From positions 1-64,000 of the forward strand of contig JAQXJZ010000112.1 in the NCBI GenBank assembly GCA_029009515.1: a stretch of DNA of 64,000 nucleotides, read 5' to 3'. The notes beneath the pieces are model-generated. The model made no database searches and was not told the origin of the DNA. It was given only the letters and a program-made list of their open reading frames with translations. Origin of the DNA: a bacterium. Its GTDB lineage: Bacteria; Bacillota; Clostridia; Christensenellales; Aristaeellaceae. Of the stretch, positions 1 to 64,000 are shown one piece after another (the stretch's first letter is position 1; every line of letters begins with the position of its first letter). Position numbers and translations under genes: made by a program.

Positions 1-2766
1 CACGCCTTCACGCAGCGTTTTGGGTTTGAGGAAATCCAGCGCAACCAACAGCTGATCGCGGCTGTAGCTGCAATGCACATCCAGCGGGCAATCATACGGC
101 AGCCCTGCAGGAACATCGATAAAGTCGATCTCATCCAGACGGTAACGCAACAGTTCAATCAGCTCCTGCAGCATCACGGGGCTATCGCACAGCGTGTAGA
201 GCTTCTCCCAAACCTCGTCGGCACCGAAATCCTCAATCGTTTCCTGCCATACGGTCGTATAGAACATATTGAGCATCTGCTGCTCCATGTGGGAGAGCTT
301 GGTGAAATCCACATCGTCTAGCCTCGGTAGGATATCCAGCAGGAACTGAATCCAGCGGCGAGAATCAATGGTGACCAAGCGACTGAAGGCCTTGGTCATG
401 GTTTCTTCGATGGACTCAGTATACTGCTCACGCACACCGGCCTCAACACACAGCCTGGAGAAGTTGTATTTAGCATACAACGACCGCGCATCCATATGAT
501 GATAGCGCAGGAAATTGGCCAGCGTCAGCGGCTGCGCGCTGTCCTCCTCAAAGGAAGCAATCAGGCTCACCAGCTTGGCTTTGAAGCCATAACTCTGGCG
601 GATGTTGCCAAGGATGACCTGCGCTGCCTTCTTTTCCAGCTGGATGTAACAGCCTTTGGGGACATTCACAAAACCATGCTGCAGTTCGTATTCCACATTG
701 CGATGGTTGCCGGAGAGCAGCGAGGCAAATTTCTCCTCAAAGTTGTACTTGCGGTTGGCAGCGCCGATGAAATCCAGCACCGTGAGGCAGTCCTTGCCAT
801 CAGCCAGACGCAGACCGCGTCCAAGCTGCTGGAGGAAAATGGTCAGAGACTCCGTCGGGCGCAGGAAAAGCACGGTATTGACCTCAGGAATATCGACGCC
901 TTCGTTATAGATGTCCACAACGAAAATGATGCGAATTTTGCCGCTGACAAGGCGCTTGCGGGCATTGCTGCGTTCTTCATCGGAGGAAGAACCAACCAGA
1001 GACATCGCCGGGAAGCCGCAGGCATTGAAATAATCTGCCATGAACTTCGCATGCTCAACTGAAACACAGAAGCCCAGCGCTTTAACATCGTTCATATCCG
1101 TAGCATAGCGATCAAGACTGCGCAGGATATGATCGGCGCGCTTTTCAGCAACAGCCCGGTTGAGGGTATATACGTTGCTAAGTTCGGATTTATCATAACC
1201 ACCACGTACCCAATGAAGCTCGCTCAGATCCACGGTGTCAGATACACCGAAATACTGGAACGGACAGAGCAGCTTGCGGTCAATAGCTTCCGGCAGGCAG
1301 ATATCCGCAGCAATACGTCCGCCAAAATAATCGAGAATGCTTTTACCGTCCATACGTTCCGGCGTAGCTGTCAGACCAAGCATGATCTTCGGCTGGAAGT
1401 ATTCCAGAGCTTTGCCATAGCTGTGCGCCGCAGCATGGTGGGTTTCGTCAATGACGATATAGTCGTAATAATCAGCAGGCAGCTTTTCATGGAACGCCTG
1501 CGAATTCAGCGTCTGTACGGAAATGAACAGGTGGTCCAGCGATTCAGGCTTATAGCCGCCCACATAGAGTTCGCCGAAATTAGCATCCTTCAGCACGCCA
1601 GCGAATGTATCACGGCTCTGTTTGAGGATTTCCTCACGGTGAGCAATGAACAGCAGTCGGTTTGCTTTGCCGAGATTTTGCTTACAGAAACGACGATAGT
1701 CCAGAGCGGAGATCACAGTTTTTCCGGTACCGGTGGCAGCAACCACCAGATTGCGCCAGATGCCACGTACCTCGCGCTCGGCCAGCAGTTTATCGAGGAT
1801 TTCCTGCTGATAGGGATACGGGCGGATATCGAACAGGAACTGCGGACGTTCGCCGGTATACTTTTCAGCTTTCAGAGCTTGATCGAGGCGCTCGCGCTCG
1901 TCGTCGCTATAGAATTCAAATTCATCAGAATGCCAGTAAGCATCAAAGGTCGCAGCGATTTTGCGGATGGTCTGCGGCAGATCGCGTGCGGTGACCTTCA
2001 CATTCCATTCAAGGCCACTTGAAATGGCTGCGTTGGACAGATTTGAAGAACCGACATATGCCGTCGTAAAGCCAGTATCGCGGTAGAACACATACGTCTT
2101 TGCATGCAGGCGGGTACGCTTAGTATCATAGGAGACCTTAATCTGTACATTTTCCAGCTTGGCCAGTTCTTCAATGGCTTTTATATCCGTCGCGCCCATG
2201 TAGGATGTGGTGATGATACGAAGCTCGCCGCCGCGCCGAGTGAACTCGGTCAGTTCCTCCATGATCAGGCGCAGACCGCTCCATTTGATGAAGGACACCA
2301 GCATATCGATGCGGTCGGCGGAGGCAATCTCTTTCTTCAATTCGGAGAACATCTGCGGCTCATGGACTGCACCGGTAAACAGGCTGCTCTGCGCCAGTGA
2401 CGTTTCCGGACGGACAACGTCCTTTGCGGATTTGCCGAGCCCAATGCGAGGGTCTTTATCACCAATGAGCGCCAGCAGCTGCTGAGCGCGTTCGTCTACG
2501 GAAATGCCGTCGATATCCTCTTCTGCTACCTCACCGACCATAGCGACCAGCTGATTAACAAGCGCCACCTGATCCGGCAGTTCGGATTTGCCGTCATGCA
2601 TCCGTTCCAGCGCCTTACGAACGACGTCTGCCACATACTGAGACAGCACGGAAGAAGCCTCCGCCTGATCGATTGCGGCGGTGGCCTTCTGATTCTCTGG
2701 CAGTTGATCCAGTTCGTGCGCCAAACGGCGGTCGATCAGCTGTTCATAAATGCCGGGACGGAGCAT
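1..2766 (-). CDS. PLD-domain DEAD/DEAH superfamily II helicase with DUF3427 region (3' end outside window)
   Basis: This open frame of 922 codons has no stop before the window edge, which is probably why the ORF track omits it. I read it on the minus strand from ATG at 2766. An N-terminal region is followed by a phospholipase D-like segment near residues 130-260 with LHAKTYVFY and YVGSSNLS (HxK plus downstream N). The helicase core carries Walker A AATGTGKT near residue 346, motif II DETHH near 437 and motif VI QQLGRGLRL near 643. The remainder matches the position of DUF3427 in this architecture. The family is known as nucleic-acid-dependent ATPases often found near restriction or defence genes; its biochemical role is not settled. 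No methylase or nuclease partner is visible in the window, but the downstream side is cut off. Confidence 0.9.
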   Translation of the reverse strand, partial: MLRPGIYEQLIDRRLAHELDQLPENQKATAAIDQAEASSVLSQYVADVVRKALERMHDGKSELPDQVALVNQLVAMVGEVAEEDIDGISVDERAQQLLALIGDKDPRIGLGKSAKDVVRPETSLAQSSLFTGAVHEPQMFSELKKEIASADRIDMLVSFIKWSGLRLIMEELTEFTRRGGELRIITTSYMGATDIKAIEELAKLENVQIKVSYDTKRTRLHAKTYVFYRDTGFTTAYVGSSNLSNAAISSGLEWNVKVTARDLPQTIRKIAATFDAYWHSDEFEFYSDDERERLDQALKAEKYTGERPQFLFDIRPYPYQQEILDKLLAEREVRGIWRNLVVAATGTGKTVISALDYRRFCKQNLGKANRLLFIAHREEILKQSRDTFAGVLKDANFGELYVGGYKPESLDHLFISVQTLNSQAFHEKLPADYYDYIVIDETHHAAAHSYGKALEYFQPKIMLGLTATPERMDGKSILDYFGGRIAADICLPEAIDRKLLCPFQYFGVSDTVDLSELHWVRGGYDKSELSNVYTLNRAVAEKRADHILRSLDRYATDMNDVKALGFCVSVEHAKFMADYFNACGFPAMSLVGSSSDEERSNARKRLVSGKIRIIFVVDIYNEGVDIPEVNTVLFLRPTESLTIFLQQLGRGLRLADGKDCLTVLDFIGAANRKYNFEEKFASLLSGNHRNVEYELQHGFVNVPKGCYIQLEKKAAQVILGNIRQSYGFKAKLVSLIASFEEDSAQPLTLANFLRYHHMDARSLYAKYNFSRLCVEAGVREQYTESIEETMTKAFSRLVTIDSRRWIQFLLDILPRLDDVDFTKLSHMEQQMLNMFYTTVWQETIEDFGADEVWEKLYTLCDSPVMLQELIELLRYRLDEIDFIDVPAGLPYDCPLDVHCSYSRDQLLVALDFLKPKTLREGV

Positions 2767-2798
2767 AAGGGATCACTTCCTTGGATTTCTATGTGTTT

Positions 2799-2827
2799 AT
2801 TATACGGAATCAAGTGCAACGATTCAA
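2799..2827 (-). promoter_or_regulatory. Sigma-A-type promoter of the PLD-helicase gene
   Basis: On the minus strand TTGAAT and TATAAT are separated by 17 bp, and the -10 box lies about 33 bp before the helicase ATG. The start is preceded by GGAAGTGATCCCTT. Confidence 0.6.
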
Positions 2828-2910
2828 TATATGTTAATGAAAGGAAAACAGCCCCACAGCGAGAACTTTATCTTCATTGGATTTTTTTTGGAAGAGAAGA
2901 GGCCAGAAAG

Positions 2911-3606
2911 ATGGAGTGCAGGGTGGAACAGATTGGCGGGGTTTGCTGCCGGATCTGGCAGCATGGCCCAAACGGCCCGGTGATGTATTGGGGCACTTCG
3001 TGCGATGGGGAGCAGCAGGGAGAAAGCGTAGCCGCTCTTATCGAAAGAAAGCTGGGCAATCATGCGCCGTGGACGCTGGTTGCGTATGAAATGGAAGAAT
3101 GGAACCGGGATTATTCGCCGTGGGCGCTTCCGGCAGAGAATGAAAAGGCGATATTCACCGGCGGCGCGAAGGAGACGCTTGCCTGGCTTGCGGATCTCTG
3201 CATTCCATATGTAGAAAGCAGCCTGCCGGACGGTGCATCGCGCCGCCTGATTGGCGGCTATTCGCTGGCGGGGCTGTTCAGCCTGTTTGCGTTTTATGAG
3301 AGCGGGCTGTTTGACGGCGTGGCCAGCTTCAGCGGGTCGCTGTGGTATCCGGGGTGGAAGGAATACGCAGAGCGCCGGCAATGTCCCGAAGGCAGCATTG
3401 TCTACCTGAGTCTTGGCCGGAAAGAAGAAAAAACACGCAGCAGGCAAATGGCTGCGGTAGGGGATATGACATGCTGGCAGTACGACCAGCTGAAGCAGGA
3501 CGAACATGTGCGCGCATGCGAGCTGGTCTGGCATAACGGCGGGCATTTTGCCGAGGTGGATCAGCGCATTGCCCAGGGCTTTGCCTGGCTGATTGAGCAC
3601 GCATAA
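2911..3606 (+). CDS. Alpha/beta-hydrolase, putative esterase family
   Basis: A 231-residue soluble protein, read from ATG 2911 rather than the upstream start in the ORF track, because homology-like sequence begins there and a purine-rich GAAGAGAAGAGG precedes it. The nucleophile elbow is GGYSLAGL near residues 110-117 (Ser in GxSxxG), and HNGGHF near the C-terminus supplies the likely catalytic His. The overall pattern resembles the putative-esterase family that includes Fes/IroE-like and feruloyl-esterase-like enzymes. The substrate cannot be told. It lies 78 bp upstream of a GH36 gene in the same direction, so de-esterification of an imported glycan is a reasonable inference, not a demonstration. 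No signal peptide is seen. Confidence 0.75.
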   Translation: MECRVEQIGGVCCRIWQHGPNGPVMYWGTSCDGEQQGESVAALIERKLGNHAPWTLVAYEMEEWNRDYSPWALPAENEKAIFTGGAKETLAWLADLCIPYVESSLPDGASRRLIGGYSLAGLFSLFAFYESGLFDGVASFSGSLWYPGWKEYAERRQCPEGSIVYLSLGRKEEKTRSRQMAAVGDMTCWQYDQLKQDEHVRACELVWHNGGHFAEVDQRIAQGFAWLIEHA

Positions 3607-3684
3607 CCAGCAAACCCGACGAATGAGAACAACCGGTGGCAGCATGTACCGCGCCATGCTTTTGCCAAAAATGGAGGATTGACC

Positions 3685-5709
3685 ATGTACGAACAGCTTC
3701 ATATCGAGCGGGAGCAGCTGACCTGCGAGCCTTCCTGCCAGGAATTTCGCTATCGCCTCCATAATCCGACAGACGAACCCGTCTGGCTGGAAGAATTTGA
3801 AGTGTTCCACGCGGATTCGCTGGATGCTTTGGACGTGGCGGCTGATCGCTGCCGCGTGCTGCGTACGGGCCGCCACAAGAATGATATGCCTTCCGTAGCC
3901 ACGCTGGGCTGTATGGACGACGCCATGCTGGATGCGCTGGGCGGGATGACCGAATCGGGCGACAGGGCAGCCAATGGCGGACAGAAAAGGCTGGTCAGCG
4001 ATCATCTGACGGTGTTGGGCAGCGGTGATCGCTGGTGTGTCATCGCCTTCATGACGGGCTTTGATCAGATGTTCTGCACGGAAATCATCCTTTCGGAAAC
4101 CGGCGATTTTCAGTCTCTGTCCAGCCGGGTGCAGTTTTACCGGTACATCCGTCCGGGCGAAACGCTGGTGACGGAAACCCTGCGCGTGGAGCATACCAAC
4201 AATCCGGAGGAGAGCATCCGCCGCTTTGCACAGGACAAGGCGCAGCCCCGTCCGTCTCTGCTGGGCGATCCGCCGTCGGTGTTCTGCACCTGGTACTACT
4301 ATGGCCTGACCGTCACCGAGGAGGATGTGATGGTCAACCTGAAAAAGATGGCGGAGCAAAAGCTGCCCTTTGACGTCTTTCAGATTGACGAGGGCTGGGA
4401 GCAAACGCTGGGGCACTGGGAGCCCAACAGCAAGTTCCCGACGCCCATGAAGGAGATGGCAGACCGTATCCGCAAGGCGGGATACCGCCCCGGCATCTGG
4501 ACCAGCCCCTTTGTGGCCAGGGAGACCGCGCCCGTGGTGCTGGAGCATCCCGAGTGGGTCCTGCGGGACAAAGCCGGTCAGCCCTGCATCTTCCCCATGA
4601 ACGACACCACCTATTACGTGCTGGATATCACCCATCCGGATACGCTGCCGTACTTTACGGAGCTGTACCGTCATTTCACCTTCGACTGGGGCTACACCTA
4701 CCACAAGCTGGATTTCACCCGCGCCCCGATGATCTACGCAGATGCGGATTTCCACAACAAGTTCATCACCCCGGCCCGCGCTTACCGCGAGGCCGTGGCC
4801 GCCATCCGCAAGGGCATGGGGGAGGACGCGTATTTCCTCATGTGCGGCGGATTGTACGACCCCATCATCGGGCTGGTGGATGCGCAGCGCAGCGGATCGG
4901 ACGTGCTGTCCATGTGGGCGTCCACCATCAACAAGGGCGGCAAGACCGCGCCCTTCACCATCAAGCAGAGCCTGCTGCGCTACTACATGAACGCCTGGTG
5001 GCACAATGACCCCGACGCGCTGATGATCCGCCGCAACAGCGAGATGGAACGCGGCCTGCGCCTGACCTATGGTCTGCTCAATGAGGACGAGGTGCGCACG
5101 ATGGTGGTCAATCAGCTCATCGGCGGCGGCATTGTGTGCTCCACCGAGCCGCTGGATCGCATCGATCCGAACCGCCTTGCCCGGCTGCGCCATCTCCTTC
5201 CGCCCATGCGCACGACGGTGCAGCCGCTTGCGCTGATGCACTCCGGGCGTTTCCCCGATAAAGTGCGCGTCGCCTTCCCGGGGAATGACCGTGTGCTGAT
5301 TGCGCTGATCAACTGGTCGGATGATGCCGCCTGCCCGGCGACCGTCACCCTGGACGCTGATACGCTGGGCGCGGCTTATGCGCCGGATGGGGTGTATGCC
5401 GTCAGCAGCTTCTTTGACGGCTGCTGGACCGCCGGCGTGAAGAGCGGCGAAACCGTCACCCTTGGCGCCATCGCTCCGCACAGCACGGCGCTTTTGAAGA
5501 TCGAGCCTCAGACGGACAAACCCATCGTGGTTGCATCGGATGCGCACTTCAGCATGGGACTGGAGCTGGACGGGCTGTATCAGCAGGACGGTCAATACCG
5601 CGCCCATCGCCGTCAGCCTGCCTGCTGGGATGCGCACTATACGGTGTTCAATCCCGCTGCGGGTAAAACCGTATTGTGTGTTGACAGGGAAGCACTGGGA
5701 AACCTATAA
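3685..5709 (+). CDS. GH36 alpha-galactosidase (melibiase)
   Basis: A cytosolic protein of 674 residues. The ORF track starts at a TTG (3679), but ATG 3685 is preceded by GGAGG with 7-nt spacing and is preferred. The N-terminal beta-sandwich leads into a TIM barrel with FQIDEGWE near 235, the KLDF segment holding the presumptive nucleophile Asp, and RSGSD holding the presumptive acid/base Asp. The family hydrolyses terminal alpha-1,6-galactosides such as melibiose and raffinose-type sugars, or related alpha-linked glycans. No signal peptide is present, so the substrate must be imported. It follows the esterase gene closely. Exact specificity within GH36 cannot be assigned from sequence alone. 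Confidence 0.9.
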   Translation: MYEQLHIEREQLTCEPSCQEFRYRLHNPTDEPVWLEEFEVFHADSLDALDVAADRCRVLRTGRHKNDMPSVATLGCMDDAMLDALGGMTESGDRAANGGQKRLVSDHLTVLGSGDRWCVIAFMTGFDQMFCTEIILSETGDFQSLSSRVQFYRYIRPGETLVTETLRVEHTNNPEESIRRFAQDKAQPRPSLLGDPPSVFCTWYYYGLTVTEEDVMVNLKKMAEQKLPFDVFQIDEGWEQTLGHWEPNSKFPTPMKEMADRIRKAGYRPGIWTSPFVARETAPVVLEHPEWVLRDKAGQPCIFPMNDTTYYVLDITHPDTLPYFTELYRHFTFDWGYTYHKLDFTRAPMIYADADFHNKFITPARAYREAVAAIRKGMGEDAYFLMCGGLYDPIIGLVDAQRSGSDVLSMWASTINKGGKTAPFTIKQSLLRYYMNAWWHNDPDALMIRRNSEMERGLRLTYGLLNEDEVRTMVVNQLIGGGIVCSTEPLDRIDPNRLARLRHLLPPMRTTVQPLALMHSGRFPDKVRVAFPGNDRVLIALINWSDDAACPATVTLDADTLGAAYAPDGVYAVSSFFDGCWTAGVKSGETVTLGAIAPHSTALLKIEPQTDKPIVVASDAHFSMGLELDGLYQQDGQYRAHRRQPACWDAHYTVFNPAAGKTVLCVDREALGNL

Positions 5710-5856
5710 TGGAACAGCGTTCCATAACGCAGGGAAAACAACGATGCATCGTATACGGATCTGCAGAACAGATCAGGGAATGCTGCAGCTCCGTATATGT
5801 TCATGTGCAAAAGGGATCAATGATTGGAACTGTGAAAAACGAGAGGAAGCAAGAAC

Positions 5857-6711
5857 ATGTTTTGCAGCAATTGTGGAAAAGAAATTTCGGATCAGGCCCG
5901 GTTTTGTAATTATTGCGGAAGCAAGGTGGAGATTGCCCAGCCCAAGGCTGCGCCGGTGGAGCCGCAGCAGCCCGTCCAGCCCGTTCAGCCTGCGCAGGCG
6001 GCTCAGCCGTCCAAGCCGGCAAAGCCCAAGGGCAAGCTGGGCAAGCGCCTTCTGAGCATCGTGCTGGTTGTGGCTGTGTATTACGGTGCGCAGTACATCA
6101 CGAAGAACGTGCTTACCCAGAAGCAGAAAACGCAGACGCAGGCGCCCGGCTCTGCCACGGTCGTGCAGGATGACGACCCCAATCTGACGGCTTCCTGCCT
6201 GTACGGCGCGCTGTACGAGAATGGCGATCTCACCTACGGCATGGCGCGGGTGCATATGCCGGGCTACAAGCTGATGGCCGGTGAAGGCGATGAGCGCGAC
6301 AGGCTGATTTCGCTGGACCGCACCAACCTGGTCTATACCTCCCAGCAGCTCGAAATCGGCGGCATCTCCTACGACGCGAGCGACGCGGACGGCATTCTCA
6401 AGTCTTTCAGCAGAAGCGGCGTTGACAACAGCGCCATGGTGGATTTCCGCAAGTACGAGGTGGATGGCTATCCCGTCATCCGCTACATTGCCAGCGGCAC
6501 GGTGGACGGCATGGAGGAATACTTTGGCGAGCTCATCGTATTCCCCGGCAGGAAGCCCAACAAGACGCTGCGCATTGGCATGGAAGCCCTGGCCGATGGC
6601 GGCCTGGACGTGATCAACCGGGTGTTTGACACGCTCAAGATTTCGCGCGATTTCCAGCTGAGCTCTGAAGATACCAATACCATGGGCCTCAACCGCATTA
6701 CTGTTCGATAA
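5857..6711 (+). CDS. Zinc-ribbon single-pass membrane protein
   Basis: This 284-residue protein starts with a zinc-ribbon, MFCSNCGKEISDQARFCNYC (two CxxC knuckles). A Pro/Gln/Ala-rich linker with repeated QPVQP units follows, then one hydrophobic segment (LLSIVLVVAVYYGAQYI, about residues 66-82). A roughly 200-residue C-terminal domain follows that I do not recognise. The topology suggests a cytosolic ribbon and an extracytoplasmic C-terminal domain. It is the first of four tightly spaced co-directional genes. The start has GAGAGGAAG upstream. Function unknown; similar zinc-ribbon-anchored proteins are common and mostly uncharacterised in Clostridia. Confidence 0.8.
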   Translation: MFCSNCGKEISDQARFCNYCGSKVEIAQPKAAPVEPQQPVQPVQPAQAAQPSKPAKPKGKLGKRLLSIVLVVAVYYGAQYITKNVLTQKQKTQTQAPGSATVVQDDDPNLTASCLYGALYENGDLTYGMARVHMPGYKLMAGEGDERDRLISLDRTNLVYTSQQLEIGGISYDASDADGILKSFSRSGVDNSAMVDFRKYEVDGYPVIRYIASGTVDGMEEYFGELIVFPGRKPNKTLRIGMEALADGGLDVINRVFDTLKISRDFQLSSEDTNTMGLNRITVR

Positions 6712-6722
6712 GGAGCCGCCGT

Positions 6723-7931
6723 ATGCGTTTTGTCATTTATCGTAATTCCATTCTGGCATCCATCTGCAGTCTGTTTGGCTCTGTCTGCGTCGCCATGGCC
6801 GTTGGCGGCCTGATTGGCAAGGAGATTGAAATCCTTCCGGGCATCGCCATGATCGCGGTCGGCATCGGCCTTGTGTGGCTGGGAAGCGTGATCAGCGAGC
6901 GCAAGGCCCGCAAAAAGCAGGCCAAGGCGCAGGCTGCTGCGGCTGGCAAGACGGCTCAGCCCGCGCAGAGGACGGCTGCACGCGTCAGCGCTGCGCCCGC
7001 AGCAAACGCAAAGCCCGCCAAGAAGGCCGCCACGTTTGCCAATCTGTGCTTCCTGTTTGCGGCCATCGTTGGCGTCTGGGCTTTCTATACCTATGGAGCG
7101 TGGATGAAGGCCCGTGCCACGGGCGCGGCGTATGCCGCCGGTACCGTCGGCTTTGACCGCCAGTCCGTCAACATAGTGATGGAGGCGGTGGTGTATGCCA
7201 ACCTGTGGATCACCTGCTTTGGCATGAAAAAAAGGCAGGAGCCTTCCGCGATGCAGGCGGTGGGCTTCTTTGGCCTCACGGCCATCAATGCGGTGCTGGC
7301 CGTGAGCTACTATCAGGATTACGGCTTTGGCGGATATACCTCTGCTTCGGGCATTTATCATGCCATCATTTCCGTACCGCTTCTGAAGATTGGCGCCTTT
7401 GTGCTGATGGCCATCTTCGCCATCTGCGCCATGCCCAACGCGCGCGTGCGCTGCGGCGGCGTGGTGCGTGCGCTCTGGTTTGTGCCTGCTGTGCTGCTGG
7501 GGCTGGCCTGCGCCAAGAACATCAGCGACAGCTTCCTTCCGGAACTGCTGCCCCATATGTTTGCCGAGGGCGTCAGCCTGACCCTTCGCCCGGAATATGT
7601 GGATATCCTCTGCCAGGTCTTTTCCACGCTGGCCGTGGCTTTTGCGGGTTTCTGCTATCAGCGCATCAGCCGCAGGGGCGTGCAGGCTGTGCAGCAGGAG
7701 ACCTATGTGCGTCCTGAACCGCAGTACGAAGCGCCCCGGCAGCCTGTGCAGCCGCCCAGACCGGCACAGCCCGTGCAGCCTGTGCAGCCTGTGCAGCAGG
7801 CTCCGGCTGCCGCTCAGCCCAGCCGTCAGGAGATGGAGAAGAAGCTGCAGGCCTACAAGGACCTGCTGGACTGCGGCATTCTGACGCAGGCGGAATACGA
7901 CGAGAAGGTCCGTGAACTGATGCGCGGCTGA
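6723..7931 (+). CDS. Multi-pass membrane protein with C-terminal SHOCT domain
   Basis: A 402-residue protein with two N-terminal membrane segments, a Lys/Ala-rich cytosolic linker, then about five more membrane segments (residues ~100-315). A Pro/Gln-rich tract (QPVQPVQPVQ, encoded by a short CCTGTGCAG tandem repeat) comes next, and the last ~30 residues, KLQAYKDLLDCGILTQAEYD, match the SHOCT short C-terminal domain. SHOCT domains probably mediate oligomerisation; no enzymatic motif is visible. It begins 11 bp after the zinc-ribbon gene and ends 16 bp before the next gene, so the genes are likely co-transcribed. Function unknown. Confidence 0.8.
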   Translation: MRFVIYRNSILASICSLFGSVCVAMAVGGLIGKEIEILPGIAMIAVGIGLVWLGSVISERKARKKQAKAQAAAAGKTAQPAQRTAARVSAAPAANAKPAKKAATFANLCFLFAAIVGVWAFYTYGAWMKARATGAAYAAGTVGFDRQSVNIVMEAVVYANLWITCFGMKKRQEPSAMQAVGFFGLTAINAVLAVSYYQDYGFGGYTSASGIYHAIISVPLLKIGAFVLMAIFAICAMPNARVRCGGVVRALWFVPAVLLGLACAKNISDSFLPELLPHMFAEGVSLTLRPEYVDILCQVFSTLAVAFAGFCYQRISRRGVQAVQQETYVRPEPQYEAPRQPVQPPRPAQPVQPVQPVQQAPAAAQPSRQEMEKKLQAYKDLLDCGILTQAEYDEKVRELMRG

Positions 7932-7947
7932 CAGGGGGGACAAAACG

Positions 7948-8826
7948 ATGAATGAAATTCTGAAGATGCTCAATGCGCTCAAGGCGGACGACTTGGAAAG
8001 CGTCATCACGCGCGCAAACATCATTCTGGAAAAGAAGCGCAAGGAAGAGGCCGAGGCGGCGCTGCTGGAGAAGGAGCGTCAGCGTCAGGAGCGTATTGCG
8101 CAGGAGAAGCGCCGTCAGGAGGAGATTGCCCAGCTGCAGCGCAGGCTGCAGGAATTGCAGACCCAGTCCGCTGCGGCGCAGAAGGAGCCCAACGAGGTCA
8201 AGGGCGATACCTTCGTGATGTACGATGCGCCCAAGGCGGCGGTCAATCCGCAGCCGTCCCCCGCGCCTGTGAAGCCCCAGCCTGCGCAGATTGCCTGCCC
8301 GCACTGCCGTCAGCTCAACACGCCCGACAGTCTCTTCTGCGAGCACTGCGGCCAGAGGCTTTCCGCCCAGCAGCCCGCCGTTCAGCCGCAGACCCGCACG
8401 GCTCCTGCAACACGTTCGCGCGTAAGCGCTGCGCAGGTGCGCTTTGCGGATGAGAATATGAAAAAGTGGGAACTGCAGCCGGATGAGAAGGTGGTGTACT
8501 CCAACCGTGAAATCCAGCTGCTTCAGCCGGATCTGGGCCGAAAGTACCAGTATTCCATGCAGGTGACCAACAAGCGCATCCTCTTCACCCGCATCAGCGC
8601 TGTTGCGGCAGCCTCCGGCGTGGCGTTTGGCCTGATCGGCTCGCTGGCCAGGGATGCGGTGGGCGCAGGCCCCAAACCCTGGCTGGAAATCCCGCTCAGG
8701 GCGGTGTCCAGCTGCGGCGTTCAGAACAAGAAGGAGTTTTTCATCGCTGCCGATCAGACCTATGTGCTGAAAAACCATGGCTATGAAAAATTCCTGCCCG
8801 ATCTGGTGGCCAAAGCAAAGGCCTGA
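7948..8826 (+). CDS. Coiled-coil / zinc-ribbon / PH-like (bPH/GRAM-type) protein
   Basis: A 292-residue soluble protein in three parts. Residues ~28-75 are a highly charged coiled coil (repeated ERQRQERIAQEKRRQEE-type sequence). A zinc-ribbon, CPHCRQLNTPDSLFCEHC, lies near residues 113-131. The C-terminal ~130 residues contain VTNKRILFTRISAV and a following LEIPLRAVSS, a pattern typical of bacterial PH/GRAM-like folds. Such domains usually bind membranes or proteins rather than catalyse. The RBS is a clear AGGGGGGACAAAACG. It belongs to the same cluster as the zinc-ribbon and SHOCT genes, which suggests a shared membrane-associated complex (inference). Confidence 0.75.
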   Translation: MNEILKMLNALKADDLESVITRANIILEKKRKEEAEAALLEKERQRQERIAQEKRRQEEIAQLQRRLQELQTQSAAAQKEPNEVKGDTFVMYDAPKAAVNPQPSPAPVKPQPAQIACPHCRQLNTPDSLFCEHCGQRLSAQQPAVQPQTRTAPATRSRVSAAQVRFADENMKKWELQPDEKVVYSNREIQLLQPDLGRKYQYSMQVTNKRILFTRISAVAAASGVAFGLIGSLARDAVGAGPKPWLEIPLRAVSSCGVQNKKEFFIAADQTYVLKNHGYEKFLPDLVAKAKA

Positions 8827-8856
8827 ACCAACTGACCAAAGACAGGGGAATGGAGC

Positions 8857-9609
8857 ATGAAAGAGTTTTTTGGCTACTTCTTCGGCGAGGGGAGCGAACC
8901 GGAGTTTGCCATCTTCACGCTGGCGCATCTTCTGCCCGTGCTGGTGATGATTGGGGTGATTGCGCTCATCATCCGCAAGCGCGAATGGATCCGTCAATGG
9001 AAGCATGAAGAAGCGCTTCGCTGGGTGCTGGCCTTTGCGCTCATTCTGGCGGATATGTCGTATTACTGGCGGCTGGTGGGCATGCCGCAGCTGCATCCCG
9101 GCCCGGTGGAAAACCTGCCCATCGGCGTGTGCGGCTGGGCGGTGATCCTGTGCAGCTATCTGGTCATCAGCAAAAAGCAGACGCTGTTTGACATCAGCTA
9201 TTTCTGGCTTTTGTCCGGGTCGCTGTTTGCGCTCATCACGCCCACGCCGCTCACCTTCACCGGCCCCACGCGCTTCCGCTATTACCAGTTCTGGCTGGAG
9301 CACACGCTGGGCTATGTGGCCATCTTCTACATGATTTTTGTGCACGGCATGCGGCCCACGGTGAAATCCGCCTTCAAGTCATTTGCGGCGCTGGTGGTGA
9401 TGGCCGTGCTGGCTTACTGCGTCAACCGCATGATTCCCGGCGCCAACTACCTTTACATGGCGCGCCCGGAAGCCGCCCCGTCGGTGCTGGATATCCTTCC
9501 TCCCAACTTTGCGCTGAGGCTGATCATCATGGCGGCGGTCATCATGCTGATGTACGGGCTGGCCTATCTGCCGTGGTATCTGAAGGACCGCAAGGCAAAG
9601 GCGGCCTGA
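8857..9609 (+). CDS. TIGR02206 / YwaF-type integral membrane protein
   Basis: A 250-residue protein with about seven hydrophobic segments (for example LAHLLPVLVMIGVIALII and ALVVMAVLAYCVNRMI). The pattern LPIGVCGWAVIL, the aromatic- and Pro-rich loop ITPTPLTFTGPTRFRYYQFW, and a conserved N-R-M-x-P-G-A-N-Y-L-Y-M segment match the TIGR02206/YwaF membrane family, whose function is unknown. It follows the PH-like gene by 30 bp with GGGGAATGGAGC before the ATG, consistent with one transcript for the four genes from 5857 to 9609. Confidence 0.8.
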   Translation: MKEFFGYFFGEGSEPEFAIFTLAHLLPVLVMIGVIALIIRKREWIRQWKHEEALRWVLAFALILADMSYYWRLVGMPQLHPGPVENLPIGVCGWAVILCSYLVISKKQTLFDISYFWLLSGSLFALITPTPLTFTGPTRFRYYQFWLEHTLGYVAIFYMIFVHGMRPTVKSAFKSFAALVVMAVLAYCVNRMIPGANYLYMARPEAAPSVLDILPPNFALRLIIMAAVIMLMYGLAYLPWYLKDRKAKAA

Positions 9610-9620
9610 GAAAGAAAGGG

Positions 9621-9752
9621 GTGCGCGTGCGCGGACAGATCCGCAAGGCCGGGGTTGACCAGACCACGCCGCTGGTTCGCCGGCTGTCCTTTGGCATCTA
9701 CAATCAGAAGTGCAAGCCTAACCGCATGCCCATGGACTGGCTGCTGAAATGA
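9621..9752 (+). pseudogene. Short remnant of an alpha/beta-hydrolase (lysophospholipase-like)
   Basis: A 43-codon open frame from GTG 9621 to TGA 9752, too short for the ORF track, reads RRLSFGIYNQKCKPNR followed by MPMDWLLK. The pattern L-x-F-G-x-Y-N-x4-P-x-R-x-P-x-D-W-L is a segment normally found mid-protein in serine-aminopeptidase (S33) or monoacylglycerol-lipase-like hydrolases. Nothing of the catalytic Ser region remains upstream, and the normal continuation (SRDE) is replaced by a stop. An AAAGAAAGGG precedes the GTG, so translation is possible, but I regard it as a relic. Confidence 0.5.
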
Positions 9753-9766
9753 CAGAGAAAAACAAA

Positions 9767-9806
9767 ACGTCCCGCTTTCCGTGCGATGGAAAGCGGGGCG
9801 TTCTTT
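9767..9806 (+). terminator. Intrinsic terminator
   Basis: ACGTCCCGCTTTCC pairs with GGAAAGCGGGGCGT across a 7-nt loop and is followed by TTCTTTG. It ends the YwaF-type gene cluster and could also serve the convergent GH43-like gene. Confidence 0.8.
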
Positions 9807-9819
9807 GTTGCTTGCTTGT

Positions 9820-10704
9820 TCAGCCGATGCAGCGCGGCAGGCCGTTTTCAAACACGACCTCCTTGCGGGACAGGTACCAGGTTTCGCCCATGTCGGCGCT
9901 GCCCTGATAGAACAGGTGGATGCGTCCGTCGTCATCCTGAAACACATACGGATGGCCGGATTCGCTGCTATTCCACGCCCCGGCCGGGCCACAGGGCAGG
10001 ATGGGTTCGCTGGATACGCGGCGGAAGAACACGCCGTCCTCCGATACCGCACAGCCAATCTGCTGCGGCTTGCAGTTGTAGGACCCGCCGTAGAACAGGT
10101 AGATCTTTCCGTCCACCACCACGGTGGCGGGCGCTTCGATGCACTCGCCTTCCCATTTCAGCTCCGGCGTCAGCAGCGACTGATCCGCTAGCGCCGTCCA
10201 CGCATCCCGGCCAAAGCCGGAGCTCAGATCCGCCCACGCGCCGCCCAGCTTCTGCACGCGCATGTCGTGATCGCGGGTGGCAAAGTACAGGTGCAGCCTG
10301 CCGTGAAACACACACAGGTCGGCGTCGATGGCACGGCCGATGCACCACGTGGCTTTGGGCGCATAGACGGGGTTTTCCGGGTTCTTGGCAAAGTGCAGGC
10401 CATCGGCGGAAAAGGCATGGCAGATGGCGTCGCGCTGGCCGTTGCCGTAGCTCTGGTAGAACAGGTGCACGCAGCCGTCCAGCACGATGACGCCGGGCGC
10501 GGCGATGCCGTGCTGCTCGTAGGGCATCTCCAGCGGCACCTCACCGCAGACCGTCCAGTTGTCCAGATCATCGGAAACGGCGATGCCGATGCCAAAGCGG
10601 TAATCATTGTACCGCTGCGAAAAGTACAGGTAGTATCGGTCGTGGAAACGCACCACGGCGGGATCCTTGGCAAAGTGATTGAGCGCGGCGTGGGTAAACA
10701 GCAC
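9820..10704 (-). CDS. GH43/GH32-clan five-bladed beta-propeller glycosidase-like protein
   Basis: A 294-residue protein starting at GTG 10704 with AAGGAGG eight bases upstream. Repeated blades carry KDPAVVRFHDRYYLYF, VHLFYQSYGNG, LHLYFATRDHD, KIYLFYGGSY and IHLFYQGS, the hallmark of the GH32/43/62/68/117/130 propeller superfamily. A possible catalytic Asp lies in KDPAV and a possible acid in EGECIEAPA. No signal peptide is present, so it acts in the cytosol if active. Family assignment within the clan (GH43-like versus GH117/GH130-like) is uncertain, as is the substrate, which may be an arabinoside or xyloside. The gene sits downstream of cysS, separated by a hairpin. Confidence 0.7.
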   Translation of the reverse strand: MLFTHAALNHFAKDPAVVRFHDRYYLYFSQRYNDYRFGIGIAVSDDLDNWTVCGEVPLEMPYEQHGIAAPGVIVLDGCVHLFYQSYGNGQRDAICHAFSADGLHFAKNPENPVYAPKATWCIGRAIDADLCVFHGRLHLYFATRDHDMRVQKLGGAWADLSSGFGRDAWTALADQSLLTPELKWEGECIEAPATVVVDGKIYLFYGGSYNCKPQQIGCAVSEDGVFFRRVSSEPILPCGPAGAWNSSESGHPYVFQDDDGRIHLFYQGSADMGETWYLSRKEVVFENGLPRCIG

Positions 10705-10731
10705 GGCGATTCCTCCTTGAAATGCGCAACA

Positions 10732-10757
10732 GGCCGCCGAAGGCAGGTTCGGCGGCC
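10732..10757 (-). terminator. Hairpin after cysS
   Basis: GGCCGCCGAA and TTCGGCGGCC form a perfect 10-bp stem with a 6-nt loop between cysS and the GH43-like gene. The following T-tract is weak on the minus strand, so it may be a partial terminator or a processing site. Confidence 0.55.
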
Positions 10758-10770
10758 ATGTGTATCTGTG

Positions 10771-12186
10771 TCAGATCCTCTTCCACTTGGTGCCCTGGGG
10801 CGTGTCGATGATCTCGATGCCGCGGGCCTTCAGTTCGTCGCGGATGCGGTCGGCTTCGGCGAAGTTCCTGGCCTTCTTGGCGGCGGTACGGGCTTCGATG
10901 AGGCCGTCGATCTCGGGATCGGCAGACGCGGCGGCTTCCTCTTCCTGCTGCTTGCGGATCTTGCCGGCTTCCTCGATGAGGTTGAGGGAGAGCACGTAGT
11001 CGAAATCCTTCAGCGCAGCCAGCTTGGTGGCGTCATTGCACTTGGCCTTGAGCACGTCGTACACGGCGGTGATGGCCAGAGAGGTGTTCAGGTCGTTGTT
11101 GAGGGAGGTGAGGAAGCGCTCCTTCAGCGCGTCAAACGCGGCCTGATCCACTTCGCCGTCTTCCTTGAGGGTGGCGATGCGGGCGATCAGCTTTTCGTAG
11201 GTGGCGGCGGCGTTGTCGAGGTTCTCCCAGGAGAACACCAGATTGCGGCGGTAGTGGCTCTGCAGGCAGAACAGGCGGTACACCATGGGGTTGTAGCCCT
11301 TTTCCTTGAGCAGGCTCACGGTCAGGAACTCGCCCGTGGACTTGCTCATCTTGCCGGTATCCGTGTTCAGGTGATGCACATGGAACCAGTAGTTGCACCA
11401 CTTGTGGCCCAGGTAGCTTTCGGACTGGGCGATTTCGTTGGTGTGGTGGGGGAAGGCGTTGTCGATGCCGCCGCAGTGGATGTCCAGGTCCTCGCCCAGA
11501 TGCTTCATGGAGATGCCGGAGCACTCAATGTGCCAGCCGGGATAGCCCACACCCCAGGGAGAATCCCACTTGAGGGCCTGATCCTCAAACTTGGACTTGG
11601 TGAACCACAGCACGAAGTCGTTCTTGTTGCGCTTGTTGGTGTCCTCTTCCACGCCCTCGCGCACGCCCACGGCCAGATCATCCTCGTCATGGTCGTTGAA
11701 CACGTAGTACTTGTCCAGCGTGGCGGTATCAAAGTACACATTGCCGCCGGCCAGATAGGCCTTGCCCTTTTCAATGAGGGTTTCCACGATGTGGATGTAC
11801 TCGGCAATGCAGTTGGTGGCGGGCTCCACCACGTCCGGGCGCTTGATGTTCAGCGCGTCGCAGTCAGCAAAGAACGCGTCGGTGTAGTACTGGGCAATCT
11901 CCATGACGGTCTTGTTTTCGCGGCGGGCGCCCTTGAGCATCTTGTCCTCGCCGGTGTCGGCGTCGGAGGCCAGGTGGCCCACGTCGGTGATGTTCATCAC
12001 GCGCTTCACATTATAGCCCGCGTAGCGCAGGGACTTTTCCAGAATGTCCTCCATGATGTAGGTGCGCAGGTTGCCGATATGGGCAAAGTGGTACACGGTC
12101 GGGCCGCAGGTGTACATCTTGACGATGTCGGGGGAGTTGGGGGTGAACAGTTCCCTCTTGTGGGATGCGGAATTGTACAGATACAT
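10771..12186 (-). CDS. cysS: Cysteinyl-tRNA synthetase
   Basis: Class I synthetase that charges tRNA-Cys. The 471-residue frame starts at ATG 12186, where AAGGAGG sits 7 nt upstream; the upstream extension in the ORF track is T-box leader sequence. Visible signatures are CGPTVYHFAHIGNLRT near residues 23-38 (first zinc Cys and the HIGH-type HIGN motif), GWHIECS with the zinc-ligand Cys, HHTNEIAQ, and KMSKS. The length agrees with bacterial CysRS. It is controlled by a leader carrying a canonical T-box and terminator, so expression should rise when uncharged tRNA-Cys accumulates. Confidence 0.97.
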   Translation of the reverse strand: MYLYNSASHKRELFTPNSPDIVKMYTCGPTVYHFAHIGNLRTYIMEDILEKSLRYAGYNVKRVMNITDVGHLASDADTGEDKMLKGARRENKTVMEIAQYYTDAFFADCDALNIKRPDVVEPATNCIAEYIHIVETLIEKGKAYLAGGNVYFDTATLDKYYVFNDHDEDDLAVGVREGVEEDTNKRNKNDFVLWFTKSKFEDQALKWDSPWGVGYPGWHIECSGISMKHLGEDLDIHCGGIDNAFPHHTNEIAQSESYLGHKWCNYWFHVHHLNTDTGKMSKSTGEFLTVSLLKEKGYNPMVYRLFCLQSHYRRNLVFSWENLDNAAATYEKLIARIATLKEDGEVDQAAFDALKERFLTSLNNDLNTSLAITAVYDVLKAKCNDATKLAALKDFDYVLSLNLIEEAGKIRKQQEEEAAASADPEIDGLIEARTAAKKARNFAEADRIRDELKARGIEIIDTPQGTKWKRI

Positions 12187-12210
12187 GGTGCTGCCTCCTT
12201 GCTGTGCTGG

Positions 12211-12261
12211 AAAAATGAAAACGCCCGCCACTTGTGCCTTCACGGGCATAAGAGGCGGGCG
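12211..12261 (-). terminator. T-box-controlled terminator
   Basis: CGCCCGCC and GGCGGGCG bracket a loop and are followed by TTTTCATTTTT on the minus strand, just upstream of the cysS ribosome binding site. This is the attenuator part of the T-box. Confidence 0.88.
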
Positions 12262-12430
12262 AAGAACGCTCGCGGTTCCACTCTCATTTATCACTCAATC
12301 ATTTGGGTTCGCTCCCGGACGCACTTTCGCAGCCTGCTCATCAGCCGGGCTTTCAGCCCGCGACCCGGCCTCTCTTGGAAAAGCGTTTGCGCTGCTACTC
12401 TTTCCGTTCAACGCGATATGCAGTTACTGC
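12211..12430 (-). promoter_or_regulatory. T-box riboswitch leader of cysS (tRNA-Cys responsive)
   Basis: On the minus strand the leader contains the conserved AGAGTGGAACCGCG T-box (12271-12284), an upstream Stem I region with GAACGGAAAGAGTAGC and AAGAGAGGCC elements, and a downstream GC-rich terminator. UGC triplets suitable as a Cys specifier occur at 12321-12323 and 12329-12331; I cannot tell by eye which lies in the specifier loop. Uncharged tRNA-Cys binding would stabilise the antiterminator that includes the T-box. Confidence 0.92.
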
Positions 12431-12433
12431 CTC

Positions 12434-12463
12434 ATTGTAACGGGTGACTGGGCGGTTTGTCAA
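12434..12463 (-). promoter_or_regulatory. cysS promoter
   Basis: TTGACA and TACAAT separated by 18 bp on the minus strand, directly upstream of the T-box leader. Confidence 0.8.
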
Positions 12464-12479
12464 GGGGAAGTAAAGCGTG

Positions 12480-12507
12480 TTGACAAGGGGAAATGCTTTG
12501 GTATAAA
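12480..12507 (+). promoter_or_regulatory. Promoter of the GH3 beta-glucosidase gene
   Basis: TTGACA and TATAAA with a 16-bp spacer, about 55 bp upstream of the GH3 ATG and divergent from the cysS promoter. Confidence 0.75.
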
Positions 12508-12562
12508 ATTCTTGTCAGATTGATACGCTGCGGCACGGCCGCGGCTTTGATGAGGTGAAAAA

Positions 12563-14830
12563 ATGGATATCAAAAAGCTCATTTCTGAAATGACCCTGGA
12601 GGAAAAAGCCTCGCTGCTCAGCGGCCTGGATTTCTGGCACACCAAGCCCGTTGAGCGCCTGGGCATTCCCAGCGTGATGGTGTCCGACGGCCCGCATGGC
12701 CTGCGCAAACAGTCCGATCAGGCGGATCATCTGGGCGTGAACGAGAGCATCAAGGCGGTGTGTATGCCCACCGCCTGCGCCACCGCCGCCAGCTTTGACC
12801 GCGATATGCTGCGTCAGATCGGCGAAGCGGTGGGCGACGCCTGCCAGCATGAGAAGGTGGCGGTCGATCTGGGCCCTGCCGTCAACATCAAGCGCTCGCC
12901 CCTGTGCGGCCGCAACTTTGAATATTTCAGCGAGGATCCCTATCTGGCGGCGGAGCTGTCCACCAGCCTCATCAAGGGCATCCAGAGCCGCAACATCGGC
13001 GTGAGCGTGAAGCACTTTGCCGCCAACAGCCAGGAGCACCGCCGCATGTCCTCCGACAGCGTGGTGGATGAGCGCACCCTGCGCGAAATCTACTATCCCG
13101 CCTTTGAAAGCGCCGTGAAGGACGGCAAGGCCTGGACGGTCATGTGCTCCTACAACCGCTTGAACGGCGAATATGCCTCCCAGCACCGCGGCCTGCTCAC
13201 CGACCTTCTGCGCGGCGAGTGGGGCTTTGACGGCTATGTGGTCAGCGACTGGGGCGCTGTGAGCGACCGCGTGAAGGGCGTGCATGCGGGACTGGATCTG
13301 GAAATGCCCGCTTCCGGCGGCACCAACGACCAGCGTGTGGTGGAAGCCGTGCGCGCGGGCGAGCTGGACGAGAAGGACGTGGATCTGGCTGTGGAGCGCA
13401 TCCTGACCGTGCACAAACGCTACTGGGACAACGCAAAGCCCGATACCCCGTGGGACATGGAAGCCCAGCACGAGCTGGCCCGTCAGCTGGCGGCCGAGTG
13501 CATGGTGCTGCTCAAGAACGAGGACGGCGTGCTGCCCATCGCCCAGGACGAAACCGTGGCCGTCATTGGCCGGTTTGCCAAGGTGCCGCGCTATCAGGGC
13601 GGCGGCAGCAGCCACATCAACAGCTTCAAGGTGGAAAGCCTGCTGGATGCGCTCGAGGGCAATGAGAAGATCACCTATGCGCAGGGCTACGACATCGTGA
13701 CCGAGGAGCCGGACGAAGCCCTGATCGCCGAGGCCGTCGAGGCGGCGAAGAAGGCCGACAAGGCCGTCATTGTGGCCGGCCTGCCGGACAGCTTTGAATC
13801 CGAAGGCTATGACCGCACGCACATGCGCATGCCCGCCTGTCAGGTGGCGCTCATCGAACGCGTGGCCGCCGTCAATCCCAACACCATCGTGGTGCTGTAC
13901 AATGGTTCGCCTGTGGAAATGCCGTGGATCGGCTGCGTGAAGGCCGTTGTGGAAGGCTATCTGGGCGGCCAGGCCGTGGGCGGCGCGACCAAACTGGTGC
14001 TGTGGGGCGATGTGAACCCCTGCGGCCGCCTGCCGGAGAGCTTCCCCATCAAGCTGGAGCACAACCCCAGCTACCTCACCTACGGCGGCGAGGGCGATAC
14101 GGCCATCTACAGCGAGGGCGTGTTTGTGGGCTACCGCTACTATGACAGAAAGTGCATGGACGTGCTGTTCCCCTTCGGCTACGGCCTGAGCTATACCAGC
14201 TACGAGTACAGCAACCTCACCGTGAGCGCTGACAGCATCAGGGATACCGACACGCTGAACGTGACCGTGGACGTCACCAACACCGGCAAGCTGCCCGGCA
14301 AGGAAGTGATGCAGCTGTACGTGGGTGATTGCGAAAGCAGCGTGTTCCGCCCCGTGCGCGAGCTCAAGGGCTTTGAAAAGGTGGCATTGCAGCCCGGCGA
14401 AACCAAGACGGTTTCCTTTACGCTGGGCAAGCGCGCTTTCGCCTACTGGAATGCGGCGCTGCATGACTGGCATGTGGAAAGCGGCGCGTTCACCATTGAA
14501 ATCGGCCGCTCCAGCCGGGATATCGCGCTTAGCAAAACCATCAACGTGGAGAGCACCGTGGAGGTGCCCGCGCACTTCACCGTCAACAGCATCTTTGCCG
14601 ATTTCATGAAGAGCCCCAAGGCCATGGCGGTGCTTGCGCCCATCGTGGAGGAAATGGCGCACGGCATGGGCATGGGCGGCGACAGCGAAACCGCGCAGAG
14701 CGCCATCAGCAGCGAGATGGTGGAAGCCATGGTGCGCTACATGCCGCTGCGCAGCGTGGCCAGCTTCTCCGGCGGAAAGCTGGGCTACAAGGAGCTCAGC
14801 GCGCTGGTGGACATGATCAACAACGCCTGA
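12563..14830 (+). CDS. GH3 beta-glucosidase
   Basis: A 755-residue intracellular glycoside hydrolase that releases terminal beta-linked glucose or xylose from oligosaccharides. The N-terminal barrel holds SDGPHGLR near 41-48, KHFAANSQEHRR near 150-161, and GFDGYVVSDWG with presumptive nucleophile Asp229. The alpha/beta sandwich follows, then a fibronectin-III-like domain near 560-650 and an extra C-terminal tail rich in Met. There is no signal peptide. GAGGTG precedes the ATG. Its own promoter lies upstream and a strong terminator follows. The exact aglycone preference cannot be predicted. Confidence 0.93.
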   Translation: MDIKKLISEMTLEEKASLLSGLDFWHTKPVERLGIPSVMVSDGPHGLRKQSDQADHLGVNESIKAVCMPTACATAASFDRDMLRQIGEAVGDACQHEKVAVDLGPAVNIKRSPLCGRNFEYFSEDPYLAAELSTSLIKGIQSRNIGVSVKHFAANSQEHRRMSSDSVVDERTLREIYYPAFESAVKDGKAWTVMCSYNRLNGEYASQHRGLLTDLLRGEWGFDGYVVSDWGAVSDRVKGVHAGLDLEMPASGGTNDQRVVEAVRAGELDEKDVDLAVERILTVHKRYWDNAKPDTPWDMEAQHELARQLAAECMVLLKNEDGVLPIAQDETVAVIGRFAKVPRYQGGGSSHINSFKVESLLDALEGNEKITYAQGYDIVTEEPDEALIAEAVEAAKKADKAVIVAGLPDSFESEGYDRTHMRMPACQVALIERVAAVNPNTIVVLYNGSPVEMPWIGCVKAVVEGYLGGQAVGGATKLVLWGDVNPCGRLPESFPIKLEHNPSYLTYGGEGDTAIYSEGVFVGYRYYDRKCMDVLFPFGYGLSYTSYEYSNLTVSADSIRDTDTLNVTVDVTNTGKLPGKEVMQLYVGDCESSVFRPVRELKGFEKVALQPGETKTVSFTLGKRAFAYWNAALHDWHVESGAFTIEIGRSSRDIALSKTINVESTVEVPAHFTVNSIFADFMKSPKAMAVLAPIVEEMAHGMGMGGDSETAQSAISSEMVEAMVRYMPLRSVASFSGGKLGYKELSALVDMINNA

Positions 14831-14920
14831 TGAACCGGCATGCGCCGGTGGCTTATCGACCAAGGTACAGAAGAGTCAAGTCCGTCCCACGATCCAAACA
14901 TGACTTTTCCGCAACAAAAC

Positions 14921-14951
14921 AAACCCACCGGTTCAGCCGGTGGGTTTGCTT
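14921..14951 (+). terminator. Intrinsic terminator after GH3
   Basis: AAACCCACCGG and CCGGTGGGTTT form an 11-bp stem with a 5-6-nt loop, followed by GCTTT. Confidence 0.85.
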
Positions 14952-15051
14952 TGCCTGAAAAAAATGAATATGGTCCGGTGCAGGAAAACGCCGGAAAAAG
15001 GCGAATGGGTAGAGTACATGATTCACTATACGAGAGGCAGGTTATCCCGCT

Positions 15052-17505
15052 ATGAATCTCATCTCTCTCAACGGCGCGTGGCGCATGCGTGAATGCGGCA
15101 CCGAAAACTGGCACGAAGCGCTGGTTCCCGGCTCTGTCTATGCCGACCTGATGCGCGATGGTTCCATGCCCGATCCCTTCTGGCGCAACAATGAGCTGGC
15201 CGCTTTTGACCTGCTCAAAAAGGATTACGAGTACACCCGCACCTTCACCATGACAGACCTTGCGCAGAAGCGCTACGTGCTGCGCTGCCACGGCCTGGAC
15301 ACGCTGGCCCATGTGTTCATCAATGGCGTGAAGGTGGCCTATGTGGAAAATATGCACGTCACCTGGGAATGGGACGTGAAGCAGCTGCTCAAGGCGGGCG
15401 AAAATGAGATTGCGATCCGTTTTGATTCTCCCATCCTCGCAGCTCTGGAACGCTACGACCAGAGCCCCGGCTGGTACTGCACCGACGCCATCCCCGGCTT
15501 CCAGCATGTGCGCAAGACCCACTGCATGTACGGCTGGGACTGGGGCCCCCGACTCCCGGACGCGGGCATCTGGCGCGACATCGAGCTTTTGTGCATCGAT
15601 GAAGCCAAGCTGGACAGCGTTCTGGTTCTGCAGAAGCACGAAGCGGGCAAGGTGACGCTGCAGTTCAAGCCCGAAATCGACGGCTGCGCCGATGGCTGGA
15701 AGGCCGTTGTGACCGCGCCGGACGGCGAAAGCTGGACCGTGGAATCCAAAGACGGCGACGAGGTCGTCATCGAAAACCCGCAGCTTTGGTGGCCCAACGG
15801 CTTTGGCGCTCAGCCTCTGTATACGGTGACCGTCACGGCCTTTGCCAACGGCAAAGCGCAGGATGCCTGGCAGCGCCGCATCGGCCTGCGCACCATGGGC
15901 ATCAGCCGCGAAAAGGATCAGTGGGGCGAGGAATTCTGCCACATTGTCAACGGCGTCAAGGTGTTTGGCATGGGCGCGGATTACATCCCCGAGGACAACA
16001 TCTTCAGCCGCATCACGCCGGAACGCACCCGCAGGCTTCTGGAGGACGCCAAGCTGGCCAACTTCAACGCCGTGCGCGTATGGGGCGGCGGCTACTATCC
16101 GGATGATTTCTTCTATGACATCTGCGACGAGCTGGGCCTGATGGTGTGGCAGGATCTGATGTTCTCCTGCGCCTTCTACGATATGACGCCCGAGTTCGAC
16201 CAGTCCATCCGCCGGGAAACCGCCGACAACGTCAAGCGCCTGCGCCATCACGCATCTCTGGCGCTCATCTGCGGCAACAACGAGATGGAGATGTTCATGG
16301 GTCAGGCGCTGCAGACCACCATGCAGGGCGACTTTGAAACCAACGGCCCCAAGGACTATCACCACTACACCGACTATGTGAAGATGTTTGAGTACGTGCT
16401 GCCCTCCGTGGTGAAGGAGCACGCGCCCCAGACCTTCTGGTGGCCGGCCTCGCCGTCCTCCGGCGGCAACTTTGACGAGCCCAACGCCGAAAACCGCGGC
16501 GATGTGCACTATTGGGAAGTGTGGCACGGCAAAAAGCCCTTCACCGACTACCGCAAGTTCTTCTTCCGCTACGCCTCCGAGTTTGGCTTCCAGTCCTTCC
16601 CGTGCCTGAAGACTGTGGAAGCCTTCACCGAGCCGGAGGACCGCAACGTGTTCTCCCGCGTGATGGAGTACCACCAGCGCAACAAGGCCGCCAACGGCAA
16701 CATTCTGGCCTATCTGGCGCAGACCTACAAGTATCCCGCCACGTTTGACAACCTGCTGTACTGCTCGCAGCTTCTGCAGGCGGACGCCATCCGCTACGGC
16801 GTGGAGCACTGGAGGCGCAACCGCGGCCGCTGCATGGGCGCCATCATCTGGCAGCTCAACGACTGCTGGCCGGTGGCCTCCTGGGCGTCCATCGACTACT
16901 TTGGCCGCTGGAAGGCCATGCATTATGCCGCCAAGCGCTTCTTCGCGCCGGTCATGATCTCCGCCGAGGAAGAGGGCGAGCTGACCCAGCAGCCCAACGT
17001 GATCGACTTCCTGCGCAAGCCCTTTGTGTGCAGCGCCAAGCTCAACGTCGCCAACGAAACCATGGCGGATGTGAAGGGCCTGGTGAAGTGGGCGCTGCGC
17101 GATGCGCACGGCTGCATCGTTCGTTCCGGCGAGCAGGAGCTGGCCATTCCCGCGCTGAGCGCCGCGTGGATGGATGAAATCACCTTTGAAGAAGCGGTGA
17201 CCACCAAGCACTACCTCAGCTATCGCTTCGAAGTGAACGGTGAAACCATCAGCGAAGGCACGGCGCTGTTCTGCGCGCCCAAGCACTTTGAGTTTGTCAA
17301 TCCCAAGCTGCAGGTGCGTCAGGAGGGCGACGAGATTGTGGTAACCGCCAACGCCTTTGCCCGCTTCGTATGCGTGGAGAGCGACGACCCCGATATGCTG
17401 CTCAGCGACAACTACTTCGACCTCAATGCCAGCGAAAAGCGCGTGAAGATCCTGCGCGGCAGCGCCAGCAACCTGCGCGTGCGCAGCGTGTTTGATCTGG
17501 CGTAA
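15052..17505 (+). CDS. GH2 beta-mannosidase
   Basis: An 817-residue exo-beta-mannosidase-type enzyme of family GH2. The N-terminal jelly roll starts SLNGAWRMRECG, and the mannosidase-like VPGSVYADLM is visible near residues 25-34. The barrel carries CGNNEMEMF with presumptive acid/base Glu411 and YASEFGFQSFP with presumptive nucleophile Glu510. WGWDWGPRLP-type sequence (YGWDWGPRLP, ~160-169) is also typical of beta-mannosidases. No signal peptide, so mannan-derived oligosaccharides would be cut in the cytosol. It lies between terminators, so it is probably monocistronic. Confidence 0.93.
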   Translation: MNLISLNGAWRMRECGTENWHEALVPGSVYADLMRDGSMPDPFWRNNELAAFDLLKKDYEYTRTFTMTDLAQKRYVLRCHGLDTLAHVFINGVKVAYVENMHVTWEWDVKQLLKAGENEIAIRFDSPILAALERYDQSPGWYCTDAIPGFQHVRKTHCMYGWDWGPRLPDAGIWRDIELLCIDEAKLDSVLVLQKHEAGKVTLQFKPEIDGCADGWKAVVTAPDGESWTVESKDGDEVVIENPQLWWPNGFGAQPLYTVTVTAFANGKAQDAWQRRIGLRTMGISREKDQWGEEFCHIVNGVKVFGMGADYIPEDNIFSRITPERTRRLLEDAKLANFNAVRVWGGGYYPDDFFYDICDELGLMVWQDLMFSCAFYDMTPEFDQSIRRETADNVKRLRHHASLALICGNNEMEMFMGQALQTTMQGDFETNGPKDYHHYTDYVKMFEYVLPSVVKEHAPQTFWWPASPSSGGNFDEPNAENRGDVHYWEVWHGKKPFTDYRKFFFRYASEFGFQSFPCLKTVEAFTEPEDRNVFSRVMEYHQRNKAANGNILAYLAQTYKYPATFDNLLYCSQLLQADAIRYGVEHWRRNRGRCMGAIIWQLNDCWPVASWASIDYFGRWKAMHYAAKRFFAPVMISAEEEGELTQQPNVIDFLRKPFVCSAKLNVANETMADVKGLVKWALRDAHGCIVRSGEQELAIPALSAAWMDEITFEEAVTTKHYLSYRFEVNGETISEGTALFCAPKHFEFVNPKLQVRQEGDEIVVTANAFARFVCVESDDPDMLLSDNYFDLNASEKRVKILRGSASNLRVRSVFDLA

Positions 17506-17513
17506 CATTTCAC

Positions 17514-17545
17514 GAGAACGGCAGTCTTGTGCTGCCGTTCTCTTT
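17514..17545 (+). terminator. Intrinsic terminator after GH2
   Basis: GAGAACGGCAG and CTGCCGTTCTC form an 11-bp stem with a 7-nt loop followed by TTTGC. The MATE ribosome binding site begins only a few bases further on, so read-through into it is possible. Confidence 0.75.
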
Positions 17546-17564
17546 GCGAAAGGAAAGACGTACC

Positions 17565-18968
17565 ATGCACCGCTCAAGCGGGTTTCCCTGGAAGGGGTTT
17601 CTGAAACGAATCGCAGTCATCGCCATTCCGGTGGCGCTGCAGAACCTGCTGACCACCACCGGCAGCATGGTGGATACCATGATGATTGCGCCGCTGGGCG
17701 AGAACACCGTGGGCGCCATCGGCCTGTGCGCGCAGTTTTCGTCGCTCATGTTCAGCGGCTACTGGGGCTTTGTGGGCGGCGGCATGCTGTTCTTTGCCCA
17801 GTACTACGGCGCGAAGGATGACGACGGCATCGACCGCTCCTATGGCATCACCTTAAGCTGCATGATGACGGTGGCCTTCACCTTTGCCGCGCTTGCGCTG
17901 CTGGCCCCGGAGTGGGTCATGCGCGTGTATACGGACAAGGCGGCCATTCAGGAAATTGGCGTGCAGTACCTGCGCGTGATCGGCTTTGCCTATCCGCTGC
18001 AGATTTTCTCCATGGCCATGAGCGCGCTTCTGCGCTCCACGGAGCGCGTGCGTATCCCGTTCTATGCGGCCATCGCCTCCGTGTTTACCAATATTGCGCT
18101 CAACTGGGTGTTCATCTACGGCCGGTTTGGACTGCCGGCCATGGGCGTGCGCGGCGCAGCGCTGGCCACGGTGTGCGCGGCGTTTGTGAATGCTGCGGTC
18201 ATCCTGCTGTGCGCACGCGCGCAGAAGTACCCCTACCTGTTCCATTTCCGCAAGCACTTCCGCTGGAGCAAGGCGGCCATCGCCCTGTATCTGCAGCGCT
18301 GCTTTCCCATCATCTGCAACGAAGTGATGATCGGCGTGGCCAACATGGTCATCAACATGGTGCTGGGCCGCCAGAGCGAGCAGGCCATCGCCGCCACGGC
18401 GGTGTTCCGCACGCTGGAAGGCCTGGTAATCGGCTTCTTCGCCGGGTTCTCCAATGCCGCCTCCGTGCTGGTGGGCACCAGCGTGGGCGCTGGCGAACTG
18501 GAAACCGCCTACGAGCGCGCCAAGAGGCTGGTGTATCTGTGCGGCAGCTGCATCTTTGTGGTGTGCATTGCGCTGCTTTCGGTGCACAAGCCGCTTTTGA
18601 CCGCCATGAGCCTTTCGGGCGAATCCTTCCGCATCGGCGTGGGTATGCTGACCATTTACTGCGTGGCGGCGGTTATCCGCATGTGCAACTGGACGCAGAA
18701 CGACACCTATCGCTCCGCAGGCGACGCCACCTTTGGCACGGTGCTGGAAATTGTGTTCATGTACGCGCTGGTGCTGCCCTGCGTATGCCTGAGCGGCCTG
18801 TACTTCAAGGCTCCGTATCTGCTCATCTTTGCCTGCTGCTACATCGACGAGCCCATCCGTTTTGTGCTGATGCAGCGTCATATGTATTCCGGCAAATGGG
18901 TGCGCCCCGTAACGCCGGAAGGGCAGGCGGCGCTGCCGGCATTCAGAGAGCGCAGAAAAAAGAAATAG
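17565..18968 (+). CDS. MATE-family efflux transporter
   Basis: A 467-residue polytopic membrane protein with about 12 hydrophobic segments and two homologous halves, as expected of the MATE/DinF multidrug and polar-compound exporters. VALQNLLTTTGSMVDTMMI and GVRGAALATVCAAFVNAAVI are typical MATE segments. I start at ATG 17565, preceded by AAAGGAAAG; the ORF-track GTG at 17529 lies inside the upstream terminator. The substrate is unknown. In this setting after a beta-mannosidase it may simply be a separate gene. Confidence 0.9.
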   Translation: MHRSSGFPWKGFLKRIAVIAIPVALQNLLTTTGSMVDTMMIAPLGENTVGAIGLCAQFSSLMFSGYWGFVGGGMLFFAQYYGAKDDDGIDRSYGITLSCMMTVAFTFAALALLAPEWVMRVYTDKAAIQEIGVQYLRVIGFAYPLQIFSMAMSALLRSTERVRIPFYAAIASVFTNIALNWVFIYGRFGLPAMGVRGAALATVCAAFVNAAVILLCARAQKYPYLFHFRKHFRWSKAAIALYLQRCFPIICNEVMIGVANMVINMVLGRQSEQAIAATAVFRTLEGLVIGFFAGFSNAASVLVGTSVGAGELETAYERAKRLVYLCGSCIFVVCIALLSVHKPLLTAMSLSGESFRIGVGMLTIYCVAAVIRMCNWTQNDTYRSAGDATFGTVLEIVFMYALVLPCVCLSGLYFKAPYLLIFACCYIDEPIRFVLMQRHMYSGKWVRPVTPEGQAALPAFRERRKKK

Positions 18969-18973
18969 CCAAG

Positions 18974-19008
18974 AAACAGCAGCTGGTCACGGATCAGCTG
19001 CTGTTTTT
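18974..19008 (+). terminator. Bidirectional terminator between MATE gene and ATPase remnant
   Basis: AACAGCAGCTG and CAGCTGCTGTT flank a 9-nt loop, followed by TTTTT. Confidence 0.85.
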
Positions 19009-19011
19009 GGC

Positions 19012-19337
19012 TTAGTCAAAGTCACTGTGGTGTGCCATGAAAAAAACGAAATAGGCGCGCATGTTGGGCAGATGGGTCCATCTGTCCGGCGCGGGCGGCT
19101 GGGCGTCCATGTTGTACAGCTTTGCGCCTCTCGTGGCCAGCAGGAAGGGCGAATGCGTGGCGATGACGAACTGGCATCCGAAGAAGCGGGCGGAATCCGT
19201 CAGGTGCTGCGCAAGCTCCAGCTGCTTTTCGGCGGACAGGCTGTTTTCCGGCTCGTCCAGCAGGTGCGGCGCTGGTCGTTGATGAACCATTCGCGCTTGG
19301 AAAGGCTGGGCAGGGTGAAACGGCTGAGATAGATCAT
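19012..19337 (-). pseudogene. Decayed AAA/ABC-type ATPase with large internal deletion
   Basis: From ATG 19337 the frame gives MIYLSRFTLPSLSKREWFIN followed by DQRRTCW, which fits the N-terminus of an uncharacterised AAA ATPase family (FTLPS...F...RRTC). Immediately afterwards, in another frame, comes the C-terminal part HLLDEPENSLSAEKQLELAQ with Walker B, then ATHSPFLLA. The P-loop and everything between are missing. The junction lies in ACCTGCT, so an N-terminal and a C-terminal end have been fused by an out-of-frame deletion. The ORF track's 92-aa entry is only the C-terminal frame. Confidence 0.75.
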
Positions 19338-19340
19338 GGC

Positions 19341-21332
19341 TTATCTGGCATACCTTTCAAACCAGTCGGTGATTTCCTTCAGACGGCGCACGCGGTGACT
19401 GGGCTTGCCGGAACGGCTCAGCTCATGATTCTCGCCGTGGAACACGCACAGGCGCGCGGGCACGCCCCTGTCCACCAGCGCGGTGTACATCTGCAGGCCT
19501 TCGGCCAGCGGACAGCGGTAGTCCTCATCGGAGTGGATGAACAGCGTGGGGGTGACGGCGTTGGCGGCGTATTTGAGCGGCGAATGCTGCCACAGCTTTT
19601 CGGGGCTTTCAAAGGGATTGCCCGCGTTCTGATCCTCCGCAAAGGTAAAGCCGATGTCCGACACGCCGTAGAAGCTCAGCCAGTTGGAAATGGAGCGCTG
19701 GCTGGCAGCGCAGCAGAAACGGTCGGTGTGACCGATGATCCAGTTGGTCATGAAGCCGCCGTAGCTGCCGCCGGTTTCGCACACGCGCTTGGGATCAATC
19801 TGCGGATACGCCCTGAGCACCGCATCGGTGAAATCCATCAGGTTCTGGTAATCCGTCTCGCCATAGTGGCCGCGGATGTCCATGAAGGCGTTGTCGCGCC
19901 CGTCGCCGCCCTTGGGGTTGCAGTAGAACACAAAGTAGCCCATGTTGGCCCACAGCTGCATCTCGTGGTAGAACACGGGGCCGTAAACGGTTTTGGGGCC
20001 GCCGTGGATGTCCAGCACGGCAGGATAGGTCTTTTGGGGATCAAAATCCCTGGGCGGCAGCACCCACCCGCCGATGGTGAGGCCTTCGCTCTCCACGCTG
20101 AGCGGGACGGGCTGGGCCACATATGTATCACGGAGCACCTCGTCATTGAAGTGGCTCAGCTGGGTGAGTGTGCCGGTTTTGAGATTGCAGGCGTACAGCT
20201 CCTGCAGCTTCATCCCAAACAGGCCGATCACCAGCGCCTGATCGCTGCCTTCGCTCACGCTGAAGCAGTCTACGCTTCCGTCCCCGGTGAGCACCATCTC
20301 CATGCCGCCGTTTCGGTCGATGCGGCACAGGCTGGCATTGCCTTCGCGCGTGGTGACAGCGTAGAGCCATTCGCCCTTTGCCATGCGCTCGCGGCCTCCG
20401 CCAAGGCGGCAGTCGCTGCCCACGCTGCCGTACAGGCTGTATTCCTCCTGACGGATCACGTCCAGCGCGCCGTTGTGCACATCCAGACGGTACACCCAGT
20501 CGTTCTCATTCATGCCGTGACGCTCGCCGGTGGTGCCAAGCAGCCACACTTCATGATCCACTTCGATCATCTGGGACAGGGACAGCTTTTCGTGCTTCAT
20601 CACATCGCGCATTTCGCCGGTGCGCCAGTTGAGCGCGCGGATGCAGCAGCCCTGCAGGCTGGGCTTGGCACAGAAGGTTTCGCTGTCGAAGAGCACCTCG
20701 TCGCCGTAAATGAGCATGGAATGCACCATGGTCATGGGCTCGGTGATGCGCTCCACCTTCCACGGGTCGGTCGTGACCATGAACAGGGCGGTGCGGCGTT
20801 TGTTGATCACGCCGCGGCCGTTGAACCAGAAGGGGATCTCGTCGAACACCTCATAGTCCTTTTCATCCGCATAGGCCTTGTGTACCTGCTCGCGCTCCTC
20901 GTCGCTCATGCGGTAATAATCCGGCTGATTGGCGTCCATGCCGCCCAGCACGGCAAAGTGCGTGTCATCCAGCCTGCGGATCATGTGTGCACCAAAAGGA
21001 AGCGTGAAGGCGGGCTGCGCCTCGCCGCCGCGCAGATCCAGCACATGGTAGCTGGTGAAGGCCTCATGCTTTTCGGCACGCTTCTTTTCCTTTGCCGAGC
21101 GCACGGCGGGGAACAGCAGGCGGTTGTCATCCAGCCACAGGAAGCTGCTTTCCTTTCCAAGGGCGGTCAGGGGGCGGATTTCACCGTCGTAGAGATACAG
21201 GCGGCTTTCATAGCTGTTTTCCTCCTCGTTGGCATTGGATACCACAAAAGCACCCTTCTGGCCGTTTGGAGAATGCTCGATGGCGGAAAGAAAACGGTAT
21301 TGCAGAAAATCCTTCAGCTGAAGTTCATTCAT
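19341..21332 (-). CDS. S9-family prolyl oligopeptidase-like serine peptidase
   Basis: A 663-residue cytosolic peptidase with an N-terminal beta-propeller (residues ~1-400) and a C-terminal alpha/beta-hydrolase domain. The nucleophile elbow is GGSYGGFMTNW (Ser near 517), the acid lies in HSDEDYRCP, and the His in HGENHELSRSG. This is the acylaminoacyl-peptidase/dipeptidyl-peptidase (S9C) arrangement, which removes N-terminal residues or cuts short peptides. The ATG at 21332 has AAAGGAGAACC upstream. It is transcribed toward the ATPase remnant and probably stands alone. Confidence 0.92.
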   Translation of the reverse strand: MNELQLKDFLQYRFLSAIEHSPNGQKGAFVVSNANEEENSYESRLYLYDGEIRPLTALGKESSFLWLDDNRLLFPAVRSAKEKKRAEKHEAFTSYHVLDLRGGEAQPAFTLPFGAHMIRRLDDTHFAVLGGMDANQPDYYRMSDEEREQVHKAYADEKDYEVFDEIPFWFNGRGVINKRRTALFMVTTDPWKVERITEPMTMVHSMLIYGDEVLFDSETFCAKPSLQGCCIRALNWRTGEMRDVMKHEKLSLSQMIEVDHEVWLLGTTGERHGMNENDWVYRLDVHNGALDVIRQEEYSLYGSVGSDCRLGGGRERMAKGEWLYAVTTREGNASLCRIDRNGGMEMVLTGDGSVDCFSVSEGSDQALVIGLFGMKLQELYACNLKTGTLTQLSHFNDEVLRDTYVAQPVPLSVESEGLTIGGWVLPPRDFDPQKTYPAVLDIHGGPKTVYGPVFYHEMQLWANMGYFVFYCNPKGGDGRDNAFMDIRGHYGETDYQNLMDFTDAVLRAYPQIDPKRVCETGGSYGGFMTNWIIGHTDRFCCAASQRSISNWLSFYGVSDIGFTFAEDQNAGNPFESPEKLWQHSPLKYAANAVTPTLFIHSDEDYRCPLAEGLQMYTALVDRGVPARLCVFHGENHELSRSGKPSHRVRRLKEITDWFERYAR

Positions 21333-21378
21333 GTTCGGTTCTCCTTTCGATAAAGAGGAAGTAAATGTATGATAGTGC

Positions 21379-21408
21379 TTTACCAGCGGCTTGTCAATGT
21401 GGTATGAT
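21379..21408 (+). promoter_or_regulatory. Possible promoter of the downstream esterase gene
   Basis: A good TATGAT -10 box lies 28 bp before the RBS, with a weak TTTACC 18 bp upstream of it. Confidence 0.35.
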
Positions 21409-21441
21409 CAAAGAAAAGCCTCACTGAGGAGGAACGGATAA

Positions 21442-22326
21442 ATGAATGAAACCCGTGTGATTGCGCATAATCCCGATTTTCTTGGCATGGTGGATCTGAG
21501 GCCCGATATCGAGTTTGCCTGCCCGGACGGCGAGCGGCTGGCGCTGCAGCTGCTCAAGCCCATGTGGAAATCTCCTGAAGGCAAGGGATTTCCGCTGGTG
21601 GTATTCATTCAGGGCAGTGCGTGGCAGAAGCCCAACCAGTTCTGGCAGCTGCCGCAGCTCAGCCTGCTTTCCCGCAGGGGTTTTGTCATTGCCAGCGTCA
21701 CGCACCGCGCCTGCTGGACAGCCAAGGCGCCTGCCTTTTTGCAGGATGTGAAAAGCGCCATCCGCTTCCTGCGCGCGCATGCGGAGGAGTATGACATCGA
21801 CAAGGAGCGCGTATGCGCGTGGGGCACATCCTCCGGCGGCAACACCGCGCTGCTGCTGGGTTTGACGGGGGATGATCCCGCCTTTGAAACGGAGCTGTGG
21901 GCGGGTGAATCCACCCGTGTGCAGGCTGTGGTGGATTGCTTTGGCCCCAGCAATCTGGTCAATATGCTCCAGTCCGAACGCAGGCACGAGGAGTCGGAGG
22001 GCGCGGCGCTGTTCACTGCGCTGGCTGGCTGCCAACTGGTGGACGAGGATGGCGAACCCACGCCTGAGGGCGTTGCCGCGCTCAAGGTAATCAGCCCGGA
22101 ATATTATGTGGAAAAGGGCAGGAATCTGCCGCCCTTCCTGCTCCTGCACGGCGACGCCGACCCCGTGGTGCTCTATTCGGACAGCGACCGCATGCACGAA
22201 AAACTGACCTCCTGCGGCTACGAATCGCAGCTGGTGAAAGTGACGGATGCGCCGCACGAGGGTCCGTTCTGGTCGAGGGAGCTGCTGGAGATCATCTTCA
22301 GCTTCATTCAGGAGAAGATTGGCTAA
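21442..22326 (+). CDS. Alpha/beta-hydrolase (BD-FAE / esterase-lipase family)
   Basis: A 294-residue soluble hydrolase. VVFIQGSAW near residues 53-61 is the oxyanion-hole segment (equivalent to HGGGW), WGTSSGGNTALLLG near 133-146 is the nucleophile elbow, LLLHGDADPVV supplies the acid and DAPHEGP the His. This pattern fits the BD-FAE/esterase-lipase group that includes carbohydrate acetyl or feruloyl esterases, but the substrate is unknown. AGGAGG precedes the ATG. A terminator follows, so it is probably monocistronic. A role in deacylating imported plant oligosaccharides is only inferred from the glycosidase-rich context. Confidence 0.85.
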   Translation: MNETRVIAHNPDFLGMVDLRPDIEFACPDGERLALQLLKPMWKSPEGKGFPLVVFIQGSAWQKPNQFWQLPQLSLLSRRGFVIASVTHRACWTAKAPAFLQDVKSAIRFLRAHAEEYDIDKERVCAWGTSSGGNTALLLGLTGDDPAFETELWAGESTRVQAVVDCFGPSNLVNMLQSERRHEESEGAALFTALAGCQLVDEDGEPTPEGVAALKVISPEYYVEKGRNLPPFLLLHGDADPVVLYSDSDRMHEKLTSCGYESQLVKVTDAPHEGPFWSRELLEIIFSFIQEKIG

Positions 22327-22365
22327 GACTTCACACAACCATCACGCAATTCTAATGTACTTTTC

Positions 22366-22402
22366 AGCGCGCTCAAAGCTGGTTTTGGACGCGCTTTCTT
22401 TT
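22366..22402 (+). terminator. Probable terminator after esterase gene
   Basis: AGCGCGCTCAAA and TTTTGGACGCGCT can pair (imperfectly) and are followed by TTCTTTTCTT. Confidence 0.6.
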
Positions 22403-22421
22403 CTTGCATCCAAAGATATGG

Positions 22422-22427
22422 TATAAT
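22422..22427 (+). promoter_or_regulatory. -10 box ahead of the xpaC-telA cluster
   Basis: A perfect TATAAT lies 60 bp before the xpaC ATG. The matching -35 region (TTTCTT at 17 bp) is poor, so another factor or an extended -10 may be needed. Confidence 0.45.
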
Positions 22428-22486
22428 ACATCCCGAAAGGAGCCTGTGAAACGCTCCGATCGTCACTATGTTTGAAGGAGCCTGCC

Positions 22487-23335
22487 ATGAGCAAGAAGAA
22501 ATCCAAGCAAAAGAGCGGCTTTGGCCCGGGAGTACTCGCCTTTGGCGCGGTGTTTGCGCTGTATTCGGCCATTTTCCATCCGCACAGCCTGGGCGGATGC
22601 GTGCTGGCCGCCGCGCTCAGCGGCTTTGTCGGGGCCATCGTGCGCATTATGGCGCAGGGGCTGGATACCACGCAAAACCAGAAGACGCCGGAAAGCCTGA
22701 AAAAGGTGCAGGGCGAAACGGGCGATCCTGATGTGGACGCGCTGCTTGAAAAGGGCCGCGAGGTGATCACCGAGATCCGCAAGGAAAACGACCTTATCCC
22801 GGATTCCAGCCTGTCCTACAAGCTGGATATTCTGGAAAACCAGTGCGCCGAAATCTTCCGCACCGTGTACGACAAGCCCGAAAAAGCCTCGCAGATCCGC
22901 AAGTTCATGGATTACTACCTGCCCACCACCCTCAAGATGGTCAAGGGCTACCGGATGCTTGACGAGCGCGGCGTGACCGGCGAGGAAGCTGTGGCTGCGC
23001 GCAGGCGCATCGACGACGCGCTGGGCGTGGTGATTCAGGGCTGCTCCAAGCTGATGGATAAGCTCTATCAGGGCGACGTGCTGGATCTGACCACCGACAT
23101 TGACGTGCTGGAGCAGATGCTCAAGCGCGACGGTTTGGCCGAAGGCGATCTGGAGGCCGCCGCCCAGCAGGCGCGCAATGCCGCCCGCATCAACGAGGCC
23201 GCTGACCGCATCGCTGCGCAGAAGCGCGCGCAGGTGGTCAAGCCCTCGCAGACGGCCATGCCCCGCTGGAAGATGGACGAGCGCTTCCGCCCCTCCGGCG
23301 ATCAGGCCATGATGAACCGTCCCGAAGAAAAGTAA
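22487..23335 (+). CDS. xpaC: XpaC-like 5-bromo-4-chloroindolyl phosphate hydrolysis family protein
   Basis: A 282-residue protein starting at ATG 22487 (GAAGGAGCCTGCC upstream; the TTG in the ORF track lies inside this RBS). A basic N-terminus is followed by two hydrophobic segments (residues ~10-60), then an alpha-helical cytosolic domain with DVDALLEKGREVITEIRKEN and YYLPTTLKMVKGYRML, which are typical of XpaC. Despite its name the family's biochemical function is unknown. In many Firmicutes xpaC lies directly before telA, as here, and the pair is linked to cell-envelope or toxic-anion stress. Confidence 0.85.
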   Translation: MSKKKSKQKSGFGPGVLAFGAVFALYSAIFHPHSLGGCVLAAALSGFVGAIVRIMAQGLDTTQNQKTPESLKKVQGETGDPDVDALLEKGREVITEIRKENDLIPDSSLSYKLDILENQCAEIFRTVYDKPEKASQIRKFMDYYLPTTLKMVKGYRMLDERGVTGEEAVAARRRIDDALGVVIQGCSKLMDKLYQGDVLDLTTDIDVLEQMLKRDGLAEGDLEAAAQQARNAARINEAADRIAAQKRAQVVKPSQTAMPRWKMDERFRPSGDQAMMNRPEEK

Positions 23336-23367
23336 CGATTTTTTTGATGATACAGGAGGCAAAGAAC

Positions 23368-24561
23368 ATGACGGATAACAACGCGATCCAGACCCCCGTG
23401 CTCACCCTGAACCCCACCTCCGAGGCACAGGACAAGGCCGTGCTGGAGGAAGCCGCCGCCCAGATGGAAGCGCCCGCGCCCGCCGCGCATGACGTGGCCG
23501 AGGCTGCCAGCCAGGCCGTGCAGCAGATGGATACCTCCATGCTCACCGAGGAAGAAATGCAGGCCATCGATGCCTTCATCAGCCAGATTGACGTCAACAA
23601 CACCGATCACGTGCTGCTCTACGGCGCAGACGCGCAGAAGAAAATTTCTGACTTCTCCGATACTGCGTTGGAAGCTGTGCGCACCTGCGATACCGGCGAA
23701 GTGGGCGATATGCTCATCAAGCTGGTGGGCGAGATCAAGGGCTTCAACGAGACTGCCGAAAAGCCCAAGGGACTGGCCGGCCTGTTCTGGAACGCCAAGA
23801 AGGCCGTGGGCGACATGACCGCCAAGTATGACGAGGTGGAAGCCAATGTGGAAACCATCGCCACCGCGCTGGAAAGCCACCAGGTGCAGCTGCTCAAGGA
23901 CGTGGCCATGTTCAACCGCCTCTACGACATGAACACCCAGTACTTCAAGGAACTGACGATGTACATCATCGCCGGTGAAAAGAAGCTGAACGAAGTTCGC
24001 TCCACCGCGCTGCAGGAGCTCAAGGACAAGGCCGCCGCCAGCGGCGATGCCATGGACGCCCAGCGCGCCAACGATCTGGCCGCCAACTGCGACCGCTTTG
24101 AAAAGAAGCTGCACGATCTCAAGCTCACCCGTCAGGTGGCGCTGCAGATGGCTCCGCAGATCCGCCTTCTGCAGAACAATGACAGCCTGCTGGTGGAGCG
24201 TATCCAGAGCACGCTGTCCAACACGCTGCCGCTGTGGAAGAGCCAGATGGTCATCGCCCTTGGCATGCACCGCAGCCAGGAGGCCCTGAAGGCCCAGACT
24301 GCTGTGACCGACATGACCAACGACCTGCTCAAGAAGAACGCCGAATCCCTCAAGATCGGCACCATCGAGACCGCACGCGAGGCCGAGCGCGGCATCATCG
24401 ATCTGGAAACCCTCGTTTCCACCAACCAGAGCCTCATTGACACCATCAACGAAGTGATGAAGATTCAGGACGACGGCCGCACCCAGCGCCTGACTGCCGA
24501 GCAGCAGATGGCGCAGATGGAAGCCGAGCTCAAGCGCAAGCTGCTGGAGCTGCGTCACTGA
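23368..24561 (+). CDS. telA: TelA-like toxic anion resistance protein
   Basis: A 397-residue, Gln/Ala/Glu-rich alpha-helical cytosolic protein of the TelA/KlaA family. Residues ~60-395 hold the conserved domain, with AEKPKGLAGLFWNAKKAVGD near 130 and VALQMAPQIRLLQNND near 255-270. Family members are linked to tellurite resistance and envelope stress, mechanism unknown. GGAGG lies 9 nt before ATG 23368; the TTG start offered by the ORF track is upstream of this RBS. It follows xpaC by 32 bp and precedes a LemA-like gene by 27 bp, so the genes probably form one operon. Confidence 0.88.
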   Translation: MTDNNAIQTPVLTLNPTSEAQDKAVLEEAAAQMEAPAPAAHDVAEAASQAVQQMDTSMLTEEEMQAIDAFISQIDVNNTDHVLLYGADAQKKISDFSDTALEAVRTCDTGEVGDMLIKLVGEIKGFNETAEKPKGLAGLFWNAKKAVGDMTAKYDEVEANVETIATALESHQVQLLKDVAMFNRLYDMNTQYFKELTMYIIAGEKKLNEVRSTALQELKDKAAASGDAMDAQRANDLAANCDRFEKKLHDLKLTRQVALQMAPQIRLLQNNDSLLVERIQSTLSNTLPLWKSQMVIALGMHRSQEALKAQTAVTDMTNDLLKKNAESLKIGTIETAREAERGIIDLETLVSTNQSLIDTINEVMKIQDDGRTQRLTAEQQMAQMEAELKRKLLELRH

Positions 24562-24588
24562 TCGTAACGAAAGGACTGCAAGGGAAAG

Positions 24589-25131
24589 ATGAAATTCAAC
24601 CTGCCAACATGGCTGTGCGCGGTGCTTGCGCTGGTGCTGGTGGCCTTTGGCCTGGTGTTTGGCACCTGGTCGGGCTACCGCGAGGACCGCGCGGATGTGA
24701 CGGCGCTGCTGGAAGCCGATAACGGCCTGATGGACGTGCTCAGCTACCGCGCGGCGGATGGCCTCAACCTGTGCGTGGTGGCCAGGCGCCATCTGGGCGC
24801 GGACGATGCGGATGTGCTGGCGCTGGAGCAGAGCGCACGCGCGCTGCAGCAGAGCACAGACCTGAACGTGCGCCGCACCGAGGACGCGAAGCTGACCGTG
24901 AACGTGGCGGATGTATCCGCCAGGCTGAACGCTTCGCAGAGCTTTTTGGCCAGCCAGCGCGACCAGAAGTATCTGGAGATGCTGACGGCGGATCTCAACA
25001 ACCTCAAGGGCAGCACCGCCGTAACCGTGTACAACGAGGCGGCGCATGCCTTCAACCAGAAGCTGGGCGGCAGCCTGTTCGGCACGCTGGCTTCCATGCT
25101 GGGCGTGCAGGCATGCCCTGTGTATCAGTGA
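24589..25131 (+). CDS. LemA-like single-pass membrane protein
   Basis: A 180-residue protein with one N-terminal signal-anchor (WLCAVLALVLVAFGLVFGTW) and a helical extracytoplasmic domain. The C-terminal stretch YNEAAHAFNQKLGGSLFGTL resembles the conserved end of LemA proteins, whose function is poorly known. The match is partial and the protein is near LemA's usual length (~185), so I call it LemA-like. It is followed 10 bp later by a TPM-domain gene; LemA and TPM (YgcG) genes are frequent neighbours, which supports the call. Confidence 0.65.
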   Translation: MKFNLPTWLCAVLALVLVAFGLVFGTWSGYREDRADVTALLEADNGLMDVLSYRAADGLNLCVVARRHLGADDADVLALEQSARALQQSTDLNVRRTEDAKLTVNVADVSARLNASQSFLASQRDQKYLEMLTADLNNLKGSTAVTVYNEAAHAFNQKLGGSLFGTLASMLGVQACPVYQ

Positions 25132-25141
25132 GGTGAGCGGA

Positions 25142-25957
25142 ATGAAGAAAAGAGTATTCGTCCTTCTCCTCACGCTGATGCTGCTGGTGCCGCTTTGCGC
25201 CCTTGGCGCGCTGCGCATGCCCGAGCACCGCGGAACCGTGACCGACGACGCAAACGTGCTTTCGGCGCAGACGGTAAGCGATCTGAACAGCTATGCGCAG
25301 AAGCTGGCTGAAAAGGCGGATGTGAACCTGCATGTGGCGCTGGTGCACTTCCTGGACGGCGCCGAGGTGCAGAGCTACGCCAACACGCTGTTTGACCTGT
25401 GGGAGCTGGAAAACGATGATCTGCTGCTGCTTGGCGCGGCGGGCGAGGACAGCTTTGCCGCCGTCATGGGCAATGATGTGCAGAAGGTTCTGGGCAAAAC
25501 AAACGCCGAAAACCTGCTGTTCACCTCCTCGGAGTTCAGCTCCTTCTTCCGCACGCAGCAGTACGATGCGGCCATCGCCGCCTACTGCACGGCGCTCAAT
25601 GAACTGGTGCACAAGCAGACGGGCGAATCCATCCGCATGGACGGCCTGTTTGGCCAGGCGGCGGCGGATCCCATCCAGCAGGTGCAGCAGTACGGCAGCG
25701 CGCTTTGGAGCGACGTGATGCAGTCCATCAGCGAAAGCAGTCAGGACTACCTTGCGCATCACGAGCGCGAGGAGCGCGAGGAAAACGGCCTGACGGCGGG
25801 CGGCTGGATTGTGCTGATTGTGCTCATCGTCATCATGACGCGGCAGAGCAAGGCGCAGCGCCGCTACGGCCAAAGGCGCCGCAGCGGATGCCTGACGTGG
25901 ATTCTTGGCTTGTTTGGCCTGAATATTTTCATTGACTTCCTGCGCGGCAGGCGTTAA
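25142..25957 (+). CDS. TPM-domain membrane protein (YgcG-like)
   Basis: A 271-residue protein with a signal peptide (residues 1-22), an extracytoplasmic TPM domain (~residues 30-160; VTDDANVLSAQTVSDLNSYA is the usual start), a transmembrane helix (GGWIVLIVLIVIMT, ~220-235) and a basic cytosolic tail. TPM domains have been linked to phosphatase activity in plants and to photosystem or envelope maintenance; the bacterial role is unclear. The start has GAGGTGAGCGGA. It ends the xpaC-telA-LemA-like-TPM cluster. Confidence 0.82.
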   Translation: MKKRVFVLLLTLMLLVPLCALGALRMPEHRGTVTDDANVLSAQTVSDLNSYAQKLAEKADVNLHVALVHFLDGAEVQSYANTLFDLWELENDDLLLLGAAGEDSFAAVMGNDVQKVLGKTNAENLLFTSSEFSSFFRTQQYDAAIAAYCTALNELVHKQTGESIRMDGLFGQAAADPIQQVQQYGSALWSDVMQSISESSQDYLAHHEREEREENGLTAGGWIVLIVLIVIMTRQSKAQRRYGQRRRSGCLTWILGLFGLNIFIDFLRGRR

Positions 25958-25982
25958 AATTCCAAAGCATCTATTATTGTGC

Positions 25983-26005
25983 GGCAGGAGGCTGGTCCTC
26001 CTGCC
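25983..26005 (+). terminator. Hairpin between TPM gene and azlC
   Basis: GGCAGGAGG and CCTCCTGCC form a 9-bp stem with a 5-nt loop. There is no U-tract, so it may attenuate or protect rather than terminate. Confidence 0.45.
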
Positions 26006-26033
26006 GTCCATTCATCGGAAGAAGGCACACCTT

Positions 26034-26750
26034 ATGTTTGCGGATTACAAAAGGGGATTGTGGCACGGCCTGCCCATTGCGCTGGGCTACGTGTCGGTAT
26101 CGTTCGCGTTTGGCATTCAGGCCACGTCGCTGGGGCTTACGCCTCTGCAGGCGGTTCTGATCTCGTTTTTCAACCTCACCAGCGCCGGTCAGCTGGCTGG
26201 TTTGCAGCTGATGGCCGTGGGCGCGCCGCTGGTGGAAATGGCGCTGACGCAGCTGACCATCAACCTGCGCTATGCGCTGATGAGCCTGAGCCTGAGCCAG
26301 AAGCTGGACAAGAGCATGACCACCGTGCAGCGCCTGCTGCTCAGCTTTGCCAACACCGACGAGGTGTTCGCCGTGGCCTCTCAGCAGCCCGGCAAGCTGG
26401 GCAAGTGGTACCTCTACGGCCTCACCAACGGCCCCTTCGTGGGCTGGACGCTGGGCACGCTGCTGGGCGCTTTGGCTGGCGGCATCCTGCCGGGGCCCGT
26501 AACCGACGCGCTGGGCATTGCCATCTACGGCATGTTTATCGCCATCATCCTGCCGCCCTTCCGCAAGTCGCGCGAGGTGCGCATTGTCATTCTGATCGCC
26601 GTGGCCATGAGCTGCCTGTTCACCCTTGCGCCCCTGTTTGCGTTCCTGTCCGATGGCTTCCGCATCATTCTGTGCGCGGTGGCGGCGTCGGCGCTGGGCG
26701 CGTGGCTGATGCCCCAGCCCGTGAAGGAAGATGAGGAGGTGCAGGCGTAA
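26034..26750 (+). CDS. azlC: AzlC-family branched-chain amino acid exporter, large subunit
   Basis: A 238-residue integral membrane protein with about six hydrophobic segments. GLPIALGYVSVSFAFGIQA near residues 10-28 and TQLTINLRYALMSLSL near 82-97 are AzlC signatures. Together with AzlD it forms a two-component exporter of leucine, isoleucine and valine or analogues. I start at ATG 26034 because the upstream part of the ORF covers the intergenic hairpin. Its stop overlaps the azlD start (TAATG), implying translational coupling. The substrate is inferred from the family. Confidence 0.88.
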   Translation: MFADYKRGLWHGLPIALGYVSVSFAFGIQATSLGLTPLQAVLISFFNLTSAGQLAGLQLMAVGAPLVEMALTQLTINLRYALMSLSLSQKLDKSMTTVQRLLLSFANTDEVFAVASQQPGKLGKWYLYGLTNGPFVGWTLGTLLGALAGGILPGPVTDALGIAIYGMFIAIILPPFRKSREVRIVILIAVAMSCLFTLAPLFAFLSDGFRIILCAVAASALGAWLMPQPVKEDEEVQA

Positions 26751-27058
26751 TGGAGTGGAAGCTGTTTATTCCCCAGCTGCTGGTGATGGCCGGCGTTACC
26801 TACCTCATCCGCATGCTGCCCCTTGCGGCCATCCGCGGCAAGGTGAAGAGCGTTTTTCTGCAGTCCTTCCTTTATTATGTGCCCTACGCTGTTCTGGGCG
26901 CCATGACCTTTCCGGCGGTGTTTTCCGCCACGGGCAGCTTCCCGGCGTCTCTGGCCGGAACCATGGCCGCGCTCATCCTTGGCTGGATGGACAAGGGCCT
27001 GCTGACCGTGGCTGTTGCTGCCAGCGTGGTATCCTTCCTCACGGGGATGTTTTTCTGA
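26750..27058 (+). CDS. azlD: AzlD-family branched-chain amino acid transport protein, small subunit
   Basis: A 102-residue membrane protein with about four hydrophobic segments. YLIRMLPLAAIRGKVKSVFL and PYAVLGAMTFPAVF are characteristic of AzlD. It overlaps azlC by one base (TAATG) and is the small partner of the exporter. It ends 88 bp before rpsT, which has its own promoter. Confidence 0.88.
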   Translation: MEWKLFIPQLLVMAGVTYLIRMLPLAAIRGKVKSVFLQSFLYYVPYAVLGAMTFPAVFSATGSFPASLAGTMAALILGWMDKGLLTVAVAASVVSFLTGMFF

Positions 27059-27078
27059 CGGAAAGTGCAACTAAAGTA

Positions 27079-27107
27079 TTGCAATTTGTGCTGAAATGTG
27101 GTACAAT
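27079..27107 (+). promoter_or_regulatory. rpsT promoter
   Basis: TTGCAA and TACAAT with a 17-bp spacer, 39 bp before the rpsT start codon. Confidence 0.8.
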
Positions 27108-27145
27108 AAGCCTTGCGATTTATGATCCTAAGGAGGTGAAAGAAG

Positions 27146-27382
27146 TTGCCTAACATCAAGTCCGCTATGAAGCGCGTGAAGGTGACCGAAACCAAGAACC
27201 TGCGCAACCGTATCGTCAAGTCCAAGGTGAAGACTGCGATCAAGAAGTTTGAGACGGAGGCCAACGCTGCTCAGTACAGCCTGACCACCTCCGCTATCGA
27301 TAAGGCCGTGGCCAAGGGCATTCTGCACAAGAATGCTGCGAACCGCAAGAAGGCTCGTCTGGCCAAGATGGTGAACGCTTAA
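27146..27382 (+). CDS. rpsT: 30S ribosomal protein S20
   Basis: A 78-residue basic protein that binds 16S rRNA early in 30S assembly. The sequence PNIKSAMKRVKVTETKNLRN and the Lys/Arg-rich tail HKNAANRKKARLAKMVNA are typical of bS20. The start codon is TTG at 27146, preceded by a strong AAGGAGGTGAAAGAAG; bS20 genes in other bacteria also use non-AUG starts, which has been tied to autoregulation in E. coli. It is transcribed alone from its own promoter. Confidence 0.96.
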   Translation: MPNIKSAMKRVKVTETKNLRNRIVKSKVKTAIKKFETEANAAQYSLTTSAIDKAVAKGILHKNAANRKKARLAKMVNA

Positions 27383-27454
27383 GTTTCTTAAGCAGTGCCG
27401 CCGACCTGCGCGTTGCGTATGTTTCAGCGGCAGGTCGATGAAGTGGAAAGCAAT

Positions 27455-27481
27455 GCCGTGTGACAAGTTCACACGGCTTTT
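27455..27481 (+). terminator. rpsT terminator
   Basis: GCCGTGTGA and TCACACGGC form a 9-bp stem with a 5-nt loop, followed by TTTTGCTTTG. Confidence 0.8.
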
Positions 27482-27664
27482 GCTTTGCAGGGGATAATCC
27501 CCTGCACCCGTACACCGCGCATCCGGAGGATGCGCGGGTCTTTTATGTTTGTTGGCTGCAGCTCAGACCGCCGGTCGGCGGAGGGCCTCCCGGCTCGCTT
27601 GAGCGCAGTGGGATGTGAAATGAAAATCAGCGAAGCGTGCTTCGTTAGCGCAGCGTCTTTATTC

Positions 27665-27703
27665 AAAAAAGCGGATGGTTCCCACAGAACCATCCGCTTT
27701 TTT
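27665..27703. terminator. Bidirectional terminator before the P-II gene end
   Basis: AAAAAAGCGGATGGTTC and GAACCATCCGCTTTTTT form a 17-bp stem with a 5-nt loop and an A/T tract on each side, so it can terminate the P-II operon on the minus strand. Confidence 0.9.
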
Positions 27704-27708
27704 GCTTG

Positions 27709-28404
27709 TTACGCTTGTCCGGCTGCTTCCATTACGCTGCGCAGACCGGCCACGCTTTCCACGGGCAGGGAGAACATAACCGTGTGGGCGGGGCTTTCCA
27801 CACCGGCCTTTTCCATGATGGCGCGCATGATGGGCGCCTTCTGGCAGGCGGCGGTGAGAATCATGAGCATTTCCTTTTCGTCGGCGATGGACATGCCGAA
27901 GAAGTTGGCGTTGCTGTCGGGATTGGTGCCCTTGGCGTGCAGCACCGTGCCGCCCATGGCGCCGGCGCTGCGGGCAGCATCCATCACCATGTCGGAGTAA
28001 CCGCGGTTGGCAATGGCAACGATCAATTCGTAGGGGAAGGCATTCGGCATTTCATTCACCTCTTCGGAATTCAGATTCTGACCGCTGGTAAAGTGGTTCA
28101 GGCTGCTGGCGCCGGCCAGGCTGGCCACCGGAATGGTAAAGGCCACGCCGGTGCCGGGCATGTCCAGTCCCAGCTCGCTCACCATGGCTTTCATCAGCCT
28201 TCTGGCGACAGTGCGGTTGGTCATCACGTACATGTACAGCTTTTCGGTTTCTTCCAGACCCAGCAGGCTCAGGAGCTTCTTGCTGGCCGTACCCTCACAG
28301 GGGATGGAGGTCATGGTCTCCACGTCATGCTCCTGAAAAAAGGCGATGAGCGGCTCGTCGTGATCGCGTCGGACGATCACATTGAGCAAACACAGATCAT
28401 GCAT
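27709..28404 (-). CDS. Tandem P-II (GlnB-like) regulatory protein
   Basis: A 231-residue cytosolic protein made of two P-II-like halves, residues ~1-105 and ~122-231. The second half is the clearer one: YELIVAIANRGYSDMVMDAA, then GAMGGTVLHAKGT and FFGMSIADEKEMLMILT, the ferredoxin-like P-II fold with its nucleotide-binding loop. It lies 13 bp after a DUF1538 transporter gene on the same transcript. P-II proteins commonly gate membrane transporters in response to nucleotide or metabolite levels, so control of the DUF1538 protein is a strong contextual inference. AAAGGAGATCTCCC precedes the ATG. Confidence 0.8.
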   Translation of the reverse strand: MHDLCLLNVIVRRDHDEPLIAFFQEHDVETMTSIPCEGTASKKLLSLLGLEETEKLYMYVMTNRTVARRLMKAMVSELGLDMPGTGVAFTIPVASLAGASSLNHFTSGQNLNSEEVNEMPNAFPYELIVAIANRGYSDMVMDAARSAGAMGGTVLHAKGTNPDSNANFFGMSIADEKEMLMILTAACQKAPIMRAIMEKAGVESPAHTVMFSLPVESVAGLRSVMEAAGQA

Positions 28405-28417
28405 GGGAGATCTCCTT

Positions 28418-29977
28418 TCATTCGATGATGTCTTCGGCAGGATGCTGCACGGGTGCGGCAGGCACGGCTTTGCCTTGCTTGCGCTTGTAGCTCAGGCCCA
28501 GCAGCTGGATGGCGATGAGGGGCGTCATGGCAACCATGGCCACCACGCCGAACGCGTCGGTGGTCACATCACCGCCTACGGCTGCGCACGCGCCCATGGC
28601 CATGGGCAGCATGAATGTGGCCGTCATGGGGCCGGATGCAACGCCGCCGGAGTCAAACGCGATGGACGTGAAGATGGGCGGCACGAAGAACATCAGGATG
28701 AGTGCGATGGCGTAACCGGGGATCAGCAGGTACATGATGGGCATCCCGGTGAGAATGCGCAGCATGGAAAGCCCCACCGAGATGGACACGCCCACGGACA
28801 GGCTCAGCTTGAGCGCCTTGGGCGGCACCGCGCCGGCGGTGAGCTCGTACACCTGCTTGCTCAGCACGTGCACAGCGGGCTCGGCTGCAACCACAAAGTA
28901 GCCCATCAGCATGCCCAGCGGCACCAGAATCCAGTTGGACGGGAGCGCGGCAAGGGCCTGTCCCAGATAGCTGCCCATGGGCAGGAAGCCCACGTTCACG
29001 CCCGTCAGGAACAGGGTGAGGCCCACATAGGTGTACACAAGGCCAAACGCAATGCGCAGCACCTCGCGCATGGGCAGATGCAGCACGGCCAGCTGGAAGA
29101 TGACAAAGAATGCGATGATGGGCGCCAGCGCCAGCGCTACCTCGCCCATGTAATGGGGCAAGGCATGCGTGAACATGCCGGTGAGGGAGGTGGTATCCTC
29201 CACAATGGTCATGGTGGCAGGCGTGTAGGCCGCGCCGTCGGGCTTGAATGCGAGGCTCAGGATCATCACGGCCAGGATGGGGCCCACGGAGGACAGCGCG
29301 ACCAGACCGAAGGAGTCGTTCTCGGCGTTGCGGTCACTACGCATGGCGCTCACACCAACGCCCAGCGCCAGGATGAAGGGTACCGTCATGGGGCCGGTGG
29401 TGACGCCGCCGGAGTCAAACGACAGCGCCAGGAAGGAATCCGGCACGAAGCAGGAAAGGACAAACACGGCAATGTAGCAGCCCAGCAGCAGCCAGGACAT
29501 GCGGATGTGCAGAAGAATGCGCAGCAGCGCAACCACCAGGAACAGGCCCACGCCGATGGCCACCGACAGAATCAGCGTCATGTTGGGCACGCCGGGCACC
29601 TGGTTGGCCAGCACCGTCAGGTCAGGCTCGGAGATGGTCACCACCACGCCCACAAGAAAGCTGACCAGCATAATCAGCCACAGCTTCTTGCTGCGCGTCA
29701 TGGCCGAACCCACATGCTCGCCGATGGGCGTCATGGCAAGGTCCGTGCCAAGGGTGAACAGCGCCATGCCCACCATCAGCATCACGCCGCCAAGCAGGAA
29801 ACCCAGCATGGCGCTCACAGGGGCAGGCACAAACACAAAGCAAAGGATGAGAACAATGAGGACGATGGGGACGACAGAGGAATAGGATTCTTTCCATTTT
29901 TCGTGGAGAATGCCGCGATGGCGGCTCTGACGCCTCAAAAACCGGCGGGCAGCCTCCTGCCTGCTGACTTTGGTCAT
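28418..29977 (-). CDS. DUF1538 integral membrane protein (putative transporter)
   Basis: A 519-residue protein with about 12-14 hydrophobic segments. It shows an internal duplication: SFDSGGVTTGPMTVPFILAL in the first half and AFDSGGVASGPMTATFMLPM in the second, and EPDLTVLANQV versus EPAVHVLSKQV. Such a duplicated S/AFDSGGV-x2-GPMT motif is typical of DUF1538. The duplicated polytopic layout is transporter-like, but the substrate is unknown. It lies 3 bp after the popT-like gene and 13 bp before the P-II gene. AGAGGTGAATC precedes the ATG. Confidence 0.85.
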   Translation of the reverse strand: MTKVSRQEAARRFLRRQSRHRGILHEKWKESYSSVVPIVLIVLILCFVFVPAPVSAMLGFLLGGVMLMVGMALFTLGTDLAMTPIGEHVGSAMTRSKKLWLIMLVSFLVGVVVTISEPDLTVLANQVPGVPNMTLILSVAIGVGLFLVVALLRILLHIRMSWLLLGCYIAVFVLSCFVPDSFLALSFDSGGVTTGPMTVPFILALGVGVSAMRSDRNAENDSFGLVALSSVGPILAVMILSLAFKPDGAAYTPATMTIVEDTTSLTGMFTHALPHYMGEVALALAPIIAFFVIFQLAVLHLPMREVLRIAFGLVYTYVGLTLFLTGVNVGFLPMGSYLGQALAALPSNWILVPLGMLMGYFVVAAEPAVHVLSKQVYELTAGAVPPKALKLSLSVGVSISVGLSMLRILTGMPIMYLLIPGYAIALILMFFVPPIFTSIAFDSGGVASGPMTATFMLPMAMGACAAVGGDVTTDAFGVVAMVAMTPLIAIQLLGLSYKRKQGKAVPAAPVQHPAEDIIE

Positions 29978-29980
29978 GAT

Positions 29981-30790
29981 TCACCTCTTTGGAATGTTGA
30001 TGTTGTTCAGCTGCTGAACAAGAATGATCCCGATGATGGCCAGCCCGATCTGCGCAAAACAGCGCGGAAAGGCGGCAAAACCGGGAAACACCAGCGCGGC
30101 GGAAGCGAGCACGAAGCCCATCACCGTGCTGTAGGCCGCCGCAGGACGGCGGTCAAAAAAAGATTTGACGGCATGCATGCACACCAGCGCAGACAGGGCA
30201 AAACCTGCGCCCATCCAGATCAGCTGGGGAATGAGCAGGGTCCAGAGCATCTGCAGATAGGCGCTGTACCAGCCCAGGCGGATGAGCACCATGGAGGTGG
30301 ACACGCCCGGGATGATGGTACCCGCGCCTTCCAGAAGCCCAGTCAGGAAGGACTGCACCGGGGTAAGCTGCGCGGCGGGTGCGTCCGCTGCGCCAAGCAG
30401 CGCAAACGGCAGCGTGAGCGCAGCGCCGGTGAGGATCCAGCCCATGCGCCTTCCAAGCGGTGCGCTTGTTTCGCGCCACAGATCCGGCAGACCGCCCAGA
30501 ATGAAGCCAATGAAGAGAAACAGCACCAGGTCGCCGCTGTGAGCGATCAATTGCGTCAGCGCCCGTGCGCCAAGCAGCAGCCCGATGCAGCCGCCCAGCG
30601 CGATGGGCAGCAGGTAGCGCAGTTTTCTTCCCGTATCGCGGAAAAAGGTGAGCAGCGCATCCAGCGCCGGGCGGTAGAGGCCAAAGGAGATGGCCATCAC
30701 GCCGCCGCTCACGCCGGGCAGAATGCACCCGATGCCAATCAGGATTCCCGAGAGAAACCGGTGAATAAAGCCTCTGTACCGCATGCGCAT
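29981..30790 (-). CDS. DUF368 polyprenyl-phosphate transporter (PopT family)
   Basis: A 269-residue membrane protein with about eight hydrophobic segments. The duplicated motif IGCILPGVSGGVMAISFGLY (residues ~17-36) and GAGTIIPGVSTSMVLIRLG (~160-180) identifies DUF368. Members (PopT) were reported to flip undecaprenyl phosphate back across the cytoplasmic membrane for reuse in cell-wall and glycan synthesis. The ORF-track start is a TTG; ATG 30790 with AGGAAGAGGCAGGG upstream is better. It lies 3 bp before DUF1538 and 49 bp after an M32 peptidase gene. Two GT-C-like genes occur further upstream. Confidence 0.85.
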   Translation of the reverse strand: MRMRYRGFIHRFLSGILIGIGCILPGVSGGVMAISFGLYRPALDALLTFFRDTGRKLRYLLPIALGGCIGLLLGARALTQLIAHSGDLVLFLFIGFILGGLPDLWRETSAPLGRRMGWILTGAALTLPFALLGAADAPAAQLTPVQSFLTGLLEGAGTIIPGVSTSMVLIRLGWYSAYLQMLWTLLIPQLIWMGAGFALSALVCMHAVKSFFDRRPAAAYSTVMGFVLASAALVFPGFAAFPRCFAQIGLAIIGIILVQQLNNINIPKR

Positions 30791-30839
30791 CCCTGCCTCT
30801 TCCTTGATATACAGCAACGTATGCGCCTGTGAAACCGCT

Positions 30840-32315
30840 TTATGCGAGATTGCTGAGCACCTGCTGGAGGTGCTTCACATAGTAGGCAGGATTGAATTCC
30901 TCGCCGGTGGCCATCTTGAGCAGATCATTGGGCTCATAGCGGCTGCCGTGGCGGTGAATCCTGTCGCCCAGCCACGCGGTGATGGGCGCGATATCGCCCC
31001 TTTCAATCAGCGCATCGGTATCCAGATCACGCTGCATGGCGTGGAGCATCTGGCTGGCGTAGGCGCTGCCCAGCGCATAGGTGGGGAAGTAGCCAATCAT
31101 GCCGCCAGCCCAGTGGGTGTCCTGCAGCACGCCCTGCGAATCGTTGGGCACGTCCACGCCCAGGTACTCCTTGTACAGCGCGTTCCATGCCTCGGGCAGA
31201 TCCCTGGTGCTGAGGGTTCCGGCCATGAGCTGCTTTTCCAGCTCGTAGCGCACCATGATGTGCAGCGGATAGGTGACCTGATCCGCCTCAATGCGGATGA
31301 GGGAGGGCTGCACGTGGTTGACGGCGCGGAAGAGATCGCGGTCGGTAACGCCCTGCATCATATCGGGGAAGAACTCGCGCATCTTAGGCGCGATGAAGCG
31401 CAGGAAACCGGCGCTGTGGCCGATGAGGTTTTCGTAGAAACGGCTCTGGCTTTCGTGCAGGGACATGCTGGAGGTGCGGCCGAGCACGGAGAACTGATAC
31501 TCCGGCGCAACGCCCAGCTCATACAGCGCATGGCCGCCTTCGTGCACGACGCTGTACAGGGACGAGAGCACGGCGTTTTCATAATAATGGGTGGTGATGC
31601 GCACATCGCTGCGGTTCATGCCGCTGGTGAAGGGATGCTCGGTTTCGGCGATGGAGCAGCGGTTCTTATCCAGACCGATCACGTCCATCAGCCAGCTGGA
31701 AAACTCGCGCTGGGCGGAGATGGCGCAGGGCTTGCTGACGAATGCGGGCTGCGGAGGCAGGGATTTGGCCATGTCCAGCATGGGCACCAGCTCCTTGCGC
31801 AGCATGCCGAAGAAGGGATCCAGCATGGCGGTGGACATGCCCTTTTCGTAGGAATCCAGCTGGGATTCATAGGCGGGCAGGTCGGCGCGGTGATAGTGCG
31901 CAAAGCGCTGGGTATATTCCACAATCTGCTTCAGATACGGCTCGAAAAGCGCGTAATCGTTGGTTTCCTTGGCCTTCACCCAGGCGGCGGAGGAATTGTT
32001 GACCAGCTTGCCGTAGGCGGCATACTCCTCCATGGGGATGCGGGTGAGCTCGTCCAGATCCTCGCGCAGGATTTCCACCTGACGCACGGTTTCGCCGTCC
32101 AGCTCGTCCTTCTTCTCCCACAGGGTGTCCAGCAGCTTGCGGGTTTCATCGTTCACCAGCAGCTCGTAGCGCTTTTGGCTCAGGAAGGCCATTACCTCGC
32201 CGCGGGCTTCGGCAGCGCCGCGGGGAGCGGCGGTTTCGCCGTCGCACATCAGCACGCCTTCGGCCTGGCCGTAGCAGTGCAGTTCAAATTGCAGCTTTTT
32301 GAGGGCGTCTTTCAT
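30840..32315 (-). CDS. M32 family metallo-carboxypeptidase (Taq-type)
   Basis: A 491-residue cytosolic zinc carboxypeptidase that removes C-terminal residues from peptides. VVHEGGHALYELG near residues 252-264 is the HExxH zinc motif, and ESQSRFYENLIG carries the third zinc ligand Glu. Also typical are DVRITTHYYENA and VRYELEKQLMAGTL. The ATG at 32321 is only one base from AGGAGA, so ATG 32315 is preferred. The length matches M32 enzymes (~500). It sits in a long minus-strand run between GT-C-like and popT-like genes, but a functional link is not obvious. Confidence 0.94.
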   Translation of the reverse strand: MKDALKKLQFELHCYGQAEGVLMCDGETAAPRGAAEARGEVMAFLSQKRYELLVNDETRKLLDTLWEKKDELDGETVRQVEILREDLDELTRIPMEEYAAYGKLVNNSSAAWVKAKETNDYALFEPYLKQIVEYTQRFAHYHRADLPAYESQLDSYEKGMSTAMLDPFFGMLRKELVPMLDMAKSLPPQPAFVSKPCAISAQREFSSWLMDVIGLDKNRCSIAETEHPFTSGMNRSDVRITTHYYENAVLSSLYSVVHEGGHALYELGVAPEYQFSVLGRTSSMSLHESQSRFYENLIGHSAGFLRFIAPKMREFFPDMMQGVTDRDLFRAVNHVQPSLIRIEADQVTYPLHIMVRYELEKQLMAGTLSTRDLPEAWNALYKEYLGVDVPNDSQGVLQDTHWAGGMIGYFPTYALGSAYASQMLHAMQRDLDTDALIERGDIAPITAWLGDRIHRHGSRYEPNDLLKMATGEEFNPAYYVKHLQQVLSNLA

Positions 32316-32330
32316 GTTCATTCTCCTTTT

Positions 32331-33530
32331 TTACAGCGCAGCGCCGGTATACAGCAGATAGATGATGTAATAAATGCCGCTTAGCAGATGCCAGCCCAGC
32401 AGAATCCAGCCGGGAATATGGCGCTTTTCAGGCTTGCGCAGCTTTGCTTCGCGCAGGAAGCGGCCCAGGCACACCACCCACAGCATCAGGCTGGCGCCCA
32501 TCATGCCCCAGCCAAAGTTGCCGTCGGAGGCGCGGCGGCCGTTTTCACCAAGAATCAGGAATTCCACAATGGCCACGGCGTTAAACAGCACGGTGAGCAC
32601 ATAGGTGGTATCGGCCTTCTGCTTGCGGCAGGCAAAGATGGCGTAGAGGGGGAAGGCCATGATCAGCACCACGCGCACCAGCACCGTCCAGAACTTGCCG
32701 CCGCTCACCTCCAGCACCATATCCGCCTGCCACGGCACGATGATGCCGAAGTAGTACAGGTACTGGAAGATCATGAAGATCACGGAAGGCAGCACGCACA
32801 CGATGATCTGACAGAAATAACGGCTGTTTTTGGGGTGACGGATCCACTGCCAGAGAAAGTACAGGCAGCACGCGGGCAGGAAGGCCTGCATGAAGGTGGG
32901 TTTGGCCAGCAGGCTCAGAAACAGAATGCAGCCAAGCAGGATGGGGTACTTCCACGGCAGGATGGTATCCTGTCCGCCGCGCAGCACGCGGTGGGTGAAG
33001 CTGTCCCAGCACCACGCCACATAGGGCACGCAGAGGAGCATCCAGCAAAGGGCAATCAGCTGGGTGCAGCTGTGCCATGTGTTGGGAGAACCCGCGCCCA
33101 GATACACCGTGGGATTGTAAAACGGCACGCACAGACAGCTGACGGCGGCGCAGGCGGCGGTGTAGCCGGTGATGGCGCCGCGGCTGAGTTTGTCGTGCAG
33201 CATCACGGTGAGGATGCGGTGGATGAGCCACAGCTCCACGGCCTTGCAAAGCGTGGTGACCAGCGCGGAGGCCAGCCACAGCTCCGCCCCCAGGAGCGTG
33301 ACCAGATGCACCAGCAGATGCCACATGGGATGCGCGCCGTGGCGCACAAAGGTGGTGAGATCCGCAAAGGTGCACTCGCCGGCCCAGGCGGTGTGGATGC
33401 TGATGTCGCTGGAAGGCTGCATGAGCAGGCGCAGGAAAATGACCATGCTCAGCAGGCTCATGCCGATGATCATCAGCCACTTGCCGATGTTGAAGCGCTT
33501 ATCGGGGTTTTTCAGGGGGAAGGGAAGCAT
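32331..33530 (-). CDS. Polytopic membrane protein, possible GT-C glycosyltransferase
   Basis: A 399-residue protein with about ten hydrophobic segments. After the first helix there is a loop SSDISIHTAWAGECTFADLT and HPMWHLLVHLVTLLG, the position where GT-C enzymes carry acidic catalytic residues before the second helix. AKPTFMQAFLPACCLYFL is also reminiscent of the family. The match is topological rather than motif-perfect. It starts at ATG 33530 with AAGGAGG upstream and is 15 bp from the preceding membrane protein gene, which has the same design. Alternative: an unassigned polysaccharide-related membrane protein. Confidence 0.5.
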   Translation of the reverse strand: MLPFPLKNPDKRFNIGKWLMIIGMSLLSMVIFLRLLMQPSSDISIHTAWAGECTFADLTTFVRHGAHPMWHLLVHLVTLLGAELWLASALVTTLCKAVELWLIHRILTVMLHDKLSRGAITGYTAACAAVSCLCVPFYNPTVYLGAGSPNTWHSCTQLIALCWMLLCVPYVAWCWDSFTHRVLRGGQDTILPWKYPILLGCILFLSLLAKPTFMQAFLPACCLYFLWQWIRHPKNSRYFCQIIVCVLPSVIFMIFQYLYYFGIIVPWQADMVLEVSGGKFWTVLVRVVLIMAFPLYAIFACRKQKADTTYVLTVLFNAVAIVEFLILGENGRRASDGNFGWGMMGASLMLWVVCLGRFLREAKLRKPEKRHIPGWILLGWHLLSGIYYIIYLLYTGAAL

Positions 33531-33545
33531 CGGTTTCCTCCTTGG

Positions 33546-35036
33546 TTATTCGTCGATTTTGCGGTAGAGCTTGTAATCGCCGGTGTCCAGCACGTTTTCG
33601 TAGCCGCTGACCGGGCACTTGAGGCGGTCGGTCAGAATCCAGCGGCTCTTTCCGGTGGTTTCGGTGGTGAACCAGCCGTACTGCATGCCCATGCCGGGAT
33701 GGATCTGCTCCATGATGGGGTAGGTGCACAGGTCGGTGCGGATGGTGTTGTCGAAGGGATCATCGGCCGCTTCGTCATATTCAATGGCGGCCACCACCTC
33801 GGGCAGGCTTTCGGGCGATTCAGGATAGGCAAAGCGGTTTGCGTCCACAAACGCGCCTTCCGGGCTGAAGAGAAGCAGGCCCAGCGTTACCACGCAGCAG
33901 CCCAGCATCAGCGTGGGAATGCTGGGACGGTTGCGCGCCACCATGTAGGCAATCACCAGCCACAAGTAGGGCGCAAGGCGGCGGAAATCCTGCCAGTCAT
34001 AGGTTTCGTAGAAAAGAACGGTGAAGGCAAAGGCGGCCAGCAGCAGCGCAAAGCAGCTCATCATGGGGCCGCGGTAGCCAAAGCGCAGGCGCAGCTTACG
34101 TTCGGGCGAAAGCACCGTGCACACAAAGGTGCCCAGGCCGCAGCCGATGGTCACGCCCCAGTACAAAACGCGGAAGGCGTCCTGCATCAGGCTGTGCGTG
34201 GGGCGGATGAAGTAATCCATCAGGTTGGATTTGGCATGGCTGAGCAGCATGCGCACAAAGGTGGCGGCGTCCGGCGCGCGCAGCAGGTGATACACAAAGC
34301 CCTGCGCCTGCGGAGCGGCCGTCTGCATGCCGATGTAGCAGCAGATGAACGAAGCGATGAGCGCCGGAATGGAGAACCACACCAGCCTCCAGCCAATGCG
34401 GTAGCGGCAGAAGATGAGGATGACGGGCAGAAACAGAATGCAGTACATGGGACGGTACAGCGTGCCCATGAGGATGCACAGGATGCACAGTACCAGCATC
34501 CACACCCTGCGCTTCTCCTGGAAGCCCAGCAGGAACGTGATGTACAGAAGCACCAGCGCATAGTCGAACCACTGCGTCATGGAGGTGAGGCAGTACAGCA
34601 CGATGGGCGCGTAGCAAAGCATCAGCCCCGTCAAAAGCAGAGAGGCGGAGAGCCTGGGCTTGCGGATGAGGCAGAACACCGCCGCCGCCAGCGAGCACCA
34701 CAGCGCATTGCACAGCATGATGGTGTTGTGGCTGACGCCGAAGAGCTTTACAAACAGGCCGTAGATGAGAATGGGCCCGATGCCGGAGGTACCCATGGTG
34801 CCGATGGCGGCATTCTGCTCCAGCATGCCGTAGTAGCCGGTGGAGAAGCCATGCTCGTGCCAGCTCAGCAGCGTGCGGTAGTTGCTCAGCTCATCCATCC
34901 ACACGGGATGCGAATCCAGCGTGTTCACGCCCAGGAAGAGCGAAATCATCCACAGAAGCAGAAACGGCGAGAGGATGAACACGGCCCAGCCGATGTGGTC
35001 GGCTCTGGCGGAACTGCGCCTGAAAACATCCTTCAT
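33546..35036 (-). CDS. GT-C-like (PMT/ArnT-type) membrane glycosyltransferase, putative
   Basis: A 496-residue protein with about eleven hydrophobic segments and a C-terminal soluble tail of ~80 residues. After the first helix, HPVWMDELSNYRTLL places a W-x-D-E motif where PMT/ArnT-type GT-C enzymes have their catalytic Asp-Glu. These enzymes move sugars from polyprenyl-phosphate carriers to proteins, lipids or glycans outside the membrane. ATG 35036 is chosen because the GTG at 35084 would lengthen it into the promoter region; the RBS is weak. Promoter elements TTGCAA-17-TATATT lie upstream. The acceptor and sugar are unknown. Confidence 0.6.
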   Translation of the reverse strand: MKDVFRRSSARADHIGWAVFILSPFLLLWMISLFLGVNTLDSHPVWMDELSNYRTLLSWHEHGFSTGYYGMLEQNAAIGTMGTSGIGPILIYGLFVKLFGVSHNTIMLCNALWCSLAAAVFCLIRKPRLSASLLLTGLMLCYAPIVLYCLTSMTQWFDYALVLLYITFLLGFQEKRRVWMLVLCILCILMGTLYRPMYCILFLPVILIFCRYRIGWRLVWFSIPALIASFICCYIGMQTAAPQAQGFVYHLLRAPDAATFVRMLLSHAKSNLMDYFIRPTHSLMQDAFRVLYWGVTIGCGLGTFVCTVLSPERKLRLRFGYRGPMMSCFALLLAAFAFTVLFYETYDWQDFRRLAPYLWLVIAYMVARNRPSIPTLMLGCCVVTLGLLLFSPEGAFVDANRFAYPESPESLPEVVAAIEYDEAADDPFDNTIRTDLCTYPIMEQIHPGMGMQYGWFTTETTGKSRWILTDRLKCPVSGYENVLDTGDYKLYRKIDE

Positions 35037-35092
35037 CGTGTAAAAACACCGTCCTTTTCCAAAAGCATCGTGCCATAAAAGCACTACCTATT

Positions 35093-35121
35093 AATATATC
35101 ATATTGCCTTCGGGCTTGCAA
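35093..35121 (-). promoter_or_regulatory. Promoter of the GT-C / PopT gene run
   Basis: On the minus strand TTGCAA (35121-35116) and TATATT (35098-35093) are separated by 17 bp. The TTGCAA hexamer is palindromic and is shared with the divergent promoter. Confidence 0.55.
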
Positions 35122-35144
35122 CAATCGCGTTTTTTTGCTATGCT
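35116..35144 (+). promoter_or_regulatory. Promoter of the HAD-tmk fusion gene
   Basis: TTGCAA and TATGCT with a 17-bp spacer, 32 bp before the ATG, using the same -35 hexamer as the divergent promoter. Confidence 0.6.
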
Positions 35145-35176
35145 TTGTGCGACAATGCATGCAAAGGAGCAGCACA

Positions 35177-36460
35177 ATGAACAACTTTCCCTATGACGCT
35201 GTGGTTTTTGATCTGGACGGCACGCTGTTTGACGCGGAGGAAGGCATTGTATCCTCGGTGATTGAATCGGTGCGGGGACTGGGGCTGGAGGTGCCGCAGA
35301 ATGCGGATCTGCGCGAGGTGGTGGGCCCGCCGCTGCGCGATTCCTACCGCAATCTGCTCAATGTGCCCGAAGAACTGGTGGAAAAAGCCATGGATCTTTA
35401 CCGCGTGGATTTTTCTGCGCGCGGCATGTATCTGTACAGCGTATATCCCCATATCCGCAGCATTCTGCAAATGCTGCGCAAGGGCGGCACACATGTGGCT
35501 GTGGCCACCTCCAAGCCGCTTTGGCTGGCGCTGGATATTCTGCGCCACTTTGGCATGGAGAAGCTGTTTGACCGCATTGTGGGCGAGGTGGACGGCGCGG
35601 CCAAGCTGGGCAAGCCCGAGCTCATCCGCAGCGCCCTGCCGGATAAATACAAAAGCGCCGCCATGGTGGGCGACCGCAAGTTTGACGTAGAGGGCGCTCT
35701 GGCCAACGGCATCGATGCGGTGGCGGTTTCCTACGGCTGCGGCAGCGAGGAAGAGCTGCAGGACGCCGGCGCGACGGTGATCATCCCGGATACGGAAAGC
35801 CTGCGCGCCTATCTGTGCCCCGGTGCGGAGATTCCGCGTGGCTTCTTCCTGAGCGTGGAAGGCCCGGACGGCAGCGGCAAGACCACGCAGGTGGACCTGC
35901 TGGAAAAGAGCCTGCGCCAGTACGGCTTCAGCGTGGTGCGCACCCGTGAGCCCGGCGGCTGCGAGATCAGCGAGGACATCCGCCGCATCATTCTGGACCC
36001 CGAAAACATGGAAATGTGCGACGAGTGCGAGGCACTGCTCTACGCCGCATCCCGCGCGCAGCATGTGCATCAGGTCATCCGCCCCGCGGTGGAGCGCGGC
36101 GAACTGGTGCTGTGCGACCGCTTTGTGGACAGCTCCGTCGCCTATCAGGGCGGCGGCCGCGAGCTGGGCGTGGACATGATTCAGCAGATCAACGCGCCTG
36201 CTGTGGGCGATATGCTGCCCGACGCCACGCTGTATCTGGCCATCGATCACAAGCTGGCGCTCATGCGCCGCCTGGCCGCTTCCGAGCCCGACAGGCTGGA
36301 GCTGGCGGCGGTGGAATTCCACGGCCGCGTACAGAAGGCCTACGAGAGGCTGATTAAGGAAAACAAGAAGCGCTTCCTGGTGGTGGACGCCTCGCGCGAT
36401 ATCGAAAGCATCGCGCAGGATGCGCTGAAGGCTGTGCTTTCCAAACTTCTGGAGGATTGA
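35177..36460 (+). CDS. tmk: HAD-superfamily phosphatase fused to thymidylate kinase
   Basis: A 427-residue bifunctional protein. Residues 1-215 are a HAD hydrolase of the phosphoglycolate-phosphatase type: FDLDGTLFD with Asp12/Asp14, TSKP with the motif II/III region, and GDRKFD. Residues ~221-427 are a full dTMP kinase: P-loop VEGPDGSGKTT (227-237), REPGG, and CDRFVDSSVAYQGGGR. The kinase makes dTDP for DNA synthesis. The HAD half may hydrolyse a nucleotide or sugar phosphate. The start at ATG 35177 has AAAGGAG upstream, and mnmA follows after 3 bp. No second tmk is seen in the window, so this may be the only copy. Confidence 0.92.
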   Translation: MNNFPYDAVVFDLDGTLFDAEEGIVSSVIESVRGLGLEVPQNADLREVVGPPLRDSYRNLLNVPEELVEKAMDLYRVDFSARGMYLYSVYPHIRSILQMLRKGGTHVAVATSKPLWLALDILRHFGMEKLFDRIVGEVDGAAKLGKPELIRSALPDKYKSAAMVGDRKFDVEGALANGIDAVAVSYGCGSEEELQDAGATVIIPDTESLRAYLCPGAEIPRGFFLSVEGPDGSGKTTQVDLLEKSLRQYGFSVVRTREPGGCEISEDIRRIILDPENMEMCDECEALLYAASRAQHVHQVIRPAVERGELVLCDRFVDSSVAYQGGGRELGVDMIQQINAPAVGDMLPDATLYLAIDHKLALMRRLAASEPDRLELAAVEFHGRVQKAYERLIKENKKRFLVVDASRDIESIAQDALKAVLSKLLED

Positions 36461-36463
36461 CGT

Positions 36464-37558
36464 ATGGAGAGAGTCGTCATCGGCATGTCCGGCGGCGTGG
36501 ACAGCTCCGTCGCGGCGCTCATGCTCAAGCAGCAGGGCTACGACGTGGTGGGCGTGTTCATGAAAAACTGGGATGAGAAGGACGAAAACGGCACCTGCAC
36601 CGCCGCCGACGACTGGCGCGATGTGCAGGACGTGTGCGACACCATCGGCATTCCCTGCTACGCCGTCAATTTTGAAAAAGAATACTACGACCGCGTGTTC
36701 AGCTACTTCCTGAGCGAATACCGCCTGGGCCGCACGCCCAACCCGGATGTGCTGTGCAACCGCGAGATCAAGTTCAAAGCGTTTTTGGAGTACGCCCTCA
36801 AGCTGGGCGCGGGCCACATGGCCACCGGCCACTTCGTGCAGAAGGATGTGCGGGATGGTCACACCGTGCTTCTGCGCGGCAGCAATCCGGCCAAGGATCA
36901 GAGCTATTTTCTCTACATGCTCAAGGAAAGGCAGATTGAGCGCGCGCTGTTCCCCGTGGGTCACCTGACCAAGGACGAGGTGCGCGAGATTGCCGAGAAA
37001 AACGGCCTGATCACCAGCAAGAAGAAGGATTCCACCGGCGTGTGCTTCATTGGCGAGCGCAACTTCCGCCAGTTCCTGCAGGGCTTTTTGCCCATGCAGC
37101 CGGGCGACATGCGCACCGAGGACGGCAAAAAGGTGGGCGAGCACATCGGCCTGGCCTACTACACACTGGGCCAGCGCCGCGGCCTTGGCATTGGCGGCAG
37201 CGGCGACGGACGCAGGTGGTTTGTGATCGACAAGGATCTCAAAAACAATGTGCTGGTCGTCTCCCAGGGCGAGGACAGCCCGCGCCTCTACAGCAAATTC
37301 ACCCGTGCCAGCCAGCTGACCTGGGTGGCGGATGAAGCGCCCGCGCCGGACGGTGTGCCCTTCCGCGCAACGGCCAAGTTCCGCTACCGCCAGCCGGATC
37401 AGGCGGTGACGATCACCATCCATGGCGATGAGATGTACATCGAAGCGGATGAGCTGCAGCGTGCGGTCACGCCGGGTCAGAGCGTGGTGCTCTATCAGGA
37501 CGATGTGTGCTTGGGCGGAGGCATTGCGGAAGAGACTTCCATGCAGCCTTATGCATAA
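36464..37558 (+). CDS. mnmA: tRNA-specific 2-thiouridylase
   Basis: A 364-residue enzyme that puts sulfur on U34 of tRNA-Lys, -Glu and -Gln. The N-terminal PP-loop is [12 protein letters not shown] (residues 7-18). The two catalytic cysteines are Cys98 in [12 protein letters not shown] and Cys194 in [21 protein letters not shown] marks the central region, and a beta-barrel domain ends the protein. Length fits MnmA (~360). It begins 3 bp after the HAD-tmk stop and probably shares its transcript. A sulfur donor cysteine desulfurase is not in the window. Confidence 0.97.
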
Positions 37559-37629
37559 GGGAAATGTGCAATATAAGGAAGATTTGCGTCAAAAAAACAA
37601 TCCAAAAACACCTTTCCGCAGGGAAGCGC

Positions 37630-37659
37630 TTGCAATCGCACGCACGATTGTCGTATAAT
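37630..37659 (+). promoter_or_regulatory. Promoter of the livJHMGF operon
   Basis: TTGCAA and a perfect TATAAT with an 18-bp spacer, 57 bp upstream of the livJ ATG. Confidence 0.8.
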
Positions 37660-37716
37660 ATTCAGCATCATTCGGATATCGTCTGAATGTTTATAGGAAC
37701 AAGGAGGAATTTGACC

Positions 37717-38841
37717 ATGAAGAAACTGGTTGCTATCGTTTTGACTCTGGCTCTCGCGATGAGCTTTGCCATCCCTGCCATGGCTGCCGACACCATCAAG
37801 ATCGGCGTTATCGGCCCCCTGACCGGCGGCGCTGCCATTTACGGCAATGCGGTTGCCAACGCTGCCAAGATTGCTGCTGATGAGATCAACGCTCTGGGCG
37901 GCATGCAGCTCGAGATCGATGCTCAGGACGACGAGCATGACCCCGAGAAGTCCATCAACGCTTACAACACCACCCTGGATAGCGGCTCCCTCGTCATCGT
38001 GGGCTGCGTTACCTCCGGCCCCTGCGCTGCTGTTGCCAGCCAGGCTTATGAAGATCGCATCTTCATGCTGACCCCCTCCGCTTCCTCTGTTGACGTCATC
38101 GCCGACAAGGACAACGTGTACCAGGTCTGCTTCACCGACCCCGCTCAGGGCGCTGCCTCCGCTGATTACATCGCCGGCAAGGGCCTGGCCAAGAAGGTTG
38201 CCGTGATCTACAACAACGGCGACGTGTACTCCACCGGCATCTACCAGACCTTCGAAGCCAAGGCTGCCGAGGTTGGTCTGGAGATCGTGGCTGTGTCCAC
38301 CTTCACCGATGACACCACTGACTTCTCCGTGCAGGTCACCGAGGCCAAGAACGCCGGCGCCGAGCTGGTCTTCCTGCCCATCTACTACACCCCCGCTTCC
38401 ATGATCCTCACCCAGGCTGCGGCCGTGGACTTCAAGCCCATCTTCTTCGGCGTGGACGGCTTGGACGGCATCCTGACCATGGAAGGCTTCGACGCTTCCC
38501 TGGCCGAGGGCGTGCTGCTGCTGACCCCCTTCTCTGCCGACGCCAAGGATGAGAAGACCCAGAACTTCGTCAAGAAGTACACCGAGCTGTACAACGACAT
38601 CCCCAACCAGTTTGCTGCTGACGCCTACGACGCTGTGTACGCTGTGTACGAGGCCATGATCGCTGGCGGCGTGACCGCTGACATGAGCCCCGAAGAAGTT
38701 TGCGAGATCATGATCGAGCAGATGCAGCAGCTGACCATCGACGGTCTGACCGGCACCATGACCTGGGCCGCCACCGGCGAAGTGAGCAAGACCCCCACTG
38801 CCGTCAAGATCGAAAACGGCGTCTACGTGGGCATGGAATAA
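37717..38841 (+). CDS. livJ: Branched-chain amino acid ABC transporter substrate-binding protein
   Basis: A 374-residue periplasmic-binding-fold protein that captures Leu/Ile/Val or related ligands. The mature domain starts IKIGVIGPLTGGAAIYG, the usual LivJ/LivK entry. The signal peptide MKKLVAIVLTLALAMSFA ends AMA-AD, a signal peptidase I type site; there is no cysteine for lipid attachment. Most Gram-positive binding proteins are lipoproteins, so this is odd. AAGGAGG precedes ATG 37717. Codon use is strongly biased toward a few codons, as in highly expressed genes. It is the first gene of livJHMGF. Confidence 0.92.
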   Translation: MKKLVAIVLTLALAMSFAIPAMAADTIKIGVIGPLTGGAAIYGNAVANAAKIAADEINALGGMQLEIDAQDDEHDPEKSINAYNTTLDSGSLVIVGCVTSGPCAAVASQAYEDRIFMLTPSASSVDVIADKDNVYQVCFTDPAQGAASADYIAGKGLAKKVAVIYNNGDVYSTGIYQTFEAKAAEVGLEIVAVSTFTDDTTDFSVQVTEAKNAGAELVFLPIYYTPASMILTQAAAVDFKPIFFGVDGLDGILTMEGFDASLAEGVLLLTPFSADAKDEKTQNFVKKYTELYNDIPNQFAADAYDAVYAVYEAMIAGGVTADMSPEEVCEIMIEQMQQLTIDGLTGTMTWAATGEVSKTPTAVKIENGVYVGME

Positions 38842-38860
38842 TCGCTGCAAAAGCGCTTCT

Positions 38861-38895
38861 TTCCGGCTCCGTCCCCAATGCGGGCGGAGCCGGAA
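38861..38895 (+). repeat. First intercistronic hairpin of liv operon
   Basis: TTCCGGCTCCG and CGGAGCCGGAA form an 11-bp perfect stem after livJ, without a U-tract, so it is more likely an mRNA-stabilising or attenuating structure than a full terminator. Confidence 0.7.
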
Positions 38896-38907
38896 AACCG
38901 TATAGCT

Positions 38908-38966
38908 TTAAGGTAACCAACGGTAGTTTAGTCGCGTGATCACCCGACTGCCGTTGATTACCTTAA
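38908..38966 (+). repeat. Long second intercistronic hairpin of liv operon
   Basis: TTAAGGTAACCAACGGTAGT pairs with ATTGCCGTTGATTACCTTAA-type sequence (CTGCCGTTGATTACCTTAA) in a stem of about 20 bp with one mismatch and a G-U pair. It lies between livJ and livH. Such structures often let the binding protein be made in excess of the permeases. Confidence 0.7.
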
Positions 38967-38994
38967 CGCATTTTCAAGAAAGGATGTGGGGAAC

Positions 38995-39879
38995 ATGATG
39001 CAATTCCTGTCCTACCTGTGCAACGGCATCAGCCTGGGCAGCGTTTACGCCATCATTGCCCTTGGATACACCATGGTTTACGGCATCGCCAAGATGCTCA
39101 ACTTCGCTCATGGCGACGTCATTATGATTGGCGCCTACATTGCCTTCTGCGCCATGCAGTACTGGGGCCTGCCGCCCATCATCTCCGTGATTGCGGCCAT
39201 GGCGGTGTGCACCGCGCTGGGCGTGACCATCGAACGCCTGGCCTACAAGCCCCTGCGCAAGGCGACCTCTCTGGCTGTGCTCATCACCGCCATCGGCATG
39301 AGCTACCTGCTGCAGAACATCGCCCTGCTGGTCTGGGGCGCCAACCCCAAGAGCTTCCCCTCTGTGGTCAAGCTGGGTTCCGTTTCCCTCGCGGGCGGCC
39401 AGCTGATCATCTCCGGCGCTGCCATCGTGACCATCGTGGCTTGCATCGTGATCATGGTGGCGCTCACCCTGTTCACCAGCAAGACCAAGATGGGCAAGGC
39501 CATGCGCGTTGTCAGCGAGGACAAGGGCGCGGCTGAACTGATGGGCATCAACGTGAACTTCACCATTTCCATCACCTTCGCCATCGGCTCCGCGCTGGCG
39601 GCCATCGCCGGCGTGCTGCTGTGCTCCGCCTATCCCACCCTGCAGCCCACCACCGGCTCCATGCCTGGCATCAAGGCATTTACCGCCGCTGTGTTCGGCG
39701 GCATCGGCTCCATCCCGGGCGCCATGGTTGGCGGCATCCTGCTGGGCGTGATTGAAATTCTGGGCAAGGCCTATGTATCCACCGAGCTGGGCGATGCGTT
39801 CGTCTTCGCCGTGCTCATCGTGGTGCTGCTGGTGAAGCCCGCCGGTCTGCTTGGCAAGACCGTGCACGAGAAAGTGTGA
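38995..39879 (+). CDS. livH: Branched-chain amino acid ABC transporter permease LivH
   Basis: A 294-residue permease with about eight hydrophobic segments. ALGYTMVYGIAKMLNFAHGDVI (split here as YGIAKMLNFAHGD) near residues 23-40 is the LivH signature. The GTG at 38986 in the ORF track is less likely than ATG 38995 or 38998. It pairs with LivM in the membrane. It follows livJ after two hairpins and precedes livM by 10 bp. Confidence 0.94.
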   Translation: MMQFLSYLCNGISLGSVYAIIALGYTMVYGIAKMLNFAHGDVIMIGAYIAFCAMQYWGLPPIISVIAAMAVCTALGVTIERLAYKPLRKATSLAVLITAIGMSYLLQNIALLVWGANPKSFPSVVKLGSVSLAGGQLIISGAAIVTIVACIVIMVALTLFTSKTKMGKAMRVVSEDKGAAELMGINVNFTISITFAIGSALAAIAGVLLCSAYPTLQPTTGSMPGIKAFTAAVFGGIGSIPGAMVGGILLGVIEILGKAYVSTELGDAFVFAVLIVVLLVKPAGLLGKTVHEKV

Positions 39880-39889
39880 GGTGAGCGGT

Positions 39890-40947
39890 ATGAAGATCAA
39901 CAAAAAACTTCTCAACAACCTCATCACCTATGGCATTGTCATCATCGCTTTCATCATCTGCCAGTCCATGGTATCCACCGGCACCATGAGCCGTTCGCTC
40001 AAGGGCCAGCTGGTGCCCATCTGCGTGTGGATTGTGATGGCCGTGAGCCTCAACCTGGTGGTTGGCGTATCCGGCGAGCTGAGCCTTGGCCACGCCGGTT
40101 TCATGAGTGTTGGCGCGTTCAGCGGCATTGTGGTTTCCACCTGGCTGCTCACCCGCTTCCAGATGGACAATGAGCCCCTGCGCCTGGTGCTGGCCATGAT
40201 CGGCGGCGGCGTGTGCGCCGGTATCGCCGGCGTGCTGATCGGCATTCCCGTTCTGCGCCTGCGCGGCGACTACCTGGCCATTGTAACCCTGGCGTTTGGC
40301 GAAATCATCCGCAACGTCATCAACTGCCTGTACATTTCCTTCGACAACGGCAAGATGCACATGGCCTTCAACAACTCCGACATCCCCGGCAAGCTGATCA
40401 TCTCCGGCCCCAAGGGCGCTGTGGGCGTGGACAAGATTGCCACCTTCGTGATGGGCTTCATCCTCATCATGTTCACGCTGTTCGTGGTTCTCAACCTCAT
40501 CAACTCCCGCTCCGGCCGCGCCATCATGGCCACCCGCGACGCGCGCATTGCCGCTGAGAGCGTGGGCATCAACGTGACCAAGTACAAGATGATGGCCTTC
40601 GTCACCAGCGCTGTGCTGGCCGGCATGGCCGGTACGCTCTACGGCCTCAACTTCTCCACCGTGGCTGCCAGCAAGTTCAAGTTTGATACTTCCATCCTTG
40701 TGCTGGTGTTCGTGGTGCTGGGCGGCATCGGCTCCATCCGCGGCTCCATCATCGCGGCTGCGCTGCTGACGGTTCTGCCCGAACTTCTGCGCGCCTTCTC
40801 CGATTACCGCATGCTGGTGTACGCCATTGTGCTCATCCTGGTCATGCTGGTCACCAACAACCCGATGCTGAAGACCCGCATGGTTTCCATCACCACGACG
40901 ATCAAACAGAAAATTGGCAGGAAAGGCGGAAAGGAGGCTGAGCAGGA

Positions 40948-40951
<4 letters not shown>
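39890..40951 (+). CDS. livM: Branched-chain amino acid ABC transporter permease LivM
   Basis: A 353-residue permease with about nine hydrophobic segments. SLNLVVGVSGELSLGHAGFM and LRLRGDYLAIVTLAFGEIIR are LivM signatures. I begin at ATG 39890, preceded by GAGGTGAGCGGT, rather than at the ORF-track start inside livH. Its stop overlaps the livG start (ATGA), indicating coupled translation. Confidence 0.94.
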
Positions 40952-41799
<848 letters not shown>

Positions 41800-41802
41800 C
41801 GA

Positions 41803-42513
41803 ATGAGCACGCTTCTGAAAGTTGACAACATTCACGTGTACTACGGCGCCATCCACGCCATCAAGGGCATTTCCTTTGAGGTGAACGAAGGCGAGATCGT
41901 CACCCTCATCGGCGCCAACGGCGCTGGCAAGTCCACCACGCTCAACACCGTGGCTGGCCTGCTCAAGCCCCGCGAAGGCTCCATCACCCTCGAAGGCAAG
42001 AGCCTGCTGGGCATTCCGGTGCACAAGCTGGTGTCCCGCGGCATGGCGCTCTGCCCCGAAGGCCGCCGCATCTTCCAGCAGATGACCGTGCGTGAGAACC
42101 TTGAAATGGGCGGATATAGCCGTCCTGCCGAGGAAATCGACGCTTCGATGGCGGACGTGTTCAGCCGCTTCCCGCGCCTCAAGGAGCGCGAAAAGCAGAT
42201 CGCCGGCACGCTGTCCGGCGGCGAGCAGCAGATGCTGGCCATGGGTCGCGCGCTCATGTCCAAGCCCAAGCTCCTCATGCTGGACGAGCCTTCCATGGGT
42301 CTGGCGCCCATTCTGGTGGAGCAGATCTTTGACATCATCAAGGAGCTGCACGAGGCTGGCACCACCATTCTTCTCGTTGAGCAGAACGCGCAGATGGCTC
42401 TGTCCATCGCCGACCGCGCTTACGTGCTCGGCACCGGTTCGATCACCATGTCCGGCAACGCTGCCGACGTGCTGGCGGACGACCGCGTGCGTGCAGCTTA
42501 TCTCGGTGGATAA
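41803..42513 (+). CDS. livF: Branched-chain amino acid ABC transporter ATP-binding protein LivF
   Basis: A 236-residue ATPase. Walker A GANGAGKST near residues 38-46, signature LSGGEQQMLAMGRAL near 135-149, and Walker B LLMLDEPSMGL follow the LivF pattern. It starts 3 bp after livG. The last codons and stop are part of a perfect 12-bp palindrome (42491-42520), and a repeat element follows at once. It closes the operon. Confidence 0.95.
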   Translation: MSTLLKVDNIHVYYGAIHAIKGISFEVNEGEIVTLIGANGAGKSTTLNTVAGLLKPREGSITLEGKSLLGIPVHKLVSRGMALCPEGRRIFQQMTVRENLEMGGYSRPAEEIDASMADVFSRFPRLKEREKQIAGTLSGGEQQMLAMGRALMSKPKLLMLDEPSMGLAPILVEQIFDIIKELHEAGTTILLVEQNAQMALSIADRAYVLGTGSITMSGNAADVLADDRVRAAYLGG

Positions 42514-42727
42514 GCTGCACGAGTGAAGGAGTGAAGCAGCGGCTTTGCCGCTGTGAAGTATGCCTTCGGCATGTGAAGTGTTCCGCTGAAGCGGAACGAT
42601 TTGATTAGATATGCAAAAAGCAGCTGGTCATGGCGATCAGCTGCTTTTTGCATATCAAACTGAAATCTTCGAGCGAAGCGAGAAACTTCATTTGCCGCAG
42701 GCAAACTTCATTTCTTCACTCCTTCAC
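42491..42727. repeat. Modular hairpin element with 14-bp terminal inverted repeats at the livF/araC junction
   Basis: A 12-bp stem GTGCAGCTTATC/GATAAGCTGCAC spans the livF stop. Then a 205-bp element (42523-42727) is bounded by GTGAAGGAGTGAAG and its exact reverse complement CTTCACTCCTTCAC. Inside are short stems CAGCGGC/GCCGCTG, ATGCC/GGCAT, GTTCCGCT/AGCGGAAC on the left, CTTCG/CGAAG and TTTGCC/GGCAAA on the right, separated by TGAAG spacers that appear inverted (CTTCA) on the right. The centre is an 18-bp perfect stem. The araC stop codon lies inside the right terminal repeat. No ORF is contained. Confidence 0.85.
42609..42655. terminator. Central bidirectional terminator of the livF/araC element
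   Basis: ATATGCAAAAAGCAGCTG and CAGCTGCTTTTTGCATAT form an uninterrupted 18-bp stem with an 11-nt loop; the internal A5/T5 tracts allow termination from either side. Confidence 0.85.
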
Positions 42728-43563
42728 TTGGCGGCGTCAGCCGCCACCAGCGGTACCCAGATTTCGCTGTATTCGCTGTTGCTTTCGGTTTCCGCCACAT
42801 AGCATTCAATGTTGTAGTTGCCGGCCAGTTTATAGTCGCGGCAGTTGGGCAGCCATTCCTTCCAGATGCGGCTGTTAACGCTTTGCAGCGCATCCGGCAG
42901 AGCGCCGCGGCAGGGGAATACGGCCCATGTACCGGCGGGGATGGTACGGGTAACGCAGCCGGAAGGCACTTCCGCCCAGGGGACGTAGACGTCTGCGATG
43001 AGGTACTCAAAGTGGCGGCCGTCGCTGTCCAGGCAAACGCCGAAGTCGCCGCAGACAGGAGAGGACTGCGCCATGTGCTCCTGCCAGAATTTCGGGATTT
43101 CCTGATAGCTTGTCAGGCCGTCAAACATACGCGGCACGCCCATTACGGTAAAAGCGGGTTTTTCGACAATTTTGTATTCCAGCATGTTTCCACCCTCCAA
43201 TGTGATCCTGATTTTCAGCGGAGCAAAGGCATTCAGCCGTGCTCCTTTTTCTTTTGCGGCAGAAGGGGAGACGCCGTGAAAGCGCGTGAAGGCGCGTGTG
43301 AAACTGTCCGGCGAGTCGTAGCCATAGCGCAGTGCGGCATCGATCACCTTCACCTTGCCAAGCGACAGCTCCTCTCCGGCCAGGGTGAGGCGGCGTTTTC
43401 GGATGTACTCCGAAAGCGGCAGGCCGCACACGGCGCCAAAGATGCGCTGAAAGTGGAACTCCGACACATAGGCGCAGCGCGCAATGGCCTGTATGTCCAG
43501 TTCCTCCGTCAGGTGCTCCTCAATATAGTCCAGCGCGTTTTGCATCCCTTCCATCCAGTTCAT
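42724..43563 (-). CDS. AraC-family regulator with GyrI-like effector domain
   Basis: A 279-residue protein. Residues ~5-110 form two helix-turn-helix motifs (LDIQAIARCAYVSEFHFQRI and VIDAALRYGYDSPDSFTRAF, the AraC C-terminal type placed here at the N-terminus, as in MarA/Rob-like proteins). Residues ~125-279 look like a GyrI/effector-binding domain that senses small molecules. Targets are unknown; the divergent or neighbouring genes do not suggest one clearly. The stop codon falls within the terminal repeat of the hairpin element. ATG 43563 is preceded by AAAGGAGACTGCCCC. Confidence 0.9.
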   Translation of the reverse strand: MNWMEGMQNALDYIEEHLTEELDIQAIARCAYVSEFHFQRIFGAVCGLPLSEYIRKRRLTLAGEELSLGKVKVIDAALRYGYDSPDSFTRAFTRFHGVSPSAAKEKGARLNAFAPLKIRITLEGGNMLEYKIVEKPAFTVMGVPRMFDGLTSYQEIPKFWQEHMAQSSPVCGDFGVCLDSDGRHFEYLIADVYVPWAEVPSGCVTRTIPAGTWAVFPCRGALPDALQSVNSRIWKEWLPNCRDYKLAGNYNIECYVAETESNSEYSEIWVPLVAADAAK

Positions 43564-43643
43564 GGGGCAGTCTCCTTTCTGACAGGATCAGCATAGCATG
43601 CACGTGCAGCGAATGCCCGACTTTTTATGCCGGGCTGGGTCGG

Positions 43644-43682
43644 ACGAAATAAAAAGCCAGGGAGGCCTTTGTGCGGCCTCCC
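43644..43682 (-). terminator. hpf terminator
   Basis: On the minus strand GGGAGGCC and GGCCTCCC form an 8-bp stem with a 7-nt loop followed by TGGCTTTTTATTT, about 50 bp after the hpf stop. Confidence 0.8.
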
Positions 43683-43734
43683 CGGGAAACAGCGTTTCCT
43701 GCTAATGAAAGCTGTTGATGACGACCATATTGTT

Positions 43735-44280
43735 TTATGCTTCCGGCTCCATCAGACCCAGATCGCCGTCTTTGCGCAAGTACAGCACATTGGTGCGATC
43801 GGTCTCCACGTTTACAAATACGAAGAAGCTGTGTCCCAGCAGCTCCATCTGCAGGATGGCGTCCTCCACGCTCATGGGGCGTACGGGGAAGGACTTGGTG
43901 CGCACGATCTTGCGGGTGGATTCCTCCACGGTTTCGGCGGCGTCGGCGTCGTATTCCAGCTCCACGGGGCTGAAGGCGTCCTCACGCAGGCGCTTATCCA
44001 GCTTGGTGCGGTGCTTGTGAATCTGGCGCTCCAGCTTGGCCAGCGCCTGATCGATGGAAACGTAGAGGTTATCATCGTTGCTGGCTTCTGCGCGCAGGGT
44101 GACGCCGCTGACAGGAACCGTAATTTCGCAGGTGCGGCGGTTGTTCTTTTCCTTGGTGAGTCGCACAAAGATCTCAGCGTTGGGGTTGAGATAACGGCCC
44201 ATCTTGGAAATCTTCTTCATTACGCGGTCGTTGATGCCGGGGGTCACTACCATGTTCTTAGCAGTAATGGTCGTCTTCAT
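43735..44280 (-). CDS. hpf: Ribosome hibernation promoting factor, long form
   Basis: A 181-residue protein that dimerises 70S ribosomes into inactive 100S particles when growth stops. The N-terminal S30AE domain (residues ~1-105) holds KISKMGRYLNPNAEIFVRLT, and the C-terminal dimerisation domain (~125-181) holds RTKSFPVRPMSVEDAILQME and LGHSFFVFVN. This is the long HPF of Firmicutes. AAAAGGAGAAACGCT precedes the ATG. It is transcribed alone, away from the wbp cassette. Confidence 0.95.
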   Translation of the reverse strand: MKTTITAKNMVVTPGINDRVMKKISKMGRYLNPNAEIFVRLTKEKNNRRTCEITVPVSGVTLRAEASNDDNLYVSIDQALAKLERQIHKHRTKLDKRLREDAFSPVELEYDADAAETVEESTRKIVRTKSFPVRPMSVEDAILQMELLGHSFFVFVNVETDRTNVLYLRKDGDLGLMEPEA

Positions 44281-44646
44281 AGCGTTTCTCCTTTTATTTA
44301 CAAATATGCCTCATCCGGAAGGGGAACAAAAGAGTGTGCGGGTGCCAATGGAACCACGCTCCTTTCCGAGAATATGGGCAGGGCTTCCTCGCCCTGGAGT
44401 TTGTCTGTTTGTCTCTTTCTTATTCTGTGTCTATATGTTTCTACATATGCGGGTGAAATTCCTGCAAGAAAGATGTGAACAAACAGTAACTTCGTCTGTT
44501 TTATGGACAGCTTGCTTTGGCAAAAGCGTCAAAACAGCGTCTTTCATTGACTTTCTCCCCATTCTGCGGTATGATACAAAATTGGGGGATCATGTGTCCT
44601 CCATCGCTTGAACGACCTATTCTGTACATATGGGGAGAGAGATGGC
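44281..44646. other. Divergent intergenic region between hpf and wbpA
   Basis: 366 bp without a credible gene. The right part holds the wbpA promoter. For hpf a weak TTGTTC-17-TATTTG can be seen on the minus strand, but no strong sigma-A match. The middle is T-rich (TGTCTGTTTGTCTCTTTCTT) and shows no repeat or stable hairpin I can support. Confidence 0.5.
44547..44575 (+). promoter_or_regulatory. Promoter of the wbpABDE cassette
   Basis: TTGACT and TATGAT with a 17-bp spacer, about 70 bp upstream of the wbpA start. Confidence 0.75.
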
Positions 44647-45954
44647 ATGTCTGTTTTGAAGCAAAAGATTCTGGATCGCACCGTTACGCTGGGCGTTGTG
44701 GGCCTGGGCTATGTGGGTCTGCCGCTGGCGGTGGAAAAGGCCAAGGCCGGCTTCAAGGTGATCGGCTTTGACGTGCAGGACCAGAAGGTGGACATGGTCA
44801 ATCAGGGTCATAACTATATTGGCGACGTCGTGGACAGCGATCTGGAAAAGATCGTCCGCGAAGGCTATCTGCGCGCGACTACGGATTTTGCCTCCGTGGC
44901 CAGCTGCGACTGCGTGTGCATCGCCGTGCCCACGCCGCTGGATGCGCATCAGCAGCCCGACATCAGCTACGTGCGTTCCTCTGCCGAGAGCATCATGCCG
45001 CATATGCATAAGGACATGCTCATCGTGCTGGAATCCACCACCTATCCCGGCACCACCGAGGAGCTGCTCAAGCCCATCCTGGAAAAGAGCGGCCTGAAGT
45101 GCGGCGTGGATTTCTACCTGGCGTTCTCGCCCGAGCGCGTCGATCCCGGCAACCTCATCTACAAGACCAAGAACACCCCCAAGGTAGTCGGCGGCTGCAC
45201 CCCCGAGTGCACCGATATCGCCGCTACCCTCTACGAGGCTGTGCTGGAAGCGCCCGTGCACCGCGTCAGCTGCCCCGCTGTGGCTGAAATGGAAAAGATT
45301 CTGGAAAACACCTACCGCAATGTCAACATCGGTCTGGTGAACGAAATGGCCATGCTGTGCGAGCGCATGGGCATCAACGTGTGGGAAGTAATTGACGCCG
45401 CCAAATCCAAGCCCTACGGTTTCCAGGCGTTCTATCCCGGCCCCGGCCTGGGCGGCCACTGCATCCCGCTGGATCCCTACTACCTGAGCTGGAAGGCTCG
45501 CGAGTACGGCTTCCACACCTCGATGATCGAAAGCTCCATGATGATCAACGACCGCATGCCTGAGTACTGCGTGGATCGCGCCATGGCGGCCCTCAACGAT
45601 CATAAGAAGGCCATGAACGGCGCCAAGGTGCTGGTGCTGGGTGTTGCCTACAAGCAGGACATCGACGACTACCGCGAGTCTCCCGCCATCCGCGTGATCG
45701 AAGCGCTCAAGAAGCGCGGCGCGGAGGTTTGCTACTACGATCCCTTCGTGCCCGAGTACCGCGAGCACGGCGTGGTGGAAAAAGGCATCCCCGCCCTGAC
45801 CGAGGAAGTGCTGAAGGCTGCCGATCTGGTCATGGTCACCACCGCCCATACCACCGTGGATTACGACTTTGTGGCCGAGCACGCCGCTCTCATCTTCGAT
45901 ACCAAGAACGCCATGAAGAATGTGCAGAAGCGCGAAAACATCCGCATTCTGTGA
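44647..45954 (+). CDS. wbpA: Nucleotide-sugar 6-dehydrogenase, WbpA-like (UDP-GlcNAc dehydrogenase)
   Basis: A 435-residue enzyme predicted to oxidise C6 of UDP-GlcNAc twice to UDP-GlcNAcA using NAD+. The Rossmann motif is GVVGLGYVGLPLAVEKA near residues 16-32, and the catalytic cysteine is in GLGGHCIPLDPYYL (about Cys272). GVAYKQDIDDYRESPA is the UDP-binding C-terminal domain. The start at ATG 44647 is preceded by GGGGAGAGAGATGGC; the ORF-track start is further upstream. The specificity call rests on the three following genes, which form the Pseudomonas-type WbpB/D/E set. Confidence 0.87.
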   Translation: MSVLKQKILDRTVTLGVVGLGYVGLPLAVEKAKAGFKVIGFDVQDQKVDMVNQGHNYIGDVVDSDLEKIVREGYLRATTDFASVASCDCVCIAVPTPLDAHQQPDISYVRSSAESIMPHMHKDMLIVLESTTYPGTTEELLKPILEKSGLKCGVDFYLAFSPERVDPGNLIYKTKNTPKVVGGCTPECTDIAATLYEAVLEAPVHRVSCPAVAEMEKILENTYRNVNIGLVNEMAMLCERMGINVWEVIDAAKSKPYGFQAFYPGPGLGGHCIPLDPYYLSWKAREYGFHTSMIESSMMINDRMPEYCVDRAMAALNDHKKAMNGAKVLVLGVAYKQDIDDYRESPAIRVIEALKKRGAEVCYYDPFVPEYREHGVVEKGIPALTEEVLKAADLVMVTTAHTTVDYDFVAEHAALIFDTKNAMKNVQKRENIRIL

Positions 45955-45976
45955 TTCAGAAGGAGCTATCCAAATC

Positions 45977-47077
45977 ATGAGTGAAAAACTTCGCTACGCC
46001 CTCATCGGCTGCGGCCGCATTGCGCCCAACCATATCGCCGCGGCCATGAACAACGCCGATGAACTGGAACTGTGCGCCGTGTGCGATCCCGTTGTGGAGC
46101 GCATGGAAGCCGTGCTGGCTCCCGTGCCGGAAGAGCAGCGCGCCCAGATCCGCCGCTATGCCGATTACCGTGAGATGCTGGAAAAGGAGCATCCCCAGCT
46201 GTGCGCCGTGGCCACCGAAAGCGGCGAGCATGCGCGCATCGGCATGGACGTGATCCGCGCCCATTCCAACATCATCATCGAAAAGCCCATCGCCCTTTCC
46301 ATCAAGGACGCCCGCGCCCTCATCGCCGAGGCACAGAAGCAGGGCGTGAAGCTGTGCGCCTGCCACCAGAACCGCTTCAACAAGTCCATCCAGAAGATCC
46401 GTTCTGCCATGGAAGCAAAGCGCTTTGGCCGCATGCTGCACGGCGCTGCGCACATCCGCTGGAACCGCGGCCCCTCCTACTACGAGCAGGCCAAGTGGCG
46501 CGGCACCTGGGCGCAGGATGGCGGCGCTCTGATGAACCAGTGCATCCACAACATCGACCTGCTGCGCTGGATGATGGGCGACGAAGTGACCGAAGTGATG
46601 GCCTATACCGATAACCTCCAGCATGATTACATTCAGGCGGAGGACCTGGGCATGGCGCTGGTGCGTTTTGCCAACGGCAGCTACGGCCTCATCGAAGGCA
46701 CCACCAACATCTATCCCCGCAACCTCGAGGAAACGCTGTACCTGTTTGGCGAAAACGGCACCGTGAAGGCCGGCGGCAAGAGCGTGAACATCATCGAGAA
46801 CTGGGATTTCCGCGACAATGCCGACAACGCCGAGGAGGTCAAGCAGCAGTACTGCGAAAACCCGCCCAACGTGTACGGCTACGGTCACACTCCGCTGTAT
46901 GCCGACGTGATCGACGCCATCCGCCGCGACCGCGCGCCCTATGTGGACGGCAAGGCCGGCCTGCGCGCGCTGGAACTGGTGCTGGCCATCTATAAGTCCG
47001 CTGCGGAGCACCGTCCGGTGCAGCTGCCGCTGGAGGACTGCGCCACCACCGATTTTGAAGGGCGGTTTGGCCGATGA
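45977..47077 (+). CDS. wbpB: Gfo/Idh/MocA oxidoreductase, WbpB-like
   Basis: A 366-residue NAD-dependent dehydrogenase, predicted to oxidise C3 of UDP-GlcNAcA to a 3-keto sugar. The N-terminal Rossmann motif is YALIGCGRIAPNHIAA, EKPIALSIKDARAL follows near 103-115, and the catalytic-type segment GTWAQDGGALMNQCIHNIDL lies near 176-195. ATG 45977 with AGGAGCTATCC upstream is preferred to the ORF-track start inside wbpA. It overlaps the next gene by 4 bp. Confidence 0.85.
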   Translation: MSEKLRYALIGCGRIAPNHIAAAMNNADELELCAVCDPVVERMEAVLAPVPEEQRAQIRRYADYREMLEKEHPQLCAVATESGEHARIGMDVIRAHSNIIIEKPIALSIKDARALIAEAQKQGVKLCACHQNRFNKSIQKIRSAMEAKRFGRMLHGAAHIRWNRGPSYYEQAKWRGTWAQDGGALMNQCIHNIDLLRWMMGDEVTEVMAYTDNLQHDYIQAEDLGMALVRFANGSYGLIEGTTNIYPRNLEETLYLFGENGTVKAGGKSVNIIENWDFRDNADNAEEVKQQYCENPPNVYGYGHTPLYADVIDAIRRDRAPYVDGKAGLRALELVLAIYKSAAEHRPVQLPLEDCATTDFEGRFGR

Positions 47078-47637
47078 GCGCGTATATCCATCCCACCGCT
47101 GTGGTGGATGAGGGCGCTCAGCTTGGCGAAAACACCAAGGTATGGCATTTTTGCCATGTGGAAGGCAGCGCGAAGATCGGCGCTGGTTGCTCCATCGGCC
47201 AGAATGCCTATGTGGGCAAGAACACGGTGATCGGCGACGAGTGCAAGCTGCAGAACAACGTGAGCATTTACGAGGGCGTTACCCTTGGCAATGGTGTGTT
47301 CTGCGGCCCCAGCTGCGTCTTTACCAACGATCTCACGCCCCGTGCCCGCTATCCCAAGGGACATGAAAACTTTGTGCCCACCGTGGTGGAGGATGGCGCG
47401 TCCATCGGCGCCAACGCAACCATCGTGTGCGGCCATCGCATCGGCCGCTGCGCCATGATCGGCGCGGGTGCGGTGCTTACCAAGGACGCGCCTGCCCACG
47501 CGCTCATGCTGGGTACGCCTGCAGCGGTGCGCGGTTATGTGTGCACCTGCGGCGAGCTTCTGCGCGGCGCGATGGTCTGCCCCAAGTGCGGCAGACAGTT
47601 TGAACAGGACGGAGACGGACTCCGGGAGGTGGAATGA
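47074..47637 (+). CDS. wbpD: Hexapeptide-repeat N-acetyltransferase, WbpD-like
   Basis: A 187-residue left-handed beta-helix acetyltransferase, predicted to acetylate the 3-amino group of UDP-GlcNAc3NA. Hexapeptide repeats such as VDEGAQLGENTKVWHFCHVE and IGQNAYVGKNTVIGD run from residues ~10 to 150. The C-terminal ~35 residues contain CTCGELLRGAMVCPKCG, a zinc-ribbon-like tail that some homologues also carry. It overlaps wbpB (ATGA) and wbpE. Confidence 0.87.
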   Translation: MSAYIHPTAVVDEGAQLGENTKVWHFCHVEGSAKIGAGCSIGQNAYVGKNTVIGDECKLQNNVSIYEGVTLGNGVFCGPSCVFTNDLTPRARYPKGHENFVPTVVEDGASIGANATIVCGHRIGRCAMIGAGAVLTKDAPAHALMLGTPAAVRGYVCTCGELLRGAMVCPKCGRQFEQDGDGLREVE

Positions 47638-48764
47638 TGCAGTTTCATGATCTGGCGGCGCAGTATCAGGCGCTGAAAAAGGACATCGACGCCGGGATCG
47701 CCGACGTGCTTTCCAAGGGTCACTTCATTCTGGGCGAACAGGTGACGGAGCTGGAAAACAAGCTGGCCGCGGACGTGGGACGCAAGCACTGCGTGTGCTG
47801 CGCCAACGGCACCGACGCGCTGGAGCTGGCCCTGATGATGTGGGGCATCGGCGAAGGCGATGCTGTGTTCACCGCTGATTTTACCTATTTTGCATCCGCA
47901 GGCACCGCCAGCCGCATCGGCGCGGAGCTGATCCCTGTGGATATCGATCTGGACACCTTCAACATCTGCCCCGATGCGCTGGAAAAGGCCATCGAGCGCG
48001 TGGAGAAGGAAGGCCGCTTCAAGCCCGCTGTGGTCGTGGCGGTCGACCTGTTCGGCCAGCCTGCGCAGTATGAGCGCATCGAGGCCATTGCCAAAGCGCA
48101 CGGCATGCGCGTGCTGGAGGACGGCGCGCAGGGCTACGGCGGACAGATTGGTTCTCGTCACGCCTGCTCCTTCGGCGATGCCGCCACCACGTCGTTCTTC
48201 CCGGCCAAGCCGCTGGGCTGCTATGGCGACGGCGGCGCGGTGTTTGTGGGCAGCGATGAGGAGGACGCGCTGCTGCGCTCCCTCCGCGCCAACGGACGCG
48301 GCGTGCAGGATAAGTACGACAACCAGCGCATCGGCATGAACAGCCGTCTGGATACGCTGCAGGCCGCCATTCTGCTGCCCAAGCTCAAGGCGCTGCGCGA
48401 GTATGAGATCGACGCTGTGAACGCTGCGGCGCAGAAGTATACCGAAGCGCTCAAGGACGTTGTCAAGACCCCCGTAGTGCTTCCCGGCTACGTGAGCAGC
48501 TGGGCGCAGTACACGGTGCTGCTGGACAGCCGCGAGCAGCGCGACCGCGTGCAGCAGGAGCTGAAGGCGCAGGGCATTCCCACCATGGTGTACTATCCGC
48601 GCGGCGTGCATGAGCAGACCGCCTACGCCGACCGTCACTTCCCCGACGAGTGGTACCCCAACACCATCGAAGCCACCAATCGCGTGCTGGCGCTGCCCAT
48701 GCATCCCTATCTGACGGATGAGGACATCCAGACCGTTGTGACAGCGCTCAAAAAAGCTCTGTAA
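47634..48764 (+). CDS. wbpE: DegT/DnrJ/EryC1/StrS aminotransferase, WbpE-like
   Basis: A 376-residue PLP enzyme, predicted to transfer an amino group from glutamate to the 3-keto nucleotide sugar. The PLP lysine is about Lys192 in FFPAKPLGCYGDGG; EDGAQGYGG carries the cofactor-binding Asp, and RIGMNSRLDTLQAAIL is also typical. With WbpA, WbpB and WbpD it completes the route from UDP-GlcNAc to UDP-GlcNAc(3NAc)A. The gene ends with a terminator. No glycosyltransferase that would use the product is adjacent. Confidence 0.9.
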   Translation: MMQFHDLAAQYQALKKDIDAGIADVLSKGHFILGEQVTELENKLAADVGRKHCVCCANGTDALELALMMWGIGEGDAVFTADFTYFASAGTASRIGAELIPVDIDLDTFNICPDALEKAIERVEKEGRFKPAVVVAVDLFGQPAQYERIEAIAKAHGMRVLEDGAQGYGGQIGSRHACSFGDAATTSFFPAKPLGCYGDGGAVFVGSDEEDALLRSLRANGRGVQDKYDNQRIGMNSRLDTLQAAILLPKLKALREYEIDAVNAAAQKYTEALKDVVKTPVVLPGYVSSWAQYTVLLDSREQRDRVQQELKAQGIPTMVYYPRGVHEQTAYADRHFPDEWYPNTIEATNRVLALPMHPYLTDEDIQTVVTALKKAL

Positions 48765-48787
48765 AAATGTCCAAATTGCAAAATGTA

Positions 48788-48817
48788 ACAGGCGCAGATG
48801 CTTTCTGCGCCTGTTTG
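48788..48817 (+). terminator. Terminator of wbpABDE
   Basis: ACAGGCGCAGA and TCTGCGCCTGT form an 11-bp stem with a short loop, followed by TTGC. Confidence 0.75.
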
Positions 48818-48830
48818 CTGTATAATGGAC

Positions 48831-49139
48831 TTACAGATGCTGCACGTAATCCTGTGCATAGTACAGCACACGCATTACATTGAGCACCTGGCTGCCTTTG
48901 TCAGGAATCACAAAGATGATGTAATTCCTGACGATGATCTTTCGGTAGCCTTTCAGTTTTAAAAGCGGATCGCCGACCACAGACAGTGAGAATGGAAAAT
49001 GACAGGCGGATTGAAGCGCTTGCTCAAACGCATCCAGCAGCTCTTTCGCGCTCTCCGGTGCAAACAGCTGCTGACTGATATAATCAGAGATTTCCCGAAG
49101 ATCGCGAATGGCCGACTCTGTTAAACGGTAGGTGTACAC
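48831..49139 (-). CDS. Type II toxin, ParE/RelE superfamily
   Basis: A 102-residue protein with the ParE/RelE fold pattern: LTESAIRDLREISDYISQQL (helices 1-2), LLKLKGYRKIIVRNYIIFVI (strands) and VLNVMRVLYYAQDYVQHL at the end. ParE-like toxins poison gyrase, RelE-like ones cut mRNA; this sequence resembles ParE more, but residues decisive for activity cannot be assigned. It starts with GTG one base after the antitoxin stop (TGA-A-GTG), so the two are translationally coupled. Confidence 0.85.
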   Translation of the reverse strand: MYTYRLTESAIRDLREISDYISQQLFAPESAKELLDAFEQALQSACHFPFSLSVVGDPLLKLKGYRKIIVRNYIIFVIPDKGSQVLNVMRVLYYAQDYVQHL

Positions 49140-49140
49140 T

Positions 49141-49395
49141 TCAGTCCAGCCTCGCTCTCAATTCAGCAAAGGCGGCCTCACCATCCATGGTGCGGCCTTG
49201 TGCAAGGTCGGTTTCCGCTTCCATCAGCTTACGGTAGACTTCTGCCATGGCAACCGTTCGCTGATAGGTTTCCATACTCATGACAACCATGTCGCCATAG
49301 CCGTTTTTGGTGACGAAAATAGGTTCGCGGCTTTGCTTGCAGCGTTCGCTGATTTCATTGGTGTTGCGAAGATCGCGAATGGGAATGATCTGCAT
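49141..49395 (-). CDS. Type II antitoxin, Phd/YefM family
   Basis: An 84-residue protein that begins MQIIPIRDLRNTNEISERCK, the usual Phd/YefM DNA-binding N-terminus, then EPIFVTKNGYGDMVVMSMET. The rest is a charged helix likely to wrap the toxin. ATG 49395 with AAGGAGG 7 nt upstream is the true start; the ORF track extends it into the promoter. It probably represses its own promoter together with the toxin. Confidence 0.88.
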   Translation of the reverse strand: MQIIPIRDLRNTNEISERCKQSREPIFVTKNGYGDMVVMSMETYQRTVAMAEVYRKLMEAETDLAQGRTMDGEAAFAELRARLD

Positions 49396-49410
49396 ACAAT
49401 GACCTCCTTG

Positions 49411-49457
49411 TGTCATTAGGCTATCATTATCATAGCACAATTATGACACATGGTCAA
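49411..49457 (-). promoter_or_regulatory. Promoter and candidate operator of the toxin-antitoxin pair
   Basis: Minus-strand TTGACC and TATGAT with a 17-bp spacer. TGTCAT (49411-49416) and ATGACA (49443-49448) form a palindrome around the -10 box, with CTAT/ATAG inside it, a plausible autorepression site. Confidence 0.55.
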
Positions 49458-49482
49458 ACGGAAGAAAAAGGAGGAATGGCAA

Positions 49483-49971
49483 ATGGAAATCCGTCCGCTG
49501 ACTTTGCAGGATGATCTGCGCGCGGTGGGGGAAGTATATGCCGAAGGCTGGAAGAACGCCTATCAGCGCCTGCTGCCGCAGCGCTTTCTGGACAAGCTGA
49601 ACCACGAACGGTGGAGCGCCGTTTTGCATGCCGATCCGTCCGCGACCATTGGACTGTTTGAGGAAGGAAGGCTGCTGGGCGCGGCCACAACGGGATTTGT
49701 GCGCGAGGAAGGCCGCGAGGGTTATGGCGAGATCGCAAGCCTGTACGTGCTGCCGGAGTGCATCGGTCAGGGATACGGCGCTGCGCTGCTCAGGGCTGCG
49801 GAAGACCATCTGCGCGATCAGGGCTGCGAAGGCGTCTGCCTGTGGGTGATGTGCGCCAACACGCGCTCCATTTCTTTTTATCTGCGCAAGGGCTACCGTC
49901 CCAGCGGCCGCATGCAGAGCGAACGCTACGGCGAGGCGGATGTGGAGCTGATGGAGCTGGTGAAGGACTAA
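49483..49971 (+). CDS. GNAT-family N-acetyltransferase
   Basis: A 162-residue acetyl-CoA-dependent acetyltransferase. The acetyl-CoA pyrophosphate-binding segment is LPECIGQGYGAALLRAAEDH near residues 87-106 (Q/R-x-x-G-x-G/A), followed by CLWVMCANTRSISFYLRKGY, a GNAT motif B region. Substrate unknown. AAGGAGG precedes ATG 49483 by 8 nt. It overlaps the convergent nucleotidyltransferase gene by 4 bp at its 3' end. Confidence 0.88.
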   Translation: MEIRPLTLQDDLRAVGEVYAEGWKNAYQRLLPQRFLDKLNHERWSAVLHADPSATIGLFEEGRLLGAATTGFVREEGREGYGEIASLYVLPECIGQGYGAALLRAAEDHLRDQGCEGVCLWVMCANTRSISFYLRKGYRPSGRMQSERYGEADVELMELVKD

Positions 49972-50618
49972 GCCTGCAGGCCGCGCAGCGTGCGGCGGCA
50001 CCAGTTGAACAGCACGTCGAAAGCCGCGTCAAAATCATCACAGCAAAGATTCATCACTGCTGCGTCGTCTTTATTCAGATGGCGCAGCAGTTCTTTTCGG
50101 GTGGGATAAAACATGCCCTCGCGCAGCAGGTACAGCCCCTGCAGGATGAAGAACACGCCCTTGGCGGTCATGGGCAGTTTTTGCCGGTTCTTTTCAAGCG
50201 GCGCATGCACGCGGCGGTGCGCCAGCTCGTGATACAGGTTGCCCAGGCTCAGCTGCAGATACGCGCGCAGATCATCTGCCGTATAGGCTGGCACGAGTTC
50301 CTTCAGACAGCCGAAGAAGTCCTTCGTGCCATGCACCAGCTGGGCAATCTCCAATGCGTTCCAGCAGGCCAGCTCCTCCTGTCCGCACAGAAAGCCGCAG
50401 GAAAGCCCGGGCTGCGCAAGCGTCTCCACGATGCTGCGGTAGGCGGCCAGATCCGCCGGGCCAAGATCGCGGATGACGACCATGGGGTCGATATCGCTGG
50501 CTTCGGTGGCTTCGCCGCGCAGATAGCTGCCCTGCAGCCCCGCGTAAACCAGACGGCTGCCGAAGGTTTCCTGAAGGCGGCTGATGAGCTGCGCCATATA
50601 CTCGTTTGCACAGAACAT
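49968..50618 (-). CDS. Nucleotidyltransferase-fold protein
   Basis: A 216-residue protein with an N-terminal nucleotidyltransferase motif, LQGSYLRGEATEASDIDPMV (GSxxRG...DxD) near residues 28-47. The C-terminal half is helical, as in aminoglycoside adenylyltransferase-like proteins (ANT/AadA), but no specific resistance family is clear. AAAGGAGCACCTGTT precedes the ATG. It may transfer a nucleotide to a small molecule or protein; the substrate is unknown. Confidence 0.75.
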   Translation of the reverse strand: MFCANEYMAQLISRLQETFGSRLVYAGLQGSYLRGEATEASDIDPMVVIRDLGPADLAAYRSIVETLAQPGLSCGFLCGQEELACWNALEIAQLVHGTKDFFGCLKELVPAYTADDLRAYLQLSLGNLYHELAHRRVHAPLEKNRQKLPMTAKGVFFILQGLYLLREGMFYPTRKELLRHLNKDDAAVMNLCCDDFDAAFDVLFNWCRRTLRGLQA

Positions 50619-50647
50619 AACAGGTGCTCCTTTGATTCTCAGTCAAG

Positions 50648-50678
50648 CAAAGACCAGCCGGAATGCGACTGGTCTTTT
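50648..50678. terminator. Terminator between NodB-like gene and nucleotidyltransferase gene
   Basis: AAAGACCAG and CTGGTCTTT form a 9-bp stem with an 11-nt loop after the NodB-like gene, with T/A tracts on both sides. Confidence 0.75.
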
Positions 50679-50697
50679 GGCAATGTTTTTGGATGGG

Positions 50698-51531
50698 TTA
50701 CAGCACCAGATCCCCACCGGCTTCGACGCAGTAAGTCTTGCCGTCGGCAAGCAGCCACAGGGGCTGCGCGCTGGGATTGTGGAAGCGGCGGCCATCGGCG
50801 CTGATGTGCATGCCGCGCCAGGCGGTGACGTAATCGTAGATTTCGATGTTGGTGGCGTACCACACATTGTCGCGGCCGGACATGAACTGTGCGAAGTTTT
50901 CGATCACGTGCCAGTTGTTGTTGGCCTCAAACTCGTAGCTGTGGCCCCAGAGATAGAACAGCTGCGGTCCGAAGGGATGCGGCTTGACGAACTTTTCAGC
51001 CAGCTCCATCAGCATGGGATCATCATGATGGCAGGTGGCGGGCAGGCGCAGCCAGTCGTGGGTGATATCAAACCGGTGGGTGGATTCCACCGTGCGCGAA
51101 TAGGCCACGCCGCAGCTCTTGAGGGTCTGGGCCAATTCCGGCGTGACGGTGCCGAAGGGATAGGCCATGCCGCGGATGATGCGGCCAAACTCGTTTTCCA
51201 GCACGTTCTTGTCGTGCATCACCTGCCAGATGGCATAGGCGGGCGGCAGGGAGGGCAGATCGCCGTGATGATAGGCGTGAATGGCAATCTCATGGCCGCT
51301 GTCCTTGTACAAATCCAGCACGGCGCTGCGGCTCATGCGGCGGTGAATCTGCCCTTCGGGCCACACATGGCCTTCGGGCGCGTACAGGCCGCTGTTGATG
51401 TTGAAGGTGGCTTTGAGACCGTGGCGGTTGAGGATGTCCATCAGCCGGATATCCTGCTCCACGCCGTCATCATAGCTCAGGGTGAGGGCCTTGGGTTTTC
51501 CATTGGGAAACAGCATCCACAGATCGGGCAT
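50698..51531 (-). CDS. Polysaccharide deacetylase (NodB-type, CE4)
   Basis: A 277-residue protein with the NodB fold. ALTLSYDDGVEQD (TFDDG-type, metal and catalytic Asp) lies near residues 15-27 and EIAIHAYHHGD (metal-binding H-x3-H type) near 81-91. RGMAYPFGTV is a third family motif. Members remove acetyl groups from N-acetylglucosamine-type sugars. No signal peptide is seen, so a cytosolic substrate is expected, unlike many peptidoglycan deacetylases. It follows a PIG-L gene by 32 bp. Confidence 0.85.
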   Translation of the reverse strand: MPDLWMLFPNGKPKALTLSYDDGVEQDIRLMDILNRHGLKATFNINSGLYAPEGHVWPEGQIHRRMSRSAVLDLYKDSGHEIAIHAYHHGDLPSLPPAYAIWQVMHDKNVLENEFGRIIRGMAYPFGTVTPELAQTLKSCGVAYSRTVESTHRFDITHDWLRLPATCHHDDPMLMELAEKFVKPHPFGPQLFYLWGHSYEFEANNNWHVIENFAQFMSGRDNVWYATNIEIYDYVTAWRGMHISADGRRFHNPSAQPLWLLADGKTYCVEAGGDLVL

Positions 51532-51563
51532 GGTATTTACCTCGCGAGTAGATTTGGTTTGGT

Positions 51564-52355
51564 TCAGTTCTTCGTCATCTCGGCAACCAGATCATCGGTG
51601 AGGGGCGCGCCGTATTCGGTGCACTCAAAGGCCTCGGCGTATCCCGTGCCCTCGGGCAGACGGTCCGGGTACATGCGGGCGATGACGGCAAAGCGCTCAA
51701 ACTCCTGCTTTTTGAGCAGCCTCGTCTTTTCCTCGAAGGTGGGCGCGGCCTCAATCTCCGGCCAGTGGTCGCACCAGGGCAGCCACTCATAGTACTGCGA
51801 TTCATGCGCCAGCACGCCGTCGATCTTCGTATCCATCACCTCGTCAACCCGCAGGCACACATCCGCGCGGAAAGGGGTGGGATTGGTGAAGGAATCCCAC
51901 GAGGAGAGCACCACGGGCGTTTTGCGCATGCAGGGCACTTCGGGCAGATACAGCGGCACGCCCATGAGATAGCAGCAGTCCATCACCAGCTGGCCGCAGG
52001 CGCGGTGATCGGGATGGTAATCGCACACGCGGTGGGTGATAATCACATCGGGATTTCCTTCGCGGATCACCTTCATCAGCATGGCGCGGTGCTCAAGGGA
52101 AGCCGTCAGCTCGCCGTCCGGAATGGGCAGGATGTGGTACTCCACGTCGTACAGCTGGCTGACCTTTTCCGCCTCTTTGGCGCGCCGCGCAGCCAGCGAT
52201 GCGCGATCCATCAGGTGATGGCCAGCGCTGCCGTCCGTACCGGTGACAAAAGTGACCTTGTGGCCCTTTTTGCGCATGAGAAGCGCAAGGCCGCCGCACA
52301 TGTTTTCAGGGTCGTCCGGGTGCGCGCCAACAACCATAAAATGAAGAGGATTCAT
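51564..52355 (-). CDS. PIG-L family (LmbE-like) de-N-acetylase
   Basis: A 263-residue zinc-dependent de-N-acetylase. VVGAHPDDPENMCGG near residues 8-22 is the AHPDD zinc/catalytic motif, and HRVCDYHPDHRACGQ near 106-120 gives the other zinc ligand. The family deacetylates GlcNAc-containing compounds such as GlcNAc-PI or bacillithiol-type intermediates. GGAGGCACTCTG precedes the ATG. It is co-directional with the NodB-like gene, and both are divergent from the NagZ-like GH3. Confidence 0.88.
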   Translation of the reverse strand: MNPLHFMVVGAHPDDPENMCGGLALLMRKKGHKVTFVTGTDGSAGHHLMDRASLAARRAKEAEKVSQLYDVEYHILPIPDGELTASLEHRAMLMKVIREGNPDVIITHRVCDYHPDHRACGQLVMDCCYLMGVPLYLPEVPCMRKTPVVLSSWDSFTNPTPFRADVCLRVDEVMDTKIDGVLAHESQYYEWLPWCDHWPEIEAAPTFEEKTRLLKKQEFERFAVIARMYPDRLPEGTGYAEAFECTEYGAPLTDDLVAEMTKN

Positions 52356-52437
52356 CAGAGTGCCTCCTTATGGAATTTCGAAAAAGTTCTTAGATTATTA
52401 TAGCGATTTCATCAGGGAAACGCAAGACGGGATGCTA

Positions 52438-52467
52438 TTGACACACACGCTTTTTGTGTGCTACGCT
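52438..52467 (+). promoter_or_regulatory. Probable promoter of the NagZ-like gene
   Basis: TTGACA and TACGCT with an 18-bp spacer, about 60 bp upstream of the ATG. A CACACAC/GTGTG inverted repeat lies in the spacer. Confidence 0.5.
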
Positions 52468-52529
52468 GTATGCAGCAATGCGAACTTTTTTTCACAACTG
52501 CATGACTTGCGAAAGTGAGGCAATATCCA

Positions 52530-54104
52530 ATGAAGCTTCCCTATGAACAGGCGGAGAAGATCCTTGCGGGCATGACGCTGGAGCAGAAGGTGGGCCAGAT
52601 GGTGATGGCCAGCATCGAAGTGACGGAGATGGACGAAAAGACCCGTCGGTTCCTGCGCCAAAACCATGTGGGCAATATCATCCTCTTTGGCAAAAACTGC
52701 GTGGACCGCGCCCAGCTGGCCAGGCTCAACCAGCAGATTCAGGACGAGGTGACCAGCTATACCGGCGGCGTGCAGGCGCTTTTGTCCATCGACCAGGAGG
52801 GCGGCAACGTCACCCGCATCCGCAACGGCGCAACGGTGTTTGGCTGCGCCATGTCGGTGGGTCAGACGATGGACCCGGAGAATGCCTATCTCACCGGCCA
52901 TATCATGGGCAATGAAATGCGCGAGCTGGGCATTTACTTCGACCTTGCGCCCGTGCTGGACAGCTGCTCCCACGAAGCGGTCAATCCCGTGGTGGGCCGC
53001 CGCAGCTACGGCAAAACGCCGGAGGAAGTGGCGCTGATGGGCGGCGCGATGGCCAGGGGCCTGCAGGATGCGGGCATTCTGGCCTGCGGCAAGCATTTCC
53101 CGGGCTCCGGCGACTGCAAGGTGGACACGCACTTTGCCTTTGCGGTGGAGATGACCCCGGAAAACGTCATCCGCGAGCAGTATCTCATTCCCTTCCGCAA
53201 GGCCATCGAAAACGGCCTTGGCGCGCTCATGACCAGCCATATCTGCTATCCTGCCCTCGAGCCCGACAGGCTGCCCGCTACCATGTCCAAACGCATCCTG
53301 CGCGATCTGGTGCGCGACGAGCTGGGCTTTGACGGCCTTGTGATCAGCGACGGCCTGCAGATGCTGGCCATCGCCGAAACCTACGGCGCGCCCAACGGCT
53401 GCGTGCGTGCGGCACAGGCCGGCTGCGACCTGCTCATCGTGGGCAATGGCGGCGACAATGCCGATCCCGACGGCGCGGACGTGCAGACGCCCTGCATCCA
53501 GGCCATGCTCAAGGCCGTGGAAACGGGCGAGCTGAGCATGGAGCGCGTGAACGAATCCGCGCGCCGCGTGATTGCCCACAAGCTGGCGCTGGGCGATATG
53601 CAGCCCAACCCCGATGTGGTCAGCCGCGACTGGCGTGCGCATGAGGCCTTTGCCGCCGCGCTGGCGGAAATGGCCGTGAAGGTGGAGCGCGATGACGCGC
53701 ACATGCTGCCGCTGCCCAAGGGCGCGTTGTTCCTCTCCCGCATCTCCCGTGCAAGGCTTGGCGTGGAGGAAGGCGACCATCTGGTGGCCGGCTTCGCGCC
53801 CATGGCCGCAAGGCTGACGGACGGCGAGGCGGTGGAGTTTGCCGACCATCCCGATCTGGACGCGCTGAAGGAAAAAATTGAAAAAGCCCCCGCAGTGGTA
53901 TTCGCCTTTGCCAACAGCATGGAGCGCGACGCCCTGATGGAGGACATGAAAAAGGTCTGTGAAATGAACGCCAAGACCTGTATCGTCTGCCTCGACATCC
54001 CCTTGATGGCAGAAGAACTGACCTTCGCCCAAACCCTCATCACCAGCCACGACCAGACCGTGCACGCCATCCGCGCCATCTGCCGTTCCCTTCAGGCCCT
54101 GTAA
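52530..54104 (+). CDS. nagZ: GH3 beta-N-acetylhexosaminidase (NagZ-like)
   Basis: A 524-residue glycosidase that removes terminal beta-GlcNAc, as in peptidoglycan recycling. The hallmark KHFPGSGDCKVDTH (residues ~188-201) holds the Asp-His general acid dyad (Asp199/His201), and GLVISDGLQM holds nucleophile Asp274. SIDQEGGNVTRI near 87-98 is also conserved. The C-terminal domain (~400-524) is an extra alpha/beta domain. There is no signal peptide, so it acts on internalised muropeptides or chitobiose-type sugars. The stop codon lies within a perfect 10-bp palindrome. Confidence 0.92.
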   Translation: MKLPYEQAEKILAGMTLEQKVGQMVMASIEVTEMDEKTRRFLRQNHVGNIILFGKNCVDRAQLARLNQQIQDEVTSYTGGVQALLSIDQEGGNVTRIRNGATVFGCAMSVGQTMDPENAYLTGHIMGNEMRELGIYFDLAPVLDSCSHEAVNPVVGRRSYGKTPEEVALMGGAMARGLQDAGILACGKHFPGSGDCKVDTHFAFAVEMTPENVIREQYLIPFRKAIENGLGALMTSHICYPALEPDRLPATMSKRILRDLVRDELGFDGLVISDGLQMLAIAETYGAPNGCVRAAQAGCDLLIVGNGGDNADPDGADVQTPCIQAMLKAVETGELSMERVNESARRVIAHKLALGDMQPNPDVVSRDWRAHEAFAAALAEMAVKVERDDAHMLPLPKGALFLSRISRARLGVEEGDHLVAGFAPMAARLTDGEAVEFADHPDLDALKEKIEKAPAVVFAFANSMERDALMEDMKKVCEMNAKTCIVCLDIPLMAEELTFAQTLITSHDQTVHAIRAICRSLQAL

Positions 54105-54214
54105 GGGCCTGAAGCCACGGGATTCTCAAGGGCGAAGCCCTTGAGCGGGTGCAGGGTAGCGCCCTGCCGTTCCTCATCCAAAAAACGCCGTGAAAATCCT
54201 CACGGCGTTTTTTT
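54091..54214. repeat. Hairpin array in the nagZ / RlmL convergent junction
   Basis: TTCAGGCCCT/AGGGCCTGAA (54091-54113) spans the nagZ stop codon. Then CTCAAGGGC-GAA-GCCCTTGAG (54125-54145), GCAGGG-TAGCG-CCCTGC (54151-54167), and the final terminator. The third module, CGGGTGCAGGG, recurs inverted in the rpsT junction. Confidence 0.7.
54180..54214. terminator. Bidirectional terminator between nagZ and the methyltransferase gene
   Basis: AAAAACGCCGTGA and TCACGGCGTTTTT-type arms (AAACGCCGTGA/CCTCACGGCGTTT) flank a short loop and have A and T tracts on both sides. Confidence 0.85.
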
Positions 54215-54216
54215 GA

Positions 54217-55326
54217 TCAATTGTAAATGTAAAACTCGCACTCCAGCCTTCCGTTGTACAGCCTGCGCTTCTTGTCGGCGCGGCGGCCGAAGGAGCGCTC
54301 GAAGGCGGGGTCGGCGGTGATGACGGCCAGCTTCCAGCCGGGATGGCGCTTGAGCAGCAGGCCGATTTCGCGGTAGAGCTCGCGGGCGGATTTCTGGTCG
54401 CTCAGGCGCTCGCCATAGGGCGGATTGAGCAGGAACACGCCGGGCTGGCCTTCCAGCTGCAGCGTGCGCAGATCCTGCGCCTTCGTGTGGATGCGCCCCT
54501 CAAAGCCCGCCTGACGGATGTGGCGGCGGCACAGCTCGAGTGCTTCGGGGTTGATGTCGCTGCCGGCGATGGAGAAGGACGCGCTTTCGTCGTAGGAGGC
54601 TTCCAGTTCCTCGCGCAGCGCCTTCATTTCGGCGCGCGGCATGAAGGGATACTGCTCGCAGGCGAACTTGCGGCGGATGCCGGCCGGACGCCCGATGGCC
54701 TTGATGGCCGCTTCAATCAGCAGCGTGCCGGTGCCGCAGCAGGGATCGTACAGCCGCATGCCCCTGCGCCACGGGCACAGATCCACCAGCGCGGCGGCCA
54801 GCGTCTCGCGCACGGGAGCCTCGCCGTTCCAGGTGCGGTAGCCGCGGCGGTTGAGCGCATCGCCGCTCAGATCCAGCGTGATGCGCGCCTGATCGTTCAC
54901 CACGGCCACGTCGATGGGAAAGGCCACGCCGGTTTCCGGCAGACGGTCCACGCGCAGCTTCTGCATCAGGCGCTGTACGATGGCCTTTTTGCTGATGGAC
55001 TGGCAGTCGCGCACGCTCATGAGACGGCTGCGCACGCACTTGCCGCTCACGTTGATTCTGGCGTCGCGGTTCAAGTACTTCTCCCACGGGATGCGGCTGA
55101 CCAGCTGGAACAGATCCTCAAAGGTCTGCACATGCTGCTCAGCCAGCACCAGCAGAACGCGGTCGGCCGTGCGCAGGCACAGATTGGCGCGGAAGGCGTC
55201 CAGAAGGGATCCTTCAAAGCGAGCGCCGCCGTTTTCAGCACGGGCCGGGATGTTCATGCGCTTGAGCTCGTTGGCAGCCACGCCCTCCAGACCAAAGGCG
55301 GCAGTGGCCAGAAATGTATATTCCAT
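54217..55326 (-). CDS. THUMP-domain class I rRNA methyltransferase (RlmL/RlmK-type N-terminal half)
   Basis: A 369-residue SAM-dependent RNA methyltransferase. An N-terminal THUMP-type RNA-binding region (residues ~1-160) begins YTFLATAAFGLEGVAANEL. The catalytic domain holds DPCCGTGTLLIEAA near 201-214 and NPPYGERLS near 292-300, the N6/N2 G or A methyltransferase motif. The family includes RlmL, which makes m2G2445 in 23S rRNA. ATG 55326 with AGGAGATACCGAT upstream is right; the longer ORF covers 84 bp of the intergenic region. Confidence 0.9.
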   Translation of the reverse strand: MEYTFLATAAFGLEGVAANELKRMNIPARAENGGARFEGSLLDAFRANLCLRTADRVLLVLAEQHVQTFEDLFQLVSRIPWEKYLNRDARINVSGKCVRSRLMSVRDCQSISKKAIVQRLMQKLRVDRLPETGVAFPIDVAVVNDQARITLDLSGDALNRRGYRTWNGEAPVRETLAAALVDLCPWRRGMRLYDPCCGTGTLLIEAAIKAIGRPAGIRRKFACEQYPFMPRAEMKALREELEASYDESASFSIAGSDINPEALELCRRHIRQAGFEGRIHTKAQDLRTLQLEGQPGVFLLNPPYGERLSDQKSARELYREIGLLLKRHPGWKLAVITADPAFERSFGRRADKKRRLYNGRLECEFYIYN

Positions 55327-55454
55327 ATCGGTATCTCCTGTCATGTGGATGGGTGGGAAAACCCATGGGGAATTATACCATGCCGTTTGATGGCAGACAA
55401 GCCTTTGCATGGCGCGGGAAGGAATGGTTCATCCTGTCCGGGGAGGTGGGGGAG

Positions 55455-55856
55455 ATGCATTTTCTGTTGGGCGCAGCGGGCTATCCGCTGCTGGAGCTGT
55501 GCTGGCGCAGGCGCACGCATCCGTCCATGGCGCTGGCAGGCGGCATGGCCATGAGCTGGCTGGGCTTCCTTTGCCGCAAAGGAAAAGACCGCCCCTTGTG
55601 GCAGCTGGCGCTGCTGGGCGGCCTTGGAATAACGGGGATTGAATATGGCATTGGCCAAACGTTCAACCGGCGCTTCCGCGTGTGGGATTACCGGCGCATA
55701 CCCCTGAATGTACAGGGGCAGATCTGCCCTGCGTACACGCTGGCATGGTGCGGCCTGAGCGCGGCGGTAATCGGAATTATGCGTTTTTCCAGCGCGCAAG
55801 CATCTGCTGCATCTGGCGGATGGGTTCGCCGCCTTCCATGGAGGACAGGAAGGTGA
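55455..55856 (+). CDS. PF06541-type membrane protein (ABC_trans_CmpB)
   Basis: A 133-residue membrane protein read from ATG 55455 (GGGAGGTGGGGGAG upstream). It has about four hydrophobic segments. TGIEYGIGQTFNRRFRVWDY near residues 60-80, then PLNVQGQICPAYTLAWCGLS, match the conserved core of PF06541, uncharacterised membrane proteins sometimes annotated as putative ABC permeases. The last ~26 residues are antisense to the murI 3' end (overlap 55777-55856) and look unlike the family, so the natural C-terminus may have been lost or extended. Confidence 0.65.
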   Translation: MHFLLGAAGYPLLELCWRRRTHPSMALAGGMAMSWLGFLCRKGKDRPLWQLALLGGLGITGIEYGIGQTFNRRFRVWDYRRIPLNVQGQICPAYTLAWCGLSAAVIGIMRFSSAQASAASGGWVRRLPWRTGR

Positions 55857-56544
55857 CCTGACCGCCGGGGCCGCAGTTGGCCAGCCCTTCTTCCTGCAGA
55901 CGGCGGCCAAGCTGGCGCACCGTGCCCAGATTGCCGTCGATGAGCGCCGTATCAGCCGGGAAGAACCTGGCGATGGTCTTTTTGAGGAAGGGATAGTGCG
56001 TGCAGCCCAGCACCACAGCCTTGATATTTTCGCTCTGATAGGGCGCGGTGAGCTGCTCAAGCAGCGTTTCCACACGCTCGCCGCTCAGTTCGCCTGCCTC
56101 CACGCATTCCATCAGGCCGGAGCAGGGCAGCGGAATGGCGTCGCGGCCAAAGCGCTCCATCAGGCTCTGGAACTTGGGCAGCGCCAGGGTGTTGCGGGTG
56201 GCCATCACCAGCACCTTGCCGTCGCCCGGCAGGAGCGATGCAGGCTTGAGCGCGGGTTCCATGCCGATGATGGGCAGGCTGAGCTCCGCTCTCAGCTGCG
56301 CGGCAGCCACGCTGGTGGCCGTGTTGCAGGCGATGACGATGGCCTTGCAGCCCTGATCCAGCAGTAGCTGCACGGCATCGCGCGAGTAGCGCAGCACCTC
56401 CTGAGGCGGCTTGTCGCCATAGGGAATGTGCAGGGTATCGCCGAAGTAGATGAAGTTTTCGTTTGGCAAAATGCGCAGGGCTTCGCCAAGCACGCTGATG
56501 CCGCCTAAACCGCTGTCAAAAAAGCCCACCGGACGAGGATCCAT
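55777..56544 (-). CDS. murI: Glutamate racemase
   Basis: A 255-residue enzyme that makes D-glutamate for peptidoglycan. The N-terminal signature is VGFFDSGLGGISVL, and the two catalytic cysteines are Cys73 in IACNTAT and Cys181 in VLGCTHYPFL. GDTLHIPYG and GMEPALKPA are also conserved. I begin at ATG 56544, preceded by GGGAGGTGAGACGC; the ORF track starts about 80 codons upstream, in the greA promoter region. Its 3' end overlaps the convergent PF06541 gene by 80 bp. Confidence 0.96.
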   Translation of the reverse strand: MDPRPVGFFDSGLGGISVLGEALRILPNENFIYFGDTLHIPYGDKPPQEVLRYSRDAVQLLLDQGCKAIVIACNTATSVAAAQLRAELSLPIIGMEPALKPASLLPGDGKVLVMATRNTLALPKFQSLMERFGRDAIPLPCSGLMECVEAGELSGERVETLLEQLTAPYQSENIKAVVLGCTHYPFLKKTIARFFPADTALIDGNLGTVRQLGRRLQEEGLANCGPGGQVTFLSSMEGGEPIRQMQQMLARWKNA

Positions 56545-56624
56545 GCGTCTCACCTCCCTGTGGGGATTATACCCGCAAACCGGGCGTTTTTCAACCCCGG
56601 CCAAGGTTTTTACACCGTGCAGCA

Positions 56625-56653
56625 TTGACAATGTCTGCCTGTGCGGATATAAT
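56625..56653 (+). promoter_or_regulatory. Consensus promoter of greA-lysS
   Basis: TTGACA and TATAAT, both perfect, with a 17-bp spacer. The greA ATG lies 143 bp downstream, leaving a long leader. Confidence 0.88.
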
Positions 56654-56796
56654 ATCTGCATGTCTGTGTATGCGCATGGACGGCGACTGCATCGCCCGGA
56701 AGAGCCGGACGGTGCGGCTTTGCTTTGCTTTTTGGGCGCATGCAGACGGTGAAAAGGATTTTGATAACGGCTTGCCGTTGAAAGGAGCATCCCACC

Positions 56797-57276
56797 ATGG
56801 CGGAAGAAAAAAAGGTTATTCTCACCCGAGAGGGCTATGAGAAGCTGGAAAAAGAGCTGGACTATTACGTCAGCGTGCGCCGCAACGAAATTTCTGAGCA
56901 GATTGCCATCGCCCGCGGCTTTGGCGACCTGAGTGAAAATGCTGAGTACGACGAGGCCAAGAACGAGCAGAGCCGCATCGAAGCCAAGATCGTCGAGATG
57001 GAAAACACCCTGCGCAACTGCATCGTCGTGGAAAACGACGAAGTGAGCACCGACACCGTCGGCGTTGGCAACACCGTGAAGGTTATGAACGACTTCCTCA
57101 AGAAGGAACAGGTCATCACCATCGTCGGCGCCAACGAGACCGATCCCGTCAACCTCAAGATCAGCTCCGAAAGCCCCATCGGCGCGGCGCTGCTTGGCAA
57201 GAAGGTTGGCGATCTGGTGAGCGTGGAAGTGCCCGTGGGCATCATGAAGATGACCGTGCTGGAGATCAGCCGCTAA
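56797..57276 (+). CDS. greA: Transcription elongation factor GreA
   Basis: A 159-residue protein that rescues backtracked RNA polymerase by stimulating transcript cleavage. The N-terminal coiled coil (residues ~1-75) has [20 protein letters not shown] and the tip acidic pair in [16 protein letters not shown]. The C-terminal FKBP-like domain has [36 protein letters not shown] precedes the ATG. lysS follows 49 bp later, a common gene order in Firmicutes. Confidence 0.97.
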
Positions 57277-57325
57277 GTATCCCCAATCCCTACTTTTTCC
57301 CTTTCAAGAAGGAGCGTTTTATACC

Positions 57326-58831
57326 ATGTCCCAGAACACGGAAGTACAAGTTCAGCAGGAAATGACCCAGCAGCAGCTCAGCGAGCAGGAAGCCATCCGC
57401 CGCGAGAAGCTGCGCAAGCTGGTGGAGGCGGGCAACGATCCCTACACCATCACCCGCTATGACCGCACCCACACCTCCCAGCAGATTCTGGATAACTACG
57501 ATGAACTGGAAAACAAGGAAGTGTGCATCGCCGGCCGTATGATGGCCCGCCGCATCATGGGCAAGGCCTCCTTTGCCCATCTGCAGGACAACGACGGCAA
57601 GATTCAGATCTATGTCAAGCGCGACGACGTGGGCGAAGAGGACTATGCCGCCTTCAAGCAGGACGACATCGGCGATATTTTTGGCGTCAAGGGCTTTGTG
57701 TTCAAGACCAAGACCGGCGAGGTCAGCGTGCATGCCAGCCAGATCGTTCTGCTCTCCAAGTCCCTCAAGCCCCTGCCTGAAAAGTTCCATGGCCTGACCG
57801 ATACCGACATGCGTTACCGTCAGCGCTATGTGGACCTGATCATGAATCCCGAATCCAAGGATGCTCTGGTCAAGCGCTCCAAGATCATTAATGCCATCCG
57901 CCGCTATCTGGACACCCAGAACTTCATTGAGGTGGAAACCCCGGTGCTGGTGCACAACGCCGGCGGCGCTGCTGCCCGTCCCTTCATGACGCACTTCAAT
58001 GCGCTGGACGTGGACATGAAGCTGCGCATCTCCCTGGAGCTGTACCTGAAGCGCCTCATCGTGGGCGGCATGGAGCGCGTGTACGAAATTGGCCGCGTGT
58101 TCCGCAACGAGGGCATCGACACCCGCCACAACCCCGAGTTCACCCTCATGGAGCTCTACCAGGCCTACACCGACTACCATGGCATGATGGACCTGACCGA
58201 AAACATGTACCGCTATGTGGCGCAGGAAGTGCTGGGCACCACCACCATCGTCTACAACGGCGTGGAGATGGACCTGGGCAAGCCCTTTGAGCGCATCACC
58301 ATGCTGGATGCGGTCAAGAAGTACTCCGGCGTGGATTTCAATGAGATCCACACCCTGGAAGAAGCCCGCGCCATCGCCAAGGAGCACCACATCGAGTTTG
58401 AGAAGCGCCATAAGAAGGGCGACATCCTCAACCTCTTCTTCGAAACCTACGTGGAGGAGCACCTGATCCAGCCCACCTTCGTGATGGATCATCCCATCGA
58501 GATCTCCCCCCTAACCAAGAAGAAGCCCGAGAATCCCGAGTACGTGGAGCGCTTCGAGTTCTTCATGAACGGCTGGGAGATGGCCAACGCCTACTCCGAG
58601 CTCAACGACCCCATCGACCAGCGCGAACGCTTCGCCGCTCAGGAAGAGCAGTTCAAGCAGGGTGACGAGGAAGCTAACCACACCGATGAGGACTTCCTCA
58701 ACGCGCTGGAAATCGGCATGCCCCCCACCGGCGGCATCGGCTACGGCATCGACCGCATGGTCATGCTGCTGACCGATTCTTCCTCCATCCGCGACGTGCT
58801 GCTGTTCCCCACCATGAAGCCGCAGGCGTAA
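57326..58831 (+). CDS. lysS: Lysyl-tRNA synthetase, class II
   Basis: A 501-residue class II synthetase. The N-terminal OB-fold (residues ~60-170) has [20 protein letters not shown]. Motif 2 is [20 protein letters not shown] near 258-277, and motif 3 is [20 protein letters not shown] near 468-487. It charges tRNA-Lys. It is read with greA, and AAGAAGGAGC precedes the ATG. A strong terminator follows. Confidence 0.97.
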
Positions 58832-58849
58832 AGGATTAAGAAACTTCCG

Positions 58850-58884
58850 GAAACAGCATCCTCAAAAGAGGGTGCTGTTTTTTG
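58850..58884 (+). terminator. lysS terminator
   Basis: AAACAGCATCCTC and GAGGGTGCTGTTT form a stem with a 4-5-nt loop, followed by TTTGCG. Confidence 0.85.
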
Positions 58885-59090
58885 CGTAAATGAAGGAAAT
58901 ATGCTAAATATGCGCGATGCATAATCCAAATAAAGGCTGCACAAGCGCTGCAGTCTGGTGCACCAAAAGTACATCAATTCACCTTTTTTATCCTTGAAAA
59001 CGAACCAGTTGAGATGTAACTTATGAAACGATAAGAGCTGGGCTGAATGCCCGTCATACGCGCTGGACAAAAAGAAGAGGAGAAGGTGCC

Positions 59091-60428
59091 ATGGCAGAAA
59101 GCTATTTTTATGACGTAACAAAGTGGCAGACCGGCAATGCCTATGATGATATTGGCGAAGTCATCAACAGCATGATCGCGGACATCAAGCAGCGTCAGAA
59201 TAATTCGGATCTCAACGACGGCGGAAAGCCTGGCGCGGTCATCTTTATTCCCTCGGGTGACTATCACCTCCGCACGCAGGTCGTGATTGATATCAGCTAT
59301 CTGAAAATCATGGGCACCGGCCATGGCTTTATCTCTTCCAGTATCCGCTTCAATACGCCGCAGGAGGAATGGAAGAACCTTCACGAGCTGTGGCCGGGCG
59401 GCAGCCGCGTTCTGGTGGATCTGCAGCCGGAAAAGGGGAATGAAAAATCCGGCGCGGCCTTTTATGTTAAGCGCGAAGGGAACCCCAGAATCAGCTCGGT
59501 TGAGTTTGCCAACTTCTGCATCGACGGCCTGCACTTTGTGGAGGACGCCCGTGCGGCTGAGCCGGAAAACACCTACGTCAACGGAAAAACCGGTATTTTG
59601 GTGGACTGCGCACACGATTCCTTCCGGATCAGCGAAATGGGCATCGTGTATCTGGAGCACGGCGTGGTCTGCTGCCACGCGGACGCCCTGACGATCCACG
59701 ACAATTTCATTGCTGAATGCGGCAACTGCATCGAGCTGCGCTGCAAGGGACAGGCGGCCAAGATTACGGATAACCTGCTGGGCGCCGGATTTTGGGGCTA
59801 TTCGATTTTTGCGGAGAATTTCGGTGGCCTGCTGGTGGGCGTGAACAATGTGTTCCCGCGCGGCAGCAGCAGCCTTCACTTCTCGGGCGTGGTGCGCTCA
59901 AGCGTGACCGGCAACCGCTTCCATTCCTTCTATCCGGGCATGCTGATTTTTGATCACAACTGTACCGAAAACCTGGTGGCCTCCAATCATTTCCTGAGGG
60001 ATCACGAGCCGTGGCCGCCTATGATGGCGTATGACAATGGTGTGGATGACGACTTTGGCCTGCTCAGAATCAATGGATGCAATAACTCCATCATGGCAAA
60101 CCATATTTCGGAAACCATTGGCAGGCAGTATCTGAAGCCCGCCGGGGTCAAGCCGGTCATCATCCATATCGAAGCCGGCCATGGCAATTATGTAGCCAAT
60201 AATCATATTGTGGCAACGACCGAGGCGGCAGACAAGAGCGGTTCGAACGGGGATGATTCCTGCTTCGGAGCGCAGGTGGGCGCGCTGCTGACGGTTGATT
60301 CGCTGGAAGAACTGGACGTTGTTGCCGTGCGCGTTGCAGAAGAAGCGTTCAGTAATACCATTCTGGACACCTGCAGCGAGCAGCAGTGCGAAGCGGACAC
60401 AGCGCGGAACAAATGCCGGTTTGTGTAA
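59091..60428 (+). CDS. GH91 family difructose-anhydride enzyme (inulin fructotransferase / DFA III hydrolase)
   Basis: A 445-residue right-handed beta-helix protein. It matches inulin fructotransferases closely along its whole length: GAVIFIPSGDYHLRTQVVID, GTGHGF, HELWPGGSRVLVDL, FCIDGLHFVEDA, and the catalytic region ADALTIHDNFIAECGNCIEL. An Asp (204) and Glu (215) are 11 residues apart, the spacing of the catalytic pair in the family. Secreted members convert inulin to difructose anhydride (DFA III or DFA I); intracellular members hydrolyse DFA III. No signal peptide is present, so DFA III hydrolysis is the better guess. The neighbours show no fructan genes. AAGAGGAGAAGGTGCC precedes the ATG. 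Confidence 0.88.
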   Translation: MAESYFYDVTKWQTGNAYDDIGEVINSMIADIKQRQNNSDLNDGGKPGAVIFIPSGDYHLRTQVVIDISYLKIMGTGHGFISSSIRFNTPQEEWKNLHELWPGGSRVLVDLQPEKGNEKSGAAFYVKREGNPRISSVEFANFCIDGLHFVEDARAAEPENTYVNGKTGILVDCAHDSFRISEMGIVYLEHGVVCCHADALTIHDNFIAECGNCIELRCKGQAAKITDNLLGAGFWGYSIFAENFGGLLVGVNNVFPRGSSSLHFSGVVRSSVTGNRFHSFYPGMLIFDHNCTENLVASNHFLRDHEPWPPMMAYDNGVDDDFGLLRINGCNNSIMANHISETIGRQYLKPAGVKPVIIHIEAGHGNYVANNHIVATTEAADKSGSNGDDSCFGAQVGALLTVDSLEELDVVAVRVAEEAFSNTILDTCSEQQCEADTARNKCRFV

Positions 60429-60441
60429 ACGCGCAGATCCT

Positions 60442-60470
60442 TGATGATATGATCCGATTTTGATATAATG
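60442..60470 (+). promoter_or_regulatory. Promoter of the PLP-enzyme gene
   Basis: TTGATG and TATAAT with a 17-bp spacer, 62 bp before the ATG. Confidence 0.75.
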
Positions 60471-60532
60471 CCAGCATAGCTCTTGATCAAGAGGGCATTG
60501 TGCATTTGGATCAATACACAGGAGGAAGTCAT

Positions 60533-61474
60533 ATGCGCAGTTTTGAGAAGGAATCCCTGGGCCTGTTTCCCACACCGATGTACCGGCTGCCCAACATCAG
60601 CCGCGAGCTGGGAACCAACGTGTGGATCAAGCGAGACGATCTGTGCGGCGTGGCGCTGGGCGGCAATAAGGTGAGAAAGCTGGAATACCTGCTGCACGAA
60701 GCCAAAACGCAGGGATATGATCTGGTAATGACCACCGGTCAGGCTCAGAGCAATCATGCCATGCTGACGGCTGCCTGCGCGCTGCGCATGGGTATGGACT
60801 GCATTCTGGTTCTGAAAAAGCGCGGCGTCACGGCCCGCAAAGGCAATCAGATTCTCAACCACCTGATGGGCGTGGAGGTCCGCTATATGGATACGGACAG
60901 CTACGAGGAGATTTATCAGGAAATGGATCGCATCGGTCAGGAAATGGGTCGCAGGGTGTACAAGATTCCGTGCGGCGGTTCCAATGCGCTGGGCTCTCTG
61001 GGCTACATTGACTGCATGAAGGAAATTGCCGATTCCGGCTGCCGCTTCGATCATCTGGTGTGCGCCTGCGGATCCGGCGGTACCGCCGCGGGCTGCGTGC
61101 TGGGCGCGAAAATTCATCTCCCCGGAACGCAGGTGATGTGCTCCATGGTGGATAACGATCCCTTTGACGTGATCGTTCCCAAGCTGATGAAGGAAGCGGC
61201 GGATCTGCTGGAGATCGATGTGGATATTCCCGTTCCGGATCTGCTGGATATGTGCGGCCCCGGCTATTCCATCCCGTCCGAGGAGGGCAATGAGGCCATC
61301 GGAATGATGCTGAAGCTGGAAGGCATTGTGCTGGACACCTGCTATACGGGCAAGGCCTTTGCCGGACTGGTGCGGCGGGCGAGAGAAGGATACTATAAGC
61401 CGGAGGATCAGGTGCTGTTTGTTCATACCGGCGGCGCAGGCGGCCTGTTTGCGCAGGACTGGGAGAAGAAATAA
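60533..61474 (+). CDS. D-cysteine desulfhydrase / ACC deaminase family PLP enzyme
   Basis: A 313-residue PLP-dependent lyase. FPTPMYRLPNIS near residues 12-23 and KRDDLCGVALGGNKVRKLEY (about 33-52, with the PLP lysine in GGNK) are shared by D-cysteine desulfhydrases and 1-aminocyclopropane-1-carboxylate deaminases. TGQAQSNHA and CACGSGGTAAGCVLG (phosphate-binding) follow. D-cysteine or a related D-amino acid is the likelier substrate in a gut anaerobe; the two activities cannot be separated by eye. GGAGGAAGTCAT precedes ATG 60533, which is preferred to the ORF-track start. Confidence 0.85.
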   Translation: MRSFEKESLGLFPTPMYRLPNISRELGTNVWIKRDDLCGVALGGNKVRKLEYLLHEAKTQGYDLVMTTGQAQSNHAMLTAACALRMGMDCILVLKKRGVTARKGNQILNHLMGVEVRYMDTDSYEEIYQEMDRIGQEMGRRVYKIPCGGSNALGSLGYIDCMKEIADSGCRFDHLVCACGSGGTAAGCVLGAKIHLPGTQVMCSMVDNDPFDVIVPKLMKEAADLLEIDVDIPVPDLLDMCGPGYSIPSEEGNEAIGMMLKLEGIVLDTCYTGKAFAGLVRRAREGYYKPEDQVLFVHTGGAGGLFAQDWEKK

Positions 61475-61475
61475 C

Positions 61476-61516
61476 AAAAACGACGCAGACGAACATACTC
61501 GTCTGCGTCGTTTTTT
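61476..61516. terminator. Bidirectional terminator between PLP-enzyme and ABC-F genes
   Basis: AAAACGACGCAGACGA and TCGTCTGCGTCGTTTT form a 16-bp stem with a 6-nt loop and tracts on both sides. Confidence 0.9.
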
Positions 61517-61518
61517 GG

Positions 61519-63312
61519 TTACTTGCTGGCTTCCTGGGCGGCAATGCGCTCGGCCAGATCGCTCAGGTAGAACCAGCGCTCGGTCTTTTCTTCCAGCTGG
61601 ACTTCCAGCGCGGCTTTTTCCTCCATGATCTCCTGCAGGCGCACATAGTCGCTGGCGTTCTGGGCAATGCCGGCCTCGCAGTCGGCGATGCGCGCTTCCA
61701 GATTGGCAATGTCCTGATCGATGGTTTCGTACTCGCGCTGTTCCTTGAAGGAAAACTTCAGCTTCTGAGGCCGGTCGCTGCGTTTTTCGCGGGTGTCGCG
61801 GCTTTCCTTTGGCACGGGCGGCTTTTCGTCCATTTCACGCAGAAGCAGCCAGTCGGAGTAGCCGCCCATGGTGCGGCGCACTTCTCCGTCGCCGCGTACC
61901 TCCAGAATGGACGTGGCAATCTTGTCCAGGAAATAGCGGTCATGCGAAACGGATACAACCGCGCCGGGGAACTCGGTGAGATAATCCTCCAGAATGGTCA
62001 GCGTTTCCACGTCCAGATCGTTGGTGGGCTCGTCCAGAAGCAGGATGTTGGGCGCGCTCATCAGAATGCCCAGCAGGTAGAGACGGCGTCTTTCTCCGCC
62101 GGAAAGCCTGCCAATGGTGGAAAACTGCAGATCGGACGGGAAGAGGAAGCGCTCCATCATCTGCGTGGCGGAGATGCGGCCCTCTTTGGTGTGAACCTCG
62201 GAGGCAACCTCGTGGATGTAGTCGTACGGGCGCTGGGTGGGATCGAGCTCGCGGCCTTCCTGCGTGAAGTAGCCGATGCGCACGGTGCCGCCAAAATCCA
62301 CCGTGCCGCTGTCGGGCATAAGCTCGCCGGCGATCATGTTCAGCAGCGTGGATTTGCCCGCGCCGTTGCGGCCGATGATGCCCACGCGGTCATCGCGCAG
62401 CAGGGTATAGGAGAAATCCCGGATGATGGTGCGGTCGCCGTAGGCTTTGGAAACATGCGAAAGCTCGACGGTTTTGCGCCCCAGGCGGGAGGCGGCGGAA
62501 GAGATGGAAACAGCGCTGTCCGTGGGCGGCGCTTCCTGCGCCTTGAGGGCCTCATAGCGTGCGATGCGCTCGGTGCTTTTGGTGGATCGCGCACGGCAGC
62601 CGCGCATGATCCACTCGGTTTCCTTTCTCAAAAGGGCCTGACGCTTGCGCTCAGATGCCTGCGCCATTTCGAGCCGCTGCGTTTTCAGCTCCAGATACTT
62701 GGAATAGTTGGCCTCATAAAGATACATCTTGCCGAAGGACACTTCGGCGATGCGCGTGACGACGTTTTCAAGGAAATAGCGGTCATGGGTGACCATGACC
62801 AGGCCGCCGGTGAATTTGGACAGCTTCTGCTCCAGCCACGTGACCATTTCGGCGTCGAGATGGTTGGTGGGCTCGTCGAGGATCAGCACATCAGCCGGAT
62901 GCACAAACACCGTCGCCAGCGCTACACGCTTGCGCTGGCCGCCGGAAAGCTCGCCAATCTTCTGCTCAAAATCGGTGATGCCCAGCTTGGTAAGCGTCGC
63001 TTTGGCCTCATATTCGTTCAGCTGGCGGAATTCGGCAGGATGCCCTGCAAACACCTGTTCCAGAACGGTAAGGCTGTCATCCATGGCGGGCACCTGCGGC
63101 AGATAGGCAACCTGCACATTGGGATCACGGGTGATGCGGCCGGAATCAGGGTCCTCAACACCTGCGAGCACTTTGAGAAAAGTGCTCTTGCCGGTGCCGT
63201 TTACGCCGATCAGGCCAACGCGCTCTCCGGCGTTCAGGTACAGCGTCACGCCATCCAGCAGCTGTTTCATGCCGTAGTTCTTTTTGATATTCTCTGCGGT
63301 GAGCAGCATCAT
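61519..63312 (-). CDS. ABC-F family ATPase, Uup-like
   Basis: A 597-residue soluble protein with two ABC domains and no membrane segment. Walker A motifs are GVNGTGKST near residues 36-44 and GRNGAGKST near 313-321; signature motifs are LSGGQRKRVALA and LSGGERRRLYLL; Walker B are LILDEPTNHLD and LLLDEPTNDLD. The inter-ABC linker is charged. The C-terminal coiled coil (~530-597) matches the Uup-type C-terminal domain. ABC-F proteins act on the ribosome or in DNA metabolism; no antibiotic-resistance-specific feature is clear. GGAGGTAT precedes the ATGATG start. Confidence 0.92.
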   Translation of the reverse strand: MMLLTAENIKKNYGMKQLLDGVTLYLNAGERVGLIGVNGTGKSTFLKVLAGVEDPDSGRITRDPNVQVAYLPQVPAMDDSLTVLEQVFAGHPAEFRQLNEYEAKATLTKLGITDFEQKIGELSGGQRKRVALATVFVHPADVLILDEPTNHLDAEMVTWLEQKLSKFTGGLVMVTHDRYFLENVVTRIAEVSFGKMYLYEANYSKYLELKTQRLEMAQASERKRQALLRKETEWIMRGCRARSTKSTERIARYEALKAQEAPPTDSAVSISSAASRLGRKTVELSHVSKAYGDRTIIRDFSYTLLRDDRVGIIGRNGAGKSTLLNMIAGELMPDSGTVDFGGTVRIGYFTQEGRELDPTQRPYDYIHEVASEVHTKEGRISATQMMERFLFPSDLQFSTIGRLSGGERRRLYLLGILMSAPNILLLDEPTNDLDVETLTILEDYLTEFPGAVVSVSHDRYFLDKIATSILEVRGDGEVRRTMGGYSDWLLLREMDEKPPVPKESRDTREKRSDRPQKLKFSFKEQREYETIDQDIANLEARIADCEAGIAQNASDYVRLQEIMEEKAALEVQLEEKTERWFYLSDLAERIAAQEASK

Positions 63313-63451
63313 ATACCTCCGGGAAATGGTTGAAAACCATCAAATCTCCTCCACAGTATAGCACAGGATATCGCGCTTTTGCTACCTGCAGATGAAAACC
63401 TGAAAAACGAAGCCTTCTGACACAATTCTGACACGGAACATTTGTACAATG

Positions 63452-63480
63452 TAAAAAAGCGCCTCCTGCTGGCGGCGCTT
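63452..63480 (-). terminator. Terminator of the response-regulator gene
   Basis: On the minus strand AGCGCC and GGCGCT enclose a ~10-nt loop and are followed by TTTTTT. Confidence 0.65.
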
Positions 63481-63496
63481 ATCGCATGTTATGGTG

Positions 63497-64000
63497 TTAT
63501 TCAGCTTGTGTTTTGCTGCCGGAGACTGTTTCAAACCGGTAGCCAATGCCCCATACGGTTTTGATCCGCCAGCCCGGATGCTCAAACTGATCCAGCTTGG
63601 CCCGCAGGCGTTTGATCTGAGAGTCCACCGTTCGCACATCGCCAAAATAGTCGATGCCCCATAATGCGTTGAGCAGGTTTTCGCGCGTGAATACCTTGTT
63701 GGGGTAGGATACCAGCGTCCAGAGCAGATCCAGTTCTTTTTTGGAAACGCTGACCGGCTGGCCGTCAATCAGAACCATGTTGTTGTCCATCTGAATCTGC
63801 AGATTATCAACGCAAATCTGCTGCGGCTCCCGGCCGGTCTGGCTTTTGCTGAGACGGCGAGTGACGGCGCGCACGCGGGCCATCACTTCGCCGGGGGAAA
63901 AGGGCTTGATGACGTAATCATCCGCGCCGATGTCCAGCCCCAGGATGCGGTCCACTTCTTCGGCCTTGGCGGAAATCATGATGATGGGCGTGGTGGAATG
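63497..64000 (-). CDS. OmpR/PhoB-family response regulator (5' end outside window)
   Basis: At least 167 codons are present; the frame is open to the window edge, seven codons beyond the start given by the ORF track (HSTTPIIMISAK). The visible receiver end has GLDIGADDYVIKPFSPGEVM with the conserved Lys of the phosphoacceptor pocket (KP); the phosphoacceptor Asp is off the edge. The winged-helix domain has DLLWTLVSYPNKVFTRENLL, VDSQIKRLRAKL and TVWGIGYRFE. The sensor kinase, expected beside it, is not visible since its likely place is upstream or downstream off the window. Confidence 0.93.
   Translation of the reverse strand, partial: HSTTPIIMISAKAEEVDRILGLDIGADDYVIKPFSPGEVMARVRAVTRRLSKSQTGREPQQICVDNLQIQMDNNMVLIDGQPVSVSKKELDLLWTLVSYPNKVFTRENLLNALWGIDYFGDVRTVDSQIKRLRAKLDQFEHPGWRIKTVWGIGYRFETVSGSKTQAE

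Follow-up and report, generated by a model that had tools for sequence, protein, structure and literature searches.

The gene at positions 35,177 to 36,460 of the window (the whole stretch of 64,000 nucleotides analysed here, from a bacterium of the family Aristaeellaceae) raises the question of whether a HAD phosphatase and a thymidylate kinase (Tmk) are really encoded as one chain, and if so, what their union does. Both component enzymes are already well known, and dTMP is a DNA precursor. For the joined chain we have found no published description in the open-access library that our search covered. A preliminary description of the locus, made from the letters alone, had proposed an in-frame fusion of two intact enzymes, either coupling dTMP phosphorylation to a phosphatase step or simply tethering the two. 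The features are as follows.

35164..35169, + strand: Shine-Dalgarno-like AAGGAG, 7 nt before the ATG (sequence)
35177..36460, + strand: HAD-Tmk fusion gene, 427 aa, with its stop TGA at 36458-36460
35177..35815, + strand: HAD_2 domain with helical cap, residues 1-213 (Pfam, conservation, structure model)
35816..35839, + strand: linker CPGAEIPR, residues 214-221
35840..36457, + strand: dTMP kinase domain, residues 222-427 (Pfam, TIGR00041, structures)
35858..35884, + strand: Tmk P-loop EGPDGSGKT, residues 228-236 (sequence, conservation)
36116..36160, + strand: Tmk DRFVDSSVAYQGGGR motif, residues 314-328 (sequence, conservation)
36464..37558, + strand: mnmA-type tRNA 2-thiouridylase gene, named from its own sequence alone

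A single open frame of 427 aa, preceded by a good ribosome-binding site, runs on the + strand from the ATG at 35177 to the TGA at 36460, and both Pfam domains lie on it without a stop between them, as had been proposed. HAD_2 (PF13419) covers residues 9-184 (E 1e-24, 88.1 against a cut-off of 23.8 bits), and Thymidylate_kin (PF02223) covers residues 227-415 (E 1.3e-48), taking up profile positions 1-184 of 185; its score of 165.6 against a cut-off of 27 bits makes the kinase half a member of this family. The fusion also passes the TIGR00041 cut-off for dTMP kinase (186.9 vs 83.25 bits). With bacterial Tmk of the TIGR00041 type (S. aureus 2ccj, P. aeruginosa 4edh) it has in common the full domain, the P-loop, the DRF and the remaining active site, and many bacterial Tmk structures are closest to this half, with a TM-score of about 0.9 by target length; the difference is the added N-terminal HAD, while the matched solved structures are single-domain. 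Over the HAD half the same fold is found in the HAD_2 phosphatases 3mc1 (C. acetobutylicum) and 3sd7 (C. difficile) and in PtkA (6f2x), the closest being 3mc1 (sequence E 1e-42, 41% identity). These three are stand-alone proteins, whereas the HAD here is joined to Tmk, and the titles of 3mc1 and 3sd7 name no substrate.

The window's genome is a draft in 175 contigs, in which an assembly or sequencing artefact could have joined two genes. The preliminary description had asked that an assembly error be ruled out, and had called for a look at related genomes. The fusion is present at full length in 16/16 congeners searched (63-76% identity), and most other family members carry it at 41-64% identity. 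A Tmk match was obtained in 136 of the 150 family genomes, 129 being canonical by table count, and 126 of these 129 belong to open frames of 422 aa or more. The three exceptions lie at a contig edge (G1052) or in runs of N (G018, G033), so that these apparent splits were not counted as fissions. In addition, the fusion occurs in genomes of one or two contigs (G448, G356, G258), and an independent human-faecal assembly, MT839376.1, has it between yaaO and mnmA. Because the fusion recurs family-wide, in such compact assemblies and in MT839376.1, an assembly error is excluded, and we leave virtually no probability to an artefact of any kind. Within this bacterial family the fused gene is the norm. 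MT839376.1 (L221) is filed as bacteriophage, and it resembles bacterial DNA, as it carries yaaO, HAD-tmk and mnmA.

The motifs of both active sites are intact in the window, again as proposed. The HAD half has D12xD14, T111, K146 and D166xxxD170, and belongs to HAD_2 both by score cut-off and by these four HAD motifs. Degraded motifs in relatives, which would have spoken against a working phosphatase, were not seen: across 85 distinct fusions D12, D14, K146, D166 and D170 are invariant, and position 111 is T or S. By these motifs Asp12 would be the nucleophile and Asp14 the acid/base, with Asp166 and Asp170 as likely Mg-binding residues. The kinase half keeps its P-loop from E228 and its second motif from D314, and in the fusion alignment E228, G229, D231, G234, K235, R257, E258, D314, R315, D372, R373 and E375 are invariant columns; the P-loop, the DR(F/Y/H) motif and the Arg/Glu/Asp set identify it as a dTMP kinase. 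For 16 close relatives, from the genus and those nearest to it, the median pairwise dN/dS (NG86) is 0.28 for HAD and 0.18 for Tmk, values that are rough as dS is near 1.2. This result shows that both halves are under purifying selection, and both are predicted to be catalytically active.

As to the geometry of the chain, the AlphaFold model of the whole protein (mean pLDDT 94.5, pTM 0.91) suggests a fixed packing of the two halves. The stretch from L213 to G222 is 10 residues long in 66/79 fusions of the family, and such a near-constant linker length, together with the confident model of one chain, could mean that the relative orientation of the halves matters, which would speak against mere tethering.

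The preliminary description had also asked for a separate tmk elsewhere. The window's genome is 86% complete, and no Tmk other than the fused kinase was recognised in it; the C-terminal half would be the cell's ordinary dTMP kinase. We have considered a separate internal start for the kinase half and rejected it, since in the window gene none of the start codons in frame ahead of this half has a ribosome-binding site, and a Shine-Dalgarno-like candidate exists in just 2/94 fusions. The mnmA-type gene starts 3 nt past the fusion stop and is probably co-transcribed with the fusion; an mnmA homologue comes after the fusion in many relatives as well.

How the two genes came together can be read from other families of the order. 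In f2, f17, f21, f33 and part of f23, HAD and tmk are two genes, the HAD lying immediately upstream; they overlap by 4 bp (ATGA) in L084, L086 and L096, and at other loci a short gap separates them. The cluster order in these unfused relatives is yaaO-HAD-tmk-darA-holB-yaaT; at L074, for instance, a YaaO-type Orn/Lys/Arg decarboxylase lies upstream, while a c-di-AMP receptor, DNA polymerase III delta' and PSP1/YaaT lie downstream. It has been reported that yaaO is directly upstream of tmk in Bacillota (PMC8503589). The unfused relatives share the yaaO-tmk-darA-holB-yaaT order of the B. subtilis-type cluster and differ from it by the extra HAD gene between yaaO and tmk. In the window's family the HAD is joined to tmk, and at the window locus mnmA takes the place of darA as the following gene.

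In the Tmk tree, a branch with support 95 separates the halves that belong to the family from 40 others. For the HAD halves, a tree that keeps those of the family in one clade is not rejected (p-AU 0.62), and its likelihood is slightly above that of the free tree. We therefore picture one fusion event, which probably happened at the base of the family when the stop and start between the tightly packed HAD and tmk of a yaaO-HAD-tmk operon were lost, giving one chain. A second, stand-alone HAD of the window's genome (L070:2656-3324; G000:C39:6688-7296), 40% identical to the fused one, falls outside the family's fused clade. Fusions also exist in f33 (G143) and f23 (G218, G157, G175, G192, G241). 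As they group with the unfused relatives of their own families and have linkers of 5, 8 and 11 residues against 10 in the window's family, the HAD-tmk fusion probably arose separately in f23 and f33.

Such HAD-tmk adjacency across several families, together with repeated fusion, could mean a functional link. One form of it is metabolic coupling, in which the HAD would be a nucleotidase that, close to the active site of Tmk, clears away dUMP, or dNMPs that are damaged or in excess, and so filters the dTTP pool. HAD enzymes such as YjjG are pyrimidine 5'-monophosphate phosphatases, and the YjjG and PynA models give weak matches, far below cut-off, to some relatives of the fused HAD. The window HAD itself has no match to YjjG (TIGR02254) or PynA at E 0.001; it scores better to the phosphoglycolate phosphatase and PpaX models, yet it stays far below every curated cut-off of the substrate-specific HAD families in NCBIfam, the best equivalog scores being 78.2 vs 225, 73.8 vs 218 and 71.2 vs 180 bits. 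By its sequence, the HAD half looks like an active Gph/PpaX-like phosphatase that lies below every substrate-specific cut-off.

The HAD can also be joined to another partner. In the genus g72 (family f23), it is fused to the C-terminus of a YaaO-type decarboxylase in G111, G136 and G252, with tmk as a separate gene, while G241 of the same genus carries HAD-Tmk instead. The YaaO fusions are found at the following loci.

L071:725-2716: YaaO-HAD fusion, upstream of separate tmk, genus g72
L072:3655-5718: YaaO-HAD fusion, upstream of separate tmk, genus g72
L083:640-2736: YaaO-HAD fusion, upstream of separate tmk, genus g72

This leads to another explanation, that the HAD serves YaaO or EF-P-related metabolism and, lying between yaaO and tmk, was captured by its nearer neighbour. 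Apart from the g72 fusions, it agrees with the gene order of MT839376.1 and of the clusters in other families, where yaaO comes immediately before the HAD, and with the finding that yaaO of B. subtilis influences the 5-aminopentanol modification of EF-P (PMC5885033). Against it, the window's genome (86% complete) has no YaaO-type gene above the family cut-off and keeps the HAD nonetheless, so the HAD seems not to depend on YaaO. We regard this explanation as very unlikely.

Moreover, the HAD persists where the attached kinase is missing. In four genomes of three genera, namely G074 and G1087 (genus g16), G026 and G051, the HAD motifs are intact and the Tmk half is absent from the locus (L068, L231 in G1087, L062 and L064), and a divergent Tmk is present elsewhere in G074 (L069), G1087 and G026. 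In the tree, the lone HADs from G074, G026 and G051 fall among the fused HADs; the one from G1087 shares 69% identity with the HAD half in its congener G031. In the congeners G031 and G424 the fusion is complete, and the gene after it is the one that also comes after the lone HAD of G074. Actually, in G1087 the 200 bases past the HAD stop still hold collinear, frameshifted Tmk remnants scoring 27.7 bits, a score reached by 0/200 codon shuffles (best shuffle 20.4). This indicates that the HAD was kept once the kinase half had decayed.

Since the HAD is fused to YaaO in one genus, is kept without the Tmk half in three genera and scores below the specific cut-offs, the house-cleaning half of the earlier interpretation is unsupported, and we consider metabolic coupling unlikely in spite of the conserved adjacency and the recurrent fusion to Tmk. 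Its more specific version, a rigid bifunctional nucleotide-quality enzyme whose HAD hydrolyses non-canonical dNMPs beside Tmk and which was selected through repeated independent fusion, appears a little more doubtful still. The better half of that interpretation was the other one: the chain most likely consists of two enzymes that work autonomously and became tethered when neighbouring operon genes were read through. Each half would retain an active site of its own and, most likely, a separate task, and the gain from fusion may be shared expression and a fixed 1:1 stoichiometry, with presumably no metabolite passed between the halves.

The case is that of a phosphatase and an essential kinase fused across a family, and nature has supplied the controls, i.e., the unfused operon, the YaaO fusion and the loss of the kinase half, by which one can test whether gene fusion means functional coupling. 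Here these controls argue against coupling, which calls for caution in fusion-based function prediction.

The distribution of the fusion appears to be restricted. Searches of 291 genomes from the class at E <= 1e-50, a few of them belonging to the order, and of 300 genomes from the phylum at E <= 1e-60 gave no fusion elsewhere, and one scan of the contigs of named relatives gave none. The 80 best viral-contig loci have no HAD-Tmk fusion, and neither have the plasmid matches listed; one plasmid record that is not seen among these is counted as covering at least 80% of the query. At the thresholds used, the fusion was thus not found outside the order in the genomes sampled.

The surroundings of the locus vary among relatives. 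In several genera, mnmA after the HAD-Tmk locus is replaced by a gene with a zinc-ribbon-like N-terminus (L068:1-3339, L045:2792-4246), the one at L068:1-3339 also having peptidoglycan-binding repeats. In the window, mnmA is followed at 37687-42513 by genes that read like a putative ABC transporter of the branched-chain amino acid type, with a binding protein, two permease-like proteins and two ATPases, of which the profile scan covered the binding protein only.
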